This document shows positions 1 through 64,000 of a stretch of DNA of 64,000 bases, in pieces (positions within the stretch are counted from its first letter, which is position 1; the number at the start of each line of letters is the position of its first letter). The stretch is from an uncultured Gemmatimonadota bacterium. Its GTDB lineage: Bacteria; Gemmatimonadota; Gemmatimonadetes; Gemmatimonadales; Gemmatimonadaceae. A program made the translations under genes and the position numbers. The notes under the pieces are model-generated. The model was not told where the DNA came from, made no database searches, and was given only the letters and a program-made list of their open reading frames with translations. The DNA lies in NCBI GenBank assembly GCA_902826615.1, contig CADEFN010000006.1:124001-188000 (forward strand), read 5' to 3'.

Positions 1-1
1 C

Positions 2-649
2 GATGAACCGGCGGGCGAGCTGCTCATGGACGATCCCCGAGCCTGCGCAACCGGTGAGCTGGTGTGGGACTTTGCCATGACGCTGGGGCTGGAGATCACG
101 ACGCCGATTGCCGAGGCGTTGTATACCGCGATCCTTACGGACACCGGCGGCTTCCGGTACGCCAACACCACGCCGCGCTGTCATGCGATTGCCGCTCACC
201 TGCTCTCGGCTGGTGTAGATCCCGAGACGATGTTTCGGCGTATTTATGCCTCGGTATCGCCCAATCGGCTTTTCCTGCTTCGCGACGCGCTGCACTCCAT
301 TGGGCATGATGCCGAACACGGGATTTCCTGGATATCCGTGACCGCCGATGCCCTCGACCGGTATGACGTGTCTCCCGAAGATCTCGATGGCATCGTCGAG
401 CACCCGCGATCGATTATCGGCACCCGCCTCGCCCTCTTCTTTCGCGATTTGGGCTATGGCAAGGTGAAGGTCTCGTTTCGCAGCACCGGCACCGTCGATG
501 TGAACCGCTTCGCGCGGGAGTTCGGTGGTGGCGGCCACGCCAAGGCGTCGGGGGCACTCATCACCGGGGGACTCGACGACGTGCGCGATCGGGTGATTGC
601 CGCGGCGCGTGAGTACGTCGGTGTCCTCGCGCCCGCCGGTCAGGGCTGA
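2..649 (+). CDS. DHH/DHHA1 phosphoesterase, NrnA-like (5' truncated)
   Basis: C-terminal part of a DHH-family phosphoesterase; the frame is open from base 2, so the start lies before the window. Visible signatures are DTGGF (around base 140) from the DHH domain and a GGGGHAKASG DHHA1 motif (around base 520), which binds substrate. NrnA-type enzymes degrade short oligoribonucleotides and dephosphorylate pAp in the cytoplasm. The N-terminal DHH metal-binding motif is outside the window, so the subfamily (NrnA versus another DHHA1 protein) cannot be settled. The mrp gene follows on the same strand, 67 bases after the stop. Confidence 0.85.
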   Translation, partial: DEPAGELLMDDPRACATGELVWDFAMTLGLEITTPIAEALYTAILTDTGGFRYANTTPRCHAIAAHLLSAGVDPETMFRRIYASVSPNRLFLLRDALHSIGHDAEHGISWISVTADALDRYDVSPEDLDGIVEHPRSIIGTRLALFFRDLGYGKVKVSFRSTGTVDVNRFAREFGGGGHAKASGALITGGLDDVRDRVIAAAREYVGVLAPAGQG

Positions 650-716
650 TTTCACCAACCGCGGTACGGCCGATCACTCCAGCGGTCCCGCTTGTTCCTC
701 AAGCATTTTTCTCTCC

Positions 717-1826
717 GTGAGCTCTACACTCCAGCAACGAATTGAAGAGGCACTGACCATGGTGCGCAGTCCGCGCTCCGAAGGCAGTGTGCTCGATGAC
801 GACATGGTCCGCGACATTGGTGTCACGGTCGAAGGACGTGTGCGACTGACCGTGTTGCTGAAAGCTGGTGACAACGCCGAGGTGGTGCGGGATGTTCGTC
901 AGGCGCTGGAACGCATCAGTGGGGTCACGGACGTCAAAGTAGACGTGAAGGACCCCGCGCAATTCGAGAAGCCGGCCGCGGTCAAGATGCCGGCGCGTTC
1001 GCTCCCCGTGATGGACGATCGTCCGGCGGCCACCCCCAAGGGCGCCGTGCCACCCCCGGTGGCGTATCCGCATCTCGGGCATGTCATCGCGGTCTCCTCC
1101 GGCAAGGGTGGTGTAGGCAAGTCCACCATGTCGGTGAACCTCGCGGTGGCCCTGGCGCAGCGCGGGTTGCGGGTGGGTCTGATGGACGCCGACATCTACG
1201 GGCCCAACATTCCCCTGATGATGGGGGTCAACGCCCCGCCTCCGGTGCGCAACGAGAAGATCATCCCGCTCGAGGCGCATGGCGTGAAGATCATATCGTT
1301 AGGCTTCCTGATCGAACGCGACCAGCCGGCCATCTGGCGTGGCCCCATCGTCATGAAAATCGTCACGCAGTTTCTGCGCGACGTGAATTGGGGCGAGCTC
1401 GATGTCTTCCTCGTCGACATGCCCCCGGGGACCGGCGATGCGCAGCTCTCCCTGGTGCAGGCCACGCACGTGCGCGGCGCCATCATTGTCACCACGCCGC
1501 AGCAGGTGTCTACCGGCGATGCGTTGCGCGGCGCCATGATGTTCCAGCGCACGAACGTCCCGGTGCTGGGCATCGTCGAAAACATGAGCTGGTTCGAGTG
1601 CCCGCATTGCGGCAAACCCACGGCACTCTTTGGCAGCGGTGGCGGCAAACGGCTCGCCGATGAGCTGCAGCTCGATCTCCTCGGTCAGGTGCCGCTGTAT
1701 CCGCGCGTCATGGAAGGGGGAGACACCGGGCGCCCGATTGTGGTCTCCGATCCCACATCGCCGGCCGCGAAGGCCATTACCGCCATCGCTGATCGCATTC
1801 ACGCTGTCCTCGGTCCGGCCCGTTAG
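717..1826 (+). CDS. Mrp/ApbC iron-sulfur cluster carrier ATPase
   Basis: P-loop NTPase of the Mrp/NBP35 family, which carries Fe-S clusters to apoproteins in the cytosol. The N-terminal third is a MIP18/DUF59-like domain (residues about 3-80). The deviant Walker A GKGGVGKST is at about residue 129, and a CPHC pair at about 295 and 298 is the expected bridging-cluster site. Start: the frame is open further upstream, but family alignment begins at VSSTLQQRIEEAL, so GTG at 717 is chosen (369 aa, normal for the family); no strong Shine-Dalgarno is seen. A CGTTAGGC motif lies inside at 1297 and supplies a rare TTA leucine codon. Confidence 0.9.
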   Translation: MSSTLQQRIEEALTMVRSPRSEGSVLDDDMVRDIGVTVEGRVRLTVLLKAGDNAEVVRDVRQALERISGVTDVKVDVKDPAQFEKPAAVKMPARSLPVMDDRPAATPKGAVPPPVAYPHLGHVIAVSSGKGGVGKSTMSVNLAVALAQRGLRVGLMDADIYGPNIPLMMGVNAPPPVRNEKIIPLEAHGVKIISLGFLIERDQPAIWRGPIVMKIVTQFLRDVNWGELDVFLVDMPPGTGDAQLSLVQATHVRGAIIVTTPQQVSTGDALRGAMMFQRTNVPVLGIVENMSWFECPHCGKPTALFGSGGGKRLADELQLDLLGQVPLYPRVMEGGDTGRPIVVSDPTSPAAKAITAIADRIHAVLGPAR

Positions 1827-1835
1827 ACGTCGCGC

Positions 1836-2588
1836 ATGCGGCCGCTCATCACCCTCCTGACCGATTTCGGTACCGCCGACGGATACGTCGCCGAGATGAA
1901 GGGGGTGCTTTACTCGCTGGTGCCCGACGCGACCGTCGTGGATCTCTCGCACGACATCCCCGCGCATGACGTTGAGCTCGCACGCCTGACCGTGGCGCGC
2001 TACTGGCGGCGCTTTCCTGCCCGCACCGTGCATCTCGTGGTCGTCGATCCCGGTGTGGGTACCACGCGCGCTGCACTCGCGGTGCACGCCGACGGGCGTT
2101 CATTCGTCGGACCTGACAATGGGGTGCTCTCACCGGCGCTCCTGCTCGGCGATGCACAGGCGGTGGTGCTCCCCGTGCCTGCGGCCGTGTCACGCACTTT
2201 TCATGGTCGCGACGTCTTTGCCCCGGCGGCGGCGGCCCTGGCCAGCGGGGCGCCGGTACAATCGTTAGGCGAAGCCGCCGTGTCACCAGTGGTCCGTCGG
2301 ACACGTGAGCCGACCCGCCGCGAAGATGGCGCCATTCTCGGCGAGGTCATTGCCATCGACCGCTTTGGCAACGCCATCACCAACCTTGTGGGTGTGCGGG
2401 CTGGTGTGGTTGCCGCGGCCGGACGTCCGGTGCCGGTGCGTGCGACCTATGCCGACGTGGCCAGCGGCGCGCCGGTGGCGCTCACCGGCTCAAGTGGTCT
2501 GCTGGAGGTGGCCGTGCGAGACGGAAGCGCACACAGCACCCTCGCCCTCAAGCGAGGTGATGTGGTGGTGTGGTACCGACCGTCCTGA
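1836..2588 (+). CDS. SAM hydroxide adenosyltransferase (DUF62 family)
   Basis: 250-aa protein of the DUF62/SAM hydroxide adenosyltransferase family, which hydrolyses S-adenosylmethionine to adenosine and methionine and is related to fluorinase/chlorinase. Seen: N-terminal LLTDFGTADGYVAEMKG with the conserved Asp, HDIPAHD, VVVDPGVGT and GPDNGVL, all in the expected order. It starts with ATG 9 bases after mrp and is probably co-transcribed. The true halogenases carry a distinct loop that cannot be judged here, so the hydroxide-using activity is a family-level call. One CGTTAGGC motif lies at 2263. Confidence 0.85.
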   Translation: MRPLITLLTDFGTADGYVAEMKGVLYSLVPDATVVDLSHDIPAHDVELARLTVARYWRRFPARTVHLVVVDPGVGTTRAALAVHADGRSFVGPDNGVLSPALLLGDAQAVVLPVPAAVSRTFHGRDVFAPAAAALASGAPVQSLGEAAVSPVVRRTREPTRREDGAILGEVIAIDRFGNAITNLVGVRAGVVAAAGRPVPVRATYADVASGAPVALTGSSGLLEVAVRDGSAHSTLALKRGDVVVWYRPS

Positions 2589-2595
2589 TCAGGGC

Positions 2596-3636
2596 CTAAC
2601 GACCGCTCCCGGCGTCGACCGTTGGTCGAGTGGGTCGCCGGGCGGCCACGACACCCGCAACGGGGGTAGGTGTCTGCCAGCCGGCATCGCTGGCCGGCGC
2701 GGGAGCCGTCACCACTGAAGCGTCGCGACGCGTTCCCCCGCGCGAGAGAATCGCTGCACCGAAGCCAGCGGTTGCCGCCACGAAGGTCGCGGCCAGCGCC
2801 AGAAGACGCACAACGGTCCCTGCGACGGCGACGTCATTGAGGGCGGCGGCCAGGAGCCAGAGCCCCATGTAGATCAACAGGCCCACAAACACACCACGCA
2901 GCGAACTGCCCCGCGCACCGAGTTGTGCCGTGCGGCGACCCGCCAGGCCACCGCCGGTCAGCCGTGCAACGGCCACAAAGCCGAGCGTCGCCAGCCCCGC
3001 AACGGCCAGTACCACCGCGACAATCGCGAAGGGAATGAGCAGCACCCCAATCACGGTGATCGCGAGTGCCACGATGACCAGCAGAATTGCGGGCAGCACA
3101 CCGAGTTCACCCAGCAGGCCCACGGAGAACGAGCGCCAGAACGACTGCTCGAGTACGTCGACCACACCTTCGAGGTATGGGCTCGCGAACACCAGCACGC
3201 CCAGGCCAATCACCATCATGACGGTGAGCCACCCGAGAGCGAGGCTCATCGGGGAGCGCGGTTCGACGGGTTTGACGTCGCCACCGTTCAGCAGGGAGCG
3301 CACGGAGGCGCCAAACGTACCAGTCAGTGGCCGAACGGCACCACCGATCTTTCCCTTGTTCAGGACATCGCCAAAGGCTGCGATCGCGTCGCCCGTGACC
3401 CGTCCCGAGCTGTCCACGACGACATCACCGGCAATCGCGATCGCCGAACCCTCGATGGTACCACGCACCACCAGATTGCCCCCGGCAACCACCACGGGAC
3501 CCTGGACAGTTTGACCGGCCGCGACTTCACGACCACCAAGTGTGAGGGAATCGGGGGTGACCTGCGCGGCCGCAAAGCGGACGAAAGACAGCACAACGGC
3601 CGCCGCGGCGGTCGCCCGTAACACCAGTCGACGCAT
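2596..3636 (-). CDS. Polymer-forming (bactofilin-like) membrane protein
   Basis: 346-aa envelope protein. The N-terminus is a signal peptide ending in FAAAQ; next come short beta-type repeats (VVVAGGNLVVRGTIEGSAI, GDVVVDSSGRVTGDAIAAFG) like those of polymer-forming/bactofilin-type proteins, then several hydrophobic helices (residues about 150-310) and a low-complexity tail. Start ATG 3636 has GGAGG seven bases upstream; an earlier in-frame start is possible but lacks this site. It begins 2 bases after the anti-sigma gene, so it is the third gene of a sigma/anti-sigma operon and a plausible regulated or sensing component (inference). The stop is embedded in a CGTTAGGC motif. Confidence 0.75.
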   Translation of the reverse strand: MRRLVLRATAAAAVVLSFVRFAAAQVTPDSLTLGGREVAAGQTVQGPVVVAGGNLVVRGTIEGSAIAIAGDVVVDSSGRVTGDAIAAFGDVLNKGKIGGAVRPLTGTFGASVRSLLNGGDVKPVEPRSPMSLALGWLTVMMVIGLGVLVFASPYLEGVVDVLEQSFWRSFSVGLLGELGVLPAILLVIVALAITVIGVLLIPFAIVAVVLAVAGLATLGFVAVARLTGGGLAGRRTAQLGARGSSLRGVFVGLLIYMGLWLLAAALNDVAVAGTVVRLLALAATFVAATAGFGAAILSRGGTRRDASVVTAPAPASDAGWQTPTPVAGVVAARRPTRPTVDAGSGR

Positions 3637-3637
3637 G

Positions 3638-4273
3638 TCAAACCCTCCGGGGTCGACCAGCGGTGGCGACTGACTTGACCCCGAGCGCGACCACCCCAAC
3701 ACCAACCGCACCCGCGGCGAGTGTCCCCGAAATGGCCAGAATGCCTCCGTTCTGGATGGCGGTGGCCATCCCTTCGCCGAGCAGAGCTGTTGCGCCTGAC
3801 GTGACCCCGCTCACGAGGGCGTCGCGCAGCCGCTGTGCCCCCAGACTTCCCAGGAACACCATGGCGTCGGCCCGCTGCCCAACCCAGACCGCGGCGGCTG
3901 AGAGCGTGACCGCGGCAACACCGCCCGTCGCGCCAACCAGGACCCGCCCGACGCTCGACTGCGGGATAAAGCTCCTGACCGAGTTTCGGAGGGCAACGTG
4001 CCAGGGCTCGAACACCTGCACCTGCGCCATGACCCGCTCACCAAAGAGGGGCCGGGGCGCCAGGAGCGGGAGACCCTCCAGTTGGTCGACCACGACGGCC
4101 AATCGGGCAAATTCGGACTGGCACTGGGCACACTCCTCGAGATGCGTCCGGAGCGGCGCAACGCCGAATCCCTCCTCGTCATCGAGGAGAAGATCGATCT
4201 CGTCAGGGAGTAGGTGTCGGTGTTTCACATGGCCTCCAAGTCGTCTACGACCAAGGGTGGTGACTGGTTTCAC
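3638..4273 (-). CDS. Anti-sigma factor with zinc-finger motif
   Basis: 211-aa membrane anti-sigma factor. The N-terminal domain has the zinc-binding HLEECAQC (H-x3-C-x2-C) motif typical of ZAS-type anti-sigma factors, followed by a hydrophobic segment (about residues 110-130) and a second one near the C-terminus. The GTG at 4273 overlaps the TGA of the sigma gene (GTGA), indicating translational coupling. An alternative GTG at 4228 has GGAGG four bases upstream and would remove 15 residues; the conserved domain begins only there. It should hold the adjacent ECF sigma factor inactive at the membrane. Confidence 0.85.
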   Translation of the reverse strand: MKPVTTLGRRRLGGHVKHRHLLPDEIDLLLDDEEGFGVAPLRTHLEECAQCQSEFARLAVVVDQLEGLPLLAPRPLFGERVMAQVQVFEPWHVALRNSVRSFIPQSSVGRVLVGATGGVAAVTLSAAAVWVGQRADAMVFLGSLGAQRLRDALVSGVTSGATALLGEGMATAIQNGGILAISGTLAAGAVGVGVVALGVKSVATAGRPRRV

Positions 4274-4872
4274 TCACGGGTTCCCTCCAGCGCTTCACGG
4301 AGCTGGTGACGAGCCCGATGGATGTAGGTTTTGACGGTGCCCAGGGGGAGATCGAGCATGGCGGCGATCTCCTCGTAGGAGCGGCCCTCGACGTGCCGGA
4401 GCATGATGCAGGAGCGATATTCGGGCCTCAGGCTGGCGATGGCCCGCTCGATAGCGGAACCGACCTCCTTGGCCTCCATTTCCTCGAGCGCAGTTTCCTG
4501 TTGTGAGGCAATCTCGATCTGGGTGGCCTCGATTTCCGCTGCGGTTCCCGCGTGCGGGGAGCCGTCCATGCTGACGGTGTCGAGGCGCCGCTTTCTCAAG
4601 TGATCGATCGCGACATTGTTCGCGATCTTGAAGAGCCAGCTCGAGAGTTTGAACTCTGGTCTGTAGCGGTCGATGTGGTTCAGGACCTTGATGAACGAGT
4701 CCTGGGCAAGGTCTTCCGCCACCTCGCGGTCGCGCACCATGCGGTAGATGAGCGAAAAGACGGGCCGCTCGTACCGACGAATCAGTTCCCGGTACGCGGC
4801 TTCGCGTCCCTCTTGAGCCAGGGAGACGAGATCCGCGTCCGGGAGGTTTTTCAGGTCGAGGAGTGGGGCCAT
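4270..4872 (-). CDS. ECF sigma factor (RpoE-like)
   Basis: 200-aa extracytoplasmic-function sigma factor. Region 2 (RYERPVFSLIYRMVRDREVAEDLAQDSF and SSWLFKIANNVAIDHLRKRR, given here as separate stretches) and region 4 (LRPEYRSCIMLRHVEGRSY, then EEIAAMLDLPLGTVKTYIHR) are intact and separated by a short linker with no extra C-terminal domain. It directs RNA polymerase to an unknown stress regulon and is first in a three-gene operon with its anti-sigma factor and a polymer-forming membrane protein. ATG 4872 is the start. There is a 127-base divergent gap to menG. Confidence 0.93.
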   Translation of the reverse strand: MAPLLDLKNLPDADLVSLAQEGREAAYRELIRRYERPVFSLIYRMVRDREVAEDLAQDSFIKVLNHIDRYRPEFKLSSWLFKIANNVAIDHLRKRRLDTVSMDGSPHAGTAAEIEATQIEIASQQETALEEMEAKEVGSAIERAIASLRPEYRSCIMLRHVEGRSYEEIAAMLDLPLGTVKTYIHRARHQLREALEGTRE

Positions 4873-4999
4873 GCCGTAGCGTGGCGCCGGCGCTGGGGAT
4901 GGTGCTCCCGTGCCAACGAAGTTCGGGAAGGTAAGGACCCCGGTCCTGTAGTTCTAGTTACGCTTGATCGTTGTGACCCGGTCGGGCAACTTTCGCGCA

Positions 5000-5749
5000 A
5001 TGACCCTGACCGACCTTGATGCGGTCGAGGTGCGTGAGGCCGCTGCCGGTGGAGCCGCCAAACGCGAGTACGTCCGCCGCATCTTCTCCGAGATCGCACC
5101 CCGGTACGATCTCCTCAATCACCTGCTGAGTTTCAACATCGACCGGCGCTGGCGCGCGCGCGCGCTGGAGGCGCTCGGCTGGTCGCGGTCGCCGCGTGGC
5201 AGCTATCTCGATCTCTGTGCGGGCACGCTGGATGTGTCGGCGCAACTCGCCGGCACGCGCGGGTTTGAGGGAGGGATCGTGGGCGCCGACTTCGCCGAGC
5301 CCATGTTGCGCGCCGGTCGCGGCAAATCGAGCACGGAGGTGGTGCGTCCCGTCGTCGCGGATGCCCTGTCACTCCCGCTGCCTGACGCGAGCATGGATGG
5401 AGCGATCGTGGCGTTCGGTATCCGGAATGTGGCGGACCTCAACCAGTGCCTCCGCGAAGTGCATCGCACGTTGCGTCCCGGGGCCCGTTTTGTGATCCTC
5501 GAGTTCTCCACGCCACGGTCGGCACTCGTGCGCGCCGGGTATCATGCGTACTTCCATCATGTGCTGCCAACAATTGGTGGTCTGATCAGTGGGCATCGAA
5601 GCGCCTATCGCTACCTGCCCGAAAGTGTGAAGCACTTTCCCATCGAAGAAGCGCTGGCAGCCCGGATGACCGCCACCGGTTATGCCAATGTCCGATGGGA
5701 GCGACTCACACTCGGCGTCGCCGCCATCCATGTAGGCGAAAAATCCTGA
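5000..5749 (+). CDS. menG: Demethylmenaquinone methyltransferase (MenG/UbiE)
   Basis: 249-aa class I SAM methyltransferase. Seen: KREYVRRIFSEIAPRYDLLNHLLSF at the N-terminus (the UbiE/MenG signature), SAM motif I as LDLCAGTLD, and the later IVAFGIRNV and FVILEFSTP stretches. It performs the last C-methylation of menaquinone. ATG 5000 is chosen over an upstream TTG because homology starts there. It leads a same-strand run with UbiD-, UbiA- and UbiX-type genes, so menaquinone rather than ubiquinone is the likely product (inference from that context). Confidence 0.9.
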   Translation: MTLTDLDAVEVREAAAGGAAKREYVRRIFSEIAPRYDLLNHLLSFNIDRRWRARALEALGWSRSPRGSYLDLCAGTLDVSAQLAGTRGFEGGIVGADFAEPMLRAGRGKSSTEVVRPVVADALSLPLPDASMDGAIVAFGIRNVADLNQCLREVHRTLRPGARFVILEFSTPRSALVRAGYHAYFHHVLPTIGGLISGHRSAYRYLPESVKHFPIEEALAARMTATGYANVRWERLTLGVAAIHVGEKS

Positions 5750-5798
5750 CCTGACGTGCGCGCCGCCCTTCGACGCGCTCCCTTCATCGTCCCTCTCT

Positions 5799-7277
5799 GT
5801 GCCTTTCAACGACCTCCAATCATTCATAGCCGCCCTCGACGCCGCGGGTGAGCTGGTTCGCATCAAGGTGCCGGTGCGCGTCAAGCTCGAGGCGTGCGAG
5901 ATCATCGACCGGGTGAGCAAGATGCCGGGCGGGGGAAAGGCGCTGCTGTTCGAGCACCCGATCCTCGACGACGGCACCAGGTCGCCGTATCCCGTGGCCG
6001 CCAATCTCTTCGGTTCCTGGCGGCGCATGTCGATGGCGTTAGGCGTGGAGCGACTCGATGACATCGGTGGGCGCATCACGCAGATGATGGACCTCAAGGT
6101 GCCCGACGGTTTCATTGCCAAACTCGGGCTGCTCCCACGTCTGCTTGAACTCTCCAAGTTTCCGCCCCGCAAGAAAGGGGGCTCGCCGCCGAGTCAGGAA
6201 GTGGTGTGGACGGGCCGCCAGATCGACCTCTCCAAGCTCCCGGTGCTCACCACCTGGCCCGAAGACGGCGGTCCCTATCTCACGCTCACGATGGTGATCT
6301 CCAAGGATCCCAAGCGGGGCATCCGCAATGTGGGGATGTACCGTGTGCAGGTGATCGGCAAGGACAGCGTGGCCATGCACTGGCAGCGGCACAAGGTGGG
6401 TGCGGCGCACTGGCGCGAAATGGCGGAGCGGGGCGAGAAGATGCCGGTGTGCATCGCGATCGGTGCCGACCCGGCGTCGGTCTATTCGGCGTCGGCGCCC
6501 CTGCCGCCTAACGTGGACGAGTTCATCTTTGCCGGCTTCCTGCGCAAGGAGCCGGTGGCGCTCACCAAGGCCATCACCTGTGATCTGGATGTGCCCTGGG
6601 ACGCCGAGATCGTGATCGAGGGAGAGATCGACCCTGCGGAAGCCCTCATCACCGAAGGACCATTCGGCGATCACACCGGCTTCTACAGCGAAGCCGATCT
6701 GTACCCGCGCGTGCAGGTGAAGGCAGTGACGATGAAGAGCAATCCCGTCTATGCCTGCACCATCGTGGGGCGTCCTCCCATGGAGGATTTCTACCTGGGC
6801 GGAGCCACGGAGCGCATCTTCCTGCCGCTGCTCAAACTCACGACGCCGGAAGTGGTCGACTATCACATGCCGGCCGAAGGCATCTTCCACAATCTCGTCT
6901 TTGTCTCCATCGACAAGCAGTATCCCGGTCAGGCCTACAAGGTGATGAACGCCTTGTGGGGCGCGGGGCTCATGTCGCTGGCCAAGGTGATTGTGGTGCT
7001 CGACAAGGAAGTGAACGTGCGCGATCCGCAGGAGGCCTGGTGGGTGGCGCTCAACAACATGGATCCGGAACGCGACGTGCGTTTCACGATGGGCCCGGTG
7101 GATGTGCTGGACCACGGCAGCCGCGCCTTTACCTACGGCTCCAAGATGGGGATCGACGCCACGCGCAAATGGCCTGAGGAGGGCTTCACGCGCAACTGGC
7201 CCAAGGTGATCACCATGGACGCTGACACCAAAGCCCGCGTCGACGCCCTCTGGTCGTCGCTTGGCATTCCTCGTTAG
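5799..7277 (+). CDS. UbiD-family prenylated-FMN decarboxylase (menaquinone pathway)
   Basis: 492-aa UbiD-family decarboxylase, full length for the family (GTG start 5799). UbiD enzymes use prenylated FMN, made by UbiX, to remove an aromatic or alkenyl carboxylate. Seen: conserved stretches EGPFGDHTGFY and a C-terminal ITMDADTKARVD. Its partner UbiX gene is two genes downstream, with a UbiA prenyltransferase in between. Without menB/menE-type genes here this arrangement fits the futalosine route, where the equivalents are MqnL (UbiD), MqnP (UbiA) and MqnM (UbiX); that is inference. The stop CGT-TAG lies in a CGTTAGGT motif at 7272. Confidence 0.88.
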   Translation: MPFNDLQSFIAALDAAGELVRIKVPVRVKLEACEIIDRVSKMPGGGKALLFEHPILDDGTRSPYPVAANLFGSWRRMSMALGVERLDDIGGRITQMMDLKVPDGFIAKLGLLPRLLELSKFPPRKKGGSPPSQEVVWTGRQIDLSKLPVLTTWPEDGGPYLTLTMVISKDPKRGIRNVGMYRVQVIGKDSVAMHWQRHKVGAAHWREMAERGEKMPVCIAIGADPASVYSASAPLPPNVDEFIFAGFLRKEPVALTKAITCDLDVPWDAEIVIEGEIDPAEALITEGPFGDHTGFYSEADLYPRVQVKAVTMKSNPVYACTIVGRPPMEDFYLGGATERIFLPLLKLTTPEVVDYHMPAEGIFHNLVFVSIDKQYPGQAYKVMNALWGAGLMSLAKVIVVLDKEVNVRDPQEAWWVALNNMDPERDVRFTMGPVDVLDHGSRAFTYGSKMGIDATRKWPEEGFTRNWPKVITMDADTKARVDALWSSLGIPR

Positions 7278-7301
7278 GTCGCCCCTGTTACCCGCTGCGC
7301 T

Positions 7302-8201
7302 GTGACCACTCCCGTTCGCGAAGGGCAGACCTACGCCGGCACGTCGCGGTTGGTGCAGTATGCCAACTTCGTCAAGCTGCCCCACACCATCTTTGCGCTC
7401 CCCTTTGCATTGGTCGGGGCAACCCTGGCGAGTTATCACGCACCGGTGACGATGGCGATGGTGGGCTGGATAGTGCTCGCCTTCACGTCGGTGCGGTTTG
7501 CGGCCATGGGCTTCAACCGGGTGGTCGATCGTGACGTGGATGCCGCCAATCCGCGCACACGCATGCGGGAGATCCCGAGTGGTGCCCTGGGTGTGCGTGA
7601 GGCGGTGGCGGCCATCGTGGTGGCCTGCGGGCTTTTTCTCTGGGCGTCGTGGCAGCTCAATCCGCTGTGTGGCAAGCTGTCACCACTCGCACTCGCCTGG
7701 GTCTGTTTCTACAGCTACACCAAACGTTTCACCCGCTGGTCGCATCTCGTACTCGGCTTCGGCTTGTCGATTGCGCCCGTGGGTGGTTACCTCGCCGTGT
7801 CAGGGGTCTGGCCCGATCCCTTCTGGATGCCCCTCGTCCTCTCGCTCGCCGTGACCACCTGGGTGGCAGGTTTTGACGTGTTGTATGCGCTGCAGGACAT
7901 CACGTTTGATCGGGAGCAGGGACTGCATTCCATCCCCGCCATGTTCGGCGAAACACGCGCCATCACCATTGCCCGGGTCCTGCACCTGGTCACCGTTGTC
8001 TCTCTGGCAACTGTGGGTGTGGCAACGGGCGGTGGGTGGCTGTACTTCGTTGGGGTTGGCATTGCGGCGTTGTTGCTTGGCTACGAGCACTCACTCGTGA
8101 AACCCGGCGACCTATCCAGGCTCGACGCGGCCTTCTTCACCATGAACGGCATCATCAGCATCGCATTCTTTGCCTGCGTGCTCGCCGAACGTCTTGCCTG
8201 A
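7302..8201 (+). CDS. UbiA-family prenyltransferase (menaquinone pathway)
   Basis: 299-aa integral membrane prenyltransferase with about eight to nine hydrophobic helices. The two Asp-rich substrate and Mg2+ motifs are present: NRVVDRDVDAANPRT (around base 7515) and DVLYALQDITFDREQG (around base 7880). It attaches a polyprenyl tail to an aromatic acceptor. GTG 7302 starts 24 bases after the UbiD gene. Position between UbiD and UbiX suggests it acts on 1,4-dihydroxy-6-naphthoate or a related acid, as MqnP does; the acceptor is not readable from sequence alone. Confidence 0.88.
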   Translation: MTTPVREGQTYAGTSRLVQYANFVKLPHTIFALPFALVGATLASYHAPVTMAMVGWIVLAFTSVRFAAMGFNRVVDRDVDAANPRTRMREIPSGALGVREAVAAIVVACGLFLWASWQLNPLCGKLSPLALAWVCFYSYTKRFTRWSHLVLGFGLSIAPVGGYLAVSGVWPDPFWMPLVLSLAVTTWVAGFDVLYALQDITFDREQGLHSIPAMFGETRAITIARVLHLVTVVSLATVGVATGGGWLYFVGVGIAALLLGYEHSLVKPGDLSRLDAAFFTMNGIISIAFFACVLAERLA

Positions 8202-8210
8202 GGAGATGCA

Positions 8211-8825
8211 GTGACTCTGCCCATTGTTGTTGCGATTACGGGGGCCTCGGGAGCGCCGTACGCCGTGCGTCTGATCGAGTCGCTCGTGGCCGCTGGCCGT
8301 CCCACCTGGCTCATCGTCAGCGGGCACGGGCTCCGGCTGCTCAGCACGGAGATGGGCATGGCGTCAATCGAGGCGCTGCGTGCCAAGGTGGGCCAGGCGG
8401 GCTGGGATGCTCATGTGCGGGTGTACGACGATGCCGACCGCGGGGCCGCGCCAGCTTCGGGCTCCACTCGTCACGGGGGCATGGTCATCTGTCCCTGCTC
8501 CATGGGAACCGTCGCGGCGGTCGCGCATGGCACGTCGCGGTCGCTGGTGGAGCGCGCCGCCGACGTCACCCTCAAGGAGCGGCGCCGCCTCATCGTGGTG
8601 CCACGAGAGACCCCGTACTCCGAGATCCATCTCGACAACATGTTGCGGCTCACCAGGGCGGGGGGCATCGTGCTCCCGGCGTCGCCCGGGTTCTATCATC
8701 AGCCCGCGCAGATCGACGACCTCGTGAACTTTGTCGTCGCGCGCATTCTTGACCTGCTCGACGTCGAACACACACTCGTCAGGCGGTGGGGTGGCACACC
8801 CGACGCCCTCTCGCCCGATGCCTGA
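8211..8825 (+). CDS. ubiX: UbiX-family flavin prenyltransferase
   Basis: 204-aa UbiX-family flavin prenyltransferase, which prenylates FMN to make the UbiD cofactor. Seen: VVAITGASGAPYAVR at the N-terminus (FMN-binding loop), ICPCSMGTVAAVAHG in the middle, and RLIVVPRETPYSEIH, all hallmark UbiX stretches. The GTG start has GGAG a few bases upstream. It lies 9 bases after the prenyltransferase and overlaps the following phosphoesterase by 8 bases, so the operon appears tightly coupled. Pairing with the UbiD gene upstream supports one shared pathway. Confidence 0.92.
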   Translation: MTLPIVVAITGASGAPYAVRLIESLVAAGRPTWLIVSGHGLRLLSTEMGMASIEALRAKVGQAGWDAHVRVYDDADRGAAPASGSTRHGGMVICPCSMGTVAAVAHGTSRSLVERAADVTLKERRRLIVVPRETPYSEIHLDNMLRLTRAGGIVLPASPGFYHQPAQIDDLVNFVVARILDLLDVEHTLVRRWGGTPDALSPDA

Positions 8826-9309
8826 CGCGATTGTCATCGGTCTCATCTCCGACACGCACGGGCAGGTGCGCCCCGAGGTCCACAAGGCCCTTGCCGGCGT
8901 CTCGCTCATCCTGCATGCGGGCGACGTGTGTGGTGACGATGTGCTCGATGAACTCGGTCTGATAGCGCCCGTGCTGGCGGTGGCTGGCAACTGTGATCCG
9001 CCAGGTGACCCGCGACTCGTCGGTCACATCGAGCGCACCTTTGACGGGGTGCGTGTGCACGTCAGTCATGGGCACGAGCTGGGCGCACCGACCCCGGAGA
9101 AGTTGCTGGCTGCCTACGATGCCGACGTGATTGTGTACGGACATACACACCGGCAGCTGGTGACACGGGCGGGAGGGCGCCTGGTGGTCAATCCGGGGGC
9201 CGCGGGTCCGCGGCGATTCGACCTTCAGCCGAGTGTGGCGCGCTTGACCATTCGTGACGACCGAGCCGACGTGGAGATCATTCCGATCGTCGTGTCAGGT
9301 TCCGCCTAA
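8818..9309 (+). CDS. YfcE/MJ0936-type metallophosphoesterase
   Basis: 163-aa calcineurin-like phosphoesterase of the small YfcE/MJ0936 type. Metal ligands are visible: GLISDTHG, LHAGDV, AVAGNCD, VSHGHELG and YGHTHRQ. Members hydrolyse phosphodiesters in vitro; a physiological substrate is unknown. ATG 8818 overlaps the end of ubiX by 8 bases, which decides the start. Its 3' end overlaps the convergent minus-strand nuclease gene by 15 bases, inside a GCCTAACG motif (9304). Confidence 0.88.
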   Translation: MPDAIVIGLISDTHGQVRPEVHKALAGVSLILHAGDVCGDDVLDELGLIAPVLAVAGNCDPPGDPRLVGHIERTFDGVRVHVSHGHELGAPTPEKLLAAYDADVIVYGHTHRQLVTRAGGRLVVNPGAAGPRRFDLQPSVARLTIRDDRADVEIIPIVVSGSA

Positions 9310-10419
9310 CGCCTGCGGCGGAACCGTCGCGTCGAGTTCTTCCGGTCGAGTCGTGAACCACGAGGTGAGTAACAACAGCTCATCCACCTCGTGTGCCGGC
9401 ACCGCGCCAGCAGCCAGCTCGTGGGCGCGGAACACGTCACGCACCCGCTGCTCCAGCGCCCGCCATTCTTCCGGTGTTTGGGGTGTCTGCTGTTCGTGCC
9501 GCACCACACCGCGGCGCACCACATAACACCGGTCCTCTCCCTCGTGCCCGGGCACGAGATAGACAAACGAGAGCGATTCCACCGCAAAACGCAGACGCGA
9601 AAAACGCGCGACCAGGGCTTCGAGGCGCTGCATCCGGTCCCGCAGGATACCGGCGCGTTCATACTCCATGCGCCCGCTGGCCTCGCGCATCGCCTGATCG
9701 AGACGCGACAGGGGTTTGTCAGAGGCACCTTCCAGAAACTCGCGCGCCTCGCGCACCCGTTGCCCGTACACCCGCGCGGTGGCGGCGCCCACACAGGGCC
9801 CAAGGCAGGTGCCGATTTCAAAACGCAAACATCCCGGCGTCCGGGCCGGGAGTTGGATCAGGTCCATCTGATCGGCAAAATGCATCTTGCCGTCGAGCGT
9901 GCAGTCGCGCAGGCCGAGCGCGATGGACAGCTCGCGGAGTGCCTCGCGCAGGTGAGCCGCACCGACAAAGGGCCCGTAGTAGACGCCGCCTCGCTCCGAG
10001 GCACCGGTGCCTCGCACCACCGTGAGCCTAGGCGCCCGCCCGCCCGTGAGACGCACAAAACATTGATTGCGAGCATCGCGTTTTTGGGCCACGTTGAGCC
10101 GCGGACGCAGCGACTTGATCAGCCGCAGTTCCTCGCGAAGCGCCGCAAACTCGCTCGGGGTGTAGTGCCAGCTGATCTCATGCGCCTCGCGCACAATGCG
10201 GGCCGATTTCTCGGCGGGGTACTCCGCCCGAAAGTAGGACAGCAGACGCGAGCGGAGGCGCTTGCTCTTGCCCACGTAGGCCACTTCACCGGTCTCCGTG
10301 ACCATGCGATACACGCCGGGCCGGTCTTCGGCGCCCGCGCGCACCACGCCACGCAACGCCTGCAGCCGAGCCGTGTCGGCGCTCGAATCGCGGCGCGTCA
10401 GGACTGGCATCGGTGGCAA
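9295..10419 (-). CDS. UvrC-N/Cho-like GIY-YIG endonuclease
   Basis: 374-aa homologue of the N-terminal half of UvrC. The GIY-YIG domain reads PGVYRM...AYVGKSKRLRSRL (residues about 35-60), followed by the conserved region YYGPFVG, a Cys-containing PGCLRFEIGTCLGPC stretch, and a UVR motif (LDQAMREASGRMEYERAGIL). The RNase H-like and HhH domains of full UvrC are absent, so it resembles Cho, which makes only the 3' incision in nucleotide excision repair. Translation overlaps mutM by 22 bases, which places it in a purD-mutM-nuclease operon. A second in-frame ATG at 10410 could also serve. Confidence 0.8.
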   Translation of the reverse strand: MPPMPVLTRRDSSADTARLQALRGVVRAGAEDRPGVYRMVTETGEVAYVGKSKRLRSRLLSYFRAEYPAEKSARIVREAHEISWHYTPSEFAALREELRLIKSLRPRLNVAQKRDARNQCFVRLTGGRAPRLTVVRGTGASERGGVYYGPFVGAAHLREALRELSIALGLRDCTLDGKMHFADQMDLIQLPARTPGCLRFEIGTCLGPCVGAATARVYGQRVREAREFLEGASDKPLSRLDQAMREASGRMEYERAGILRDRMQRLEALVARFSRLRFAVESLSFVYLVPGHEGEDRCYVVRRGVVRHEQQTPQTPEEWRALEQRVRDVFRAHELAAGAVPAHEVDELLLLTSWFTTRPEELDATVPPQALGGT

Positions 10420-11210
10420 AAAACGGTGGAGCGCCCATCGATGGCATGTGTTTCGGTGAGCCGCGTGGCGCAGCGAGGGCAGGGCTGACCTCCCCGGCCG
10501 TAAGCCTGCAGCTGCTCAGCAAAACCGCCCCGGTTGTTGTAGGCGTCGCGGTAGTCACGAAAAGTCGTGCCCCGCGCCTCGATGCTCGCCTCGAGAACCG
10601 CTCGCAGCACCCGGACAAGGTCTTCACACTCGTCGCTGGAGAGCGACCCCGCCTCTCGCGAGGGATCGATCCCCGCGCCCCAGAGCGCCTCGTTTGCGTA
10701 GATGTTGCCGATCCCGGCGACGCGCCGCTGATCCATCAGAGCCTTCTTTATCGGGGTTTCTGAACCCCGAAGAATTCCCGATAGTGCTTCGGAAGTAAAG
10801 CCTTCGGTGAGTGGCTCGACGCCGAGCCGGCGGTCGAAGGCCTGGTAGCCAGCGGCGTCGAACAGGGTGACCGTGCCAAGTCGCCGGACGTCGCGGTACA
10901 GAAGGCGGCGCCCGTCTTTCAGGTGCCAGATGATGGTCGCATAGCCGTCGGGTTCGACGTCAACCTGAAGCGACCCGGTGAATCGGGGGGTGACGACAAG
11001 CGCCTTTCCATCATCAAGCCGAAGCACAACCGACTTCGCCCGTCGGAGCACACCGGTGATGCTCCTGGACACCTGGTGCTCCTGGAATGCTCCCGAGAGA
11101 GGTCCGCGGAGCACGTCGGCGCGGATGACCTCGACTCCGGCGACCAGTGAACCTGCGATCAGCCCATGCAGATCCCGGGCAATGGTCTCGGTTTCAGGAA
11201 GCTCCGGCAC
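10398..11210 (-). CDS. mutM: Formamidopyrimidine-DNA glycosylase (MutM/Fpg)
   Basis: 270-aa Fpg/MutM, which excises 8-oxoguanine and formamidopyrimidines and nicks the abasic site. The start is fixed at GTG 11210 because the mature enzyme needs Pro as residue 2: the protein reads (M)PELPETE, giving catalytic Pro2 and Glu3. The C-terminal zinc finger is intact (CPRC...CHRC), as is the helix-two-turn-helix region (GIGNIYANEALW). It overlaps purD by 17 bases upstream and the Cho-like nuclease downstream, so two DNA-repair genes sit in a purine operon. Confidence 0.95.
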   Translation of the reverse strand: MPELPETETIARDLHGLIAGSLVAGVEVIRADVLRGPLSGAFQEHQVSRSITGVLRRAKSVVLRLDDGKALVVTPRFTGSLQVDVEPDGYATIIWHLKDGRRLLYRDVRRLGTVTLFDAAGYQAFDRRLGVEPLTEGFTSEALSGILRGSETPIKKALMDQRRVAGIGNIYANEALWGAGIDPSREAGSLSSDECEDLVRVLRAVLEASIEARGTTFRDYRDAYNNRGGFAEQLQAYGRGGQPCPRCATRLTETHAIDGRSTVFCHRCQS

Positions 11211-12477
11211 GCCGGGCCAGCTCCCGCCAACCGATATCACTCCGGAGCATTGCGCCGTCCAGCACCACCTCGGCGGCCACCTCACGGCTCCGCCTGCAGG
11301 CCGCTTGAAAGTCAGGAGCGACCCCTGTGACTGCGAGCACTCGGCCCCCGGATGCTACCAATGCTCCGTCCGGGTTGCGGCCGGTTCCGGCGTGAAAGAC
11401 AAGGACGTCATCATGGTGCGGGAGGGTCAGCAGGCCCCCGGTTCTGGCCGCCTCGGGATATCCCGGAGCAGCAACAACCGTTGTCACCGCAGAGTCTCCG
11501 GAAGTCGGGAGCACGCGTGATGGCCCGAGTGGTGAGCGACCCGCTGACTGAAGGCACAGCTCTGCCAGGTTCGCATCGAGCAGTGGGAGCACGACCTGCG
11601 TCTCGGGGTCCCCGAACCGGCAGTTGAATTCGATGACTTTGGGTCCGTCGGCGGTAAGCATGAGCCCGCAGTACAGGAGGCCCTGGAAGGGCGTGCTCCG
11701 CTTGCGCATCGCGGCAAGTGTCGGCTCGATAACCTCGTCGCACACCCGACTGATCAGCGAGGCAGTCGCCAGCGAAACCGGCGAGTATGCTCCCATTCCT
11801 CCGGTGTTCGGTCCACGATCGCCGTCGAGGAGTCGCTTGTGGTCCTGGGCGGCCGGAAGGACGACAAATGTGCTCCCATCAGTAAGGGCGAAGACCGACA
11901 ACTCCTCCCCCTCCAGATACTCCTCGACCAGAACCTCAGCGCCAGATGCTCCGTGAATGCTCCGGAGCATGATGTCGTCGAGTGCGTGCTCCGCCTCTTC
12001 CATCGTGGCGGCCACAACCACCCCTTTACCGGCGGCCAGACCTGAGGCCTTGATCACCACTGGAGCACCGTTAAGTCTTGTAGCTGCAAGAGCTTGCGCA
12101 TGGTCGACGTGCCACGATGCTACGCCCGTTGGGATGCCGTGCTCCAGCATCACCTGCTTGGCGTACCGCTTGCTTGACTCGAGCTGCGCGGCTGCCTGAG
12201 AGGGGCCAAAAACCGCATGCCCCCTGGCTCGCAATGCGTCGGAAACTCCAGCGGCCAGCGGAGCCTCCGGACCCACGATGACCAGGTCGGGGCGCTCGGC
12301 GTCGGCCAGAGCGCAAACGGCCGCCGCGTCGGTAATGGACAACCGGACGCAGCGGCCGAGCTCTTCGATTCCGGGATTCCCGGGTGCGGCGATCAGGTCA
12401 ACTGAGGGATCATCTCTGGTGAGCTTCCATGCGATGGCATGCTCACGACCGCCACTACCCAGGAGCAGAACTTTCAC
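11194..12477 (-). CDS. purD: Phosphoribosylamine-glycine ligase (PurD)
   Basis: 427-aa GAR synthetase, which ligates glycine to 5-phosphoribosylamine in purine synthesis. Seen: MKVLLLGSGGREHA at the N-terminus, the ATP-grasp core (PVVIKASGLAAGKGV), DHKRLLDGDRGPNTGGMGA, and FNCRFGDPETQ, which are diagnostic. Length is normal. Its ATG overlaps the stop of the M48 protease gene (ATGA), and its 3' end overlaps mutM. A 14-bp palindrome ATGCTCCGGAGCAT occurs at 11957, probably a coding coincidence. No CGTTAGG motif occurs in this operon except at its very end. Confidence 0.97.
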   Translation of the reverse strand: MKVLLLGSGGREHAIAWKLTRDDPSVDLIAAPGNPGIEELGRCVRLSITDAAAVCALADAERPDLVIVGPEAPLAAGVSDALRARGHAVFGPSQAAAQLESSKRYAKQVMLEHGIPTGVASWHVDHAQALAATRLNGAPVVIKASGLAAGKGVVVAATMEEAEHALDDIMLRSIHGASGAEVLVEEYLEGEELSVFALTDGSTFVVLPAAQDHKRLLDGDRGPNTGGMGAYSPVSLATASLISRVCDEVIEPTLAAMRKRSTPFQGLLYCGLMLTADGPKVIEFNCRFGDPETQVVLPLLDANLAELCLQSAGRSPLGPSRVLPTSGDSAVTTVVAAPGYPEAARTGGLLTLPHHDDVLVFHAGTGRNPDGALVASGGRVLAVTGVAPDFQAACRRSREVAAEVVLDGAMLRSDIGWRELARRAGAS

Positions 12478-13454
12478 GTGCCAGATGGTCCCTTGAAGGC
12501 GCTGTTGAAGGCGTCACGGGCACGGTCGAAGACGTCGTTGATCGAGTCCATCGCACCGCGCGCCTGCTGGCCGTAGTAGCCGACGGCATCAACGTAATCG
12601 TCCGAAAGCGGAGGTGTGGCGGAGTCGGAGCGACGGCGATAGTCGCCGATGATGATCTTGTCGTACTCCCCGCTTTTCACCCAACGCTGCAACTCGGCGG
12701 CGCGCACGGTACCGAAGGGGTGAGTCCGGAAGGCCGTGTTGATGACCTGCCAGACTTTGTCAGCAAAGTCATTGGTGGTCTCGTACTGATCCGCCTGCTC
12801 AAGGAAGGCGTCGATCGAGAGCTCGTCGTCGCCAGCCCCACCCCCCGCCATCTTGAGGAAGGTGCTCGCGGAAACGCGCGGGTCCTGAGTGACGAGCAGT
12901 CCCGCGCGGTCGGCGGACAGCTCGGCCTTGCGGTACCACTCCATGAGCGCGAGCTGGAACGGCAGCAGCGCCATACCCGCCAGGAAGGGAAGATTCTGGA
13001 TCCCGACCGTGAGGATGATGATCGCGATGGTGGTGTAGGTGGTGTGCCCGCTCATGATGTGCCCCAGCTCGTGGCCGAGGATGTCACGACGCTCTTCTTC
13101 GTTGAGGAGGGCGATCGTCCCGGAGTTGAGCACAATGAAGGGCTTGTCGAAGCCGACTGCGGCGGCGTTCACCAGCGGGGTCTGCGACACGTACAGCTCA
13201 GGCACATCCTTCCAGTCGAGCGTCCGGATCACGTCCTGATACTGCGCCCAGAGTTTGGGGCGCTGGTTGGGTCCAACGCGAACGGCATTGGCGAGGAAGA
13301 GCTGGCGCACTCCGCGTTCGCCAAAGAACCCGGCGACCTTCCGCACCACCTGGTCAAAACCTGGAATCGACCGGAGGGTGTTGAGCGCCGCCCGATCGGC
13401 TGGATGCTCCCAGGCTGTCGAGGCGATATCGGTGAGAATGACGCGGTCGGCCAT
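12474..13454 (-). CDS. M48-family membrane metalloprotease
   Basis: 326-aa zinc metalloprotease of the M48 (HtpX/Ste24-like) family. The HELGH zinc-binding motif is at about residue 132, the third ligand Glu falls in AELSADRAGLL (about residue 188), and hydrophobic segments follow HELGH (TTIAIIILTVGIQNLPFLAG). Such proteases degrade misfolded membrane proteins, but the domain order here is of the cytosol-facing YggG/BepA-like group without TPR repeats. It precedes purD with an ATGA overlap, an unusual partner with no obvious functional link. Confidence 0.88.
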   Translation of the reverse strand: MADRVILTDIASTAWEHPADRAALNTLRSIPGFDQVVRKVAGFFGERGVRQLFLANAVRVGPNQRPKLWAQYQDVIRTLDWKDVPELYVSQTPLVNAAAVGFDKPFIVLNSGTIALLNEEERRDILGHELGHIMSGHTTYTTIAIIILTVGIQNLPFLAGMALLPFQLALMEWYRKAELSADRAGLLVTQDPRVSASTFLKMAGGGAGDDELSIDAFLEQADQYETTNDFADKVWQVINTAFRTHPFGTVRAAELQRWVKSGEYDKIIIGDYRRRSDSATPPLSDDYVDAVGYYGQQARGAMDSINDVFDRARDAFNSAFKGPSGT

Positions 13455-13532
13455 GGTTGTCGATTCCGGGTTGGGGTCTGCGTGCCGCTACCTGACAGTT
13501 GTACGGTCCTGGAAGGCTTCTGGTTGCAGGCC

Positions 13533-14699
13533 TCAGCGTGCCAGGGCGTGCTCCACATCCGCCAGCAGGTCATTCACGTCCTCGACGCCGACCGAGAACC
13601 GGACCAGGCCGTCGGTGATCCCGAGTGCAGCCCGTCGCTCCGGGGGTACCGACGCATGTGTCATCGAGGCGGGGTGGTTCACCAGGCTTTCGACCCCACC
13701 AAGCGACTCGGCGATGGCGAAGAGCCTGAACCGCCCCATCACCCGTTCGGCTTCGGCTTTGGAGCCAAGTTCGAAGGAGATCATCGCCCCGAAGCCCGAC
13801 ATCTGGCGTTTGGCCAGCTCAAACTGCGGATGGGAGGGAAGGCCGGGGTAAAAGACGCGCTCGGAGCCAAGGCGCTGGTCGAGAAAATGGGCAATGCTGC
13901 GGCCATTGGCGTCGTGCGCCGCCATCCTGAGGGTGAGGGTTTTTGTCCCTCGGAGCACGAGCCAGGCATCGAAGGGACCCGGAACAGCCCCTGCCGCGTT
14001 GAGAATGAATTGGAGTCGTGCGGCGAGCTCGTCGTCGCGAACCACCGCGGCGCCACCGATCATGTCACTGTGGCCGTTGAGGTACTTGGTGGTCGAGTGA
14101 AAGACGATATCGGCGCCCAGCTCGAGAGGGCGCTGGAAGACCGGAGTCGCGAAGGTATTGTCGACAATCAGGAGCGCGCCATGCTGCTTCACCAACCCCG
14201 CGACCGCCGCGATGTCGGTCAGATGCATCAGCGGGTTCGTAGGGGTTTCGATGATGACCGCGCGCACATCCGGGGTGAGGGCGTCGGCCACCCGCTGCGG
14301 GTCACGGGTATCGACGTAGCTAAACTTCAGCCCGTAGTTGACGAGAATTCGGTCAAAGAGCCGCGGCGTGCCACCGTACATATTGTCGGCGCACACGATC
14401 CGGTCCCCTGCCTTGAACAGCTTCATGATCGAATCGAGGCAGCCCATCCCGCTGCCAAACGCAAAGCCATGAGTCCCACTCTCGAGGGAGGCGATGTTGC
14501 GCTCCAGCGCTTCGCGCGTGGGGTTTTTCCCGCGTGCGTACTCGTACCCCTTGTTGCGGCCCAGGCCCTCCTGCGCATAGGTGGAGGTCTGATAGATCGG
14601 CGTCATGATGGCGCCGGACGTGGGGTCGGGGCGTTGTCCGGCGTGGATGGCGCGCGTGGACATGGCGTACTGCAGGTCCGTATCGAAGATGCGGGACAT
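13533..14699 (-). CDS. PLP-dependent Cys/Met metabolism enzyme (cystathionine gamma-synthase/lyase family)
   Basis: 388-aa PLP enzyme of the MetB/MetC/MegL fold. The PLP lysine is in HSTTKYLNGHSD, with AFGSGMGCLDSIM and ETPTNPLM as other family signatures. ATG 14699 starts at MSRIFDTDLQYAMSTRAIHAG, where homology begins. It may act as cystathionine gamma-synthase, gamma-lyase or methionine gamma-lyase; the residues that separate them cannot be called safely by eye. No other sulfur gene is adjacent. It is divergent from the REC-HD-GYP gene with an 86-base gap. Confidence 0.88.
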   Translation of the reverse strand: MSRIFDTDLQYAMSTRAIHAGQRPDPTSGAIMTPIYQTSTYAQEGLGRNKGYEYARGKNPTREALERNIASLESGTHGFAFGSGMGCLDSIMKLFKAGDRIVCADNMYGGTPRLFDRILVNYGLKFSYVDTRDPQRVADALTPDVRAVIIETPTNPLMHLTDIAAVAGLVKQHGALLIVDNTFATPVFQRPLELGADIVFHSTTKYLNGHSDMIGGAAVVRDDELAARLQFILNAAGAVPGPFDAWLVLRGTKTLTLRMAAHDANGRSIAHFLDQRLGSERVFYPGLPSHPQFELAKRQMSGFGAMISFELGSKAEAERVMGRFRLFAIAESLGGVESLVNHPASMTHASVPPERRAALGITDGLVRFSVGVEDVNDLLADVEHALAR

Positions 14700-14785
14700 T
14701 GGTCGCGGTCGGCGGTGGGGTGGCAAGATAACGGACGCTTGCACGCGAGGCAGCGCGCTCCTCTGCACTCCACCGAAGGAACGAG

Positions 14786-15895
14786 ATGACCTCGGTCAAT
14801 ACGCTGCAGTTCACGACGGCCGAGCTGACGGGAGCGACGCGATGCCTGGTCGTGGACGATGAACCCCATCTGCGACGTGTGCTTGTCCGCGTGATGCAGG
14901 GTGACGGGTTCATCTGCGAGGAAGCCGGCTCCGGTGTGCAGGCACTCGAGGCTCTAGCTCGCCAGCCGGCCACCCTGGTGCTGACGGATCTGCACATGCC
15001 CGAGCTCGACGGGATCGGTCTCCTGCGTGAAGTGCGCCAGCGTTATCCCGGGACCGCTGTGGTCATGATCACGGCGGTGGCCGACGTGAGCACCGCCGTC
15101 AGCTGTCTGGGCGCCGGTGCGATGGATTACCTCACCAAGCCCTTCCACATCGAGGAAGTGCGCGCCCGAGTCCGGCAGGCGCTCGAAAAGCGGCGACTCG
15201 TGCTCGAGAATCGCGACTATCAGGAACGGCTCGAAGAGCGGGTGGCCATCCAGTCGCGACGGCTGGAGCAGCTTTTTCTTGCGAGCATTCAGAGCCTCGC
15301 CGATGCGCTCGAAGTCAAGGACACATACACCCACGGACACTCACTCCGTGTGTCGCATTATTCAGCGGTCATTGCGCGCACCCTGCAACTTGACAGCGAA
15401 GACGTGCGCCAGATCGAGCTGGGTGGTCACGTGCACGACATCGGCAAGATTGGTGTGCGTGAGTCGGTGCTCAACAAACCCGGGCCGCTCAGCGACGACG
15501 AATACGAGCACATCATGACACACCCGATGGTCGGGTGGCGCATCCTCTCGCCATTGCTCGGCGACACCCCCAAAGCCCTCAATGTCGTCCGGTCGCACCA
15601 CGAGCGGTTTGACGGACGAGGTGTTCCCGATGGTTTGTCCGGCGACGCCATTCCGCTCGAGGCACGTATTGCCGCGGTGGCCGACACCTTCGACGCCATG
15701 ACCAGCGCGCGTCCCTATCGTCCGGGGGTCCCCATTCCCGCCACGATCGCCGAATTGCAGCGTTGCTCTGGTGCGCAGTTCGACCCCGTGGTGGTGCGTG
15801 CCTTCCTCGAGGCCATTGAATCCGGGGCGATCGACACCGGCGCGCTGAACGACGTGTCCAGCAGCAGTGGCCCGCCACCCCGCGGTGTGCGTTAG
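14786..15895 (+). CDS. Response regulator: receiver plus HD-GYP domain
   Basis: 369-aa two-domain regulator. A CheY-like receiver occupies residues about 18-135 (acidic DDE, phospho-acceptor in LVLTDLHMPELDG, Lys in YLTKPF). After a coiled linker comes an HD-GYP-type domain: HGHSLRVSHYS, HVHDIGKIGV and HHERFDGRGVPDGLSG. HD-GYP proteins degrade cyclic di-GMP. The usual G-Y-P signature is G-V-P here, so activity should not be taken for granted. No histidine kinase is adjacent. The gene ends CGT-TAG inside a CGTTAGGC motif (15890), overlapping the convergent neighbour by 4 bases. Confidence 0.9.
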   Translation: MTSVNTLQFTTAELTGATRCLVVDDEPHLRRVLVRVMQGDGFICEEAGSGVQALEALARQPATLVLTDLHMPELDGIGLLREVRQRYPGTAVVMITAVADVSTAVSCLGAGAMDYLTKPFHIEEVRARVRQALEKRRLVLENRDYQERLEERVAIQSRRLEQLFLASIQSLADALEVKDTYTHGHSLRVSHYSAVIARTLQLDSEDVRQIELGGHVHDIGKIGVRESVLNKPGPLSDDEYEHIMTHPMVGWRILSPLLGDTPKALNVVRSHHERFDGRGVPDGLSGDAIPLEARIAAVADTFDAMTSARPYRPGVPIPATIAELQRCSGAQFDPVVVRAFLEAIESGAIDTGALNDVSSSSGPPPRGVR

Positions 15896-16785
15896 GCGCT
15901 CTCGCCTGTCGTGTGGGTATCGATGGTCGTGCGCGTCAGCATGTTGCCGGGTCCGCTGCTGACGTAACAGGCCCGCAGGGCACTTCGCTTCCAGGCCGCA
16001 CCACGGGAGATGATCAGGCGGCGCGTCGCGGTGAGCTGGTCCGGTGTGCCAACGAGCATCGTCACCTGGCCCTCGTCGATCCCTGTCAGGACTGCCACTG
16101 GGTCAAACGATTCCATGCAGGACACGCGGCATCCCGTCAGCAGGGGACCCACCAGTCCCTCCACCACGGCCGACGCGGTCGTGAAAGGCAGCAGCGTGAG
16201 GAGTTGGTCGGAGGCCGTAGCGTCCAGTGTGTGTGCGGCCGCTCGGCCGCGCAACAACACCTCCTCGTGTGTCAGCGTCTCGCCAAGGGTGTCTCTTTTG
16301 TGTCCGGGAAAGTGCAACACCTCTGCTCGTGACCCCGGTGTATCCGGGTCACCCTCGAGGTCGAGCCCCTGATGCGACGTCAGATCGATCGCTCGCTCGA
16401 CTCCGGAAACGTGGAGTACACAACGCTCTGGCGCATCGTCGAGGTAGACCCGTGCCAGCCCGGGGGGCAGAAGCTGACCAAACGCGGAAAGTGTGAGTAC
16501 CGCCCCAATGCTGCAGTGCTCGATTTGGGCCGACAGCAGGTCGGCCGCGGCGTCGGCGTCGAGGACAACAGCGGCACGCCCTTCGGAGGCTGCCAGCGCA
16601 GTCAGCCAGCGGTGGGAGGGTGGAAGCAGAACACCGGACCGGCGCCCCGCCAGGGCGCGTACCAATGGAGCCGCGCGCTGGAGCAGGCCAAGCCCGGCAG
16701 CAACGAGGCGTCTGCACTCAAACCCGTCCACGGCGCCGGCGTCGGCGGCCAGTGCAAAGGGGGTGAGCGAAAGCGGGTCGGTCAC
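15892..16785 (-). CDS. Truncated acyl-adenylate synthetase (ANL) homologue
   Basis: 297-aa protein resembling only the N-terminal domain of AMP-dependent synthetases. The stretch LLTLLPFTTASAVVEGLVGPLLTGCRV and MLVGTPDQLTA match ANL enzymes, but the family P-loop (TSGTTGxPK) is replaced by a stretch around HFPGHKRDTLGE just before LTHEEVL, and the C-terminal catalytic lysine domain is missing. It starts with GTG 16785 and has no frame damage, so it looks like a kept, non-adenylating protein or an early decay product rather than a recent pseudogene. Function unknown. Confidence 0.65.
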   Translation of the reverse strand: MTDPLSLTPFALAADAGAVDGFECRRLVAAGLGLLQRAAPLVRALAGRRSGVLLPPSHRWLTALAASEGRAAVVLDADAAADLLSAQIEHCSIGAVLTLSAFGQLLPPGLARVYLDDAPERCVLHVSGVERAIDLTSHQGLDLEGDPDTPGSRAEVLHFPGHKRDTLGETLTHEEVLLRGRAAAHTLDATASDQLLTLLPFTTASAVVEGLVGPLLTGCRVSCMESFDPVAVLTGIDEGQVTMLVGTPDQLTATRRLIISRGAAWKRSALRACYVSSGPGNMLTRTTIDTHTTGESA

Positions 16786-16985
16786 GTGAGGCTTGTGTCG
16801 AAAGGCGGAAAAGAATGGTGGGCTGAAGCGTCATTACTAGCCACTCACCGCTCCTTTTTGGAAGGTCGGACCTACTCGTCAGCCCCGACTTTCTGACATC
16901 GCGTGACGGGGGTCACAACTGCGTAAGTTGCTTCTTCACAACGAGTTCTCGTTTACATTTGACGCTCAAAAGGGAGGAATTCCGG

Positions 16986-18362
16986 ATGGCGTTTGAGGGA
17001 CTGATGGTGAGTGTTTCGGGGGTCAGAGGCCGCGTGGGAGAGGCGCTGACGCCAGAAATCGTGACTCAATTCGCGGCCGCCTTCGGCGCCTTTTCGCTGG
17101 CTCGCTCCAACTCCAACGCCATCGTCCTGGGTCGCGATAGCCGGGTTTCCGGTCCCATGTTCCACTCGGCTGTTGTCGCGGCCCTGCAGTCCGTCGGCGC
17201 CAACATCATCGACATCGGCATGGCGCCGACGCCGACCGTGCAGCTCGCGGTGGAGCATCACCACGCAGCCGGTGGGCTCGCCATCACGGCCAGCCACAAT
17301 CCGGTCGAGTGGAACGCCCTCAAGTTCATCGGCCCCGCAGGACTTTTCCTCGACGCAGCTGAGGGGAAGGCCATGCGAGCGTATCTCGATATGGGGATAC
17401 CGCGCGCCTCGTGGGACAAGCTGGGAGTTCTGACACACGATCGCGACGCAATCGACCGGCACATCGAGGCCGTGCTCGCACTACCTTTCGTAGACGTCGA
17501 GGGAATCAGGTCGCGCAAATTCGTGGTCGCGCTGGATACCTGCCACGGTGCAGGCGCTGACATCATGCAGCGCCTGATGGAGCGACTTGGCTGCGTGGTA
17601 CATGGCATTAACCTGGAGCCACACGGCCGCTTTCATCGCCCCCCGGAGCCCGTAGCCGAGAACCTCGGCGAACTGTGCGCATTGGTGAAAAAGACCGGTG
17701 CCGTCATCGGTTTTGCGACAGATCCCGACGTGGACCGGCTGGCCCTGGTGTCGGAGCAGGGGACCGCGATTGGTGAGGACTGGACGCTGGCCCTGGCTGC
17801 GCGAGTGGTGCTTGGGCAGCGACCGGGTCCGGTGGTGACCAACCTGTCTACGTCCCGGATTCTGGATGACGTTGCGGGACGTCTGGGGGTCGCTGTCGAG
17901 AGGGCGCCAGTTGGCGAAGTGAACGTGGCTACCAGGATGCGCGACCTGAATGCCGTCATAGGCGGTGAGGGCAATGGCGGGGTCATCCTGCCGGCGCTTC
18001 ACCTGGGCCGAGACGCACCGGTGGCGGTCGCGCTTTTGCTCCAATTGCTGCACGAGAGTGGCGGCACGGTAACTGCAATCGTCAGTAGTTACCCGCAGTA
18101 CCGAATTGTGAAGGACAAGCTGGATCGTCCGGAGGCGAGTCTGGACGTGGTGTACGAAGCGCTGCGCCGGGGATTCCCCGACGCGGTGGTCGACACGCAG
18201 GACGGGTTGCGACTGTCGTGGGATGATCGCTGGGTGCACGTGCGGCCGTCAGGGACTGAGCCGATCGTGCGTGTGATTGCGGAGGGGCCGACAGAAGCTG
18301 ATGCAAGGGAGCTGGTCCGGCGTTGCCGGGAGCCGTTAGACGCTCTCGTTGGTTCAATCTGA
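16986..18362 (+). CDS. glmM: Phosphoglucosamine mutase-type phosphohexomutase (GlmM)
   Basis: 458-aa alpha-D-phosphohexomutase. Seen: phospho-serine loop TASHNP (around base 17287), Mg2+ loop DPDVDR (around 17730), GEGNGGV sugar loop, and RPSGTEP phosphate loop near the C-terminus. ATG 16986 is preceded by GGGAGG eight bases upstream, so the upstream TTG in frame is rejected. glmS follows 16 bases later, which favours glucosamine-6-P to glucosamine-1-P (peptidoglycan and LPS precursor) over mannose substrates. An AT-rich stretch at about 16,925-16,960 probably holds the promoter. Confidence 0.85.
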   Translation: MAFEGLMVSVSGVRGRVGEALTPEIVTQFAAAFGAFSLARSNSNAIVLGRDSRVSGPMFHSAVVAALQSVGANIIDIGMAPTPTVQLAVEHHHAAGGLAITASHNPVEWNALKFIGPAGLFLDAAEGKAMRAYLDMGIPRASWDKLGVLTHDRDAIDRHIEAVLALPFVDVEGIRSRKFVVALDTCHGAGADIMQRLMERLGCVVHGINLEPHGRFHRPPEPVAENLGELCALVKKTGAVIGFATDPDVDRLALVSEQGTAIGEDWTLALAARVVLGQRPGPVVTNLSTSRILDDVAGRLGVAVERAPVGEVNVATRMRDLNAVIGGEGNGGVILPALHLGRDAPVAVALLLQLLHESGGTVTAIVSSYPQYRIVKDKLDRPEASLDVVYEALRRGFPDAVVDTQDGLRLSWDDRWVHVRPSGTEPIVRVIAEGPTEADARELVRRCREPLDALVGSI

Positions 18363-18378
18363 CAGAGATCCATCACTT

Positions 18379-20205
18379 ATGTGCGGAATCGTAGGGTACG
18401 TTGGTCCTCGCGTTGCCACTCCACTCCTCATCGAGGGGCTGAAGCGGCTCGAGTATCGCGGCTATGACTCGGCAGGCGTCGCCGTGATGAACGGTGCGGG
18501 CGTCGAGACCGTGAAAGAGTCCGGCAAGATTGCGCGTCTCGAGGCGCTGCTGGCCTCGGCGCCGATCCATGGGACCACCGGCATCGGGCACACACGCTGG
18601 GCTACCCACGGCCCGCCTAACCAGACCAACGCGCACCCGCATACGAGCCAGGACGGCACGATTGCCGTGGTGCATAACGGCATCATCGAGAACGCCAACG
18701 TCCTCAAGAAGATGCTCGAGGGACGCGGGTACAAGTTCACGACCGACACCGACACCGAGGTAATCGCGCACCTCATCCAGGAGTGCTTCGACGGGGTGCT
18801 GGAAGACGCCGTGATCGAGGCGCTCTGGCAGGTGGAAGGCACCTACGGCATCGCGGTCATCTCGTCGGTGGACTCGCACAAGATTGTGGCCGCCCGCAAG
18901 GGGAGCCCGCTGCTGGTGGGTCTCGGCGAAGACGAGCACTTCGTCGCGTCGGATGTGTCGGCCATTCTCGCCCACACCCGTCAGGTGGTGTACCTGGATG
19001 ATGGTGAGATGGCGGTGGTGGACCGCAACGGCTACCGCATCATCGACCTGAACGCCACGGAAATCAGCAAGAAGGTCGCGCACATCGACTGGGATCTTGG
19101 CCAGATCGAACGTGGAGGATTTGCGCACTTCATGCTCAAGGAGATCTTCGAGCAGCCCCAAACGGTGGAAAACACCATGCGTGGCCGCCTGCTCCTTGAT
19201 GAGGCCACGTCCAAGCTGGGCGGTCTCAACCTGACAGACGAAGAACTGCTCTCGTTCAACAACATCGTCATCACCGCGTGTGGCACCAGCTGGCACTCCG
19301 CCCTCATCGGCGAGAGCCTCATCGAGGAACTCGCGCGGGTGCCGGTGGAAGTCGAGTATGCGTCGGAGTTCCGGTACCGCAATCCGATTGTCGACGAGCG
19401 CACGTTGTGCATTGTCATCTCGCAGTCGGGAGAAACCGCCGACACCCTCGCCGCCATGCGCGAGGCCAAACGTCGCGGTGCGCGCACGTTAGGCATCGTG
19501 AACGTGGTGGGCTCCACCATCGCGCGTGAGTCGGATGGCGGCATCTACATTCACGCCGGGCCCGAAATCGGCGTGGCCTCCACCAAGGCGTTCACGAGCC
19601 AGGTGGTGGCGCTGCTCCTCTTCACCCTCAAGCTGGCCCGCTTGCGCGACCTGTCCTACCTGCGTGGGCGCGAAGTGGTTGACGGCATGCTGGCGCTCCC
19701 CGGGCAGATTCAGCAGATCCTCGATCGCGCGCAAGAGATCGAGAACATCGCCGAAGAGTTCAAGCGCGCGAGCAATTTCCTGTACCTGGGGCGCGGCTAC
19801 AATTTCCCGGTGGCACTCGAGGGAGCGCTCAAGCTCAAGGAAATCAGCTACATCCACGCCGAGGGTTATCCCGCGGCCGAAATGAAACACGGCCCAATCG
19901 CGCTGATCGACGATCTGATGCCCGTGGTATTCGTAGCGCCCCACGATAGCGTGTTCGACAAGATCACCTCCAACGTGCACGAGGTGAAAGCACGGAAGGG
20001 GCGTGTCATTGCCATCACCAGCCGTGAAGAGCCCGCGCTGGAGGGGAAGATCGACTACGAGTTCCGTATCCCCGAAACCATGGATCTCCTGATGCCGATC
20101 CTGGCGTCGGTCCCATTGCAGCTCCTCGCGTACTACGTGGCGGTAATGCGGGGCGCCAATGTGGATCAGCCGCGCAACCTGGCCAAGTCGGTGACGGTCG
20201 AATAG
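18379..20205 (+). CDS. glmS: Glutamine-fructose-6-phosphate aminotransferase (GlmS)
   Basis: 608-aa GlmS, making glucosamine-6-phosphate from fructose-6-phosphate and glutamine. ATG 18379 gives MCGIVGYVG with Cys2 as the glutaminase nucleophile, which decides the start. The N-terminal amidotransferase domain (to about residue 220) shows GYDSAGV and HTRWATHG; two SIS sugar-isomerase domains follow (TACGTSWHS, SQSGETADT, LGRGYNFPVALEGALKLKE). The C-terminus ends LAKSVTVE as usual. It is followed by a strong intrinsic terminator, closing the glmM-glmS operon. No glmS ribozyme fits in the 16-base gap. Confidence 0.97.
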   Translation: MCGIVGYVGPRVATPLLIEGLKRLEYRGYDSAGVAVMNGAGVETVKESGKIARLEALLASAPIHGTTGIGHTRWATHGPPNQTNAHPHTSQDGTIAVVHNGIIENANVLKKMLEGRGYKFTTDTDTEVIAHLIQECFDGVLEDAVIEALWQVEGTYGIAVISSVDSHKIVAARKGSPLLVGLGEDEHFVASDVSAILAHTRQVVYLDDGEMAVVDRNGYRIIDLNATEISKKVAHIDWDLGQIERGGFAHFMLKEIFEQPQTVENTMRGRLLLDEATSKLGGLNLTDEELLSFNNIVITACGTSWHSALIGESLIEELARVPVEVEYASEFRYRNPIVDERTLCIVISQSGETADTLAAMREAKRRGARTLGIVNVVGSTIARESDGGIYIHAGPEIGVASTKAFTSQVVALLLFTLKLARLRDLSYLRGREVVDGMLALPGQIQQILDRAQEIENIAEEFKRASNFLYLGRGYNFPVALEGALKLKEISYIHAEGYPAAEMKHGPIALIDDLMPVVFVAPHDSVFDKITSNVHEVKARKGRVIAITSREEPALEGKIDYEFRIPETMDLLMPILASVPLQLLAYYVAVMRGANVDQPRNLAKSVTVE

Positions 20206-20230
20206 GCGCCAGGAAGCACCGTACCAAGAG

Positions 20231-20261
20231 GGGTCGAGCCGGGTTGGCTCGACCCTTTTTT
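20231..20261 (+). terminator. Rho-independent terminator after glmS
   Basis: A perfect 10-bp stem (GGGTCGAGCC at 20231-20240 with GGCTCGACCC at 20246-20255), five-base loop and a run of six T. It is the clearest intrinsic terminator in the window and separates glmS from the arsenic cluster. Confidence 0.95.
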
Positions 20262-20279
20262 CATTCGCCAACAAACCCA

Positions 20280-20308
20280 TTGACAATCTTCGATGCGTGC
20301 CGTACGAT
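20280..20308 (+). promoter_or_regulatory. Sigma-70-type promoter of the arsR cluster
   Basis: TTGACA (20280-20285), a 17-bp spacer and TACGAT (20303-20308), i.e. a consensus -35, ideal spacing and a near-consensus -10. Transcription would start near 20315, just before the arsR start. A small dyad (TCAT-N2-ATGA at about 20,324-20,333) follows and could be the ArsR operator; that is inference. Confidence 0.7.
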
Positions 20309-20329
20309 TCCTCCCATCGACGATCATCA

Positions 20330-20701
20330 ATGAGTATGACACGAGCACTCGAAGTGGTTGAGCGGAAAACCGGAGATCGATGTTGCGATGTTGGTGCGCA
20401 GCCAAGCACCACCTACGCCGACGCCGAGCGTGATGCAGCGGTCTTTGACCTGCTCGCGCATCCGGTGCGTCTGCAACTGCTGGATGTGCTGGTGCGCAAC
20501 GAGGGAAGGGTGTGTGTCTGCGACCTGGAGTCTGCCGTGCCGGTCAAGCAGCCGACGGTGTCGCATCACTTGCGCCTGCTTCGTGAGGCGGGGCTCGTCG
20601 ACAGCGAGAAGGTCGGCATCTGGGCCTACTACCGGGTGGACCGGGGCCGGCTGGCGGAGCTGAAGGAACGAGTGGAAGTGCGGCTGAGTGGTTTGACCTG
20701 A
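20330..20701 (+). CDS. arsR: ArsR-family metalloregulator
   Basis: 123-aa winged-helix repressor of the ArsR/SmtB family. Seen: LLAHPVRLQLLDVLV (helix 2), RVCVCDLESAV with the CxC arsenite-binding pair of ArsR helix alpha-3, and KQPTVSHHLRLLREAGLV (DNA-recognition helix). An additional CC lies near the N-terminus. ATG 20330 is chosen because an earlier in-frame GTG (20297) falls inside the promoter; ATG 20336 is also possible. It heads the arsR-arsN-arsM cluster and is likely autoregulated by As(III). Confidence 0.9.
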   Translation: MSMTRALEVVERKTGDRCCDVGAQPSTTYADAERDAAVFDLLAHPVRLQLLDVLVRNEGRVCVCDLESAVPVKQPTVSHHLRLLREAGLVDSEKVGIWAYYRVDRGRLAELKERVEVRLSGLT

Positions 20702-20719
20702 AGCGGGGAGGATGTGGTG

Positions 20720-21199
20720 ATGAGAGAGCACAAGGAGGAGACACAATTGATCGACGATCTTCGGCTTCGTGCCGCAGCGCCTCACGACCTGGAGGCAGTG
20801 CGATCGCTGCTCGAGGCCGCCCACCTTCCGACCGACGGGATCGAGGAGCAGTTCGGTCCGGCCTACGCGGTGGCTGAGGCGAATGGAGCGGTCGTGGGTG
20901 TGGAGGGTGTCGAGCACTACGGCGACGCAGGGCTGCTGCGCTCCGCTGCGGTCGCCGAGGCGTGGCAGGGACGTGGCGTGGGCGCTCGGCTGACGCAGGA
21001 TCGCCTCGCCTACGCGCGCGCTGCAGGCCTGAAGGAGGTGTGGCTGCTGACCACAACAGCCGCCGATTACTTCCCGCGATATGGATTCGAAAAGGCAGAA
21101 CGAGAAAAGGCGCCGGCACAAATGCAGGCGTCACGCGAATTTGCCGAGGCGTGCCCGGCGAGTGCCGTGGCCATGCGCCTCGTACTAAAGGAGAAGTGA
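20720..21199 (+). CDS. GNAT acetyltransferase, ArsN-like
   Basis: 159-aa GNAT N-acetyltransferase. The acetyl-CoA loop reads AWQGRGVGARLTQ and the fold order (beta-4 GLLRSAAV, then YFPRYGFEK near the end) matches the ArsN group found in ars operons; ArsN1 acetylates the arsenical antibiotic arsinothricin. ATG 20720 has GGGGAGGA about eight bases upstream, better placed than the two GTGs before it. Location between arsR and arsM, with a 2-base gap to arsM, supports an arsenic role, but the substrate is inferred from context. Confidence 0.8.
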   Translation: MREHKEETQLIDDLRLRAAAPHDLEAVRSLLEAAHLPTDGIEEQFGPAYAVAEANGAVVGVEGVEHYGDAGLLRSAAVAEAWQGRGVGARLTQDRLAYARAAGLKEVWLLTTTAADYFPRYGFEKAEREKAPAQMQASREFAEACPASAVAMRLVLKEK

Positions 21200-21201
21200 C
21201 C

Positions 21202-22128
21202 ATGTCAACGGACAAAAGCTGCTGCGGCCCCGAGTGCTGCAGCGATGAACCCGTGGCAACGCTGACACGCGGCGCCACCAGCACCGAAAGCATCGCCACC
21301 AGCGGCGAGGAGGTGCGCGCCGTGGTGCGGGAGAAATACGGCGAGGCGGCCAAACGTGCGGCGGCCGGCGAGTCTGCTACTTGCGGCTGTGGCACAACGT
21401 GCTGCAGCGATACATCCGAAGTGTGGGATCCGATCACCACCAATCTCTACGCCGAAGGCGAGACAGCCGGGATTCCGGCCGAGGCGCTCCTTGCATCGTT
21501 AGGTTGCGGCAACCCCACGGCGCTGGCGCAGCTGCATGAGGGTGAGCGCGTCCTCGACCTGGGTTCAGGGGGCGGCATTGACGTGCTGCTCTCCGCCAAA
21601 CGCGTGGGTCCCACGGGCAAGGCCTACGGGCTCGATATGACCGATGAAATGCTGGCGCTCGCGCAGGAGAACAAGCGGCGCAGCGGATTCACCAACGTGG
21701 AATTCCTGAAAGGAGAGATCGAGCACATCCCGCTCCCGGCAAACAGCGTCGACGTGATCATCTCCAACTGTGTCATCAACCTCTCGGCCGACAAACGCCA
21801 GGTGTTACGCGAAGCGTTCCGTGTGCTGGCGCCCGGTGGCCGGTTTGCGGTGTCCGACGTGGTGCTCAAGGGCGACTTGCCCCCGGAGGTGCGCCGCAGT
21901 GTGGGGCTCTTCACCGGCTGTGTGAGTGGTGCCCTGACTGAAGATGAATTCACCACGCAGCTGGCCGAGGCAGGCTTTGTTGACGCGGACATCGAGCCGA
22001 CACGGGCTTATACTCGCGAAGACGTTCAGGCCCTCCTCGACGCCGTCGGCCTCAGCGACCCCAACCTGGTGGAGCAGGTGAATGGTCGTGTCATGAGCGC
22101 CTTCATTCGCGCTCGCAAACCAGCCTGA
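21202..22128 (+). CDS. arsM: Arsenite S-adenosylmethionine methyltransferase (ArsM)
   Basis: 308-aa ArsM, which methylates As(III) to volatile or excreted methylarsenicals. Seen: Cys-rich N-terminus (CCGPECC, CGCGTTCC), SAM motif VLDLGSGGGIDVLLSA, and the three conserved arsenic-binding cysteines in SLGCGNPTALA, ISNCVINL and FTGCVSGAL. ATG 21202 has AAAGGAGA upstream; the longer frame is rejected. It is co-directional and nearly contiguous with arsN and followed by a phosphoesterase. No arsC, arsB or acr3 is in the cluster. One CGTTAGGT lies at 21497. Confidence 0.95.
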   Translation: MSTDKSCCGPECCSDEPVATLTRGATSTESIATSGEEVRAVVREKYGEAAKRAAAGESATCGCGTTCCSDTSEVWDPITTNLYAEGETAGIPAEALLASLGCGNPTALAQLHEGERVLDLGSGGGIDVLLSAKRVGPTGKAYGLDMTDEMLALAQENKRRSGFTNVEFLKGEIEHIPLPANSVDVIISNCVINLSADKRQVLREAFRVLAPGGRFAVSDVVLKGDLPPEVRRSVGLFTGCVSGALTEDEFTTQLAEAGFVDADIEPTRAYTREDVQALLDAVGLSDPNLVEQVNGRVMSAFIRARKPA

Positions 22129-22145
22129 CGACGGAGCCTGCATCG

Positions 22146-22904
22146 ATGCGTATTGCCCTGCTCTCGGACATACACGCCAATCTCCCGGCACTCGATGCAG
22201 TGCTGGGAGCCATCGCCGCGCAGCAGCCCGACGCCACCTACCACCTCGGTGATCTGGTGGGATATGCCCCCTGGCCTAACGAGGTGGTGGCCCGGTTGCG
22301 TGAGGCGGGGGTTGCCGGCATCGCCGGGAACTACGATTCCACGGTGGGGTTCGGCTACAAACACTGTGGATGCCAGTACGAAGACCCCGTGCAGGAGGCA
22401 CAGTCACACGAGAGTTTCGCGTGGACACTGGCCCACACCTCCAGCGAGGCCAAAGCCTGGCTCCGTACGCTCCCCTTCCGCCTCGATGTCCGGGTGCAAG
22501 GCGGGCACCAGAGTGGTCCGTCGATGGTGCTCGTGCATGGCGCTCCGACCCTCAACACGCTCTACTGGCGCGAAGACCGCAGCGACGACTTCTGCCGGCA
22601 GATGGCCGAGCGGGCAGGCCTCAAGGCGGGCGATCTCATTGCCTTCGGGCACACACACGTGCCATGGCATCGAGAGGTTGACGGGATCCACTTCGTAAAC
22701 ACGGGAAGTGTAGGCCGTCCGAAAGACGGTGATCCGCGGGCCGGCTGGATCCTCGCTTCATGGGCTGATGGCTGGTCGGTGGCGGTGCACCGCGTGACGT
22801 ACGACGTGGAGCGTGTGGCTGCGGCGATTCGCCAGAGCACGTTGCCGCACGCCTTTGCCGCGTACCTGCAGTATGGTGGCAAGGTGCCGGCCGGAGCTGC
22901 CTGA
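22146..22904 (+). CDS. Calcineurin-like metallophosphoesterase
   Basis: 252-aa metallophosphoesterase with LLSDIHANLPAL, LGDLVGYAP, GIAGNYD, LVHGAP and FGHTHVPWHR in order, giving the full set of metal ligands. It is longer than the small YfcE type at 8818 and has an insert around residues 60-130 including CGCQYED. It sits 17 bases after arsM and 3 bases before dtd, so it links the arsenic genes to a housekeeping pair. Whether it acts on an arsenic-related ester or is simply co-transcribed is unknown. Confidence 0.87.
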   Translation: MRIALLSDIHANLPALDAVLGAIAAQQPDATYHLGDLVGYAPWPNEVVARLREAGVAGIAGNYDSTVGFGYKHCGCQYEDPVQEAQSHESFAWTLAHTSSEAKAWLRTLPFRLDVRVQGGHQSGPSMVLVHGAPTLNTLYWREDRSDDFCRQMAERAGLKAGDLIAFGHTHVPWHREVDGIHFVNTGSVGRPKDGDPRAGWILASWADGWSVAVHRVTYDVERVAAAIRQSTLPHAFAAYLQYGGKVPAGAA

Positions 22905-22907
22905 CGC

Positions 22908-23357
22908 GTGCGAGCGCTCCTCCAGCGGGTATCGCGTGCCGAAGTGCGTGTACATGAGGGCGGCAGCACGCGCGTCAGTGGCGCCATCGAACGTGGGTTC
23001 CTGGTGCTCGTTGGCTTCACCGCGGCCGATACCGAGTCGCAGGTGCTCTGGATGGCGGAAAAGATTGCGGGTCTCAGGCTCTTCGAAGATGCCGAGGGCA
23101 AGATGAACCTTGCCCTCGGCGACGTAGGCGGCGCGGTACTCGCGGTGTCACAGTTCACGCTCTACGGTGACGCCACGAAGGGACGACGTCCCTCGTTCAT
23201 CGACGCCGCCCGCCCCGAGGTGGCCCGGCCACTCTATGAACGGTTTGTCGCGGCGCTGCGTGCGGCCGGCCTGCAGACCGAAACCGGTGAGTTTGGCGCG
23301 AGTATGGCGGTCGAGCTGGTGAACGACGGGCCCGTTACCCTCTGGCTGGAGCGTTAG
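22908..23357 (+). CDS. dtd: D-aminoacyl-tRNA deacylase (Dtd)
   Basis: 149-aa Dtd, which hydrolyses D-aminoacyl- and glycyl-mischarged tRNAs. The two active-site signatures are present: SQFTLYGD and the C-terminal NDGPVT (Gly-cisPro motif). GTG 22908 gives [13 protein letters not shown], the usual N-terminus. The stop lies in a CGTTAGGC motif (23352), 5 bases before maf. Confidence 0.96.
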
Positions 23358-23362
23358 GCACC

Positions 23363-23938
23363 ATGCGCGTGATTCTGGCCTCTCAGTCGCCCCGTCGTCG
23401 CGAGCTCCTCACCCTCATCGGGATGGCGCACGAGGTGATGCCCGCCGATATCGACGAGTCCCAGTGGCCCGATGAGGCCCCGGTTCCCCATGCCGAGCGG
23501 TTGGCCCGCGAGAAAGCGCAGAAAATCGCACTCGCCCAGCCCGAAGCAGTGGTGATCGCGGCAGACACGATCGTCGTGCTCGATGGCGAAGTGCTCGGCA
23601 AGCCGGGATCACCGCGCGAAGCGGAGGAGACACTCGGCAAGCTCAGCGGCCGCACGCACACCGTCCACACGGCAGTTGCCGTGTCGCGCGCTGGCGATCT
23701 GCGATCGGGTGTGGAGTCCGTCGAAGTGACCTTCAGGCCTCTGGATGCCGAAACGATCCGTCGCTACGTGGCCACCGGGGAACCGATGGATAAGGCGGGC
23801 GCGTACGGCATCCAGGGTTTTGGCGCCACGATCGTCGAGCGCATCCACGGGGACTACTTCGCGGTCATGGGACTCGCGATCGGCCGGATGGTCGGGTTGC
23901 TGCGCGAGGTTGGGGTGGAGTATCGCTTCGGGCGGTAG
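23363..23938 (+). CDS. maf: Maf-family nucleotide pyrophosphatase
   Basis: 191-aa Maf protein. Seen: LASQSPRRRELL, IAADTIVVLDGEVLGKP, KAGAYGIQGFG and the C-terminal MGLAIGRMVGLLREVG, all standard. Maf enzymes cleave non-canonical or standard dTTP/UTP/CTP and arrest septation when overproduced. It ends the arsR-to-maf run; a terminator hairpin serving the opposite strand begins 5 bases after the stop. Confidence 0.95.
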   Translation: MRVILASQSPRRRELLTLIGMAHEVMPADIDESQWPDEAPVPHAERLAREKAQKIALAQPEAVVIAADTIVVLDGEVLGKPGSPREAEETLGKLSGRTHTVHTAVAVSRAGDLRSGVESVEVTFRPLDAETIRRYVATGEPMDKAGAYGIQGFGATIVERIHGDYFAVMGLAIGRMVGLLREVGVEYRFGR

Positions 23939-23942
23939 CAAC

Positions 23943-23984
23943 AAAAAAGCGGCAAGCGATGCGGTGAGCCGCGTCGCTTGCCGC
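23943..23984 (-). terminator. Rho-independent terminator of the Spy-like gene
   Basis: An 11-bp stem (GCGGCAAGCGA at 23949-23959 with TCGCTTGCCGC at 23974-23984) plus an inner GCGG/CCGC pair; on the minus strand it is followed by six T. It sits between convergent maf and the Spy-like gene and ends the latter; it may also slow maf transcripts. Confidence 0.9.
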
Positions 23985-23998
23985 TTGGCGCAAGCTGT

Positions 23999-24367
23999 TT
24001 ACTCGCCCGGTCGTCGCCCCATCGGCATGTTGGCGATGTTCTTGTCGAAGATCACCTTCTGTTCATCGGTGAGCACCGCCCGGATGTCGGTCTGCTGCTT
24101 CTGACGCGCGGCCATCATCTTCTCGCGCATCTCCGGAGCCGGCGGCTCGCCGGGTGTCATCTGGGGCATCGACTTCTGCATTTCGGCATTGATGGAATCA
24201 ACCTTCACTTTCTGCGCGTCGGTGAGGGTGATGTCCTTCAGCATCATTTCCATCATGCGGGCGCCACCCATGCCGCGACCACCACCGCCACCCTGCGCCG
24301 AGAGCTGGGTCGTACCGGCAACGCTGGCCAGAGCAAGCACTGTGAGTGCAATGAAAATCCGCTTCAC
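23999..24367 (-). CDS. Spy/CpxP-like periplasmic protein
   Basis: 122-aa secreted protein. GTG 24367 with GGAGGT just upstream gives a signal peptide (VKRIFIALTVLALASVAGTT, cleavage near LSAQ). The mature part is Gly-rich and then alpha-helical with two LTxxQ-type motifs (ITLTDAQK, VLTDEQK) as in Spy/CpxP periplasmic chaperones and metal-stress proteins. Monocistronic with its own terminator. A Cpx-like function is not implied; only the fold is. Confidence 0.75.
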   Translation of the reverse strand: MKRIFIALTVLALASVAGTTQLSAQGGGGGRGMGGARMMEMMLKDITLTDAQKVKVDSINAEMQKSMPQMTPGEPPAPEMREKMMAARQKQQTDIRAVLTDEQKVIFDKNIANMPMGRRPGE

Positions 24368-24428
24368 GAGACCTCCGATATGAGTTTGGGGGGACACTAC
24401 CAGTATGACGCGCGGCTCTTCGGGAACG

Positions 24429-25472
24429 TTAAGCAGGGCCCTGTGCCGCAGTTGATCGCCACTGCTCCACCTTTGCGAGCACGTCATCCACCGTGATACT
24501 CCCCATGCGGCCCGTTCGGTTCTCCATGCTGATGGGATAATCCTCGCCCGGGTCGCCGTATGCGTCGATGATGAGGTCGTGAGAGTGGCGGTACGGCCCA
24601 GTGCGCTTGGGGTTGGTGTACCCGATGAGCGAAATCACCGGCCGGTTGAGTGCGACCGCCATGTGAAGGGGCCCCGTGTCCGGAGCAATCACCAGCGCCG
24701 AACCGTCGAGAATGCTGACCAGGCGGCGCAGCCCGCTCCCGAGCGCCGAGACCGGTGTGTGGCGAGTCTGGTCCAGGATGATGCGTTCAGCCTCCACTTC
24801 ACGTGGCGACCGTCCACCGACGAGCACCGGCTGCAGCCCGAAGTCGGCATAGAGGGCGTCGGCCACCTGCGCCCAGCGTGAGGGAGGCCAATCCTTTTCG
24901 GGTTTGCTGGTGGCAATCACCATGGCGACCGCGGGACGATCGATGCCGGCGAAGAATTCCTGCTGCCACGCCCGTTCGTCAGGCCACGGGCCGAGGTTCC
25001 ACTCCACGGGTTCGCCGGCGATGCCTAACGCGGTGAGGAATTCGAAGTACTGATCCTGCACATGCTGGCCCACCGGGTGCGCCGGAATGCGATGGGTGGT
25101 GAAGAGCCAGTTGGCGTCCCGCGCACGTTCACGATCGAAGCCGAGTTTCACCGGCGCATGGACAAAGCTGGTGACCACACCGGCCTTGAAGTACACCTGC
25201 AGGTCAAGCACCAGGTCAAACTCCCGGGTGCGCATCTGGCGCCGGATGTCGGCAAAGGCGCGCAGCCCGCGTGACCGGTCGAACTCGATGATCTCGTCCA
25301 CCAGTGGATGGCCGCGGACAAGGGTGGCCGGGCCGGGCTGCAGGATCCAGGTGATGCGCGCCTGTTGTGCGTGACGTTTGAGCGCGTGAATCACGGGGAG
25401 CACGTGCACAGCGTCGCCAACGGCGCTCATCATGACGATGCAGATGCGGTTGAGTGCGGCCTCGATGATCAT
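24429..25472 (-). CDS. Glycosyltransferase family 9 (heptosyltransferase-like)
   Basis: 347-aa GT9 enzyme of the heptosyltransferase type, adding heptose (or a related sugar) to the LPS inner core at the cytoplasmic membrane face. Seen: N-terminal RICIVMMSAVGDAVHVLPV, VIATSKPEKDWPP, and the nucleotide-sugar site LVIAPDTGPLHMAVALNRPVI (read as two stretches). ATG 25472 overlaps the stop of the upstream kinase (ATGA), so the longer frame before it is not coding. Third gene of the cyclase-kinase-glycosyltransferase operon. Confidence 0.9.
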   Translation of the reverse strand: MIIEAALNRICIVMMSAVGDAVHVLPVIHALKRHAQQARITWILQPGPATLVRGHPLVDEIIEFDRSRGLRAFADIRRQMRTREFDLVLDLQVYFKAGVVTSFVHAPVKLGFDRERARDANWLFTTHRIPAHPVGQHVQDQYFEFLTALGIAGEPVEWNLGPWPDERAWQQEFFAGIDRPAVAMVIATSKPEKDWPPSRWAQVADALYADFGLQPVLVGGRSPREVEAERIILDQTRHTPVSALGSGLRRLVSILDGSALVIAPDTGPLHMAVALNRPVISLIGYTNPKRTGPYRHSHDLIIDAYGDPGEDYPISMENRTGRMGSITVDDVLAKVEQWRSTAAQGPA

Positions 25473-26275
25473 GTGATGCCGGCCTCCGCGGCCGCGGCGC
25501 GCTGGGCCGCGCGACTGGCATCGGCTTCGCGGACCTGCTGATCCACCTCGGCCAGTTCGGCGTCGGTGAATACCGGCACTCCGGTCGCTCCGAGTTTCTG
25601 CAGCGATCGACGCAGACGTGCCAGGTTGGCGTCGCGAATATGCGGATCGCCGCCAGGCGAAAATTGCACCCGGTCGACATCGAGCACGGCGGCTACGAGC
25701 GCACCTGCAGGATCGCGGGTGATAAAGATGTTGCGCGCGTTGAGGTCCTGGTGCCAGGCCCCCGCATTGAGCAGTGAGGCGAGGAGCGTGGTCAGCGGGG
25801 GCAGGAGGGCCTTGCGCTCGGCATCGCCGCTGGCGGACGAGAGCGCGGTCACGAGGTCGCTCCCCTGGAGTTCGAGCGTGGCCACGTCCACACGGCGCAG
25901 AATGCGCGCAGCCCGGTAGGTGGCGAAGCCGGCCACGGGAGGTGTGGGCACTCCATAGGCCTGCAGAATGGCGGAGATGATCAGCTCCGAAGGCGCAGGT
26001 GTTGGCGGTATGTAGAGGTCCCGGAACAGGGGCGCGAAGAAACCGCCATGACGCGCATGACGGATGACCACGCGGGGGCCACCATCGGGGAGCGGAGCCG
26101 AGTACACCGGACCGCGGCCCGTGAACTCGCGGCGCTCCGGGTGGGCACCTGCCCACTCATACCAGGTGCCGTGCGCGAGCAAACCACGCAATGCAGCCGC
26201 ATACCGCTGATGTGCGACCGCGAATGTGGGCACCCCTTCGAGTTCTTCGTAGCCGCGCGGCAGACGTACGATCAC
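25469..26275 (-). CDS. LPS-core/Kdo-kinase-type protein
   Basis: 268-aa protein resembling 3-deoxy-D-manno-octulosonic acid kinase (KdkA) and other LPS-core kinases of the protein-kinase-like fold. The catalytic loop is seen as WHQDLNARNIF, followed by the metal-binding VLDVDRVQF in place of DFG. GTG 26275 overlaps the TGA of the cyclase gene (GTGA); its product would be translationally coupled with it. Pairing with a heptosyltransferase supports phosphorylation of Kdo or heptose in the inner core. Sequence identity of the sugar cannot be settled. Confidence 0.8.
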   Translation of the reverse strand: MIVRLPRGYEELEGVPTFAVAHQRYAAALRGLLAHGTWYEWAGAHPERREFTGRGPVYSAPLPDGGPRVVIRHARHGGFFAPLFRDLYIPPTPAPSELIISAILQAYGVPTPPVAGFATYRAARILRRVDVATLELQGSDLVTALSSASGDAERKALLPPLTTLLASLLNAGAWHQDLNARNIFITRDPAGALVAAVLDVDRVQFSPGGDPHIRDANLARLRRSLQKLGATGVPVFTDAELAEVDQQVREADASRAAQRAAAAEAGIT

Positions 26276-27867
26276 CGCACCGCCCGGAACACCGTGACGG
26301 GCTCCGCTTTGCCGCGAAGATTGAGCGGCGGTCGCGGGCTGATCTGGTGCGGGCGCGTGAGCGCCGCCTTTACCGGCTCGGACAGGAGGATCTCCCCCCC
26401 TTCGGCCCACGCACACAACCGGCTCGCGGTGTTCACGGTATCACCGATCACAGTATACTCGAGACGGCGCTCCGACCCGGTATAGCCGGCAAAGACGTCG
26501 CCGAAGTTGAGACCGATGCCGATCTGGATTTCCGGACGTCCGCGTGTGCGCCAGGCGACGTTCAGTTCGTCAACAGCGCGCAGCATGTCGCGGGCGGCGT
26601 CGAGGGCGCGGTCGGCATCATCTTCGCTGTGAAGTGGCGCACCCCACTGCGCCATGACCGCATCGCCGATGAACTTGTCCAGCGTGCCACCGTGCCGGAA
26701 CACACACTCGACCATCTCGGTGAAGAAGTCTGAGAGCAGACTCGCGGTGGCATCGGGGGCCATACTCGACGCCAGCTCGGTGAAGCCGCGGATATCGGCA
26801 AACAACACCGCCACTTGCCGGCGCTCCCCGCCAAGACCAAGCGCCTCCGGCATGGCCGCAATACGCTCGGCCATGTGTGGCGTGAAAAAGCGCTCGAAGT
26901 TTTCGCGCACCCGCGCCTCGTGCCGAATGCGTTCACCAAAGCGGATGTTGTCGAGCGCCACCGCGCCGATGCCGGCGAATGCCACCAGAAAGTCCAGGTC
27001 TTCGTCGGACACCCGTACGCCCGGTCTCGGACTATCGACATACAGCAGGCCAACCACACGTCCTTCCGACGCGATGAGTGGCGCACAACCTGCGCTGCGG
27101 ACCGTTGGAACTCCCCCACTTTCCAGCGAGGGGCCCTCGGCGTCGGAGACAATGGCCACCTTCTGCTCCACCACCGTCTGCACCAGCGCCGGGCTGATGG
27201 TGCGCGGGACGTCCGCCCCATCCCGCGTGCGCGAGATCCGCGGGACCAGTGTCCCGCCTTCGTCGAACAGGGAAATCGCCACCGACTCCACATCGAGGAG
27301 TCGAAAGGTGAAGTGCAGCATTCGTTCGAGCAGGGCATCCACCGACGCCGTGCGCGTGAGTGCCTTGGAGATCTCCACCAGCAGCATCAGCTTCTGCCGG
27401 TCGCGCTGATACTGGCTCAGGGCCGGGTCACGGGCATCGATGGCGGGCTGCACGCCGCTCGCCATCAGCGCGTTTTCCAGCGCCTGATCGGCATCGGGCA
27501 CCGGGATCTGCCGGATGATCGTGGTGCCGGCGCGGGCGGCGCGACGACGTAACTCGGCCGTCCGGTCGTCGATCAGGAACTCGGTATGCTGCTTGAGCTC
27601 GAACGACACTTTTCCGAACACCACGCGATCCCCAGCCGTTAGGCGGGCATCGGTCGCCCGGATCCCCTGAAACCATGTGCCATTACTCGAGCCCAGATCG
27701 CGCACCGTCACCGAATCTGCCGAGACGGCGAGTTCGGCGTGTTTGCGAGAGATGGTCGGATCGAGTACCGGGAGGTCACAGCTCAGCGCGCGGCCGAGGA
27801 CCAGGGTCAGGCCGGGGCGCAGCTCGAAGGTTAGGTTCCCGTCGGCGCTGACAAGGCGAAGCGTCAT
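26272..27867 (-). CDS. FHA-GAF-class III adenylyl/guanylyl cyclase
   Basis: 531-aa signalling protein with three domains: an N-terminal FHA phosphothreonine-binding domain (LVLGRALSCDLPV, ISRKHAEL, LGSSNGT; residues 1-95), a central GAF domain (about 165-320) and a C-terminal class III cyclase domain (VAVLFADIRGFTELAS, GDAVMAQWGAP, YTVIGDTVNTASRL; about 350-525). Both metal Asp residues are kept. No transmembrane segment, so it is cytosolic. Substrate (ATP or GTP) is uncertain. It is first in the operon, coupled to LPS-core genes by overlapping start/stop codons; only 30 bp separate it from the divergent outer-membrane gene. Confidence 0.92.
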   Translation of the reverse strand: MTLRLVSADGNLTFELRPGLTLVLGRALSCDLPVLDPTISRKHAELAVSADSVTVRDLGSSNGTWFQGIRATDARLTAGDRVVFGKVSFELKQHTEFLIDDRTAELRRRAARAGTTIIRQIPVPDADQALENALMASGVQPAIDARDPALSQYQRDRQKLMLLVEISKALTRTASVDALLERMLHFTFRLLDVESVAISLFDEGGTLVPRISRTRDGADVPRTISPALVQTVVEQKVAIVSDAEGPSLESGGVPTVRSAGCAPLIASEGRVVGLLYVDSPRPGVRVSDEDLDFLVAFAGIGAVALDNIRFGERIRHEARVRENFERFFTPHMAERIAAMPEALGLGGERRQVAVLFADIRGFTELASSMAPDATASLLSDFFTEMVECVFRHGGTLDKFIGDAVMAQWGAPLHSEDDADRALDAARDMLRAVDELNVAWRTRGRPEIQIGIGLNFGDVFAGYTGSERRLEYTVIGDTVNTASRLCAWAEGGEILLSEPVKAALTRPHQISPRPPLNLRGKAEPVTVFRAVR

Positions 27868-27897
27868 GATAGGGGGAATATGTTAGTTTTGCCCCTC

Positions 27898-29952
27898 ATG
27901 TGGCACCGCGTGGCCCATGTGGCCTGCACGCTCGCTCTTCTGGCGTTTCCCCTGAGCGCTCAGACCTGGAACGACGCTCGGTCGACCGAACTCGTGGCGC
28001 GCGCCACCACCCGTCGCGCCCAGCAACTGGCCGATTCCAGCCTCGCGGACTACCAGTCGTCGGCGCACGGCTACCTCACCTTCCTCGCCCAACTCGGCGA
28101 AGGCTTTCTCCTCCCGCCAAAGGTCGTCAAGGCGGACGAAATTGCGCTCGAGGTCTACTGGCGAGCGCCCGATTTCAGCAAGCAGTGGATTGTGGGACGA
28201 CGCGATACCCTCGTCCTGCCCACCGACATCCAGTATCACCGCGACCACCTCGGCATCATCCAGAACAACTTCCCGGACATCATTCGGCTGGGGGACGGCG
28301 ACGAGGTGAGGGATGTGCCCCACCCCCTCTCGGCCAGCGGTGCCGCTACCTACGACTTTGCCATCGGCGATTCGCTCCGGTTGCAGCTTCCCGGCCGCTT
28401 GATCGACGTGATCGAGGTGAAAATCCGGCCCAAAGACGACCAGGCCGCTGCCGCGGTGGGTTCGCTGTACATCTCGCGTGAAGATGCCCAGGTGGTGCGG
28501 ATGGCGTTCTCCTTCACCCGCACCGCGCTCAAGGACCCTCAGCTCGACGACGTCTCCATCATCCTCGAGAACTCCCTGATTGCCGAACGCTACTGGCTCC
28601 CACGTCGGCAGGAAATCGAGATCCGGCGGAGCGGCAGCTGGATGGATTTTCCGGTCAAGGGAATCATCCGTGGGCGGTGGGAGATCCGCGACTACCGGGT
28701 GAATGCCGGTGGGACCCAGGCGCTCACCCCGGGTCCGGAAATTGTCTACGCGCCGGCCCAGCGCCGCCTGACCCACAAGTGGCCCGCCACGTCCATCCTC
28801 GACTCGCTCCCGTCCGACGTCACCCTCGCCACCAACGACGACGTGCGCGCGGTGCAGGAAGAAGCGCGTCGCCTCGTGCGCGGTCAGGCGCTGGCCCGCT
28901 CGCGCAACACGCTCCCCTCGGTGCGAGGGTTCAGCGACGTGGTGCAGATGAACCGCGTGGAGGGGATGGCGGTGGGGGCCGGTCTGCGGCGGCGTCTGGG
29001 GCGTGGACTGGACATTCAGCTGCAGGGACGCTGGGGCACAGCAGACCGGGAGGCCAAGGGGGCCTTGTCGTTAGGTCTGGAGCGCGCGAGTGGGCTGACC
29101 CTTCGCCTCAAAGGGTATCGGGATTTCCGGGATGCCGGCGATGTGATGGAAACCTCGCGCGCACGGAACTCCATAGCCGCGCAGGAGTTCGGTTCGGACT
29201 ACACCCAGCCGTTCGGAGTGCAGGGTATCGCATTCTCCCTTCAGCGTCCCCTTGGCACGTCCGCACGCTGGTCGGCCGAGCTGAACGCTGAGGAGCAGTC
29301 TCCGCTGCGGGTGCACGCAGCCCCGGCGAGGGCTCGGTTTCTCCCCACACTGGCGGCCACCCCTGGTCGAAGCGGCCGAGTTGCCCTGAGGGCCGAACGT
29401 CCGCTCCTGCCGGTCGGACGCGGGTTCGCGCTCCAATGGCGTCTGGAGGGGCGGCTGACCCGCTTTTCCCCCGACTCTGCGACGACCCCCTGGACGACAA
29501 CTGGCCGCCTCTACGCGACCTCTGAAGTGGTACGCGGCGCGGGGCGTGGTTCGTTACGTGCCACTCTCTCCGGCGGGGTTCTGGGGGCGAGCAGGGGGGC
29601 CCCGGTGCAGGAACTACTGCTGGCAGGGGGGCCCATTTCGGCCCCCGGTTACGGCTTCCATCAGTTCAGCGGCACGAGACTGCTCTCGGGTCGTGCAGAG
29701 TGGAGGCATCCCATCCCCTTTGTCCCTGTGCCACTCGGCCGCTGGGGAAGGCTCCCCGCCACCGCCACCCTGGCTCCATTCGTCGGAGCGGTTGCCATCG
29801 GGGGACGACCGGGAGAAGGGCTCTACCCCTATGCCGGCGTGGGGGCGATCACCTTCCTCGACCTGGTCAGGTTTGACGTGGCGAAGGGGCTCAAGGACGG
29901 CCGATGGCGCTTTGCCGTGGACGTTTCACGTGATTTTTGGCCTATCCTCTGA
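27898..29952 (+). CDS. Large outer-membrane protein, surface-antigen (D15)-like C-terminus
   Basis: 684-aa exported protein with a signal peptide (MWHRVAHVACTLALLAFPLSAQ). The N-terminal 330 residues are soluble and resemble a DUF5686-like region; the rest alternates short amphipathic beta-strands typical of a barrel and ends in FAVDVSRDFWPIL, with a near-terminal aromatic as in outer-membrane proteins. An upstream in-frame start at 27880 would leave only 12 bp to the divergent cyclase. Function unknown; it may be a Gemmatimonadota-specific envelope protein. Confidence 0.75.
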   Translation: MWHRVAHVACTLALLAFPLSAQTWNDARSTELVARATTRRAQQLADSSLADYQSSAHGYLTFLAQLGEGFLLPPKVVKADEIALEVYWRAPDFSKQWIVGRRDTLVLPTDIQYHRDHLGIIQNNFPDIIRLGDGDEVRDVPHPLSASGAATYDFAIGDSLRLQLPGRLIDVIEVKIRPKDDQAAAAVGSLYISREDAQVVRMAFSFTRTALKDPQLDDVSIILENSLIAERYWLPRRQEIEIRRSGSWMDFPVKGIIRGRWEIRDYRVNAGGTQALTPGPEIVYAPAQRRLTHKWPATSILDSLPSDVTLATNDDVRAVQEEARRLVRGQALARSRNTLPSVRGFSDVVQMNRVEGMAVGAGLRRRLGRGLDIQLQGRWGTADREAKGALSLGLERASGLTLRLKGYRDFRDAGDVMETSRARNSIAAQEFGSDYTQPFGVQGIAFSLQRPLGTSARWSAELNAEEQSPLRVHAAPARARFLPTLAATPGRSGRVALRAERPLLPVGRGFALQWRLEGRLTRFSPDSATTPWTTTGRLYATSEVVRGAGRGSLRATLSGGVLGASRGAPVQELLLAGGPISAPGYGFHQFSGTRLLSGRAEWRHPIPFVPVPLGRWGRLPATATLAPFVGAVAIGGRPGEGLYPYAGVGAITFLDLVRFDVAKGLKDGRWRFAVDVSRDFWPIL

Positions 29953-30047
29953 AAAATTGATACTCCGCTCAGCGGAGATTTGGCCGATACTCAGGGGGTA
30001 AGCTGCGCCAGTCGGTGCGCGCACTTCACGCCGTCCTGTCGAGTGTC

Positions 30048-32315
30048 ATGTCAGTCCGTTCACATCGAGATGAGTGGTTGTGGTCCACGCTGGAGCGCCT
30101 GCTCCAGGGTGAGGATCTCGACGCCCTGAGGGACGCGGAGGTCGGATTCTGGGAGGGGGCAGTGTCGCGCGGCCTCACCACCGACGACGCGATTGTTTCG
30201 GCGTTGTCTGCCCGCTTCCGTATGCCGATCGCCGACCTGAGCGAGGCAACGCTGGCGGCGAAAAATGCGGTGTCCGAAGCCCTCGCCCGGAAGTACCACG
30301 TGGCCCCACTCAGAGTCACCGACACGGTGCTCGAGATTGCCACGGCTAACCCCAACGATCTCGACTGCGAACGTGCGCTCGGATTTGCCACCGGGAAATC
30401 GGTGCGCATGTTGCTCGCGTCGCCTTCGGCCATCGCCGAACGTCTGGACGACTGTTATCGCCCGGAACAGGTCCTGGAGCGTCTGATGGACGCGACGGAT
30501 GAGGCCGAAGTGCAGATGCTCACCGACAACGAGGGCAGCACTGCCGACTTCGATCTTGGCGCCGACAAGGCGTCGGCGCGACCGATCATCAAGCTGGTGG
30601 ACCACATCATCTCCGAAGGCATCAGCCTGCGGGCGAGTGATATCCACCTTGAAGTGCAGGAAGGGGCGGTGCAGGTCACCTACCGCATCGATGGGGTGTT
30701 GCGCCCAAACACCACGCTGCCGCGCGCGGTGGGTACACCACTCGTGTCGCGCATCAAGATCATGTCGGGGCTCGACATTGCCGACCGGCTCCGCCCCCAG
30801 GACGGCCGCGCGCGTGTGTCGATCAATGGCCGGCGCATCGATCTGCGCGTGTCGACCCTTCCCGCGTCGACGGGCGAGAAGGTGGTCATTCGTATTCTCG
30901 ATACCACCGCCAGTGTCCTGCAGCTCGACACGTTAGGCGTGCAGGCCGAAGACCTCGAGCGCCTGACACAGCTGATCAACCTGCGCGAGGGCATCATCCT
31001 CGTGACCGGGCCCACCGGCTCGGGAAAAACGACCACGCTGTACGCGGCGCTCAAGACCATTCAGCAGCGCGGCGTCAACATCGTGACGGTCGAAGATCCC
31101 GTGGAGTACAAGCTCAACGGGATCGTGCAGGTGCAGGTGAACGAAAAGGCCGGGCTCACCTTTGCCACCGCCCTGCGCTCCATCCTGCGTCAGGACCCGG
31201 ACGTGGTCCTGGTCGGTGAGGTGCGCGATCGCGAAACCGCGGGCATCGCCATTCAGGCGTCGCTCACAGGCCACCTGGTGCTCTCCACGCTGCACACCAT
31301 CGATGCCGCGAGTTCGGTGGCTCGACTCCTCGATATCGGCATCGAGAGTTACAAAATCGGTGCGGCCCTCAAGGGCATTGTGGCACAGCGTCTGGTGCGG
31401 CGGCTCTGTGCCTCCTGCAAGCAGGTAACCGATACGCCGATCTCGCCGCGGATGCATCGCTGGATTCCGCGCGACAGCCCGCTCTTCAAGCCGGTGGGTT
31501 GCGACGACTGCGCGGGCACGGGGTACCTCGGTCGCCTCGCCCTCATGGAAGTGCTGGTGACCACGCCCGAGGTGGAGCGCCGAATTTCCGCCGGTGAATC
31601 TGCCGAACGCATTGCCGAAGCCGCTCGACTGGGTGGCATGCGTTCGTTGTGGGCGGCTGGCATCGACCATGTGATCAGCGGGCTGACTGATCTCGACGAA
31701 TTGTTGCGCGTCGTGGAAGTGCCCGTGCTGCGTGAGGAAACACCACAAGTATCCACGCGCCGGTCCGCGCTGACTCCGGCCCCCAACCCCGCGGTGCGGT
31801 CCGGGATGGGGTCGGGTCGTCATAATGTCATCGGTGAGAGCCGTCCATCGGCGCCCAGGTCCAACGCCAGCTTTGCGGGCGGCGCTTTTGAACTGGTCGA
31901 GGATCTCATTCCGGTTGGCGGCTCGGCGCTCCCGAAGATCCTGCTCGTCGAGGACGAGGCCCCGCTGCGCGCCGTGCTCCGGGAGCTGCTGGAACGCGAA
32001 GGTTTCGTGGTGACAGAAGCTGCCGATGGCATCTCGGCGATGGAGGAAGTTGATCATGCACAGCCTGACGCGGTGATTCTCGACCTCAACATCCCGCGGC
32101 TCGACGGGTTTGGTGTCCTCACCCGTCTGCGCGCACGCATGCAAACCTCGCGGCTGCCGGTCATCGTGCTCACGGCAGTTGGTGACGAGGATAACGAGGT
32201 GCGCGCGTTCGAATGTGGCGCCAACGACTTCCTGGCCAAGCCCTTCCGCGCCCGCGCCCTGGCCGCCCGACTGAAGGCCATTCTCAAGCGAGAACTGGAG
32301 CTGGTGAGAAGGTAG
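30048..32315 (+). CDS. GspE/PilB-type secretion ATPase with C-terminal receiver domain
   Basis: 755-aa fusion. Residues 1-150 match the MshEN/T2SSE N-domain; the ATPase core follows with Walker A GPTGSGKTTTL (around base 31012), Asp box, Walker B DPDVVLVGEVRD and a four-Cys zinc element (CASC...CDDC). After a Pro/Ser-rich linker (about 31,750-31,900) comes a full CheY receiver: ILLVEDEAPLRAVL, AVILDLNIPRLDGFG with the phospho-Asp, and DFLAKPF. Such ATPases power type IV pilus or type II secretion assembly. GTG 30015 is an alternative start. No other pilus gene is nearby. Confidence 0.9.
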   Translation: MSVRSHRDEWLWSTLERLLQGEDLDALRDAEVGFWEGAVSRGLTTDDAIVSALSARFRMPIADLSEATLAAKNAVSEALARKYHVAPLRVTDTVLEIATANPNDLDCERALGFATGKSVRMLLASPSAIAERLDDCYRPEQVLERLMDATDEAEVQMLTDNEGSTADFDLGADKASARPIIKLVDHIISEGISLRASDIHLEVQEGAVQVTYRIDGVLRPNTTLPRAVGTPLVSRIKIMSGLDIADRLRPQDGRARVSINGRRIDLRVSTLPASTGEKVVIRILDTTASVLQLDTLGVQAEDLERLTQLINLREGIILVTGPTGSGKTTTLYAALKTIQQRGVNIVTVEDPVEYKLNGIVQVQVNEKAGLTFATALRSILRQDPDVVLVGEVRDRETAGIAIQASLTGHLVLSTLHTIDAASSVARLLDIGIESYKIGAALKGIVAQRLVRRLCASCKQVTDTPISPRMHRWIPRDSPLFKPVGCDDCAGTGYLGRLALMEVLVTTPEVERRISAGESAERIAEAARLGGMRSLWAAGIDHVISGLTDLDELLRVVEVPVLREETPQVSTRRSALTPAPNPAVRSGMGSGRHNVIGESRPSAPRSNASFAGGAFELVEDLIPVGGSALPKILLVEDEAPLRAVLRELLEREGFVVTEAADGISAMEEVDHAQPDAVILDLNIPRLDGFGVLTRLRARMQTSRLPVIVLTAVGDEDNEVRAFECGANDFLAKPFRARALAARLKAILKRELELVRR

Positions 32316-32382
32316 GCGGTATGCATCGGGACGACGCGCACAGGTCGCTAGACTTGAGCGTCGCCCCTGAACTGCCCTCCAC

Positions 32383-32844
32383 GTGACCACACTCGAAGTA
32401 GGCGTCGTCGACGTCTTTGTCATTGATCCTTCGCGCGACTTTCGCGTGCTCCTCATGCGTCGCGCCCCCGGCGTCCGGTGCACGGGCGCCTGGGAGGCGG
32501 TCCATGGCCGCATCGAAGCCGGGGAACGCCCCGAGGATGCCGCACTGCGAGAGGTCTTCGAGGAGACGGGCCTGACGGTGACACGACTCTACAGCCTCAC
32601 GTGCAACCCCTTTTATCTGCACCGCCTTGGTACAGTGCAGGTGGCCGTCGTCTTCGCAGCGTTTGTCGACTCCACCTTGCCAGTGCAACAGAGTGAGGAG
32701 CACGACCAGGTGGAGTGGCTCTCACTCGACGACGCGGTCGAGCGGGCCGCGTGGCCCCGGACACGTCAGGGACTGCGTGACGCGCACCACCTGCTGAAAA
32801 GCGGGGACGCCGGGCCCGTTGATGACGTGTTGCGGGTGCGGTGA
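32383..32844 (+). CDS. Nudix hydrolase
   Basis: 153-aa Nudix hydrolase with a complete box in GRIEAGERPEDAALREVF plus EETGL (G-x5-E-x7-REVxEExG). GTG 32383 is the start. The substrate is a nucleoside-diphosphate-linked compound, unassigned. It stands alone between the secretion ATPase and a convergent lipoprotein. Confidence 0.9.
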   Translation: MTTLEVGVVDVFVIDPSRDFRVLLMRRAPGVRCTGAWEAVHGRIEAGERPEDAALREVFEETGLTVTRLYSLTCNPFYLHRLGTVQVAVVFAAFVDSTLPVQQSEEHDQVEWLSLDDAVERAAWPRTRQGLRDAHHLLKSGDAGPVDDVLRVR

Positions 32845-32892
32845 TTTGCGCGACACAGAAGTCGCCTGTCGCTCCCGCCCTCTGTCGCGTCT

Positions 32893-33513
32893 CTATCCCT
32901 TCGACCGCGACCGCACCAGCGCGCGCTCGCGTTCGATGCGCACCAGGATCGACGACCAGCTGCTCGAGCGGCCCGTCTCGTAGGCCAGTACCAGGGGCTG
33001 ATTCACGTCGAGCTGTCCGTCAAAGACATACAGCGCATTCTGCACCTCACGTTGCCGCACACGCTGCAACCCGAAGCCCGGTGAGAGTGCAATCACGTCC
33101 ACCGGCCGAAAGTCACGCCCGACGTTGGTCACGATCAGCTCCATGGGGCTGTAGCGTGCCTCGCCGAGTTCCACACCGAAGAACGACACATACCAGACGC
33201 TGAGCCGCGTGAAGGCACTGCGCCGCCGGATTTCGTCGAGCCGTGTACGCTGACTCGACAGGAGGTCTGAGAGGGCGCGGTACGAATCGGGAGACAACAC
33301 ACGGATCACCGACTCGTCCAGCGGAATGGCGCGGACCTGCAGCCCGAATTGCTGAATGCGGATCGCGATGTCGTCCTGCTTGAGGGTGCCGAAGCCGACG
33401 GGGACGACCGCCACCGTATCCGCCGTGTTCGTCCGGGCGGGTGCGGCGGCCTGGGTCGACGGGGCGGCCGGCGCGCATGCGGCCAGTACCAGCAGTGCGA
33501 CGAGGCGCTTCAC
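32893..33513 (-). CDS. Lipoprotein of unknown function
   Basis: 206-aa putative lipoprotein; GTG 33513 begins VKRLVALLVLAAC with a lipobox (LAAC). The GTG overlaps the engB stop (GTGA), so it is the last gene of the tig-clpP-clpX-lon-engB run. The mature part has an Ala/Pro/Thr linker, then a mixed alpha/beta region with no family that I recognise. Its location at the end of a protease operon hints at envelope quality control, but this is only guilt by association. Confidence 0.7.
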   Translation of the reverse strand: MKRLVALLVLAACAPAAPSTQAAAPARTNTADTVAVVPVGFGTLKQDDIAIRIQQFGLQVRAIPLDESVIRVLSPDSYRALSDLLSSQRTRLDEIRRRSAFTRLSVWYVSFFGVELGEARYSPMELIVTNVGRDFRPVDVIALSPGFGLQRVRQREVQNALYVFDGQLDVNQPLVLAYETGRSSSWSSILVRIERERALVRSRSKG

Positions 33514-34148
33514 AACGGGGTCTCCGCTGCGCGCCATGCCGGTTCCTGAATCAGCTGCATCAATGCCTCGGCGATCTCGTCACGTCCCTCACCGGTATGG
33601 GCACTGCACGGCACGGCCTGCGACGGGTCAATTCCGGTGGTCAGCACGATCTGCTTGATCGATTCGGCGCGTTCTGTCTTTGAGAGTTTGTCGACCTTGG
33701 TGATGGCCACCAGGGTCGGGATCTCCAGCTCCGACAGGTAATCGAGCATGCCGAGGTCGTCGTCGGTGGGCTCGCGCCGCGCATCGAGGAGCACCACCAC
33801 CCCCCGCAGTTGCTGGGTGTTGCGCAGGTACGCGTCGATGAGCCCCTGCCAGGCATGCCGTTTGGTCTTGGCGACCCTGGCGTAGCCGTACCCGGGCAAA
33901 TCGACGATCACGAACTCCTTGTTGACCTCGAAGAAGTTCACTTCCTGCGTCCGCCCCGGCGTGCGGCTCACACGCGCGAACGCCTTCCGTCGCACAATGA
34001 CATTGAGCAACGACGACTTTCCCACGTTGGAGCGCCCGATGAACGCCACCTCGGGAAAGGTCTGATCGGGACGCCAGCCACCACCAACCGCCATCCCGCC
34101 AAGGAAGGCGAGGTGGCGGATGACGAGAGGATCCTTGTCGGCGGTCAT
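33510..34148 (-). CDS. engB: Ribosome biogenesis GTPase EngB/YihA
   Basis: 212-aa EngB/YihA GTPase needed for 50S assembly. Full motif set: G1 GRSNVGKSS, G2 TPGRTQ, G3 DLPGYGYA, G4 TKVDKL, G5 near CSAHTGEG. ATG 34148 overlaps the lon TGA (ATGA); a much longer upstream frame is an overlap of lon and not coding. Confidence 0.95.
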   Translation of the reverse strand: MTADKDPLVIRHLAFLGGMAVGGGWRPDQTFPEVAFIGRSNVGKSSLLNVIVRRKAFARVSRTPGRTQEVNFFEVNKEFVIVDLPGYGYARVAKTKRHAWQGLIDAYLRNTQQLRGVVVLLDARREPTDDDLGMLDYLSELEIPTLVAITKVDKLSKTERAESIKQIVLTTGIDPSQAVPCSAHTGEGRDEIAEALMQLIQEPAWRAAETPL

Positions 34149-36556
34149 GATGCAGTCACCGCGGTGGCGACGGCCCCGTGCGCCGCACGTGGGGCAGGGG
34201 CGAGGGCGATCCGAAGCACGTCGTCCATGGACGCCACGGGATGAAAGTGGATGCCGCTCCGGACTTCCGCGGGCAGTTCTTCGAGTTCGCGTGCGTTCTG
34301 CTCCGGCACGATCACCGTGAGTTTGCCAAGCCGTAGCGCCGCCACACTTTTCTCCTTGAGGCCCCCGATGGCCAATACACGGCCACGGAGAGTGATTTCG
34401 CCGGTCATCGCCACCGAGGCCCGGATCGGACGTTTGGTCAGCGCGCTGATGAGGGCGGTGGCGATGGCGATCCCGGCGCTTGGACCATCCTTGGGGGTGG
34501 CCCCCGCCGGGATATGCACATGCAGATCGCAGCTGCGCACAAACGCCGGATCGATGCCTAACGACTCGGCGCGGCTGCGGGTGTAACTCAGCGCGGCCCC
34601 CGCCGATTCCTTCATCACATCGCCAAGCGCGCCGGTCAGGTGCAGGCGCCCGCGGCCGGGGAGGACCGCCACCTCGATATCGAGCACTTCTCCGCCGGTG
34701 CCCGTCCATGCCAGTCCCGTCGCCACGCCCACCAGGTCTTCATGCCGGGTGTCATCCGGATCATACGGCGCTACACCCAGCAGCTCACGCAGATCGCCAG
34801 GTGCAATGATCTCTTTCGGCGGATGGGACGGCCGTCCCGACACACTCGAAGCCTCCAGCCGCCGCCGCGCCACCTTGCGGGTCAGGCGGGCGAGCCGCCG
34901 TTCCAGCTCTCGGACGCCGGCTTCGCGTGTGTAGGATCGCACAATCGCCGGGATCACCTCGGGTGCGAGTTCCAGCGAGCCCGGCGCCACCCCATGCTGC
35001 TCACACTGCCGGGGCAGCAGATACCGGCGGGCAATGGCGTACTTCTCCTGATCGAGGTACCCCGGCAGCCGGACGATCTCCATCCGGTCGCGGAGTGGCT
35101 CTGGAATGGTCGCGATCGAGTTGGCGGTCGTCAGGAAGAAGACCTGCGACAGGTCGTAGTCCAGCTCGAGATAGTGATCGTTGAAGGCGCGGTTCTGCTC
35201 CGGGTCGAGCACTTCCAGCAGCGCGGCCGCCGGATCACCCCGGTAGTCCTGCCCGAGTTTGTCAATTTCGTCGAGCAGAATGAGCGGGTTCACCACCGCC
35301 GCGCGTCGCATGGCCTGGAGAATGCGCCCGGGAAGGGCGCCGATGTAGGTGCGGCGGTGCCCGCGGATTTCCGCCTCGTCACGCACACCACCTAACGACA
35401 TCCGCACAAAGGTGCGTCCCATCGCCCGGGCAATCGAGCGGCCAAGCGAAGTCTTGCCCACACCCGGTGGCCCCACCAGGCAGAGAATCGGCCCCTGTGT
35501 GGCCCCGGCGCTGGCCAGCACCGCCACATGGTCGAGGATCCGGTCCTTCACTTCTTCGAGCCCGTAGTGGTCCTCATCGAGCACCGCACGGGCACGAGCC
35601 ACGTCGGCCACATCATCCGTGCGGGCGCTCCATGGCAGGGCCATGATCCAGTCGAGGAAGTTCCGCGACACGGTGGCTTCGGGGGAAATGGCGGGCATCC
35701 GCCGCAGCTTGCGAATCTCCCGCTCCGCCCGTTTAGCCACTGCCTTGGGGAGGGTCAGCGTCTCCAGCTGCGCCTGCAACTCGTCGATGTCCTCGCCATC
35801 TTCCTGTCCCAGCTCGCGATGGATTGCCCGCAGCTGCTCCTGCAGGTAGTACTCACGCTGGCTCCGGTGAATGGCGCCGCGTACATCCTCGTCGATTTTG
35901 TGCTCGAGTCGCAGCACATCGATTTCGCCGTCGAGCAGGGAGAGGAGCCCCTCCTGCAGTTCCCGGAGCGAAAGGGATTCGAGCAGGCGCTGGCGCTGCG
36001 CCGTGCGCAGGTGGAGATGCCCGGCGATGATACACGCCTGACGCATCTCGTCGGTGCTGGCCTGGGCCAGCTGCACCACTTCGCTTGGCACACGTCGCTG
36101 GAGCGCGGCATAGTCCTCGAAGCGCTCGAGGAGCCGACGTACGCGCGCCGGACGCCCGTCGTCGTCCTCGCGGTCTTCGGTGCCGTCTCCGTGGAGCGCG
36201 ATCGCCGCGCGCAACATCCCCTTCCAGGTCACCACCCGTGTGAGACGCACCACGGCGATCCCGTCCGCGACCACACGCACCGTTCCGTTGGGCAGCCGAA
36301 CGGCGTGCTGCAGTTGTGCGACAACCCCGACGCGATGCACCGTGGGCCGAGCATCGTCTTCCTGCTCGCCCATCCGTTGCGTTGCCAGGACGATCAGCCG
36401 GTCGCTGTCCCATGCCTGCTGGACCGCCGCCACCGACCCCTGTCGCCCGACCACCAGGGGCATGACGAGGTGCGGAAAGGCCACCACATCCTGGAGCGGG
36501 AGCACCGGGAGGCGGTCAGGAACGTCGAAGGTTTCGTTAGCGCGGGTGAGGAGCAA
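34145..36556 (-). CDS. lon: ATP-dependent protease Lon
   Basis: 803-aa LonA: N-terminal substrate domain (residues 1-~200), AAA+ domain with Walker A GPPGVGKTS (around residue 350) and Walker B LILLDEIDKLG, and the C-terminal peptidase with catalytic Ser in PKDGPSAG and Lys in GGLKEKSVAA. It appears to start with TTG at 36556 and has no visible Shine-Dalgarno; no other start fits before the conserved LPVLPLQDVVAFPH. Rare starts often lower expression, but this is unverified. Upstream lie a 7-bp tandem repeat, a hairpin and C9 before clpX. Two CGTTAGG motifs encode Ser-Leu-Gly (34556, 35390). Confidence 0.95.
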   Translation of the reverse strand: MLLTRANETFDVPDRLPVLPLQDVVAFPHLVMPLVVGRQGSVAAVQQAWDSDRLIVLATQRMGEQEDDARPTVHRVGVVAQLQHAVRLPNGTVRVVADGIAVVRLTRVVTWKGMLRAAIALHGDGTEDREDDDGRPARVRRLLERFEDYAALQRRVPSEVVQLAQASTDEMRQACIIAGHLHLRTAQRQRLLESLSLRELQEGLLSLLDGEIDVLRLEHKIDEDVRGAIHRSQREYYLQEQLRAIHRELGQEDGEDIDELQAQLETLTLPKAVAKRAEREIRKLRRMPAISPEATVSRNFLDWIMALPWSARTDDVADVARARAVLDEDHYGLEEVKDRILDHVAVLASAGATQGPILCLVGPPGVGKTSLGRSIARAMGRTFVRMSLGGVRDEAEIRGHRRTYIGALPGRILQAMRRAAVVNPLILLDEIDKLGQDYRGDPAAALLEVLDPEQNRAFNDHYLELDYDLSQVFFLTTANSIATIPEPLRDRMEIVRLPGYLDQEKYAIARRYLLPRQCEQHGVAPGSLELAPEVIPAIVRSYTREAGVRELERRLARLTRKVARRRLEASSVSGRPSHPPKEIIAPGDLRELLGVAPYDPDDTRHEDLVGVATGLAWTGTGGEVLDIEVAVLPGRGRLHLTGALGDVMKESAGAALSYTRSRAESLGIDPAFVRSCDLHVHIPAGATPKDGPSAGIAIATALISALTKRPIRASVAMTGEITLRGRVLAIGGLKEKSVAALRLGKLTVIVPEQNARELEELPAEVRSGIHFHPVASMDDVLRIALAPAPRAAHGAVATAVTAS

Positions 36557-36563
36557 GGTCTCT

Positions 36564-36591
36564 AGATGGCAGATGGCAGATGGTAGATGGC
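36564..36591. repeat. Tandem 7-bp repeat upstream of lon
   Basis: Four adjacent copies of AGATGGC (the third reads AGATGGT) lie just upstream of the lon TTG start. Seven-base units could change copy number by slippage and alter spacing between an upstream promoter and lon. Reading frame of lon is not affected. A nine-C run occurs at 36683-36691 in the same gap. Confidence 0.8.
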
Positions 36592-36633
36592 AGTTCCGGC
36601 AGGCATCGGGAAAGCTAAGCCGGTAACGAGAAA

Positions 36634-36670
36634 GGCGAGGTAGCCAGGGTCAGACCCTCGCTTCCTCGCC
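36634..36670. other. Nested hairpin between clpX and lon
   Basis: Outer arms GGCGAGG (36634-36640) and CCTCGCC (36664-36670) enclose inner arms AGGGT and ACCCT (36646-36650, 36654-36658). No T-run follows on the minus strand, so it is more likely an attenuator or mRNA processing/stability element than an intrinsic terminator. Confidence 0.55.
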
Positions 36671-36723
36671 TACCAAGCAGTACCCCCCCCCGTGCTGCCA
36701 GCTGCCGTGCTGCCGTCTAAAGC

Positions 36724-37974
36724 CTAGGCTTCCTTCTTCTGCCTCTTCGGAGCGATCTCGAGCATCGGGGGGGCGCCATTTGTGATACACGCCTCGGTGA
36801 CCTTCACCTCGATTACGTCCTCCCGGCTTGGCAGGTCGAACATCACCTCGAGCAGCGTTTCTTCGAGGATCGCCCGCAATCCGCGCGCTCCGGTGCCACG
36901 CTTGAGGGCCTTGAGCGCAATGGCGCGCAGGGCTGACTCCTCGAAGGTGATCTTCACGTCCTCGAGTTCGAAGAGCTTCACATACTGCTTGGTGAGCGCG
37001 TTCTTCGGCTCCTTGAGGATGCGCACGAGCGACGGCTCATCGAGCGACTCGAGCGGCACTACCACCGGCATACGTCCCACCAGTTCCGGGATCAACCCGT
37101 AACGCAGCAGATCGTCGGGTTCGACCTCGTTGAATGGCGTCGTCTTGGAGGCCTCGATCTTTGCGGCCGCGCCATCCTTGCCGGCAAAGCCGATTTGGCG
37201 CCGTCCGGTGCGCGCCTCGATGATTTTCTCCAGTCCATCAAAGGCACCACCGCAGATGAACAGGATGTCCTTGGTGTTGATCTGGATGTATTCCTGCTGC
37301 GGGTGTTTGCGGCCACCCTGCGGCGGTACCGATGCCACCGTGCCTTCGAGGATCTTGAGCAGCGCTTGCTGCACGCCTTCACCCGACACGTCGCGTGTGA
37401 TGCTCGGGTTCTCGCTCTTGCGCGCGATCTTGTCGATTTCGTCGATGTAGACGATGCCGCGCTCGCACTCGGCGACGTTGAAGTCACCGGCCTGCAGCAG
37501 TCGGACGAGAATGTTCTCCACGTCTTCGCCAACGTAGCCCGCTTCCGTCAGCGTGGTGGCGTCGGCGATGGTGAAGGGCACGTCGAGGATTCGTGCGAGG
37601 GTCTGCGCCAGCAGCGTCTTGCCGACGCCGGTAGGTCCCATCAGCAGGATATTCGACTTGTCCAGCTCGACATCGTTGTCGCGGGCGGCGCTACTGTTGA
37701 TGCGCTTGTAGTGGTTGTACACCGCCACCGAGAGCGCCTTCTTCGCGCGCTCCTGGCCGATCACATACTGATCCAGAACGTCCTTGATCTCGTGAGGGAT
37801 CGGGACCTGGGTTATCGCCTCCGCAACCTCGCGCTCTTCATCTTCGGCGAGGATTTCGTTGCACAGCGCGATGCACTCGTTGCAGATGTAGACCGAGGGC
37901 CCGGAGATGAACTTCCTCACCGAGTCCTTCGATTTGCCGCAGAATGAGCACCGCAGGTGTTTGTCGTGGGACAT
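36724..37974 (-). CDS. clpX: ClpX, ATPase subunit of ClpXP
   Basis: 416-aa ClpX. Zinc-binding domain with CSFC...CNEC (residues about 9-37), then AAA+ with Walker [14 protein letters not shown], Walker [10 protein letters not shown], the [11 protein letters not shown] loop and the arginine-finger region. The unfoldase partner of ClpP. It follows clpP in the expected order, separated by 125 bases with two hairpins, and precedes lon. Confidence 0.97.
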
Positions 37975-38021
37975 GACGCTCCCGCTCAGGCGAATTCAGT
38001 GTGACGTCCGACTACGTAAAG

Positions 38022-38083
38022 GACGGGTGCAGCACCCGTCAAGCAAAGAGAAGGGCGCATGGTGAGAAACCTCACATGCGCCC
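38022..38083. other. Two hairpins in the clpP-clpX gap
   Basis: One stem is GACGGGTG/CACCCGTC (38022-38040, 3-nt loop). The other pairs GGGCGCAT (38053-38060) with ATGCGCCC (38076-38083) and GTGAG with CTCAC, with a one-base bulge and four-base loop. Neither has a long T-tract; they may tune clpX expression relative to clpP or mark an RNA processing point. Seen directly; role inferred. Confidence 0.5.
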
Positions 38084-38099
38084 GATCTCCTTTGAATCT

Positions 38100-38729
38100 T
38101 CAGACCCCTGCCACGACAGGCTTCGTTTCCGCGTTTTCGCCGCGGTTGGCGACGATGCCGTCAATCAGGCCGTATTCCTTGGCTTCGTCGGCCGACATCC
38201 AGCGGTCGCGGTCCATATCGCGTTCGAGCTGCTCGATCTGACGCCCCGTGTGCTTGGCGTAGACCTCGTTGATCTTGCCGCGGAGATACAGGATTTCCCG
38301 CGCCTGGATTTCGATGTCCGAGGCCGATCCACCGCCGCCGCTCTGGCTGGGCTGGTGAATCATCACCCGGGCATGGGGGAGGGCCATCCGCTTTCCGGTG
38401 GTTCCCGCCATCAGGAGGAACGAGCCCATGCTGGCCGCCATCCCCATACACATGGTGCTGACCGGGGACTTGAGGAACTGCATGGTGTCGTAAATCGCCA
38501 GACCAGCCGAAACCGAGCCGCCGGGCGAGTTGATGTACATGTTGATGTCCGCCCCGGGGCGGTCGGCGTCCAGAAAGAGGAGCTGGGCGATCACGATGTT
38601 CGCGACATCATCATTGATGGGGGTCCCCAGAAAGATGATGCGGTCCATGAGGAGGCGGGAAAAGACGTCGTAAGTCCTTTCCCCGCGCGAAGATCGCTCG
38701 ATGACGTACGGTGCGTAGACGCTTGGCAT
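38100..38729 (-). CDS. clpP: ClpP, proteolytic subunit of ClpXP
   Basis: 209-aa ClpP serine peptidase. Catalytic Ser in [11 protein letters not shown], His in [12 protein letters not shown] and the later Asp in [12 protein letters not shown]; the N-terminal [19 protein letters not shown] stretch is typical. It is 2 bases after tig and precedes clpX, a classical arrangement. Full length, without propeptide oddities. Confidence 0.97.
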
Positions 38730-38731
38730 GG

Positions 38732-39970
38732 TTACTCGATTGTGTTTCGGTCAAAGAGCCACTTGAAGACCTTGTCCTCGGTGATACCCCGCTCCAGCTC
38801 CGTGAGCCGCCCCGCCTTCTGGAGCGTCGCATAGACCTGACCCGGGTTCTGTCCCCTCTTCTCTGCAAGCTCCGTGACCTTGTCGTCAACGTCGCCCTCA
38901 GAGGCCTTCAGATTCTCAGTTTCGGCCAGAGTTTCCACAATAAGATCACGTCTCACCTGCCGCTCCGCAGTCGGGCGGAACTGACCGGCAAATCGTTCCT
39001 TCTCCGAATCTGGTATCTGGTACGCCTTGGCGTATCCGTCGATCAGCTGATTGACCCAGCTCGGCGGCACATCGAAGGCATTGGCCCCGATGAGCCCGTC
39101 GAGGAGCTTGGCCCGTACGTCGGCATCCGACTCACGCTTGGCGGTTTCGACCAGGTCGTTCCGCACGGTGGTCCGCAGGGCGTCGATCGTGTCGAAGTCG
39201 CCCATCTCACGCGCAAAGGCATCGTCGAGATCGGGGAGTGCTTTCCGCTTCACGTCTGTCAGGGCGACACGCACCATTTTGCTCTTGCCGCGCTGCGTCT
39301 CGTCGGGAAAGTCGTCGGGCCACTTGACCGCCCGCTCGAGCGAGCCGCCTGGGGAGAGCTCGGTGATCACCTCTTCAATCCCGGCGATGGCGTGCCCCGC
39401 GCCTAACACAATCTTGTATTCCTTGCCCTCGGGTATGGTCCCGTCATCATCGGCCGTCGCGAGCATGACCGACACCAGGTCGCCCTCGAGGGGCTTTTCT
39501 TCCACCGGGGCCCAGTTGGCGCGCTGCTCACGAAGCGCTTCCAGCTGCTCCGTTACCTGCTCGTCACTCACCACACGCTCGGTACGCGTGACCTTGAAGC
39601 CATTGGTCCTGGCCAGGGTGACGTCGGGTCTGATCTCCAGGTGCAGTTCGAACGACACGGGCTCGCCGTCCTCGAACTTCAGGTCGTGGATATGGGGCTG
39701 TGCGGCGACCTTGAGCTGCTCCTTGTCGAGGACCGCCTTGTAGGCCTCCTGCACCACCAGGTCGAGGGCTTCGGCCTTGATGCTGTCCCCAAAGCGCTTG
39801 AGAACCATGGCCGTGGGCGCCTTGCCCGGACGGAAGCCCGGGATGGACACTTTTCCGGCCAGCTTCTTCGCCGCCTCGTGTTTGGCCGCTTCCACGTCAG
39901 CCGCAGGAACGGTGACCCGGATCAGGCGCTCAGCGCCGTCGCTCTTTTTTGTCTCGAACGCAATGTTCAT
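38732..39970 (-). CDS. tig: Trigger factor (Tig)
   Basis: 412-aa ribosome-associated chaperone and prolyl isomerase. N-terminal ribosome-binding domain with [13 protein letters not shown] (signature), a PPIase/FKBP domain in the middle ([15 protein letters not shown] onwards), and a helical C-domain. First gene of the tig-clpP-clpX-lon-engB quality-control operon; the promoter must lie in the 145-base gap before 39970. A TTAGGC with GTG in front (39411) is a near-match of the repeated motif. Confidence 0.95.
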
Positions 39971-40115
39971 GGAGATTCAAGCACGCCAGCCACGCATGAT
40001 CGGTATGGATCTGCCCGCTGAGCGGTGAGTACAATGATGGGAAGTTGGAAAGCTAACCCGGGGCCGAGAGGCATCCAAGTCGCTTGGTCTCTTTCACTTC
40101 TGATGTGGAGTCAGC

Positions 40116-40682
40116 ATGGCATCTCGTGCCTCGTCCGTTTTCTCTGTCACATGCTGGTCTGCCTTCGTTGGGTCTGCGTTGCTTGGCGCTCCGATCGCCG
40201 TCCACGGCCAGGACTCGACCGCAGCCGCCCGAGGGCAGGGCGCGTCAGACCATCGAAACGTCTTCTCGATCAATCCTCTTGCCATCCCGTTCGAGTACAT
40301 CTCGGCCGAATACGAAAGGGTGACCAGCAGGTTTGCGACCGTGGGACTCGCGGCGTCGTATCTGGGCGGCTTGGACGACTGGTCGTATTCGACCGTCGAG
40401 GGCAAGGTGCGCTTCTACTTCAACGAGGAGGCCCCCAAAGGCTTCTCACTTGGTCTGGCAGCCGGCGTGACCCGCGTTGCGGGGAATGACAGCCGAAGAG
40501 ACGAGTCGTCGTTCACCCGCCCCACTGTGTCGGTCATTGCCGACTACAACTGGCTGCTGGGCAAGGGCGATCGGTTTCTGGTGGGTGGGGGAGTGGGGAC
40601 AAAACGCATACTCGGCGACGACAACGTGGATTTCGGCGAGGTGTACCCGACGTTTCGCTTCCAGATTGGCGTGAGATACTAG
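40116..40682 (+). CDS. Outer-membrane beta-barrel protein, small
   Basis: 188-aa exported protein. Signal peptide ends at VHGQDS; the mature part alternates short strands (FEYISAEYERV, KVRFYFNEEA, FRFQIGVRY) and ends with a C-terminal aromatic, as do small OmpW/OmpX-like barrels of the DUF3575 type. ATG 40116 has GGAG six bases upstream. Function unknown; not linked by overlap to neighbours. Confidence 0.7.
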   Translation: MASRASSVFSVTCWSAFVGSALLGAPIAVHGQDSTAAARGQGASDHRNVFSINPLAIPFEYISAEYERVTSRFATVGLAASYLGGLDDWSYSTVEGKVRFYFNEEAPKGFSLGLAAGVTRVAGNDSRRDESSFTRPTVSVIADYNWLLGKGDRFLVGGGVGTKRILGDDNVDFGEVYPTFRFQIGVRY

Positions 40683-40731
40683 CGGCGCTCCGAGCGCCTG
40701 CGGTGCGGAGATCACTCGAGAGGACACCGCG

Positions 40732-41793
40732 ATGACGCTGGAAGCGTGGGGATGGGACAACGACTGGATCGAGCGACAGGCAGGCCTTGGACTCGACGAC
40801 GCCGAACCCGGTCGCGTGATCGAGCAGGAACGCGATCGATGGACCGTGCAGACCAGCGCTGGTGCCCAGGCTGCGCGCCACTCGTCAGGCGCTGTGCTCG
40901 TCCCCTATCCCGTGGTAGGCGATTGGGTGGTCGTGAAACCTGGCCCCATGCCAAGCGATCCGCTGACGCTGCTGGCCGTGTTGCCTCGTCGTTCGGCCTT
41001 CTCGCGAGGTGCGGCACTCACTGGTGCGACCGAACAGGTGTTGGCCGCGAACGTGGACACCGTGTGGATTGTCCATGGTCTCGATGTGTCACCCAACCTG
41101 CGTCGTCTCGAGCGCTACCTGGCCGTTGCCTGGGAAAGTGGAGCGAATCCGGCGATCATCCTCACCAAGGCCGATCTCGCCGCGAACCTGGATGAGGCCA
41201 TTGGCGAAGTGAGTGCGGTAGCGGTCGGTGTGCCGCTGTACACGGTGAGTGTGGAGGATGCGTCGAGTGTGCAGCGGCTCAAGGCAACGGTTCAGCCGGG
41301 GCTAACGGTAGCCCTGCTGGGCCCGTCTGGCGTGGGCAAGTCAACCTTGATCAACTTGCTGGCGGCGGAGACCCTAACTGCTACAGGCAGCGTGCGTTCC
41401 GGGGATCGCAAGGGGCGGCACACCACAACACGACGGGCGCTGTTCCAGATTCCCGGGGGCGCGCTGCTGCTGGATACTCCCGGGCTTCGGGAACTCCGTG
41501 TGTGGGAGCTGGGGCAGGGGCTCGCCAGCGCGTTCCCCGAGATCGAGGAGCTCTCCGCTCACTGTCGCTTCAGGGACTGTCTGCACGAGACGGAGCCGGG
41601 ATGTGCAATCCTCCAGGCGGTTGAGGATGGTCAGCTGGATGCCGAGCGGCTGGCGAGCTTCCGGAAGTTGCGCGCCGAGTCGGCGTACGAGGCGAGCAAG
41701 TCAGATCCGCAAGCACGCGCGGCCAGAGTTGCAGAGCACAAGACGGCCATGAAAACCCTCAAGTATCACCCGAAGTACGGAGGACGGCGCTGA
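40732..41793 (+). CDS. rsgA: Ribosome small-subunit GTPase RsgA
   Basis: 353-aa circularly permuted GTPase. The order G4 (LTKADL), then G1 (GPSGVGKST), then G3 (DTPGLREL) is the RsgA permutation; the C-terminal zinc knuckle is CRFRDC...HETEPGC. N-terminal OB fold includes VVGDWVVVK. It matures the 30S subunit. ATG 40732 has GAGAGG upstream. Confidence 0.95.
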   Translation: MTLEAWGWDNDWIERQAGLGLDDAEPGRVIEQERDRWTVQTSAGAQAARHSSGAVLVPYPVVGDWVVVKPGPMPSDPLTLLAVLPRRSAFSRGAALTGATEQVLAANVDTVWIVHGLDVSPNLRRLERYLAVAWESGANPAIILTKADLAANLDEAIGEVSAVAVGVPLYTVSVEDASSVQRLKATVQPGLTVALLGPSGVGKSTLINLLAAETLTATGSVRSGDRKGRHTTTRRALFQIPGGALLLDTPGLRELRVWELGQGLASAFPEIEELSAHCRFRDCLHETEPGCAILQAVEDGQLDAERLASFRKLRAESAYEASKSDPQARAARVAEHKTAMKTLKYHPKYGGRR

Positions 41794-41849
41794 GGGTGCC
41801 ACCGGTCGGGTGACCCCCTCTGTGGCCTGCCGCGGCGCCCTGGGACGTG

Positions 41850-44504
41850 TTAGTCGTTGCGCAACGTCGCCACGACGTCTGTGCTCGCGGCCCGACGCGC
41901 TGGCAAGAGACTCGCCATCCATGCCACGCCAAGCATGAGAGCTGCAACACCGGCGTAGGTCAGTGGATCGTCCGGGGCCACGCCGAACAACACCGCAGAG
42001 AGGAGTCGCCCGAGGGCAAGCGCACCCACGGCGCCAAGCACCACCCCGGTGGCCGTGAGCCGCATGCCCTGTCCGACGATCATCCGCAGCACGTGATGCC
42101 TCGGTGCGCCGAGCGCGAGGCGCACGCCTAACTCGCGCCGACGCTGCTGCACCAGGTAGGCCAGCACGCCGTAGAGTCCGATAGCGCCGAGTGCCAGGCC
42201 GGCCACTCCAAATGCCGCAAGCAACACGGCCAGCAGACGCGGCTGGGAGAGCGCCGAACGAACGGCCGAGTCCATAGTGTAGATGTCGCGGATGGGCAGG
42301 TTGGGGTCGATCTCCCTGAGGGCGACCTTGACGGCCGGAGCAATGGCGAGTGGAGGCCCCTCGGTGCGCACCATCAGGTTCATGCGGACGCGCCCGTTCT
42401 GATGCACGTGCAGGTACACGGTCTCCCTCGCCTCGGTGGCCACCTCCGTCTGGCGGATGTCGTTGACCACGCCGACGATCTCCGCGCTCACACGGCCGCC
42501 CAGCATGAGGCGCTTCCCAGTGGCACTTTCTCCTGGAAACCAGCGGCGCTCAAACGCTGTGTTGACGACCACCACTGCCGGTGCATCGCCACGATCGGTT
42601 GGCGCAAACTCTCGTCCAGAACGCAGCGTGGCCTTGATGGTGGCGAAGTAGCCGTCGGAAACCTGCAGCAGTGTGGACGTTGGCATCTCCTGGCCCTGCG
42701 CCACCACGTATCCGGGCGGAGTGAACGCCACCTGTTCGCCGGAACCGCCGAACGGCGCATCTGACGTCGCACCGGCCGAAACGACACCGGGCAGAGCACG
42801 CACGCGCTCGAGGATGCGCGAGTAGATCTCGAGATAACTGTTGTTCCCGCGATCGTCACTCAGCGTGTAGTTGAACACCAGCAGCTGCGCCGGCGAAAAG
42901 CCGACGTCCACCTGGGTGAGTGATCGAAAGCTCCGCAACATCAATCCCCCGCCAATCACCAGCATCATGGCCAGCGCCACCTCAGCCACCACCAGTCCAT
43001 GACGAAGTCGGGTGCGCAGGGAATCGGAGGTGCCACGGGCCGCCCGGAGGGCGGGCTGCACCTGCGTGGATGCGCGCCAGGCAGGCGTCAGTCCGAACAA
43101 CAGCCCCGCACCCAGCGACAGCAGGGCGCTGAACCCCAGCACGGCCAGGTCGACCGCGATCACACTTCCTTGAGGCAACTGGCCACTTGCCAGGGTCATC
43201 ACCCCTTTCACCACTCCCAGGGCGACGATGCTCCCGAGGACGCCACCACACAAGGAGAGGACCACACTTTCTGTGAGCAACTGCTGCAACAGGCGGCCCC
43301 GGGTCGCGCCCAGGGCAACACGCACCGCCACTTCACCCCTGCGCGCCGTGGCCCGGGCCAGCTGCAACGACGCCACGTTGACACAGGCAATGAGCAGCAG
43401 CAGCCCCACGGCCCCGAACAGCACCCACAGCGCCGCTGACACATCACCGGTGATCGATCGTTTGAGCGGCATCACGGTGGCCTGGTCCCACGCCGCGTTC
43501 TCCGGGTATTGCGCGGCCACGCGGCTGGTGATGCGTTGCAGCTCGGCGGACACGGCCGACTCGGAGACGCCCGGTCTGGCGCGCGCCACGACTCCCAGCA
43601 CTCGCACAAAACGCAGGCGCGGCACCTGATCGTCGGTGAAGATGGAAAAGGACGCAAACACATCGGCTGCTGCAGTTGGGTAGTCGAATGAACGGGGAAG
43701 TACCCCAAGCACCGTGAAGGCCTCGCCGCGCACCCGCAGTGTGCTTCCGACGGCGTCAGCACGACCCCCAAAGTGCCGCTGCCAGAAGGTGTGAGAGAGT
43801 ACGAGGAAGCGATCGTTGCCACCGCGCACCAGTTCGTCCTCCCGAGGGAGGCGACCCAGCACGGGCTGTACGCCCATGGTGCTGAAGAACCCCGGTGTCA
43901 CAAAGACCGACGCCAGATGTTGCGGCTCGCCACTCCCTGTCAGGTCAAGCCCGCTGCTGCCGGGCTGGTGCCAGAACCCTCCCAGGTCGGCGATCTGCGA
44001 ACGCTGGGCGCGCCAGTCGTCGAGGTCCATGGCGGAGACCGACGCCTGCAGGTTGCCCCCGGTGGCGTTGACAGACCACACGCGGTAGAGCTGCGTCGCC
44101 TCCGGGTAGGGCAGGGGGCGCAGCAACACCCCATTGACCACGGAGAAGATCCCGGTGGTGGCGCCGATGCCTAACGCCAGCGTGGCCAGTGCCGCGGCCG
44201 TGAAGGCGGGTGCCTGCCAGAGGCGCCGGATCGCGTAGATGAGGTCCTGCCGAAGCGCATGCATATGATCGCGTCGCTTCCCGATGGCTACGGTTTGTTG
44301 ATCGAGGTTCGTGGCATACCGCCGGGCGTCATCGACATCGCCGAAGTCCCGCTCGGCCTGCCGGCGCGCTTCGTCACGCCCCCACCCGCGGGCCACGAGG
44401 TCGTCTTCACGCGCGCGCAGATGAAAGTGCAGCTCATCATCCACGTCACGAGCGATGTCACGCTCGGAGTGACGCGTGAACTCGATCAGGCGCCGCCACC
44501 TCAT
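41850..44504 (-). CDS. ADOP-type ABC permease (MacB/FtsX duplicate)
   Basis: 884-aa permease of the acidobacterial duplicated orphan permease (ADOP) type. An N-terminal helical segment of about 90 residues (RHSERDIARDVDDELHFHLRA) precedes two MacB_PCD/FtsX modules, each with a large periplasmic domain (about residues 100-380 and 480-740) and membrane helices. No ATPase gene is adjacent, as expected for an orphan permease. ATG 44504 overlaps the padR stop (ATGA). Three CGTTAGG-like motifs occur. Confidence 0.85.
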   Translation of the reverse strand: MRWRRLIEFTRHSERDIARDVDDELHFHLRAREDDLVARGWGRDEARRQAERDFGDVDDARRYATNLDQQTVAIGKRRDHMHALRQDLIYAIRRLWQAPAFTAAALATLALGIGATTGIFSVVNGVLLRPLPYPEATQLYRVWSVNATGGNLQASVSAMDLDDWRAQRSQIADLGGFWHQPGSSGLDLTGSGEPQHLASVFVTPGFFSTMGVQPVLGRLPREDELVRGGNDRFLVLSHTFWQRHFGGRADAVGSTLRVRGEAFTVLGVLPRSFDYPTAAADVFASFSIFTDDQVPRLRFVRVLGVVARARPGVSESAVSAELQRITSRVAAQYPENAAWDQATVMPLKRSITGDVSAALWVLFGAVGLLLLIACVNVASLQLARATARRGEVAVRVALGATRGRLLQQLLTESVVLSLCGGVLGSIVALGVVKGVMTLASGQLPQGSVIAVDLAVLGFSALLSLGAGLLFGLTPAWRASTQVQPALRAARGTSDSLRTRLRHGLVVAEVALAMMLVIGGGLMLRSFRSLTQVDVGFSPAQLLVFNYTLSDDRGNNSYLEIYSRILERVRALPGVVSAGATSDAPFGGSGEQVAFTPPGYVVAQGQEMPTSTLLQVSDGYFATIKATLRSGREFAPTDRGDAPAVVVVNTAFERRWFPGESATGKRLMLGGRVSAEIVGVVNDIRQTEVATEARETVYLHVHQNGRVRMNLMVRTEGPPLAIAPAVKVALREIDPNLPIRDIYTMDSAVRSALSQPRLLAVLLAAFGVAGLALGAIGLYGVLAYLVQQRRRELGVRLALGAPRHHVLRMIVGQGMRLTATGVVLGAVGALALGRLLSAVLFGVAPDDPLTYAGVAALMLGVAWMASLLPARRAASTDVVATLRND

Positions 44505-44830
44505 GCCGGGTCCAGCACGGCAAACACAGCGGCGGCGTACCGACGCCAGGCCGATTCATGCCGCTTGAGGAGCGCGCGTCCGGAAGGGGTCAGGCGGTAG
44601 TATCGGGCGCGCCGGTTGTTTTCGCTCACGCCCCACGTGGCCGAGACGGCTCCGGCGTGCTCCAGTCGGTGGAGCGCCTTGTAGAGTGGCGCATCTTCGA
44701 TGTCGATGGTGCCGGCTGTACGAGCGTGGATCCAGCGGGCCACCGCGTAGCTGTGCATGGGCTCCCAGGCCAGGGCACGCAGCACGAGCACATCAAGCGT
44801 CCCCTGCAGGAGGGTCATCGATTCGGTCAC
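44501..44830 (-). CDS. PadR-family transcriptional regulator
   Basis: 109-aa PadR-like winged-helix regulator: LLQGTLDVLVLRALAWEPMHSYAVA opening, APLYKALHRLEHAGAV wing region and RRARYYRLTPSGR, all typical. GTG 44830 has AAGGGGA eight bases upstream. It precedes the ADOP permease with a 4-base overlap, the usual pairing; it is likely to repress the operon in response to a small molecule. Confidence 0.92.
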   Translation of the reverse strand: MTESMTLLQGTLDVLVLRALAWEPMHSYAVARWIHARTAGTIDIEDAPLYKALHRLEHAGAVSATWGVSENNRRARYYRLTPSGRALLKRHESAWRRYAAAVFAVLDPA

Positions 44831-45167
44831 GGTACACTCCCCTTACCAAGTACAGGGAAGGTGCGTGGGTCATTCCAGCGCCGTCAAGGGTCTGTCGTGA
44901 GCTTGACGACTGTGGGATGCAACGGTGAGTTCGTCGCTGCGCCATGATCGGCGCACTCCCGGTTCAGTACTCCGGGTGCGTTCGAGAGTCTCGATCCACC
45001 ACTGCGAACGGCACGTGGCCGCCGTCCAGCGGCCCAGTTTGTCGCAACGAGCCTACAAGCATTCAACCAACTCTTCGCCGCACTACAGACTCCGGCCTCC
45101 CGCCGTAACGCGAGCACCGGCCGCGAGCGCTCCGCTGGCGGCCGTCGGTACGCGGTACCGCCGTCGA
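44831..45167. other. Intergenic region between padR and hydrolase
   Basis: 337 bases with no convincing gene. The first 50 bases should hold the padR-permease promoter: two TGTAC boxes flank the padR Shine-Dalgarno on the minus strand and could be an operator. The rest contains only short, unsupported frames and no terminator or RNA signature that I can see. Confidence 0.55.
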
Positions 45168-46439
45168 CTAACGGGTGCGGGCCCTGGCGAATTCGACCAG
45201 CAACTGGACGTACCCGGGGGCCAAACGGCTGAGCTGCGCCATCTCACGGTCCAGCGGCAGGCCAGTATTCGTCACGAAGATTCCGTGGTTGGCCTGGGGC
45301 ATCACCACCACGCGACTGGCGGGATTCCCTGCGCGAGCGAGTAACGAGCGCATGCCGTCGGCGTTGCGCGTGACATCCTTGTAGCTGTCGCGCTCGCCAA
45401 GGACGGCGAGCACCGGTCCGCGGTATGCCGCAAGGGCGGGCGCCGGATCGTACAAGCCGTTAGGCACCCAGAAGGAGCGATTCGGGAGGTTGGCCCCTAC
45501 GTAGCGAAACCAAGCGCGCTCTCGCACTTCCGCGGTGCGCAGGTCAAGCGTGGCCTGTCCCTGGCCCGTGATCGCCACCATGAACTTCATCCGTCGGTAG
45601 TCGGTGAGCTCGCGCACGTCACTCTCGGGCACCTGAAGCACTCGCCGCAGCGACTCGGCTCCGCGAAACATCTCTTGCTCCAGTGGTGTGGTCACATCTC
45701 CGGACTGGAGGATCAGAAAGTCCACATCGGATCGTCGTCTTGTGGTCTCCAGGGCAATCCACGACCCCTGACTGGGTCCGAAGATGCCAATGGGGAGGGT
45801 GCCAACTGTCGGGTGCGCGCGCAGGAAGGCAACGGCCCCAGCCGCATCGTCAGCCAACTCCGCGAAGGTTGCGCCATCGAGCGTACCGGTGCTTTGACCC
45901 GTCGAGCGTTTGTCGTAGATGAGCGTGGCAACGCCCTGGGCAGCCATGGCATACGCCAATGCACGGCTGCCCTCGCGTGTCTCCTTGTCAGAGCCATGCA
46001 AAAAGACGACCGTGCTACTCGGAGTTGTCGCGGGCATGATGACGCTGCCAGCGAGCCTGGCGCCACCTCCAACGCCGAACTGCACCGAGTCCTCAACAAG
46101 GGCCACGCGTGTCGCGAGCACCGCCGGTTGGTCGGCCTCCGTCCAGCGAACTGCCGTCGCGACACCGGCAGGATCGGTGACGAAGTCGATGGTCCCCTGC
46201 TGCGGCGTAAACACACCGAGCGACGGACCGTAGGCCCATCGGTTCCCCGAAATTTTGAGTCCGCGCACCTCACCGTCGCCGAACCCGATTCCCATCATGC
46301 TGTCGGAGACCGCATACACGATCAGCGTGCGTCCGGCAGGCGTGGTGTAGAGACCGACGTGCCCTGACAGGGCGGGGAGTTGTGCCAGGGTAAGCCGCGC
46401 GCAAAGGATCGCGGCGCCAGCAACGAAGAGGGTGCGCAT
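45168..46439 (-). CDS. Secreted alpha/beta hydrolase
   Basis: 423-aa exported hydrolase (signal MRTLFVAGAAILCARLTLAQ). A non-catalytic N-domain of about 120 residues precedes the alpha/beta-hydrolase core, with nucleophile elbow GPSQGS (GxSxG, around base 45780) and final His in PQANHG. Substrate unknown. A second, N-terminally anchored hydrolase is divergent across a 197-base gap and shares this domain type. A CGTTAGGC motif lies in each of the coding region and the gap. Confidence 0.82.
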   Translation of the reverse strand: MRTLFVAGAAILCARLTLAQLPALSGHVGLYTTPAGRTLIVYAVSDSMMGIGFGDGEVRGLKISGNRWAYGPSLGVFTPQQGTIDFVTDPAGVATAVRWTEADQPAVLATRVALVEDSVQFGVGGGARLAGSVIMPATTPSSTVVFLHGSDKETREGSRALAYAMAAQGVATLIYDKRSTGQSTGTLDGATFAELADDAAGAVAFLRAHPTVGTLPIGIFGPSQGSWIALETTRRRSDVDFLILQSGDVTTPLEQEMFRGAESLRRVLQVPESDVRELTDYRRMKFMVAITGQGQATLDLRTAEVRERAWFRYVGANLPNRSFWVPNGLYDPAPALAAYRGPVLAVLGERDSYKDVTRNADGMRSLLARAGNPASRVVVMPQANHGIFVTNTGLPLDREMAQLSRLAPGYVQLLVEFARARTR

Positions 46440-46636
46440 AGGTAGAGGTAAACGTTAGGCAACGCGGAATATCCCATGCGGCACGACATCAGGCTCGTGG
46501 GTTTCCGGTGAGCATGTCAGAAAGCGGTCAAATGACGCTCGTCAGGTGTGCCGGTCCCACCATTCTCTGACACATGCGCTGACGTCATTGTCCCCGCGCG
46601 TGCGTAGGTGAGGGTTCACACCGAACCCTGCACCAC

Positions 46637-47749
46637 ATGCGCCGACTCGATCGCGTGCTGCAAACTGCCGGCGGGCTCCTCGTCGCCACCGGCGTCGTGC
46701 TCCGTGTACTTGATCCAGACTTCCTGATCGTGGTGGGTGCTCTCGCGGGCGGCAATGGTGCCAGCATCGCCGTCCTGACCGGGCTGGTCGGGCTGTTGCT
46801 CCTCGCGCTCAGCTGGTGGCGCACGCGATTCACGCGCAGCAGCTGGCGGGCGCCCGCTCTGATTGCGCTGCTGATCCTCGCCGCCTCAGGTTGGGCCTGG
46901 TCGCGACAGCATCAGGGACTTGAAACGACCACCCTGCGGTTTGTCAGCGACGGCGATGAACTGGTCGGGACCGTGATCAGGCCACGAAGCGAAAAGGACC
47001 TGCCCGGCATCGTCATCGCCCCCGGCTCGATGCCTGTCCCTCGCAAGGTCTACACGCCGTTTGCCGCCGCCATCGCCCGCCTGGGATTTGTGGTGCTCAA
47101 CTTCGACAAACGCGGCGTGGGCCAGTCGGCCGGTGGAGACAAACTCGACGAACGAAACAACGGAGGCACGCCATACCTCACGCAGCTGGGGCGCGACCTG
47201 GCGGCCGGTGCCCGCGCCCTCCGTCACATCAGTGGAGTTGATCCCGAACGGGTTGGGTTTGTCGGGATCAGCCAGGGTGGCTGGGTGATTCCGCTCGCCG
47301 CCAGGGAAGATCGTCGTTCTGCATTTGCCCTCATCATCTCGGGCCCCACCACGTCCCCGCGAGAAGAGGAGGTGTTCTCCCGGCTCAGCGGGGAGGAGGC
47401 CGATCACTTTGGCCGCAGACCACCACGACAGCCGCTCGACGTCATCAACGCCATACTCGACACGGTTCCGTCACGAGGCCTGGACCCCCGGCCCATCCTT
47501 GGCGAACTCACGATTCCGATTCGATGGCTGTTTGGTGCGTGGGACAACAGCATTCCTGTGGCCAAGAGCGCGCGCATCGTGGACTCGCTCTCCCTGATGG
47601 GCAAGCCATATCGGTCGTGGACGATTCCGGAGGCCAATCACGGGCTGATGGTGGCGCGTGGGCCACACGCGCGCCTGCTGCCGTACTGGGATCGTGCAGT
47701 GTGGGACACCGCCGCCACGTGGCTTCGCGAACTGAGCGCCAGTCGTTAG
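46637..47749 (+). CDS. Membrane-anchored alpha/beta hydrolase
   Basis: 370-aa protein with two to three N-terminal membrane segments (residues about 10-90) and a C-terminal alpha/beta hydrolase: oxyanion region VIAPGS, nucleophile GISQGG, and His in PEANHG. The catalytic pattern equals that of the divergent hydrolase at 45168. A 7-bp hairpin (AGGGTTC/GAACCCT, 46611-46629) lies just before ATG 46637 and covers the ribosome-binding region. Ends CGT-TAG in a motif copy (47744). Confidence 0.82.
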   Translation: MRRLDRVLQTAGGLLVATGVVLRVLDPDFLIVVGALAGGNGASIAVLTGLVGLLLLALSWWRTRFTRSSWRAPALIALLILAASGWAWSRQHQGLETTTLRFVSDGDELVGTVIRPRSEKDLPGIVIAPGSMPVPRKVYTPFAAAIARLGFVVLNFDKRGVGQSAGGDKLDERNNGGTPYLTQLGRDLAAGARALRHISGVDPERVGFVGISQGGWVIPLAAREDRRSAFALIISGPTTSPREEEVFSRLSGEEADHFGRRPPRQPLDVINAILDTVPSRGLDPRPILGELTIPIRWLFGAWDNSIPVAKSARIVDSLSLMGKPYRSWTIPEANHGLMVARGPHARLLPYWDRAVWDTAATWLRELSASR

Positions 47750-47771
47750 GTGGTCCGGGCGCGAGTCGGGC

Positions 47772-49244
47772 TCAGGCCGACCGCCCGATCAGGTCTGCGA
47801 CGATCTTGCCTGACGAGATGACCCCTGGCAGCCCCGCCCCCGGGTGTGTGCCCGCACCGGCAAAGTAGAGGTTGGCGATATCCTCGCTCCGGTTGTGCGG
47901 CCGGAACCATGCCGATTGCGTCAGGATGGGTTCCACCGCGAAGGCGCTTCCCAGGTGCGAGTTCAACTCATCGCGGAAATACGGCGGGGCAATGACGCGT
48001 TCCGTCACGATGTGCCTGGAGAGCCCGGGCATGTACCGCTCCTCGAGGTATCCGATCACCGCATCGCGGTAGGACTGGCCCACCTCGTCCCAGTTGGTCC
48101 CGCCACCCAGGTGTGGCACCGGGGAGAGTACGTACCAGCAATCGCAGCCCGGGGGCGCGAGCGAGGGATCGGTGGCGGTGGGGCGATGCAGGTAGAGCGA
48201 GAAATCGCCCGACAGATGTTTGCGCGTGAAGATGTCGTCCAGCAGACCGCGATATCGCGGCCCCATGAGGATTTCGTGATGGGCGATGTTGTCGTACTTG
48301 CGGTTGGTACCGAAGTAGATGACAAACAGCGACATGGAGTATCGCCGTCCCTTCATGCGTTTGTCGGTGTTCACCGGACGATGCCGCGCCTTGACCAGTC
48401 GCATGTAGGTGTTGGCCACATCGCCATTGCTCACGATCGCGTCAGCGGGGAGCAGCTCGCCGTCCATTAACCGGACACCGGTGGCGCGCCGGGACCCATC
48501 CTGCACGACAATCTCCTCCACCTCGGCATTGCACTTGAGCACACCGCCGAGTTCCTGGAAGAATTCGGCGAGCGCCCTGACTAGTGCTCCGGTGCCGCCC
48601 ATCGCGAACCACACGCCCCATTCCTTCTCCAGATGGTGGATGAGGGCGTAGATCGACGTCGTCTGGAATGGATTGCCGCCCACGAGGAGCGGGTGGAACG
48701 AAAACACCTGCTGCAGCCGTGGATCCTTGATGTGACGATTCACGAAACCGGCCACCGAGCGGTACGACTGCAACCGAATCAGGTCCGGGGCCACGCGCAG
48801 CATGTCACTGAAGCGCAGGAAGGGGCGATCGATCAGCCCGAATCCCGTCTGGAAGATGTCGACCGTGGTGCGCGCAAACTTTTCGTAGCCGGCCACGTCC
48901 GCCGGGTTGAACTCCCGGATCTGCCGGATGATGTCGTCGTGACGCCCGTTGTAGTGGAAGACCGAGCCATCCTCGAAGCGCACATTGTAGTACGGGTCGA
49001 GCGGCACCAGCTTGACGTAGTCTTCCGCCTTGCGGTCGCCTAACGCGAAGAGATCCTGGATCAGCCAGGGGGCGGTGATGATCGTGGGGCCGGCGTCGAA
49101 GGTAAAGCCGTCCTGCTCGAACACCCGCGCCCGCCCGCCGGGCCGCTCGAGCTTTTCGACGATGGTGACATCATGACCCTGCGCTCGCAGCCGGATGGCG
49201 GCGGCCAGGCCACCGAACCCGGCACCAATCACGACGATCTTCAT
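47772..49244 (-). CDS. crtI: Carotenoid (phytoene) desaturase CrtI-type
   Basis: 490-aa CrtI-family FAD desaturase. N-terminal dinucleotide motif VVIGAGFGGLAAAIRL (first residues), GGRARVFEQDGFTFDAGPT, and C-terminal FAGAGTHPGAGLPGVISSGK (all diagnostic). ATG 49244 overlaps the cruF stop (ATGA). It should convert phytoene to lycopene or more unsaturated carotenes, but desaturation number is not readable. Downstream of crtB and cruF in the same operon. Confidence 0.93.
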   Translation of the reverse strand: MKIVVIGAGFGGLAAAIRLRAQGHDVTIVEKLERPGGRARVFEQDGFTFDAGPTIITAPWLIQDLFALGDRKAEDYVKLVPLDPYYNVRFEDGSVFHYNGRHDDIIRQIREFNPADVAGYEKFARTTVDIFQTGFGLIDRPFLRFSDMLRVAPDLIRLQSYRSVAGFVNRHIKDPRLQQVFSFHPLLVGGNPFQTTSIYALIHHLEKEWGVWFAMGGTGALVRALAEFFQELGGVLKCNAEVEEIVVQDGSRRATGVRLMDGELLPADAIVSNGDVANTYMRLVKARHRPVNTDKRMKGRRYSMSLFVIYFGTNRKYDNIAHHEILMGPRYRGLLDDIFTRKHLSGDFSLYLHRPTATDPSLAPPGCDCWYVLSPVPHLGGGTNWDEVGQSYRDAVIGYLEERYMPGLSRHIVTERVIAPPYFRDELNSHLGSAFAVEPILTQSAWFRPHNRSEDIANLYFAGAGTHPGAGLPGVISSGKIVADLIGRSA

Positions 49245-50164
49245 GCCGTGGTCGGAATGAATGCACTCTGCTCGGACGTGGCTCGCGACGGTGCGCGCAG
49301 CGACAACACCACAGGAACGGCCATGGCAAGTGCGCCCAGGATGGCGGCCCACCAGAGGCCGTCGCGGAAGCACAAGGTCACCGGCATGATGCCGTTGGTG
49401 GCATACAACACAATCGGCAACCGGCTCCCGGAGAGGGCGCGCACCACTTCAGTCGGCGGGACCAGCTGCAGCATGAGGCGCGCGATGAGTGTGCCCGTCA
49501 GGTACCAGCCTGCCCAGTTGGAGAGCGGCATCCCGTAAAAGGCATCCTTCGTGAAAAAGGAGACCAGCCAGGAGGGGAAGCCCAAATCACGGAATACCTG
49601 ACCCGACCCCCAGATCCAGTGCGTCGTTTTCACCATGGCGGGGTCCATCGAGACATCCCATGCCAGGAGAATGAGGCCGGCGAGGGCAGCCCAGCGCCAC
49701 TTGCCGGCGCTGGAGTCATCCGGCGTAGCGAAACGCCCGAGCATCGCCAGGCAGCAGAGAATCATGTAGAACCACGAGATGGGGATGGGGAAGGGCACCA
49801 GCCCCGCAATGCGATAGCCCAGCAGTGTGGTGTACTTGTAGTCGCCAAAAGGGAACCCGGTGCCGGTGCCGAGCAGCTCCGCACCTAACGAGACAAGCGA
49901 CGCCACCGTGAAGAGACCCAGCGCGCGGCCCAGCCCGATCCGCCCCCACGCGTAGGCGACTGCCGCCAGCGCCCCAAGCACCACGTACGTGGGCCCGGAG
50001 AACTTCCAGGCCAGTCGCATGATGGTGGCGTTAGGCTCCTGGGTGAGAAACGGCCCCGGCGGCCCGTTGAGCACGGTGACCATCGCCAGGGACGAGAAAG
50101 CGATGAGTCCAAGGTGGCCAGCGAGAAACACGCTGGCCATGCGGTCCTTCGTCTCGCGGGTCAC
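49241..50164 (-). CDS. cruF: Carotenoid 1,2-hydratase CruF-type
   Basis: 307-aa integral membrane protein with seven to eight hydrophobic helices, resembling the CruF/bisanhydrobacterioruberin hydratase group (DUF422). Seen: LGTGTGFPFGDYKYT and DVSMDPAMV, the family's hydrophilic conserved loops. CruF hydrates psi-end groups of carotenoids. Flanked by crtB upstream and crtI downstream with overlapping codons on both sides (GTGA with crtB). A product such as a hydroxylated or rhamnosylated acyclic carotenoid is plausible; cruG is not in the window. Confidence 0.88.
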   Translation of the reverse strand: MTRETKDRMASVFLAGHLGLIAFSSLAMVTVLNGPPGPFLTQEPNATIMRLAWKFSGPTYVVLGALAAVAYAWGRIGLGRALGLFTVASLVSLGAELLGTGTGFPFGDYKYTTLLGYRIAGLVPFPIPISWFYMILCCLAMLGRFATPDDSSAGKWRWAALAGLILLAWDVSMDPAMVKTTHWIWGSGQVFRDLGFPSWLVSFFTKDAFYGMPLSNWAGWYLTGTLIARLMLQLVPPTEVVRALSGSRLPIVLYATNGIMPVTLCFRDGLWWAAILGALAMAVPVVLSLRAPSRATSEQSAFIPTTA

Positions 50165-51111
50165 GCGGCGGAGACCGGCTGTTCGGTTCCCCTCCCCGAC
50201 GCAGCAGGGACAAACGAGGCGTTGCCAACCAGACAGCGGCCGAGCACCAGGGCGCGTTCTCCCCAGCCGAGTGAGGCTCGGCGCGAGAACGAGTCGTAGT
50301 TGTTGCGCTCGATCACGTCGAGAATGCGGGAGTATCCCACGGCGCAGGCGTTGGCGCAGCGCTGCGCGTCCTTCTCCAGCATGGGGATGCCGGGGGCCGC
50401 CACTTCATAGTAGTGGCGGGCGCGGCTCACCTGGCGCCGCATCATGAGATGCCAGGCGTCGGTGTTCTTGATGGCGCTGCCGTCGATGACCTGCTCGGGC
50501 GTCAGGCCGACATCGGCCAGCTCAGAGATCGGGAGGTACACCCGGCCTCGTTTTGCGTCCTCGCCGATGTCGCGCAAGACATTGGTCAGCTGCATGGCCA
50601 CACCTAACGCGCGGGCATGGGCAACGGCCACCGGGCGCATGGCCTGCCCGCCGCGCACTCCCATGACGGCCGCGCACATCTCGCCCACGCATCCGGCCAC
50701 TCCCTCGCAATACGCGAGGAGGTCATTCCAGGTGGCCCAGCGCGACTCCGAGAGGTCCATGGTCACGCCATCGAGGAGCTCGTAGAGGGGAGCGCCGGGA
50801 ATGTCGAAGCGACGAATGGCCCATGCCAGTTCCCGGAAGACGGCGTTGTGGCCATGGCCGGCGAGGGCCTCGTCGAGCGACTTGCGGTGAGCGCTCAGGG
50901 CCGACTCGAGGCCGGAGCGGTCGCTGCGTCCTCCGGCGAGGTCAACCAGGTCGTCGGCAACGCGACAAAAGGCGTAGAGGGCAAAAGTCGCCCGGCGTTT
51001 CTCGGTCGGTAAGAAGAGACTCGCGATCGAGAAGGTCCGCGCATGGCCTCGGGTGAGATGTTCGCAGTAGCGAGCATCTGCGGTCATGTCGAGAACGGCC
51101 CGTTTGTACAT
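50161..51111 (-). CDS. crtB: Phytoene synthase CrtB
   Basis: 316-aa squalene/phytoene synthase. Both Asp-rich motifs are intact: CRVADDLVDLAGG and LTNVLRDIGED; it condenses two GGPP molecules to phytoene. Start is uncertain: ATG 51111 is chosen, GTG 51123 also fits, and ATG 51087 would fit if a TATAAT box (51110-51115) is the -10 of its own promoter. The stop overlaps the GTG of cruF. First gene of the carotenoid operon. Confidence 0.92.
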   Translation of the reverse strand: MYKRAVLDMTADARYCEHLTRGHARTFSIASLFLPTEKRRATFALYAFCRVADDLVDLAGGRSDRSGLESALSAHRKSLDEALAGHGHNAVFRELAWAIRRFDIPGAPLYELLDGVTMDLSESRWATWNDLLAYCEGVAGCVGEMCAAVMGVRGGQAMRPVAVAHARALGVAMQLTNVLRDIGEDAKRGRVYLPISELADVGLTPEQVIDGSAIKNTDAWHLMMRRQVSRARHYYEVAAPGIPMLEKDAQRCANACAVGYSRILDVIERNNYDSFSRRASLGWGERALVLGRCLVGNASFVPAASGRGTEQPVSAA

Positions 51112-51115
51112 TATA
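51110..51115 (-). promoter_or_regulatory. TATAAT box at the crtB start
   Basis: A perfect TATAAT on the minus strand, in an AT-poor genome, overlaps the predicted crtB ATG. No good -35 is seen (TTAGAC 15 bp upstream). If it is the -10 element, crtB starts at the internal ATG 51087 and is nearly leaderless. Confidence 0.35.
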
Positions 51116-51123
51116 CCTGACAC

Positions 51124-51626
51124 CCCATGCGTCTAACTTGTGTGACGGACGCCGGAACCGCCAGCGCCAGTTTGGTCCGATCAACGTGTTTCCGGCCGCA
51201 AAGCAGAGCCCGGGAAACGCTCCGGTGTGCAATAGCTCAAGGTGGGGGCGTTGTTCCCGATTCCACCAGTGGCAAGAAGATACGCCGCGGACAACACCTC
51301 AGATTCTACGACTGGGGGAGATGGCTGACCCGCAATCTTGCGGGCAAACCCTTGGGCCATCAACTCATCCCACACGTAGTTGTGTCATTGACAGCCGTGG
51401 AAGGCAGCGGCATCTTGGGCGCCTTCCGGGGCGGTTGGGTGGGGAGGGTATTACAGCGCCGTTGATGTGTTTCTGGCAGTTCCCCAATAGCCACACGGTT
51501 GTTCCCCTGCTGTCTTTTCCTGCGCGGAGCGGTCCGCGCCAGTGAAGTCCCACACCTCGGGTCGGACGCCCGGGGTTTTGCCGTTCCGGCAGTGGTTTTC
51601 TCACCCCCTCAACACGGAGGCACGCT
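51124..51626. other. Intergenic region upstream of susC
   Basis: 503 bases without a convincing gene. It contains a TTGACA box (about 51,388), a G-rich run able to form a quadruplex (51428-51448), hairpin CCCGCAA/TTGCGGG (around 51331), a GC-rich hairpin near 51,521-51,540, and GGAGG before the susC start. No riboswitch or tRNA fold was recognised. Regulatory leader of the SusCD operon is the likely role. Confidence 0.5.
51428..51448 (+). other. G-quadruplex-forming run upstream of susC
   Basis: Four G-runs (GGGG, GGG, GGGG, GGG) separated by loops of 5, 1 and 1 bases fit the G3+N1-7 rule. It is on the coding strand about 180 bases before susC. Formation is not shown by sequence alone. Confidence 0.5.
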
Positions 51627-54600
51627 ATGGTGAGTCATGTCCGAAGGAGAATCGCCTCGCTGTTCGCCCTGGTGCTGTTTGCACCAATGGCGCTCGCAGC
51701 GCAGGCAACCGGCATCATCGATGGTCGCATCACGGACCAGACGACGGGTCGGCCCATTGAATCCGCGCAGGTGTTTGTGGAAGGCACCACCCTTGGTGCC
51801 ATGACGAATGCCCAGGGTGCGTATCGCATCACTGGTGTTCCAGCGCGTGCCGTCAGCGTTCGTGTTCGTGCACTCGGCTATTCGCCGATGGCGCGCACTG
51901 TGACGGTCGCGGCTGGTGAGACTGCCAAGCTCGACTTCACCATCAACACCTCGGCCATTCAGCTCGATCAGGTGGTCGTTACTGGCTCGGGCCAGCGCAC
52001 CGAAGTCAAGAAGATGGGCAACTCGGTGGCGGTGATTCAGGTGCCGCAGAATGCCCCCATCAATGACGTCTCGGCGCTGCTCACTGCTCGCGAGCCCGGC
52101 CTCAGCGCCGTGACCGCCGGTGGTCTCTCGGGCGAAGGCGCGCGCATTCGTATCCGCGGCAATGCCTCGCTGACGCAGTCGAACGAGCCGATCGTCTTTG
52201 TTGATGGCGTCCGCATCAACAATGGTGGTGGCTTCGGGATCGGCACGGGCGGTGGTGGTTCTCCGTCGCGTCTCGACGACATCGACCCCAATACCATCGA
52301 TCGCGTTGAAGTGCTCAAGGGTGCAGCCGCGGCGACGCTCTATGGCACTGAGGCTTCGAACGGGGTCATCCAGATCTTCACAAAAAATGGTTCGAGTGGC
52401 GCTCCAAAATGGCAACTGAATTTGGAAGGCACTGCGTCCGATTTCGTGGATCGCGTGGCACCAAATTCCTTCTACGCCAAGACCCAGGCCGATGCTGATC
52501 GTTTGGCCGCGTTTTGGGACATGCCCGGTCTCCGTCCTTTCGAGGTCCGTGAGGTTCCGATTTTCAAAGACTATTTCACCGAAACCGGAACGGCAGGCAC
52601 CGCATCGCTGTCGGTGAACGGTGGCACGCAGGCCGTGACCTATTTTGCCAGTGGGCGCTTGTACACCGAAGATGGTCCGTTCGGCGGAAACGACTACGGT
52701 CCGGCTCGCGACTATGTGCGTCGTATCCAGTCGATGGGAAAAATCCAGCTTGTGCCCTTCTCCAACCTGCGTCTTGGGTTCAACAACAACTACTACAACA
52801 TCCAGAACGAGACTCCCGAAAACAACAACAACATCTACGGGGTGAACTCACTGGCCTACATGGCGCGCCCGGAGCAGGCTCAGTGCAACCTCTCCACGTA
52901 TGTCTCGCCAGGAAAGTGCTCTGGTCCCGGAAACCCATTCGGCAACCAGGCCTTCATGACGGCCCGTGAAGCGATGGGACAGCTGAACAACAACGCGGTC
53001 TCTCGCTATCTCGGCGTGATGGACGCGGACTACAAGCTTGCAGAGGGTGCCAACTGGACCACTGCAGTGGGCTTCGACTACACGTCACAACGCGACTTCG
53101 GTTTTTCGCCGTTTGGCTACGGCATCGATCTATTCACGTCGCAGAACGTCGAGGGAGCACGCAACACGTTCAACGGTGAGCGTCGACTCTTGACGCTGGA
53201 TTCCAAGCTGGCGTACAACAAGGAAATCTTCGGCTTGTCGACGCAGAACGTGGTTGGTCTCCAGGTGTTCAACGACCGCGTCGTGAACCGCAGTGGAAGC
53301 GCGATTGGCTTTCCCGGCCCCGGCATCGAACAAGTGGGCGCCGGTGGACAGCAGACCGCCGGAGAGTTCTTCCTGACAACGATCAACGGTGGGTACTTCG
53401 GTCAGACCCAGATCGGCTGGAAGGAACTTGTCTTTGCCACGATCGGTGGCCGCTACGACTTCAGCTCCGCGTTCGGCGCCGAGGCGCCCGGAGTGTTCTA
53501 CCCGAAGGCGTCTATCTCGTTTGTGCCGTCGGACATGAAGAGCTGGGGCTCACCACTCGGTCTGAACACCTTCCGCGTGCGCGCGGCGTGGGGAACGTCA
53601 GGTCGCCAGCCGGGTGCATTCGATGCCTTCACGACCTTCGGCCCCCTTATCTCTGAGTTCGGTGCGGGTGTTGTCCCGAGTCAGCTCGGGAATCAGAACC
53701 TTGAGCCCGAAGTGGCGACGGAAATCGAGGGTGGGTTTGAGGCTGGCTTCCTGGACAACCGTCTCGCAGTCGAATTCTCCTACTGGGATCGCACGGTCAA
53801 TGACGCGCTGGTGTCGCGGCAGTTCGCCACCTCGGGTGGTTTCCGCAACCCGCAGCTTGTCAACATTGGCTCCATCGACGCCAACGGCTACGAGATCAAC
53901 GTTCGTGGAAACGTCTATCGGTCGGCGAAATCACAGGTTGACCTGTTCGCCAATGCGGCGTACCTGAAACAGACACTGACGTCGCTCGGTGGTGCTCCGG
54001 CGCTCAAGGTGGGGTACTTCCGCTACCGCGGCTTCATGCGTGAGGGCGACCCCCTCGGGTCGTTGTATGCCCCGCGACTCGCGGTGGCGTGCAACGGTGC
54101 TCCCAAGACCAATAAGGCGGGCAAACCGATCGCGTGTCTCGGACCGGATCAGTTCGCCATTGCCTTCAACGGCAGCAGCACGCCTGCGACTCGTGCCGAA
54201 CTTCTGCAGTACTTCTCGGTGCCACGTGACCTGCAGAACTCTGGAGTGCAGAATGCGCTCAAGCCGTTCCTGGCGGACTACGACGGCAACGGCAATACTC
54301 TCGAGCAGTTCGTTGGCGACGTGATACCTGATTGGTCGGGGGCGTTCGGTGGCTCGATGAGCCTCGGTCGGTCGTGGCGTTTCCAGACGCTCTTTGAGTA
54401 CCGCACGGGCTTCAAGGTCCAGAACTTGACGGATGGTTTCCGGGGCTCGCAGCACGCGTCGATTGGGTCCAACCGCAAGGCGTTTGACGAAATCGAGGCG
54501 ACGCTGAACAACCCGGCTTCAACGCCGGAGCAGCGCCTTGAGGCTGCGGACAAGTACATCCAGAAGTACCGCCGCCTGCTCGAACCGGGTCTGCACCAGG

Positions 54601-54875
54601 CGGAGGACGGCGATTTTGTGCGTCTTCGCGAGTTGGCTCTCACGTACACCCTCCCGGCGAGTCTCCTCAGCCGCTTGGGGACAAAGGGCGGAAACGTGAC
54701 ACTGTCCGGGCGCAACCTGTGGTTGGCGACAAAGTACTCCGGGCTCGACCCGGAATCGAACGAGAACGGACGCGGGTCAACGGGCGCCCTCACGGACAAC
54801 TTCCTCGTGAGCACGGACGGCTTTGGCCTCCCGCTGCAGCGCCGCGTGTCGCTCATCGTCAATCTCAACTTCTAA
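51627..54875 (+). CDS. SusC/RagA-type TonB-linked outer-membrane protein
   Basis: 1082-aa TonB-dependent receptor of the SusC/RagA group. Signal peptide (MVSHVRRRIASLFALVLFAP), a carboxypeptidase-D-like barrel domain (GIIDGRITDQTTGRPIESA), a plug domain starting VVVTGSG and containing IRIRGNASL, IVFVDGVRIN and VEVLKGAAAATLYGTEASNG, then a barrel of about 22 strands ending VSLIVNLNF with the C-terminal Phe. It imports a ligand with its SusD partner. ATG has GGAGG seven bases upstream. Base composition is less GC-rich than neighbours. Confidence 0.95.
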   Translation: MVSHVRRRIASLFALVLFAPMALAAQATGIIDGRITDQTTGRPIESAQVFVEGTTLGAMTNAQGAYRITGVPARAVSVRVRALGYSPMARTVTVAAGETAKLDFTINTSAIQLDQVVVTGSGQRTEVKKMGNSVAVIQVPQNAPINDVSALLTAREPGLSAVTAGGLSGEGARIRIRGNASLTQSNEPIVFVDGVRINNGGGFGIGTGGGGSPSRLDDIDPNTIDRVEVLKGAAAATLYGTEASNGVIQIFTKNGSSGAPKWQLNLEGTASDFVDRVAPNSFYAKTQADADRLAAFWDMPGLRPFEVREVPIFKDYFTETGTAGTASLSVNGGTQAVTYFASGRLYTEDGPFGGNDYGPARDYVRRIQSMGKIQLVPFSNLRLGFNNNYYNIQNETPENNNNIYGVNSLAYMARPEQAQCNLSTYVSPGKCSGPGNPFGNQAFMTAREAMGQLNNNAVSRYLGVMDADYKLAEGANWTTAVGFDYTSQRDFGFSPFGYGIDLFTSQNVEGARNTFNGERRLLTLDSKLAYNKEIFGLSTQNVVGLQVFNDRVVNRSGSAIGFPGPGIEQVGAGGQQTAGEFFLTTINGGYFGQTQIGWKELVFATIGGRYDFSSAFGAEAPGVFYPKASISFVPSDMKSWGSPLGLNTFRVRAAWGTSGRQPGAFDAFTTFGPLISEFGAGVVPSQLGNQNLEPEVATEIEGGFEAGFLDNRLAVEFSYWDRTVNDALVSRQFATSGGFRNPQLVNIGSIDANGYEINVRGNVYRSAKSQVDLFANAAYLKQTLTSLGGAPALKVGYFRYRGFMREGDPLGSLYAPRLAVACNGAPKTNKAGKPIACLGPDQFAIAFNGSSTPATRAELLQYFSVPRDLQNSGVQNALKPFLADYDGNGNTLEQFVGDVIPDWSGAFGGSMSLGRSWRFQTLFEYRTGFKVQNLTDGFRGSQHASIGSNRKAFDEIEATLNNPASTPEQRLEAADKYIQKYRRLLEPGLHQAEDGDFVRLRELALTYTLPASLLSRLGTKGGNVTLSGRNLWLATKYSGLDPESNENGRGSTGALTDNFLVSTDGFGLPLQRRVSLIVNLNF

Positions 54876-54894
54876 GCACGGAGTGAATCGCTAA

Positions 54895-56295
54895 ATGCGC
54901 CTGACAACTATCAAGGCGAGCGCGACCCGGGTTTCCCGGGCGCGCTCGAAGGCTCGGGGGGTGGTGACGCTTATTGCGTCCCTGAGTCTGGGAGCGTGTG
55001 GACTGTTTGAAACCGAAGTGAGCAACCCGAACGCGGTTGTGGAGAGTGAGCTCACCGCGGTTACGTCGGCAAAGCCGCTCGCCTCCGGTACCGGAGCTGC
55101 TGTCAGCCGGTCCCTGAATCAGATAGCCGGTACGATCGGTGCGGTGACCGACGAACTGACGTGGGCTGGCTCCCGCGAGGCCTGGAACACGCTGGACAAC
55201 GGGGATATCGCCGATCCGGTGAATGAGTACACCGACGGGCAGTACCCCTATCTCTCGGAAGCGCGGTGGCTTGGCGAGTACGCGATCGCCAAGATCGAGA
55301 AATTTGATGCCGACGGATTGCTCAAGGATCGTTTCGAACTCGCGCGCGCCTATACGTATACCGGCTTGGCTTACCTTCTCATCGCGGAGAACTACGAGGA
55401 TTTCGTGATCTCGTCCGACCGTGATGTGAACGGTGACCCGGTCGGCGAGGCGAATATGAGCGCGATGTTCGATCAGGCGATTTCGCGGTTCGACAAGGCC
55501 GTCACGTTGTCCACGACCATCAGCAATGCCGAATGGCGTCGCAATGCCACCGGCCTCAGGGCACGTGCCAAGTTCTCCAAGGCGGTTCGTGCCAAGTTCG
55601 GGGCGGGTCGCACCCGCCCGGCGAACGGTCTCGTGAACGACGCTGGGGCTAGTGCTGACGCCCTGGCCGCGATCTCCATCATGCCAGCGGGATACCGGAT
55701 GCGCTTTACCGCTTCCCCCACGAACAATGGTGGGTACTTCAGCACCGGGTTCGAGATCAGCAGCCGGCTCGAGCTGCGTGCTGGAGACCTGTATATCAAT
55801 ACGAACCCCGCTCGCACTCGCCCGCTCGACGGAATCGCCGGTATCAAGCTCGTCGACCCGGTCACCGGCAATCCAGATGCGCAGCTCCTTCGTGCAATCG
55901 ACGAATGTTGCCGTCAGGCGTCCGGGCAGTTCATCCCCGTCACTGCTATCAGTGAGGCGGAGATGCAGCTCATCCTCGCCGAGGCGGCGTTGGCGACGAA
56001 CAACACCGCGGAGTTCACCACGCGTATCAACAACGTGCGTACGGCAGCTGGTTTGCCGGTGTGGAACGGTACCCCCGCGGCGCAGGACGTCCTTATCCAT
56101 GCCCGTCGCGTCAACCTGTTCTTGCAGGGGCGGCGGCTGATGGACCACTATCGGTTCAATACTCCGGACCCGCGCTGGCTGCCAGTTCAGACGACTTTCC
56201 GGAAGACCTGTTTCTTCCCGATCTCGTACAACGAGCGACTGCAGAATCCGAAGGCACCGCAGCCGGCCGTGACTCGGTCGGCTGCCTGCAGCTGA
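54895..56295 (+). CDS. SusD/RagB-family lipoprotein
   Basis: 466-aa partner of SusC. An N-terminal signal with lipobox (SLGAC at about residue 33) anchors it to the outer-membrane surface; the rest is the SusD helical/TPR fold (NQIAGTIGAVTDELT, ARAYTYTGLAYLLIAENYED, DQAISRFDKAV, VLIHARRVNLFLQGRRLMDHYR). It captures substrate for import. The ligand is not assigned; glycan or peptide are the usual classes. A strong 30-nt hairpin lies in codons 8-18. Confidence 0.92.
   Translation: MRLTTIKASATRVSRARSKARGVVTLIASLSLGACGLFETEVSNPNAVVESELTAVTSAKPLASGTGAAVSRSLNQIAGTIGAVTDELTWAGSREAWNTLDNGDIADPVNEYTDGQYPYLSEARWLGEYAIAKIEKFDADGLLKDRFELARAYTYTGLAYLLIAENYEDFVISSDRDVNGDPVGEANMSAMFDQAISRFDKAVTLSTTISNAEWRRNATGLRARAKFSKAVRAKFGAGRTRPANGLVNDAGASADALAAISIMPAGYRMRFTASPTNNGGYFSTGFEISSRLELRAGDLYINTNPARTRPLDGIAGIKLVDPVTGNPDAQLLRAIDECCRQASGQFIPVTAISEAEMQLILAEAALATNNTAEFTTRINNVRTAAGLPVWNGTPAAQDVLIHARRVNLFLQGRRLMDHYRFNTPDPRWLPVQTTFRKTCFFPISYNERLQNPKAPQPAVTRSAACS
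54918..54947. other. Strong hairpin in the 5' part of susD
   Basis: GAGCGCG (54918-54924) pairs with CGCGCTC (54941-54947) and CCCGGG (54926-54931) with CCCGGG (54935-54940), with a one-base bulge and TTT loop. It is inside the susD coding start and 3' of susC, so it could stabilise the susC mRNA end or limit susD translation; no T-run follows. Confidence 0.7.
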
Positions 56296-56303
56296 GCCGA
56301 AAA

Positions 56304-56804
56304 TTGAAGGGACAGCAAAGGATCAACGGCGCAGGGCATCGGAACATCGGTGCCCTGCGTGTCGTTTGGGCGTTTACGCTCGGCACCTTCCTGAGTGCCT
56401 GCTACAAGAGTGTCCCCGTGTCGCAGCCGCTGCAGATGCAGCCGGGCACGGTTGTTCAGATTCGACTCAACCTCGAGGGAACGCGGCAGCTGGAGCGCGA
56501 GCTTGGTCCCGAAGTACGGAGCGTCTCGGGCCGCCTGGAGTCGGTACGTGGCGACACCTTGTTTCTCGCCTTGCAGGAGTCACGAACTCTCAACGGGCAA
56601 ATCCTCACGTCGTCCGGGAACAGGGTCGCTATAGCCCGACCCCTGATTTCCGAAGCGAGTGAACGCGTCCGGAACAAACGAAACAGCCTGCTTCTCACCA
56701 TAAGCGCTGTAGTGGGCGCGGTGCTATTGATCGGCTCGGCTACTGGCGCGATCGGTGGAGGTGGGGGGAGCGGCACCACGCCGCCGCCGCCGCCGCCCGC
56801 CTGA
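56304..56804 (+). CDS. Small lipoprotein with C-terminal membrane segment
   Basis: About 166 aa; the start is not certain (TTG 56304 is used, no Shine-Dalgarno; the first good signal begins at VVWAFTLGTFLSAC). A lipobox LSAC, then a soluble region of about 100 residues, a hydrophobic helix (LLLTISAVVGAVLLIGS) and a Gly/Pro tail with six prolines from a CCG run. It begins 8 bases after susD and is likely the third gene of that operon. Function unknown. Confidence 0.55.
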   Translation: MKGQQRINGAGHRNIGALRVVWAFTLGTFLSACYKSVPVSQPLQMQPGTVVQIRLNLEGTRQLERELGPEVRSVSGRLESVRGDTLFLALQESRTLNGQILTSSGNRVAIARPLISEASERVRNKRNSLLLTISAVVGAVLLIGSATGAIGGGGGSGTTPPPPPPA

Positions 56805-56918
56805 GCCTCCCCTGGCCGCTAGAGAGAAACGATTGCGGCCCAACGAGCTCAAGCGCGGCGCGGAATATGGCCGGATCCCATGGCCGGGGCTGAAGCCTGG
56901 CCCCGACTACGGCGCCGG

Positions 56919-58400
56919 TCAGCGCCAGTCGAGTTCCACGATACCCGCGAGCTGTGGCATTGGAATCATCCGCCCGTCGGCTACGCGAATGAGGAACACT
57001 CTGTACTTGTAGCTCACTACGACCCAAGTGCCGTCCGGAGACCACGTGAAGTGACTGTAGAGCCAGCTGTCAGGTGCCTCAGGTACGATGCGTCGCGCGC
57101 CAGTCCCGTCGGGCCTCACCACAGAGGGGATACCGAACTGCATGTACGCAATCAGATCGCCACGCGGTGACCACTGTGGGAAGGTGCCCGAATCGATCGC
57201 CCACGACGCCAGGGTTCCGGTTGCCACATCGAGCACCCGGATTCCGTAGCCCGAGTTGACAAAGGCCGCGTGCGCCACCTTGAGTCCATCAGGGGACGGC
57301 GACGGGCGGAACGTATCTGCGACAGGGGAACCAGTCCCTAACAGCTCTATGCTTGTGCCGTCAAGTCGCGCCCGTGCGAGGCAGTACGTGGGTGCACCGC
57401 AGCGGCTATCCTTCACGGTGAAGAAGAGCCAATTGGCCGCAGCGGCGGGCGCAGGCTCACTCTGGCGCGTCATGGTCGCCGGAACGTTGGCAAGGAATAC
57501 GGAGGGCGGTCCGGCGCTGTCGACGACGCGCAGTTCATCGCCCTGCCCATTGGACTGCGCGAACACAATGCGGTTGGATCCCGCGATCCAGCGCGGCCTC
57601 GCGCCGAGTCCCGGGTTGGCGAGGTGCGTGCGAATGCGCCGTCTCGTGCCATCAAGCCGAATGGTGAGGATTTCCTGCCGGTCCTGATCCCAGCCGGCGA
57701 TCTGCCCGTCAGGGACGGCGGTGACCCGTGTGCTGTCGATGAGGACACCGGCGCGGACGCGCAGGACATAGACTCCCGGCACCGACGCGGAAACACGACC
57801 AGTCGAAGACACGACCACCTCGGTTGAATTCAGAGACCATGTCACCGAATCCGTTCGAAGATTCCCGAACCGGTCGCGGACCAGACTACGCGCGCTCACG
57901 TCCTCACCGACTGTAAAGACCGTGTCCGTCGGCGTGACCTGGACACTCGCGGGCGAGGCGGCCAAAACCGTGTAGCGCAGGGTGTCCTCGATGGACAGAC
58001 TCGCTGCTGTCACCAGGAGCCGCGCCACACCGGCGCGTACCCCCAAGCGAACATCCACGACGGCACGACCGCTGCCATCGGTTGTGGTCTCAACACTCTG
58101 GCCGAGACGAGGCGCTGTCGGCGAGGAGACCAGCACGTCTGTCGCCCCGGGCATGACAGCAAAGCGGACCATTGTCCCAAGGCGCGCGAGTTTCCTATTT
58201 CGGTCGCGAACCTCGATTACAAGCGCTCCGACGTCGGCGGCTGCCGTGTCGGTGATGTTCGCCCCACGAAGGACTCGTATCCCTGGCTGGGCCTGCTCAG
58301 GCGAGGCAGTGTCCTTCTCCGCACAGGCATTGGAGAGCGCAGTCGCGGCTAGCGAGCTCACGGCCAGTGCATGCGCCCGAATGCGCGGGGCTATCGCCAT
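56919..58400 (-). CDS. TolB-like beta-propeller lipoprotein, copy 1
   Basis: 493-aa lipoprotein (lipobox around LSNAC). Domain order: N-terminal Big/Ig-like repeats (VIEVRDRNRKLARLGTMVRF; residues 60-250), then a WD40/TolB-type propeller (IRLDGTRRRIRTHL, WIAGSNRIVFAQSN, FPQWSPRGDLIAYMQ, FTWSPDGTWVVVSY). ATG 58400 overlaps the stop of its paralogue by 10 bases. It may act in envelope interaction; no enzyme is implied. Confidence 0.75.
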   Translation of the reverse strand: MAIAPRIRAHALAVSSLAATALSNACAEKDTASPEQAQPGIRVLRGANITDTAAADVGALVIEVRDRNRKLARLGTMVRFAVMPGATDVLVSSPTAPRLGQSVETTTDGSGRAVVDVRLGVRAGVARLLVTAASLSIEDTLRYTVLAASPASVQVTPTDTVFTVGEDVSARSLVRDRFGNLRTDSVTWSLNSTEVVVSSTGRVSASVPGVYVLRVRAGVLIDSTRVTAVPDGQIAGWDQDRQEILTIRLDGTRRRIRTHLANPGLGARPRWIAGSNRIVFAQSNGQGDELRVVDSAGPPSVFLANVPATMTRQSEPAPAAAANWLFFTVKDSRCGAPTYCLARARLDGTSIELLGTGSPVADTFRPSPSPDGLKVAHAAFVNSGYGIRVLDVATGTLASWAIDSGTFPQWSPRGDLIAYMQFGIPSVVRPDGTGARRIVPEAPDSWLYSHFTWSPDGTWVVVSYKYRVFLIRVADGRMIPMPQLAGIVELDWR

Positions 58401-59863
58401 GCGAAGTCCCGAAGGCCGTTGAGGTGTGGAAGCGGAAGAATCTCCCCGTTCGCCACCCTGACCAGGTACTGTTCCCAGCCGTATCCCAGAACGATCCACT
58501 CGCCGTCCGGTGACCAGGAAAAGTGCCCGTTGCTGTAGAACGTGCTCGGCAAACGAGCGATTGCACGGCCTCCGGTGCCGTCCGCGTTGACCACGTGGGG
58601 AACCCGCGTGGAATCGAGGTATGCGATCCTGTCACCGAGCGGCGACCACTGCGGATACTCGCCCACGACATGCCAGGATGACAGGTTGCGGGTGGTCACA
58701 TCCAGAACCCGGATCGCTCGTGCTCGATTCACCCAGGTCACGAACGCCACGCGGGAGCCATCTGGCGATGAAGAGGGCAAGCTGCTGTCGAGGGTTGGTG
58801 ATGCAGCCGCACCGAGGGATTCGAGCCCTGTCCCATCCGCTCTCGCTCTATGCACGCAATAGCCGCGATTCGAAGGGGGACACTGGGACGTGTCGACCGC
58901 GGCGAAATACACCCACGGTCCACGCAAGGAAGGTGAGGCGTCTGCAAGGTGCCACATGCTCGCCGGCCGGGAGGGCAAAAAGAGCGTGGAGCCGCCACTC
59001 ACTTCAGCTACCCGCAGCTCCTGCCCTTCATCACTGTAGTGACTGTAGACGATACGCTCCGAACCTGGCAGCCACTGGGGCCGGGGCGATTTTCCGGCGC
59101 TCCTGACGTTTGTGCGAATGCGACGATCAGAGCCGTCGAGGCCTATCTCGACAATCGCCTGCCCGGCATCACTCCACGCGGCGAGGCGCGCCAGGGGTAG
59201 CGCGCTGACCTTTGCCGTGTCGACAAAGCCCATCGAACGCGCGATCACCTCATACCGTCCGGTGGTCGTGGATGCCACGCGCCCCGCCGCAGTAACCGAG
59301 ACTCCGGAGCGCGACGCGGTCCACGCGACGGAGTCCGTGCGCAGGTTTCCCAGCCGGTCGCTGACGCTTGCTCGCAGGGTGTAGTCTCTACCGACGAAAA
59401 GTGCCGTGTCGCGTGGCGAGAGCGTGAGGCTGGCTGGCTGGCCCGGGATTACCACAAACCGGGCCGTGTCGCGCACGTTGAGCGCCAGCGCCTCCACCAG
59501 CACCTTCACCGCACCGGGCCGCTGGCCCAGTTGCACGCGTATACTTGCGCGACCAGCAGAGTCGGTAGCGACCGCAAGGGCATCATATGCGAGAAGGGGT
59601 CCGGCTGCGGTAAAGGACACCCAGCTCCCCGCGACGGTGGAAAAGCGAACCAGGGTGGCCGTCGGTGCAACTCGACCGGAGCCATCGCGGACTTCTACGA
59701 CGAGAGGGGACAGCACAGCCTCGACCGAGTCAGTGATGTTGGAGCCACTGACAATACGCACTCCAGGTGGTCCGGGGGGCGGTACGGTCGCCTCTTTCCC
59801 GCACGCACCAGGCAGGACCGCGCATACAATACAGCAGAGTGCCCTTCGATATCCGTTGACCAT
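58391..59863 (-). CDS. TolB-like beta-propeller lipoprotein, copy 2
   Basis: 490-aa paralogue of the gene at 56919, with the same order: lipobox (LPGAC at about residue 20), Big/Ig-like region (VVEVRDGSGRVAPTATLVRFS), and a propeller with FPSSSPDGS-like turns (SSSPDGSRVAFVTW, YPQWSPLGDRIAYLD, FSWSPDGEWIVLGY). The tandem pair overlaps by 10 bases and is convergent with the susCD operon. Divergence between the copies is substantial, so the duplication is not recent. Confidence 0.78.
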   Translation of the reverse strand: MVNGYRRALCCIVCAVLPGACGKEATVPPPGPPGVRIVSGSNITDSVEAVLSPLVVEVRDGSGRVAPTATLVRFSTVAGSWVSFTAAGPLLAYDALAVATDSAGRASIRVQLGQRPGAVKVLVEALALNVRDTARFVVIPGQPASLTLSPRDTALFVGRDYTLRASVSDRLGNLRTDSVAWTASRSGVSVTAAGRVASTTTGRYEVIARSMGFVDTAKVSALPLARLAAWSDAGQAIVEIGLDGSDRRIRTNVRSAGKSPRPQWLPGSERIVYSHYSDEGQELRVAEVSGGSTLFLPSRPASMWHLADASPSLRGPWVYFAAVDTSQCPPSNRGYCVHRARADGTGLESLGAAASPTLDSSLPSSSPDGSRVAFVTWVNRARAIRVLDVTTRNLSSWHVVGEYPQWSPLGDRIAYLDSTRVPHVVNADGTGGRAIARLPSTFYSNGHFSWSPDGEWIVLGYGWEQYLVRVANGEILPLPHLNGLRDFAWR

Positions 59864-59974
59864 CTGACGCAGCCCGGAACTAGTACAGGAAACGTAGTGC
59901 CGAGGTCGAGTGCTTCAAGGGGAAGTCTGGGCATCGCGACCATCGGTACTGTCGCGGAGCCCGTCGCGGCAGCG

Positions 59975-60179
59975 CCGATCCGTGAGGGCGGCGGCCATGG
60001 TGTCGTCGCCAAGGAGCTCGCCCCAGTGTTCAAACGGTTTGTTGCTGTTCAGGACCAAGGCCGCGTGCTCCAAGCGGCGGGCTCATGAGCTGAAAGAAGA
60101 GCATGGCCCCGGTGCGATTTATGGGGAGGTAGCCGATCTCGTCGATGACCATGTCAAGTGAAGGACGCTCAAACGATTG
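59975..60179 (-). pseudogene. istB: IstB remnant (IS21-family ATPase), frameshifted
   Basis: A fragment of the IS21-family helper ATPase. One minus-strand frame reads VIDEIGYLPINRTGA followed by MLFFQLM (60,090-60,155); after a frameshift the homology continues as ALVLNSNKPFEHWGELLG then DDTMAAALTDR (59,975-60,075). Both halves match the order of intact IstB (Walker B, then SNK...W...LTDR). The 5' end, terminal repeats and istA are absent, so this is an old decayed copy. Confidence 0.85.
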
Positions 60180-60965
60180 GGTGCGCCTCGACTATGAGCG
60201 GATGCGCGTCGTTCGCCAGCTGCAGACCGTTCACCCACCGCCGCTTGGTCGCGCCTCAGTGCGGCGACGCGCGTCCACGCCGCCGCTGCGAGACAAGCGA
60301 CCGTCGTCCTGCGGGACCGTTGCCGGCGCGAGACGAAGTTCGGCGCCGCTGTCACCGATCCACGCCGGCGAGCCGCGCCACCAAGCTGGTGAGACCGACC
60401 ACTCCGTCCGTTCCGCACGACACCCTGTCGCTGAGCCACGCCACTCGGAGTCGGTGACACCCCTCGCGGTCATGGATCGCCTGGATCGTCTATGTTCACA
60501 GGGGTCCTCTCCATCGGTTGCGCCAACGCGGACGCCGCGATTCTCGCTTGGTACCGTGCGACCTGGATCTGCGCCGCCATGACGCGCCCTGCGACCACCG
60601 CGCCAGCGGCACAACCCCCGCTGCACGCGCAATCACCACTGTTTCATGGCGGGGACCACTTGTCTGTCCGGGACACGACCACCGATACAGCATCGCCCCA
60701 CGACCGCACAGCGTTGACATCCTGATGAACGGCACGGAGCCACCAACGCCAGATACTCGTCCACCCGATCACGTGGCGCGATCGGGTTCGCACAGAGCTC
60801 GTCTGCACCGAACCGGACTTACTCAGGCACATCCCGCGACTCATCCCGGTCGTCCCGCGACTACGCATCGCTGACCGCAGCGCAGCCACCGTTGCACGCG
60901 TCTGATCCACGCATTGCCGACACGGGTCCGGACGTGCCCGCGCCTGGTCAACCGTGAACGCGCCG
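60180..60965. other. Gene-poor stretch between istB remnant and the 21-bp array
   Basis: 786 bases with several short open frames on both strands but none with recognisable protein features. A weaker run of CAC triplets spaced 18, 21, 21 and 21 bases (60361-60444) suggests that the periodic array once extended leftwards, out of phase with the main one. No RNA gene or terminator is seen. Confidence 0.5.
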
Positions 60966-61872
60966 CCGCAGTCGATGCATGCGCCGCTGCAGTCGATGCA
61001 CGCGCCAGCGCAGTCGATCCACGCGACACCGTGGTCAATGCACGCGGCGCAGCAGTCGTTGCATGCGACGTGTCGCCTCGTGTACGCGGCTCGTCAACCG
61101 CTGCACGCACCAGCGTGCGCCGTTCACGGGACAGCGTCAGACGATCTCGCGGCAATGCATCCGGGACACGCGACGCATCCGCGCTTTCACGTGGCAGGGC
61201 GCGCTATTCACGAAGCAGAGCTCACCCTTCACCAGGCAGAGCGCAACATTCACCCGCCAGTGTCAGACGCTCATGCGCCTGTGCGGAGTGATCCGGCGCC
61301 TGATCGTCTCGCGCACGCAGCTCGTCACGAAGGGCACGCGACGCATCCTTCTGCGCACACGCCGCATCCATTCGGTCAGGTGGCGGAGCGCCTCTTACAC
61401 GGGGCGCGTTCACTGTCGCACGTGACACGACCGCCCCGTCAGACACCAGCACGCGCCGTTCACCAGGCAAAGCGCCGCGTTCACGTGGCAGAGCGCGGCA
61501 TGCACGCAACGGCGCAGAGTGATCACATGACTGATCCGGTCGTCCACGGCCCTCGGCAGGACGATCACGCGCTGTGTCACGACGATCACGCGCCGTGTCG
61601 CCCCGTGCACCTGGAACAACCGTCGCGTCACGAGACAGCGCGTGACGAGCACGCGGCAGCGCAGCTCGTGCACTCGGCAGCGCGCGCCGTTCACGAGGGA
61701 CTGCCAGACGATCTCGCCGCTGCGCACGACGTACACGACGGAGCGCGCGCCGTTCACAGAGCAGAGCGCTACATTCGCGGATCAGAGCGCACCGTTCACG
61801 AGGCAGCGCGCAATGATCACGCGTCCGTGCTGGTCGTTCACGAGGCAGCGCGCGCCGTTCACGTGACTCGTC
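60966..61872 (+). repeat. 21-bp-phased degenerate repeat array, 43 units
   Basis: Forty-three consecutive 21-base units with no indel that changes phase. In the frame beginning at GTG 60954 (stop at 61884-61886) each unit is a heptad with His at the fourth place in 36 of 43 units; the seven exceptions (Tyr, Leu, Pro, Gln, Gln, Leu, Arg) mostly differ by one base from a His codon. His is CAC in 33 of the 36. Typical units are QSMHAPA, RAVHQAK, RTVHEAA. Long open frames on other strands follow from the period. No ribosome-binding site is seen. Could be a protein, a phased DNA-binding array or a structural DNA element; not identified. The 212 bases after it are featureless. Confidence 0.8.
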
Positions 61873-62098
61873 GGCGCAGCACTTGAAACGGTCTAACGCA
61901 CGCGGCCAGAAACACCTGCATCGACCACACACCCTTGCCATTGCTGCACGTCAAAGCTCTGACCCAAGGCCGTACGCACTCGGTGGGGAGGGCGTGGGCG
62001 TGGCAACCTCCCACCGTCGCCTCCGCCAGCCTGAGTCGTTCGTCGCCTGGCGGGGCGGTCTCTTCGTCATGACGGCGCGCCTCGCACGCGAACGGACG

Positions 62099-63343
62099 TC
62101 AATTGCGCTGGGGCTCTCGCCACTGGTCCGCGAGAAAATCCTGCCAGGTCATAGCTCGGATGCCGGCTCGCAGTCCGACCTCGCGCGATGCCTCACCACA
62201 GATCAATAGTGGCTGGAAAGAGGGATGACGGCGGACAAACTCGAGAAGCCCCCTCAGGTCGCCGAGACCCACGTGACCTGTCTTTACTTCGATCGCCCAC
62301 GAGCCCCATGAGCCATCGAGTACCGCGTCGACTTCGAGCGGTTCTTCGCGCCAGTACCGCACCCGCTGCCCCGCATTCCACGCGTGCGCCAGGCAGGCGT
62401 TCTCCACCCGCGCGCCGAACAGCGCCGGGTCGGTCACGGTGTTACCCGCGCCTGATCCGCCCTGAGCCGCAAGGAGCGCGTTGCTCAAGATGACGAGTTT
62501 GGGAGGGGCGGCACGCTGGCGCAGCATGCGTGTGGAGTATTTCTCGAGGCCAGCCAGGAGAAAGGCGTCTTCGAGTAGCGTCAGGTAGTGTGCGATGGTC
62601 TCCAGTGCACCCGCATCATGGAGTTGTCCTTTCAATTTCTGAAGGGAGACCACCTGGGCTGGGGAGGCGACGGCGGCTGCGAAGACCTGGCGCAACAGGC
62701 CCGGTCGCCGAATGTCATGCGCCGAAAGAAGATCGCGACCGATAGCGGGCTCGATGATCGCATCTCTCAGGTACGTGGCCTTTCGGACCGCATCCATTCC
62801 TGACTTCACGAGGCCCGGATATCCTCCCCATTGCACGATCATCTCCACGGCGTCTGCAAGCGACATCTGAAACACATTGGCAAGTGATTGTGCGTTCCAG
62901 TGGGGAAATACCAGGCGCTCGAATCGCCCGGCCAATGTCTCCCGCGATCCTCTCCCCAGATGGAGCGCCGAGGAGCCCGTGGCAATCACCTGGATCGGAA
63001 GCTTCCGCCGTCGCACCCGGTCCCATTGGCTCTTGAGCCTGGACGACCACTCTGGGAGCAAGTGCACTTCGTCGAGGAGGAGTACCTGTGGAGCCGTGGC
63101 AGCCCGTTGCTCGACCGCACTCCAGAGTTGCTCCCACCACCCGGGAATCATCGCCTCCGGCCCGTCGCAAGCGGCGTAGGTCGCCCGCGGCCCCAGCGAC
63201 TCGGCGAGGCGCAGCAACAGGTGGGTTTTTCCAACCTGCCGAGGACCGGCGATGAGTTGAATGCGCCCCGGGGCAGGCTCGTCCATGCGGTCCATGAGGA
63301 GGCCGAAGCCGCCGACCGGGTCCAGGCGGAGATTGTCAGGCAT
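62099..63343 (-). CDS. AAA ATPase with DUF4143-type C-terminus
   Basis: 414-aa ATP-binding protein of the widespread AAA/DUF4143 group. Walker A AGPRQVGKTHLLLRL (residue about 35), Walker B VLLLDEVHLLP, an STGSSALHLGRGSRETLAG-like sensor region, and a C-terminal domain with WREEPLEVDAVLDGSWGSWAIEVKTG resembling a PD-(D/E)xK-type fold (D...EVK). ATG 63343 begins MPDNLRLDPVGG. Its role is unknown in general; it is the nearest gene to the repeat array and istB remnant. The palindrome at 63347 covers its upstream region. Confidence 0.88.
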   Translation of the reverse strand: MPDNLRLDPVGGFGLLMDRMDEPAPGRIQLIAGPRQVGKTHLLLRLAESLGPRATYAACDGPEAMIPGWWEQLWSAVEQRAATAPQVLLLDEVHLLPEWSSRLKSQWDRVRRRKLPIQVIATGSSALHLGRGSRETLAGRFERLVFPHWNAQSLANVFQMSLADAVEMIVQWGGYPGLVKSGMDAVRKATYLRDAIIEPAIGRDLLSAHDIRRPGLLRQVFAAAVASPAQVVSLQKLKGQLHDAGALETIAHYLTLLEDAFLLAGLEKYSTRMLRQRAAPPKLVILSNALLAAQGGSGAGNTVTDPALFGARVENACLAHAWNAGQRVRYWREEPLEVDAVLDGSWGSWAIEVKTGHVGLGDLRGLLEFVRRHPSFQPLLICGEASREVGLRAGIRAMTWQDFLADQWREPQRN

Positions 63344-63346
63344 ACT

Positions 63347-63360
63347 CGAATAATTATTCG
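63347..63360. promoter_or_regulatory. 14-bp AT-rich palindrome at the ATPase start
   Basis: CGAATAATTATTCG is a perfect palindrome ending 3 bases before the ATG (63343), in otherwise GC-rich DNA. Its position over the Shine-Dalgarno region or -10 suggests an operator, possibly for autoregulation; on the minus strand TAATTAT could also be a -10. Confidence 0.6.
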
Positions 63361-63474
63361 GATACACCCGACAAACAAGGACGCCAGGAAGCGGGGTGAG
63401 TGGGTACCAACAGCAGTCGAGGTCCACTTCTCGCTAGATTGGGGGAGACGGCGCCCCACAAGGAGTCCAATCCG

Positions 63475-63789
63475 ATGCAGAGCATTCTTCTCCCCCTCGT
63501 TCTTCTCTCCGGCCCCACGACATCCGAGATCTTCGGGGACGTGCGTGTGGGCGAGCAGTATGTCGCGCAGGCACCGGTTCAGCTGGTGTGCGGCGGCGAA
63601 ACCGTAAAGGGCACCACCGATCAGTCTGGGTCTTTCCGGCTCGCGTCCGGCACCGGCGGCAAGTGTGTCTTCAGTGTGACGTATAAAGGCGCGACAGCCT
63701 CCGTGGACGTGGTGGTGTTTGACAAACCGGCCCGCTACCGGCTGATGTTGGAGCCGAAAGACGGCGGGTACACCCTGCGCCGAGTCTGA
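63475..63789 (+). CDS. Small exported protein with Ig-like fold (hypothetical)
   Basis: 104-aa protein; ATG 63475 has AAGGAG upstream and yields a short signal-like stretch (MQSILLPLVLLSGPTT). The mature part (EIFGDVRVGEQYVAQAPV, GTTDQSGSFRLASGTGG, FSVTYKGATASVDV) looks like a carboxypeptidase-regulatory or Ig-like beta domain. Function unknown. The next gene starts 3 bases later. Confidence 0.65.
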   Translation: MQSILLPLVLLSGPTTSEIFGDVRVGEQYVAQAPVQLVCGGETVKGTTDQSGSFRLASGTGGKCVFSVTYKGATASVDVVVFDKPARYRLMLEPKDGGYTLRRV

Positions 63790-63792
63790 CGC

Positions 63793-64000
63793 GTGGGGGA
63801 AAACGAGGGCGGCGACCGGCCCGTCAGGGACCACAAGGACTTCTGGGATATCCTCCAGATCGTCCTCTCGCCGGTCGGCGGCCTTCTGACCGCTATCGCT
63901 GTGGCCAGCCTCGGCTTTATCGGGTCGCGGACCATCGAACGTCAGCAGGCCAACGAAGCCAAACTGCGGCTCTACTCCGAGCTGATGACACGCCGGGAAG
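63793..64000 (+). CDS. Hypothetical membrane protein (3' truncated by window)
   Basis: The frame from GTG 63793 is open to the window end (69 codons). It begins with a charged segment, then a probable membrane helix (VGGLLTAIAVASLGFIGS), then a charged, likely coiled stretch (TIERQQANEAKLRLYSELM). It follows the small exported protein by 3 bases and is probably co-transcribed. No family recognised. Confidence 0.5.
   Translation, partial: MGENEGGDRPVRDHKDFWDILQIVLSPVGGLLTAIAVASLGFIGSRTIERQQANEAKLRLYSELMTRRE

Follow-up and report, generated by a model that had tools for sequence, protein, structure and literature searches.

An orphan 21-bp tandem array in a Gemmatimonadota genome belongs to a family of noncoding arrays linked to one gene family

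In the plasmid partition systems ParMRC and TubZRC, iterated centromeres lie beside a small adaptor gene, and the repeat sequences are specific to the replicon. Iteron plasmid origins carry iterons of 17–22 bp beside rep. CsrB and RsmZ are structured small RNAs, which act in trans and titrate CsrA by means of spaced GGA loops. The specificity of ParR is treated in PMC9426499. In type III toxin-antitoxin systems, the ToxI and CptI repeats are pseudoknots of 36–45 nt, and ToxN and CptN are Kid-like (PMC4627078). AbiF has a noncoding RNA upstream of its protein gene (PMC12373285).

The array described here lies in a stretch of 64,000 nucleotides from an uncultured Gemmatimonadota bacterium, referred to below as the window, and is a noncoding element of a family of 21-bp arrays that is linked to one gene family. 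The array family resembles parC of ParMRC and tubC of TubZRC in having iterated direct repeats beside the gene of a small protein (the adaptor in those systems) and replicon-specific repeats. It differs from them in having no conserved motor gene (actin- or tubulin-like NTPase), no plasmid match and up to nine copies per genome. A tblastn search for carriage of the protein family by plasmids and phages gave no match, and neither did IMG/VR. With iteron origins it shares a repeat length close to two turns of DNA and a position next to a gene, but there are far more repeats here and several copies per genome, and no match of the family protein to a Rep initiator was found in Pfam or NCBIfam. With CsrB/RsmZ and CsrA it shares the presence of many copies of a motif for one small protein, but the arrangement here is a rigid 21-bp tandem, mostly in cis. 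The comparison with type III toxin-antitoxin systems and AbiF is closer to the question of mechanism and is taken up below.

The core of the window array occupies positions 60954–61877 on the forward strand, and consists of 44 in-phase units of 21 bp with a consensus of about GTTCACGCGGCAGNGCGNNNC. Autocorrelation over 60966–61872 gives an identity of 0.555 at lag 21 and of 0.48–0.52 at lags 42–126, compared to only 0.13–0.32 at lags not near a multiple of 21. The 21-bp period proposed by a sequence-only reading of this DNA is therefore present. Tandem Repeats Finder returns several rows of period 21 at the array, and at the threshold used for a survey of 392 kb of context it is the sole repeat in the window. 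Column information is highest at unit positions 4–6, 11 and 16 (C-A-C, C and C), while several of the remaining columns carry almost none. The same reading had counted histidine in 36 of 43 heptads, mostly encoded as CAC and usually followed by G. A listing of the units, counted from the second, gives the same 36 (33 CAC and 3 CAT), with G after CAC in about 77% of units. It had also claimed that no indel breaks the phase, which holds inside the core and fails upstream of it, where weaker units, shifted to phases +2 and +1, can be followed as far as about 60767. Indels of 1 bp do therefore occur at the decayed end of the array. This decayed 5′ extension (60767–60953, forward strand, phase +2 and then +1) was located by profile scan and by lag-21 autocorrelation, in which the onset of the signal falls at about 60691–60881.

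An open reading frame of 310 residues (60954–61886, forward strand) runs through the array. The frame is indeed free of stops, as had been noted, but this is unremarkable: when columns are permuted among units, at least one of the six frames stays open in 13% of shuffles, and the array's own frame does so in 3.7%. A GC-rich repeat whose period is divisible by three is expected to leave long frames open. It had been suggested that the frame encodes a protein of 7-residue repeats. The 310 open codons, the multiple of three, and the fact that a second copy of the array in the same genome (C16) is also open would all fit such a protein. The remaining evidence goes against it. Between the window array and the C16 copy dN/dS is 0.91, a value that is imprecise because it rests on 37 changes but with which all the other lines of evidence agree, and the substitutions are spread evenly over the three codon positions (11, 14 and 12). 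No purifying selection on a translated frame was found in this comparison. In 35 gene-linked arrays, stop counts are close to the shuffle expectation and not depleted, and the related 21-bp arrays found by a translated-array search of this genome and its relatives mostly carry stops in the aligned frame. The conservation of the window units from column to column is not codon-like, and a Pfam search of the 310-residue frame gave no match. We judge the open reading frame spurious: a translated heptad-repeat protein is extremely improbable, and the frame is very probably accidental. It is worth adding that period-21 arrays yield long spurious reading frames, which annotation may call repeat proteins.

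The arrays L009 and L010, from the same genome as the window, are immediately followed by paralogous genes, which encode proteins of about 240 residues. An alignment of 18 members of this protein family (A1) was used as a profile against 298 genomes, all of them from Gemmatimonadota. The gene was found in 35 of these (about 12%), from two taxonomic families and with up to nine copies per genome. With 30 periods tested (11 to 40) and regions oriented on the gene, 44 of the 59 upstream regions have 21 as their top period (binomial p about 2e-52), but only 6 of 59 downstream regions and 6 of 61 gene bodies do. The 392 kb of context holds 20 copies of the gene. Of the 16 repeats next to them, 15 have a best period of 21 or 42 and the other has 41, as against a best period of 21 or 42 in about 6 of 46 repeats elsewhere. 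The array is placed upstream, from about −50 to −1200 relative to the gene. A clear array is missing from the 1.3 kb tested in about a quarter of gene copies.

A cyclic 21-state model describes these arrays as roughly 120–1000 bp long, with a consensus unit that is specific to each locus. They have about 7–45 units, which are nearly uniform in some arrays and strongly diverged in others. In 35 arrays (about 778 units) the phase is broken 40 times, at a median divergence between units of 0.47. With so few phase breaks at so high a divergence, the conserved quantity is the length of the unit and not its sequence. An array acting at the level of nucleic acid, which the sequence-only reading had offered as no less plausible than the protein, is thus the version that survives: the arrays are noncoding, recurrently linked to one gene family, and keep a length of 21 bp across differing units.

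The motif of the window units matches those of L009, L010 and L017 with similarities of 0.91, 0.81 and 0.74, all on the same strand although any rotation or strand was allowed, against a shuffled baseline of 0.30 with a 95th percentile of 0.43. The proteins of L009 and L017 are 56–57% identical to that of L010, and motif similarity within this trio is 0.68–0.81, again on the same strand. Over all pairs of loci the correlation between motif similarity and protein identity is weak (rho 0.16), and proteins that are 50–70% identical have a mean motif similarity of 0.38, compared to 0.30 for shuffled motifs. Unit motifs therefore turn over quickly, and co-evolution of motif and protein is a lead and not a demonstration. 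It also follows that the proposed CACG-centred array describes one subfamily (the window, L009, L010 and in part L017), while other loci have unrelated motifs. Two further features were looked for within the units and set aside: a half-unit periodicity of 10.5 bp is absent, and palindromic units occur in only 4 of 38 loci.

The window array is an orphan and not a complete module. The partner gene is absent beside it, being found in this genome only at C14, C1 and C6:386k, and the pattern scan for the leader pseudoknot described below gives no match in the window. On the side where linked loci have the partner gene, the array is flanked by a gene for an AAA_14/DUF4143 ATPase (62099–63427, reverse strand). 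The genome contains at least six arrays (C14, C6:387k, C1, the window, C16 and C4), as counted with an array motif model that was applied to a restricted set of candidates in each genome. Those at C14 and C6:387k are directly upstream of family genes, the C1 array is about 2 kb from a family gene, beyond an operon, and the window, C16 and C4 arrays have no gene. The window orphan is perhaps a dispersed site, or a relic. The C1 and C4 arrays (L153 6590–7560 and L176 590–1930) lie in what seem to be duplicated blocks, alike outside the repeat units too, one of these lookalike blocks having the family gene 2 kb away and the other being without it.

The window array forms part of a block (60326–61867, forward strand) that is duplicated at G000:C16 (L008, about 6786–8306) with 93% nucleotide identity. 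Adjoining the block is the relic of an IS21 IstB-type ATPase gene (59985–60162, reverse strand), a frameshifted remnant matching PF01695 in two pieces (E=7.7e-10 and 9.6e-4). At C16 the array copy stops abruptly, and repeated GCCTGTCCGAGATTTTGTGTGTGAGGCC blocks are found at L008 8306–8560, together with a short ORF start that resembles a truncated insertion sequence and has no Pfam match. The two array copies are one whole 21-bp unit and 37 substitutions apart, and the array has diverged less than the flank upstream of it (37/893 vs 45/627, Fisher p=0.011). This suggests some constraint on the array, but could also reflect conversion.

On a rival reading the arrays have no function. A neutral or selfish satellite could arise by slippage, unequal exchange and copying, and be tolerated in a promoter region, the window copy then being a mere duplicate. 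The range from homogeneous to diverged arrays, the fast turnover of motifs, the existence of arrays with no gene, and the deletion of one whole unit between the window and C16 copies are all in keeping with such an origin. It does not readily account for recurrent placement next to the same kind of gene in two taxonomic families, for a unit of 21 bp each time and not of various lengths, for so few phase breaks at 47% divergence, or for the lower rate of change in the array than in the flank. We therefore regard a neutral satellite as quite unlikely.

In one branch of the family, a GC-rich hairpin is found between the array and the start codon. Its loop contains GGACGC, which pairs with GCGTCC, located 6–20 nt beyond the stem and just before the Shine-Dalgarno sequence, to give an H-type pseudoknot. 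The sequence of the stem varies among loci with the pairing kept, and three loci show covariation in the loop helix (GGGCGC/GCGCCC at two and GGGTGC/GCACCC at one). Because the variable arms of the stem were misaligned by MAFFT (A4, A5), the count of pairs was taken from the pseudoknot decomposition. When 0.5 Mb was scanned on both strands for the pattern, it matched 11 times, of which 10 are immediately upstream of a family gene and one is in a low-complexity tract. Since pairing of the stem was itself selected by the search, more weight falls on the constant placement, the covariation of the loop helix and the specificity of the scan. No common pseudoknot motif was found in the second taxonomic family (f2). 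On the basis of its position beside the Shine-Dalgarno sequence, the pseudoknot most likely controls translation of the family protein. At L014 (about 2040–2200), an array and a pseudoknot, recognised by eye, are followed by a truncated family gene with a stop after about 26 codons, which has the appearance of a decaying module.

The family protein has a basic core (median pI 10.2), which fits a nucleic-acid binder. The AlphaFold2 model is confident (mean pLDDT 87.6) and shows a bundle of helices, two of which are 57 residues long. In the 18-member alignment the only invariant columns are F18, L38, G132, D184 and W201. The protein has no match in Pfam, NCBIfam and PHROGs return insignificant matches only, and PADLOC returns none; no recognised DNA-binding domain was found, and there is no ribbon-helix-helix or winged-helix match. 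Nothing passes E<=0.001 in Foldseek, and what the structure searches find is limited to generic coiled coils and bundles. The VIA-align Z scores reach 9.6, short of the recommended value for helical bundles (about 13), and no fold is therefore assigned. Apart from the family gene itself, no gene family is common to all 22 contexts examined. Within the subfamily to which the window's genome belongs, helix-turn-helix, sigma-region-2-like and DUF2188 genes recur nearby.

The order of the parts recalls type III toxin-antitoxin systems (ToxIN, CptIN, TenpIN) and AbiF, with which the present loci share upstream tandem repeats or noncoding RNA, a structured RNA element and locus-specific repeats. The system might thus be an RNA module of this kind, in which a transcribed repeat RNA restrains the downstream protein, and the pseudoknot controls read-through or translation. 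The repeats lie upstream of the gene as in ToxIN and CptIN (PMC4627078), and AbiF likewise has its noncoding RNA upstream (PMC12373285). The pseudoknot abuts the Shine-Dalgarno sequence, its stem is followed at L097 by T6 in a terminator-like arrangement, and the protein is basic. However, type III repeats are bound by their own RNase, whereas here there are 21-nt, mostly unstructured units, one pseudoknot beside the Shine-Dalgarno sequence, and an unrelated protein that is predicted to be all-helical. There is no general signal of RNA folding or covariation inside the units (mean fold z of −0.8 in sense and −0.4 in antisense), in contrast to the 36–45-nt pseudoknot repeats of ToxI and CptI, although the L122 and L126 arrays are strong folding outliers on the gene-sense strand (z of −6.2 and −3.6). 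A pseudoknot fold of each repeat unit was not found, the single pseudoknot being outside the array, and an Rfam search of arrays and leaders matched only a tRNA (six loci). Searches of the 18 members in Pfam and PADLOC gave no match to the ToxN, CptN or TenpN endoribonucleases and none to Abi_2, and the HEPN R-x4-H motif is absent from the invariant columns. For these reasons the family is not filed with type III systems or AbiF, although it may work in a similar way. In addition, there is no obvious reason to place the orphan arrays, or the C1 array at its distance of 2 kb, in the transcript of the gene, and a lattice on single-stranded RNA needs no identical unit length at every locus. An RNA module of this type is in our view unlikely, though less so than a neutral satellite.

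Linkage alone cannot separate a function as DNA from one as RNA. We favour DNA because 21 bp corresponds to two helical turns, because the spacing is kept as the sequence changes, because the arrays mostly lack RNA structure, and because some of them are away from the gene. This last point follows from the distant C1 array and the three orphans, which imply that an array need not be in the mRNA of the gene. We hypothesise that the family protein binds the arrays in a 21-bp register, more probably as double-stranded DNA than as RNA. With two helical turns per unit, every unit would be presented on the same face of the DNA, and the bound protein could form a cooperative nucleoprotein patch. The pseudoknot would act against the ribosome-binding site to tune synthesis of the protein, and orphan arrays such as the window copy would be extra sites in trans or decaying relics. 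We give this account as a whole, from orphan array to pseudoknot, a probability of roughly 0.4. The rapid divergence of motifs between proteins that are 50–70% identical would be unusual for a conserved binder unless its specificity co-evolves. The scarcity of palindromic units, the missing half-unit periodicity, the failure to recognise a DNA-binding domain in the protein and the gene copies with no clear array also speak against this account. A more specific proposal, rather doubtful but worth stating, is that a small basic helical protein is paired at each locus with a co-evolving 21-bp array and a dedicated pseudoknot, the orphans being further sites of action, in a lattice for chromosome organisation, segregation or the marking of self and non-self.

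The linkage of array and protein, with a pseudoknot between them in one branch, suggests a system of array and protein that is new to the literature. The gene has no match in the family libraries that were searched, and no description of such a system was found in openly licensed papers. What had looked like an odd minisatellite becomes a testable module of three parts, namely array, pseudoknot and protein. Its novelty lies in the combination and in the lack of known relatives, the function itself being a proposal. Should the arrays act as DNA, they would represent a new nucleoprotein lattice or centromere-like element of bacteria; should they act as RNA, the system would be a new kind of RNA–protein pair with a very long repeat array. 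In either case, unrelated sequences with an identical 21-bp spacing raise the question of what reads the spacing rather than the sequence.

Some further observations concern the surroundings of the arrays. In genome G024 (L030, L037, L042, L044 and L045) the family gene is present in as many as nine copies. Several of these are near-identical, and contigs start at or inside them, which has the look of a recent expansion. The idea that the contig ends in this genome reflect the arrays was dropped, since some contigs begin inside near-identical gene copies. At L009, a gene resembling that of a rolling-circle replication protein (identified by eye) and a tRNA (2175–3869 and 567–652) are found within a few kb of the array, and these surroundings suggest an integrated mobile element. 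Finally, copies of a short inverted repeat, GAAACCTGTTTC, are found close to arrays and ahead of the family gene (L153 about 6900–9500, L010 about 8780); this repeat may be an operator or promoter element.
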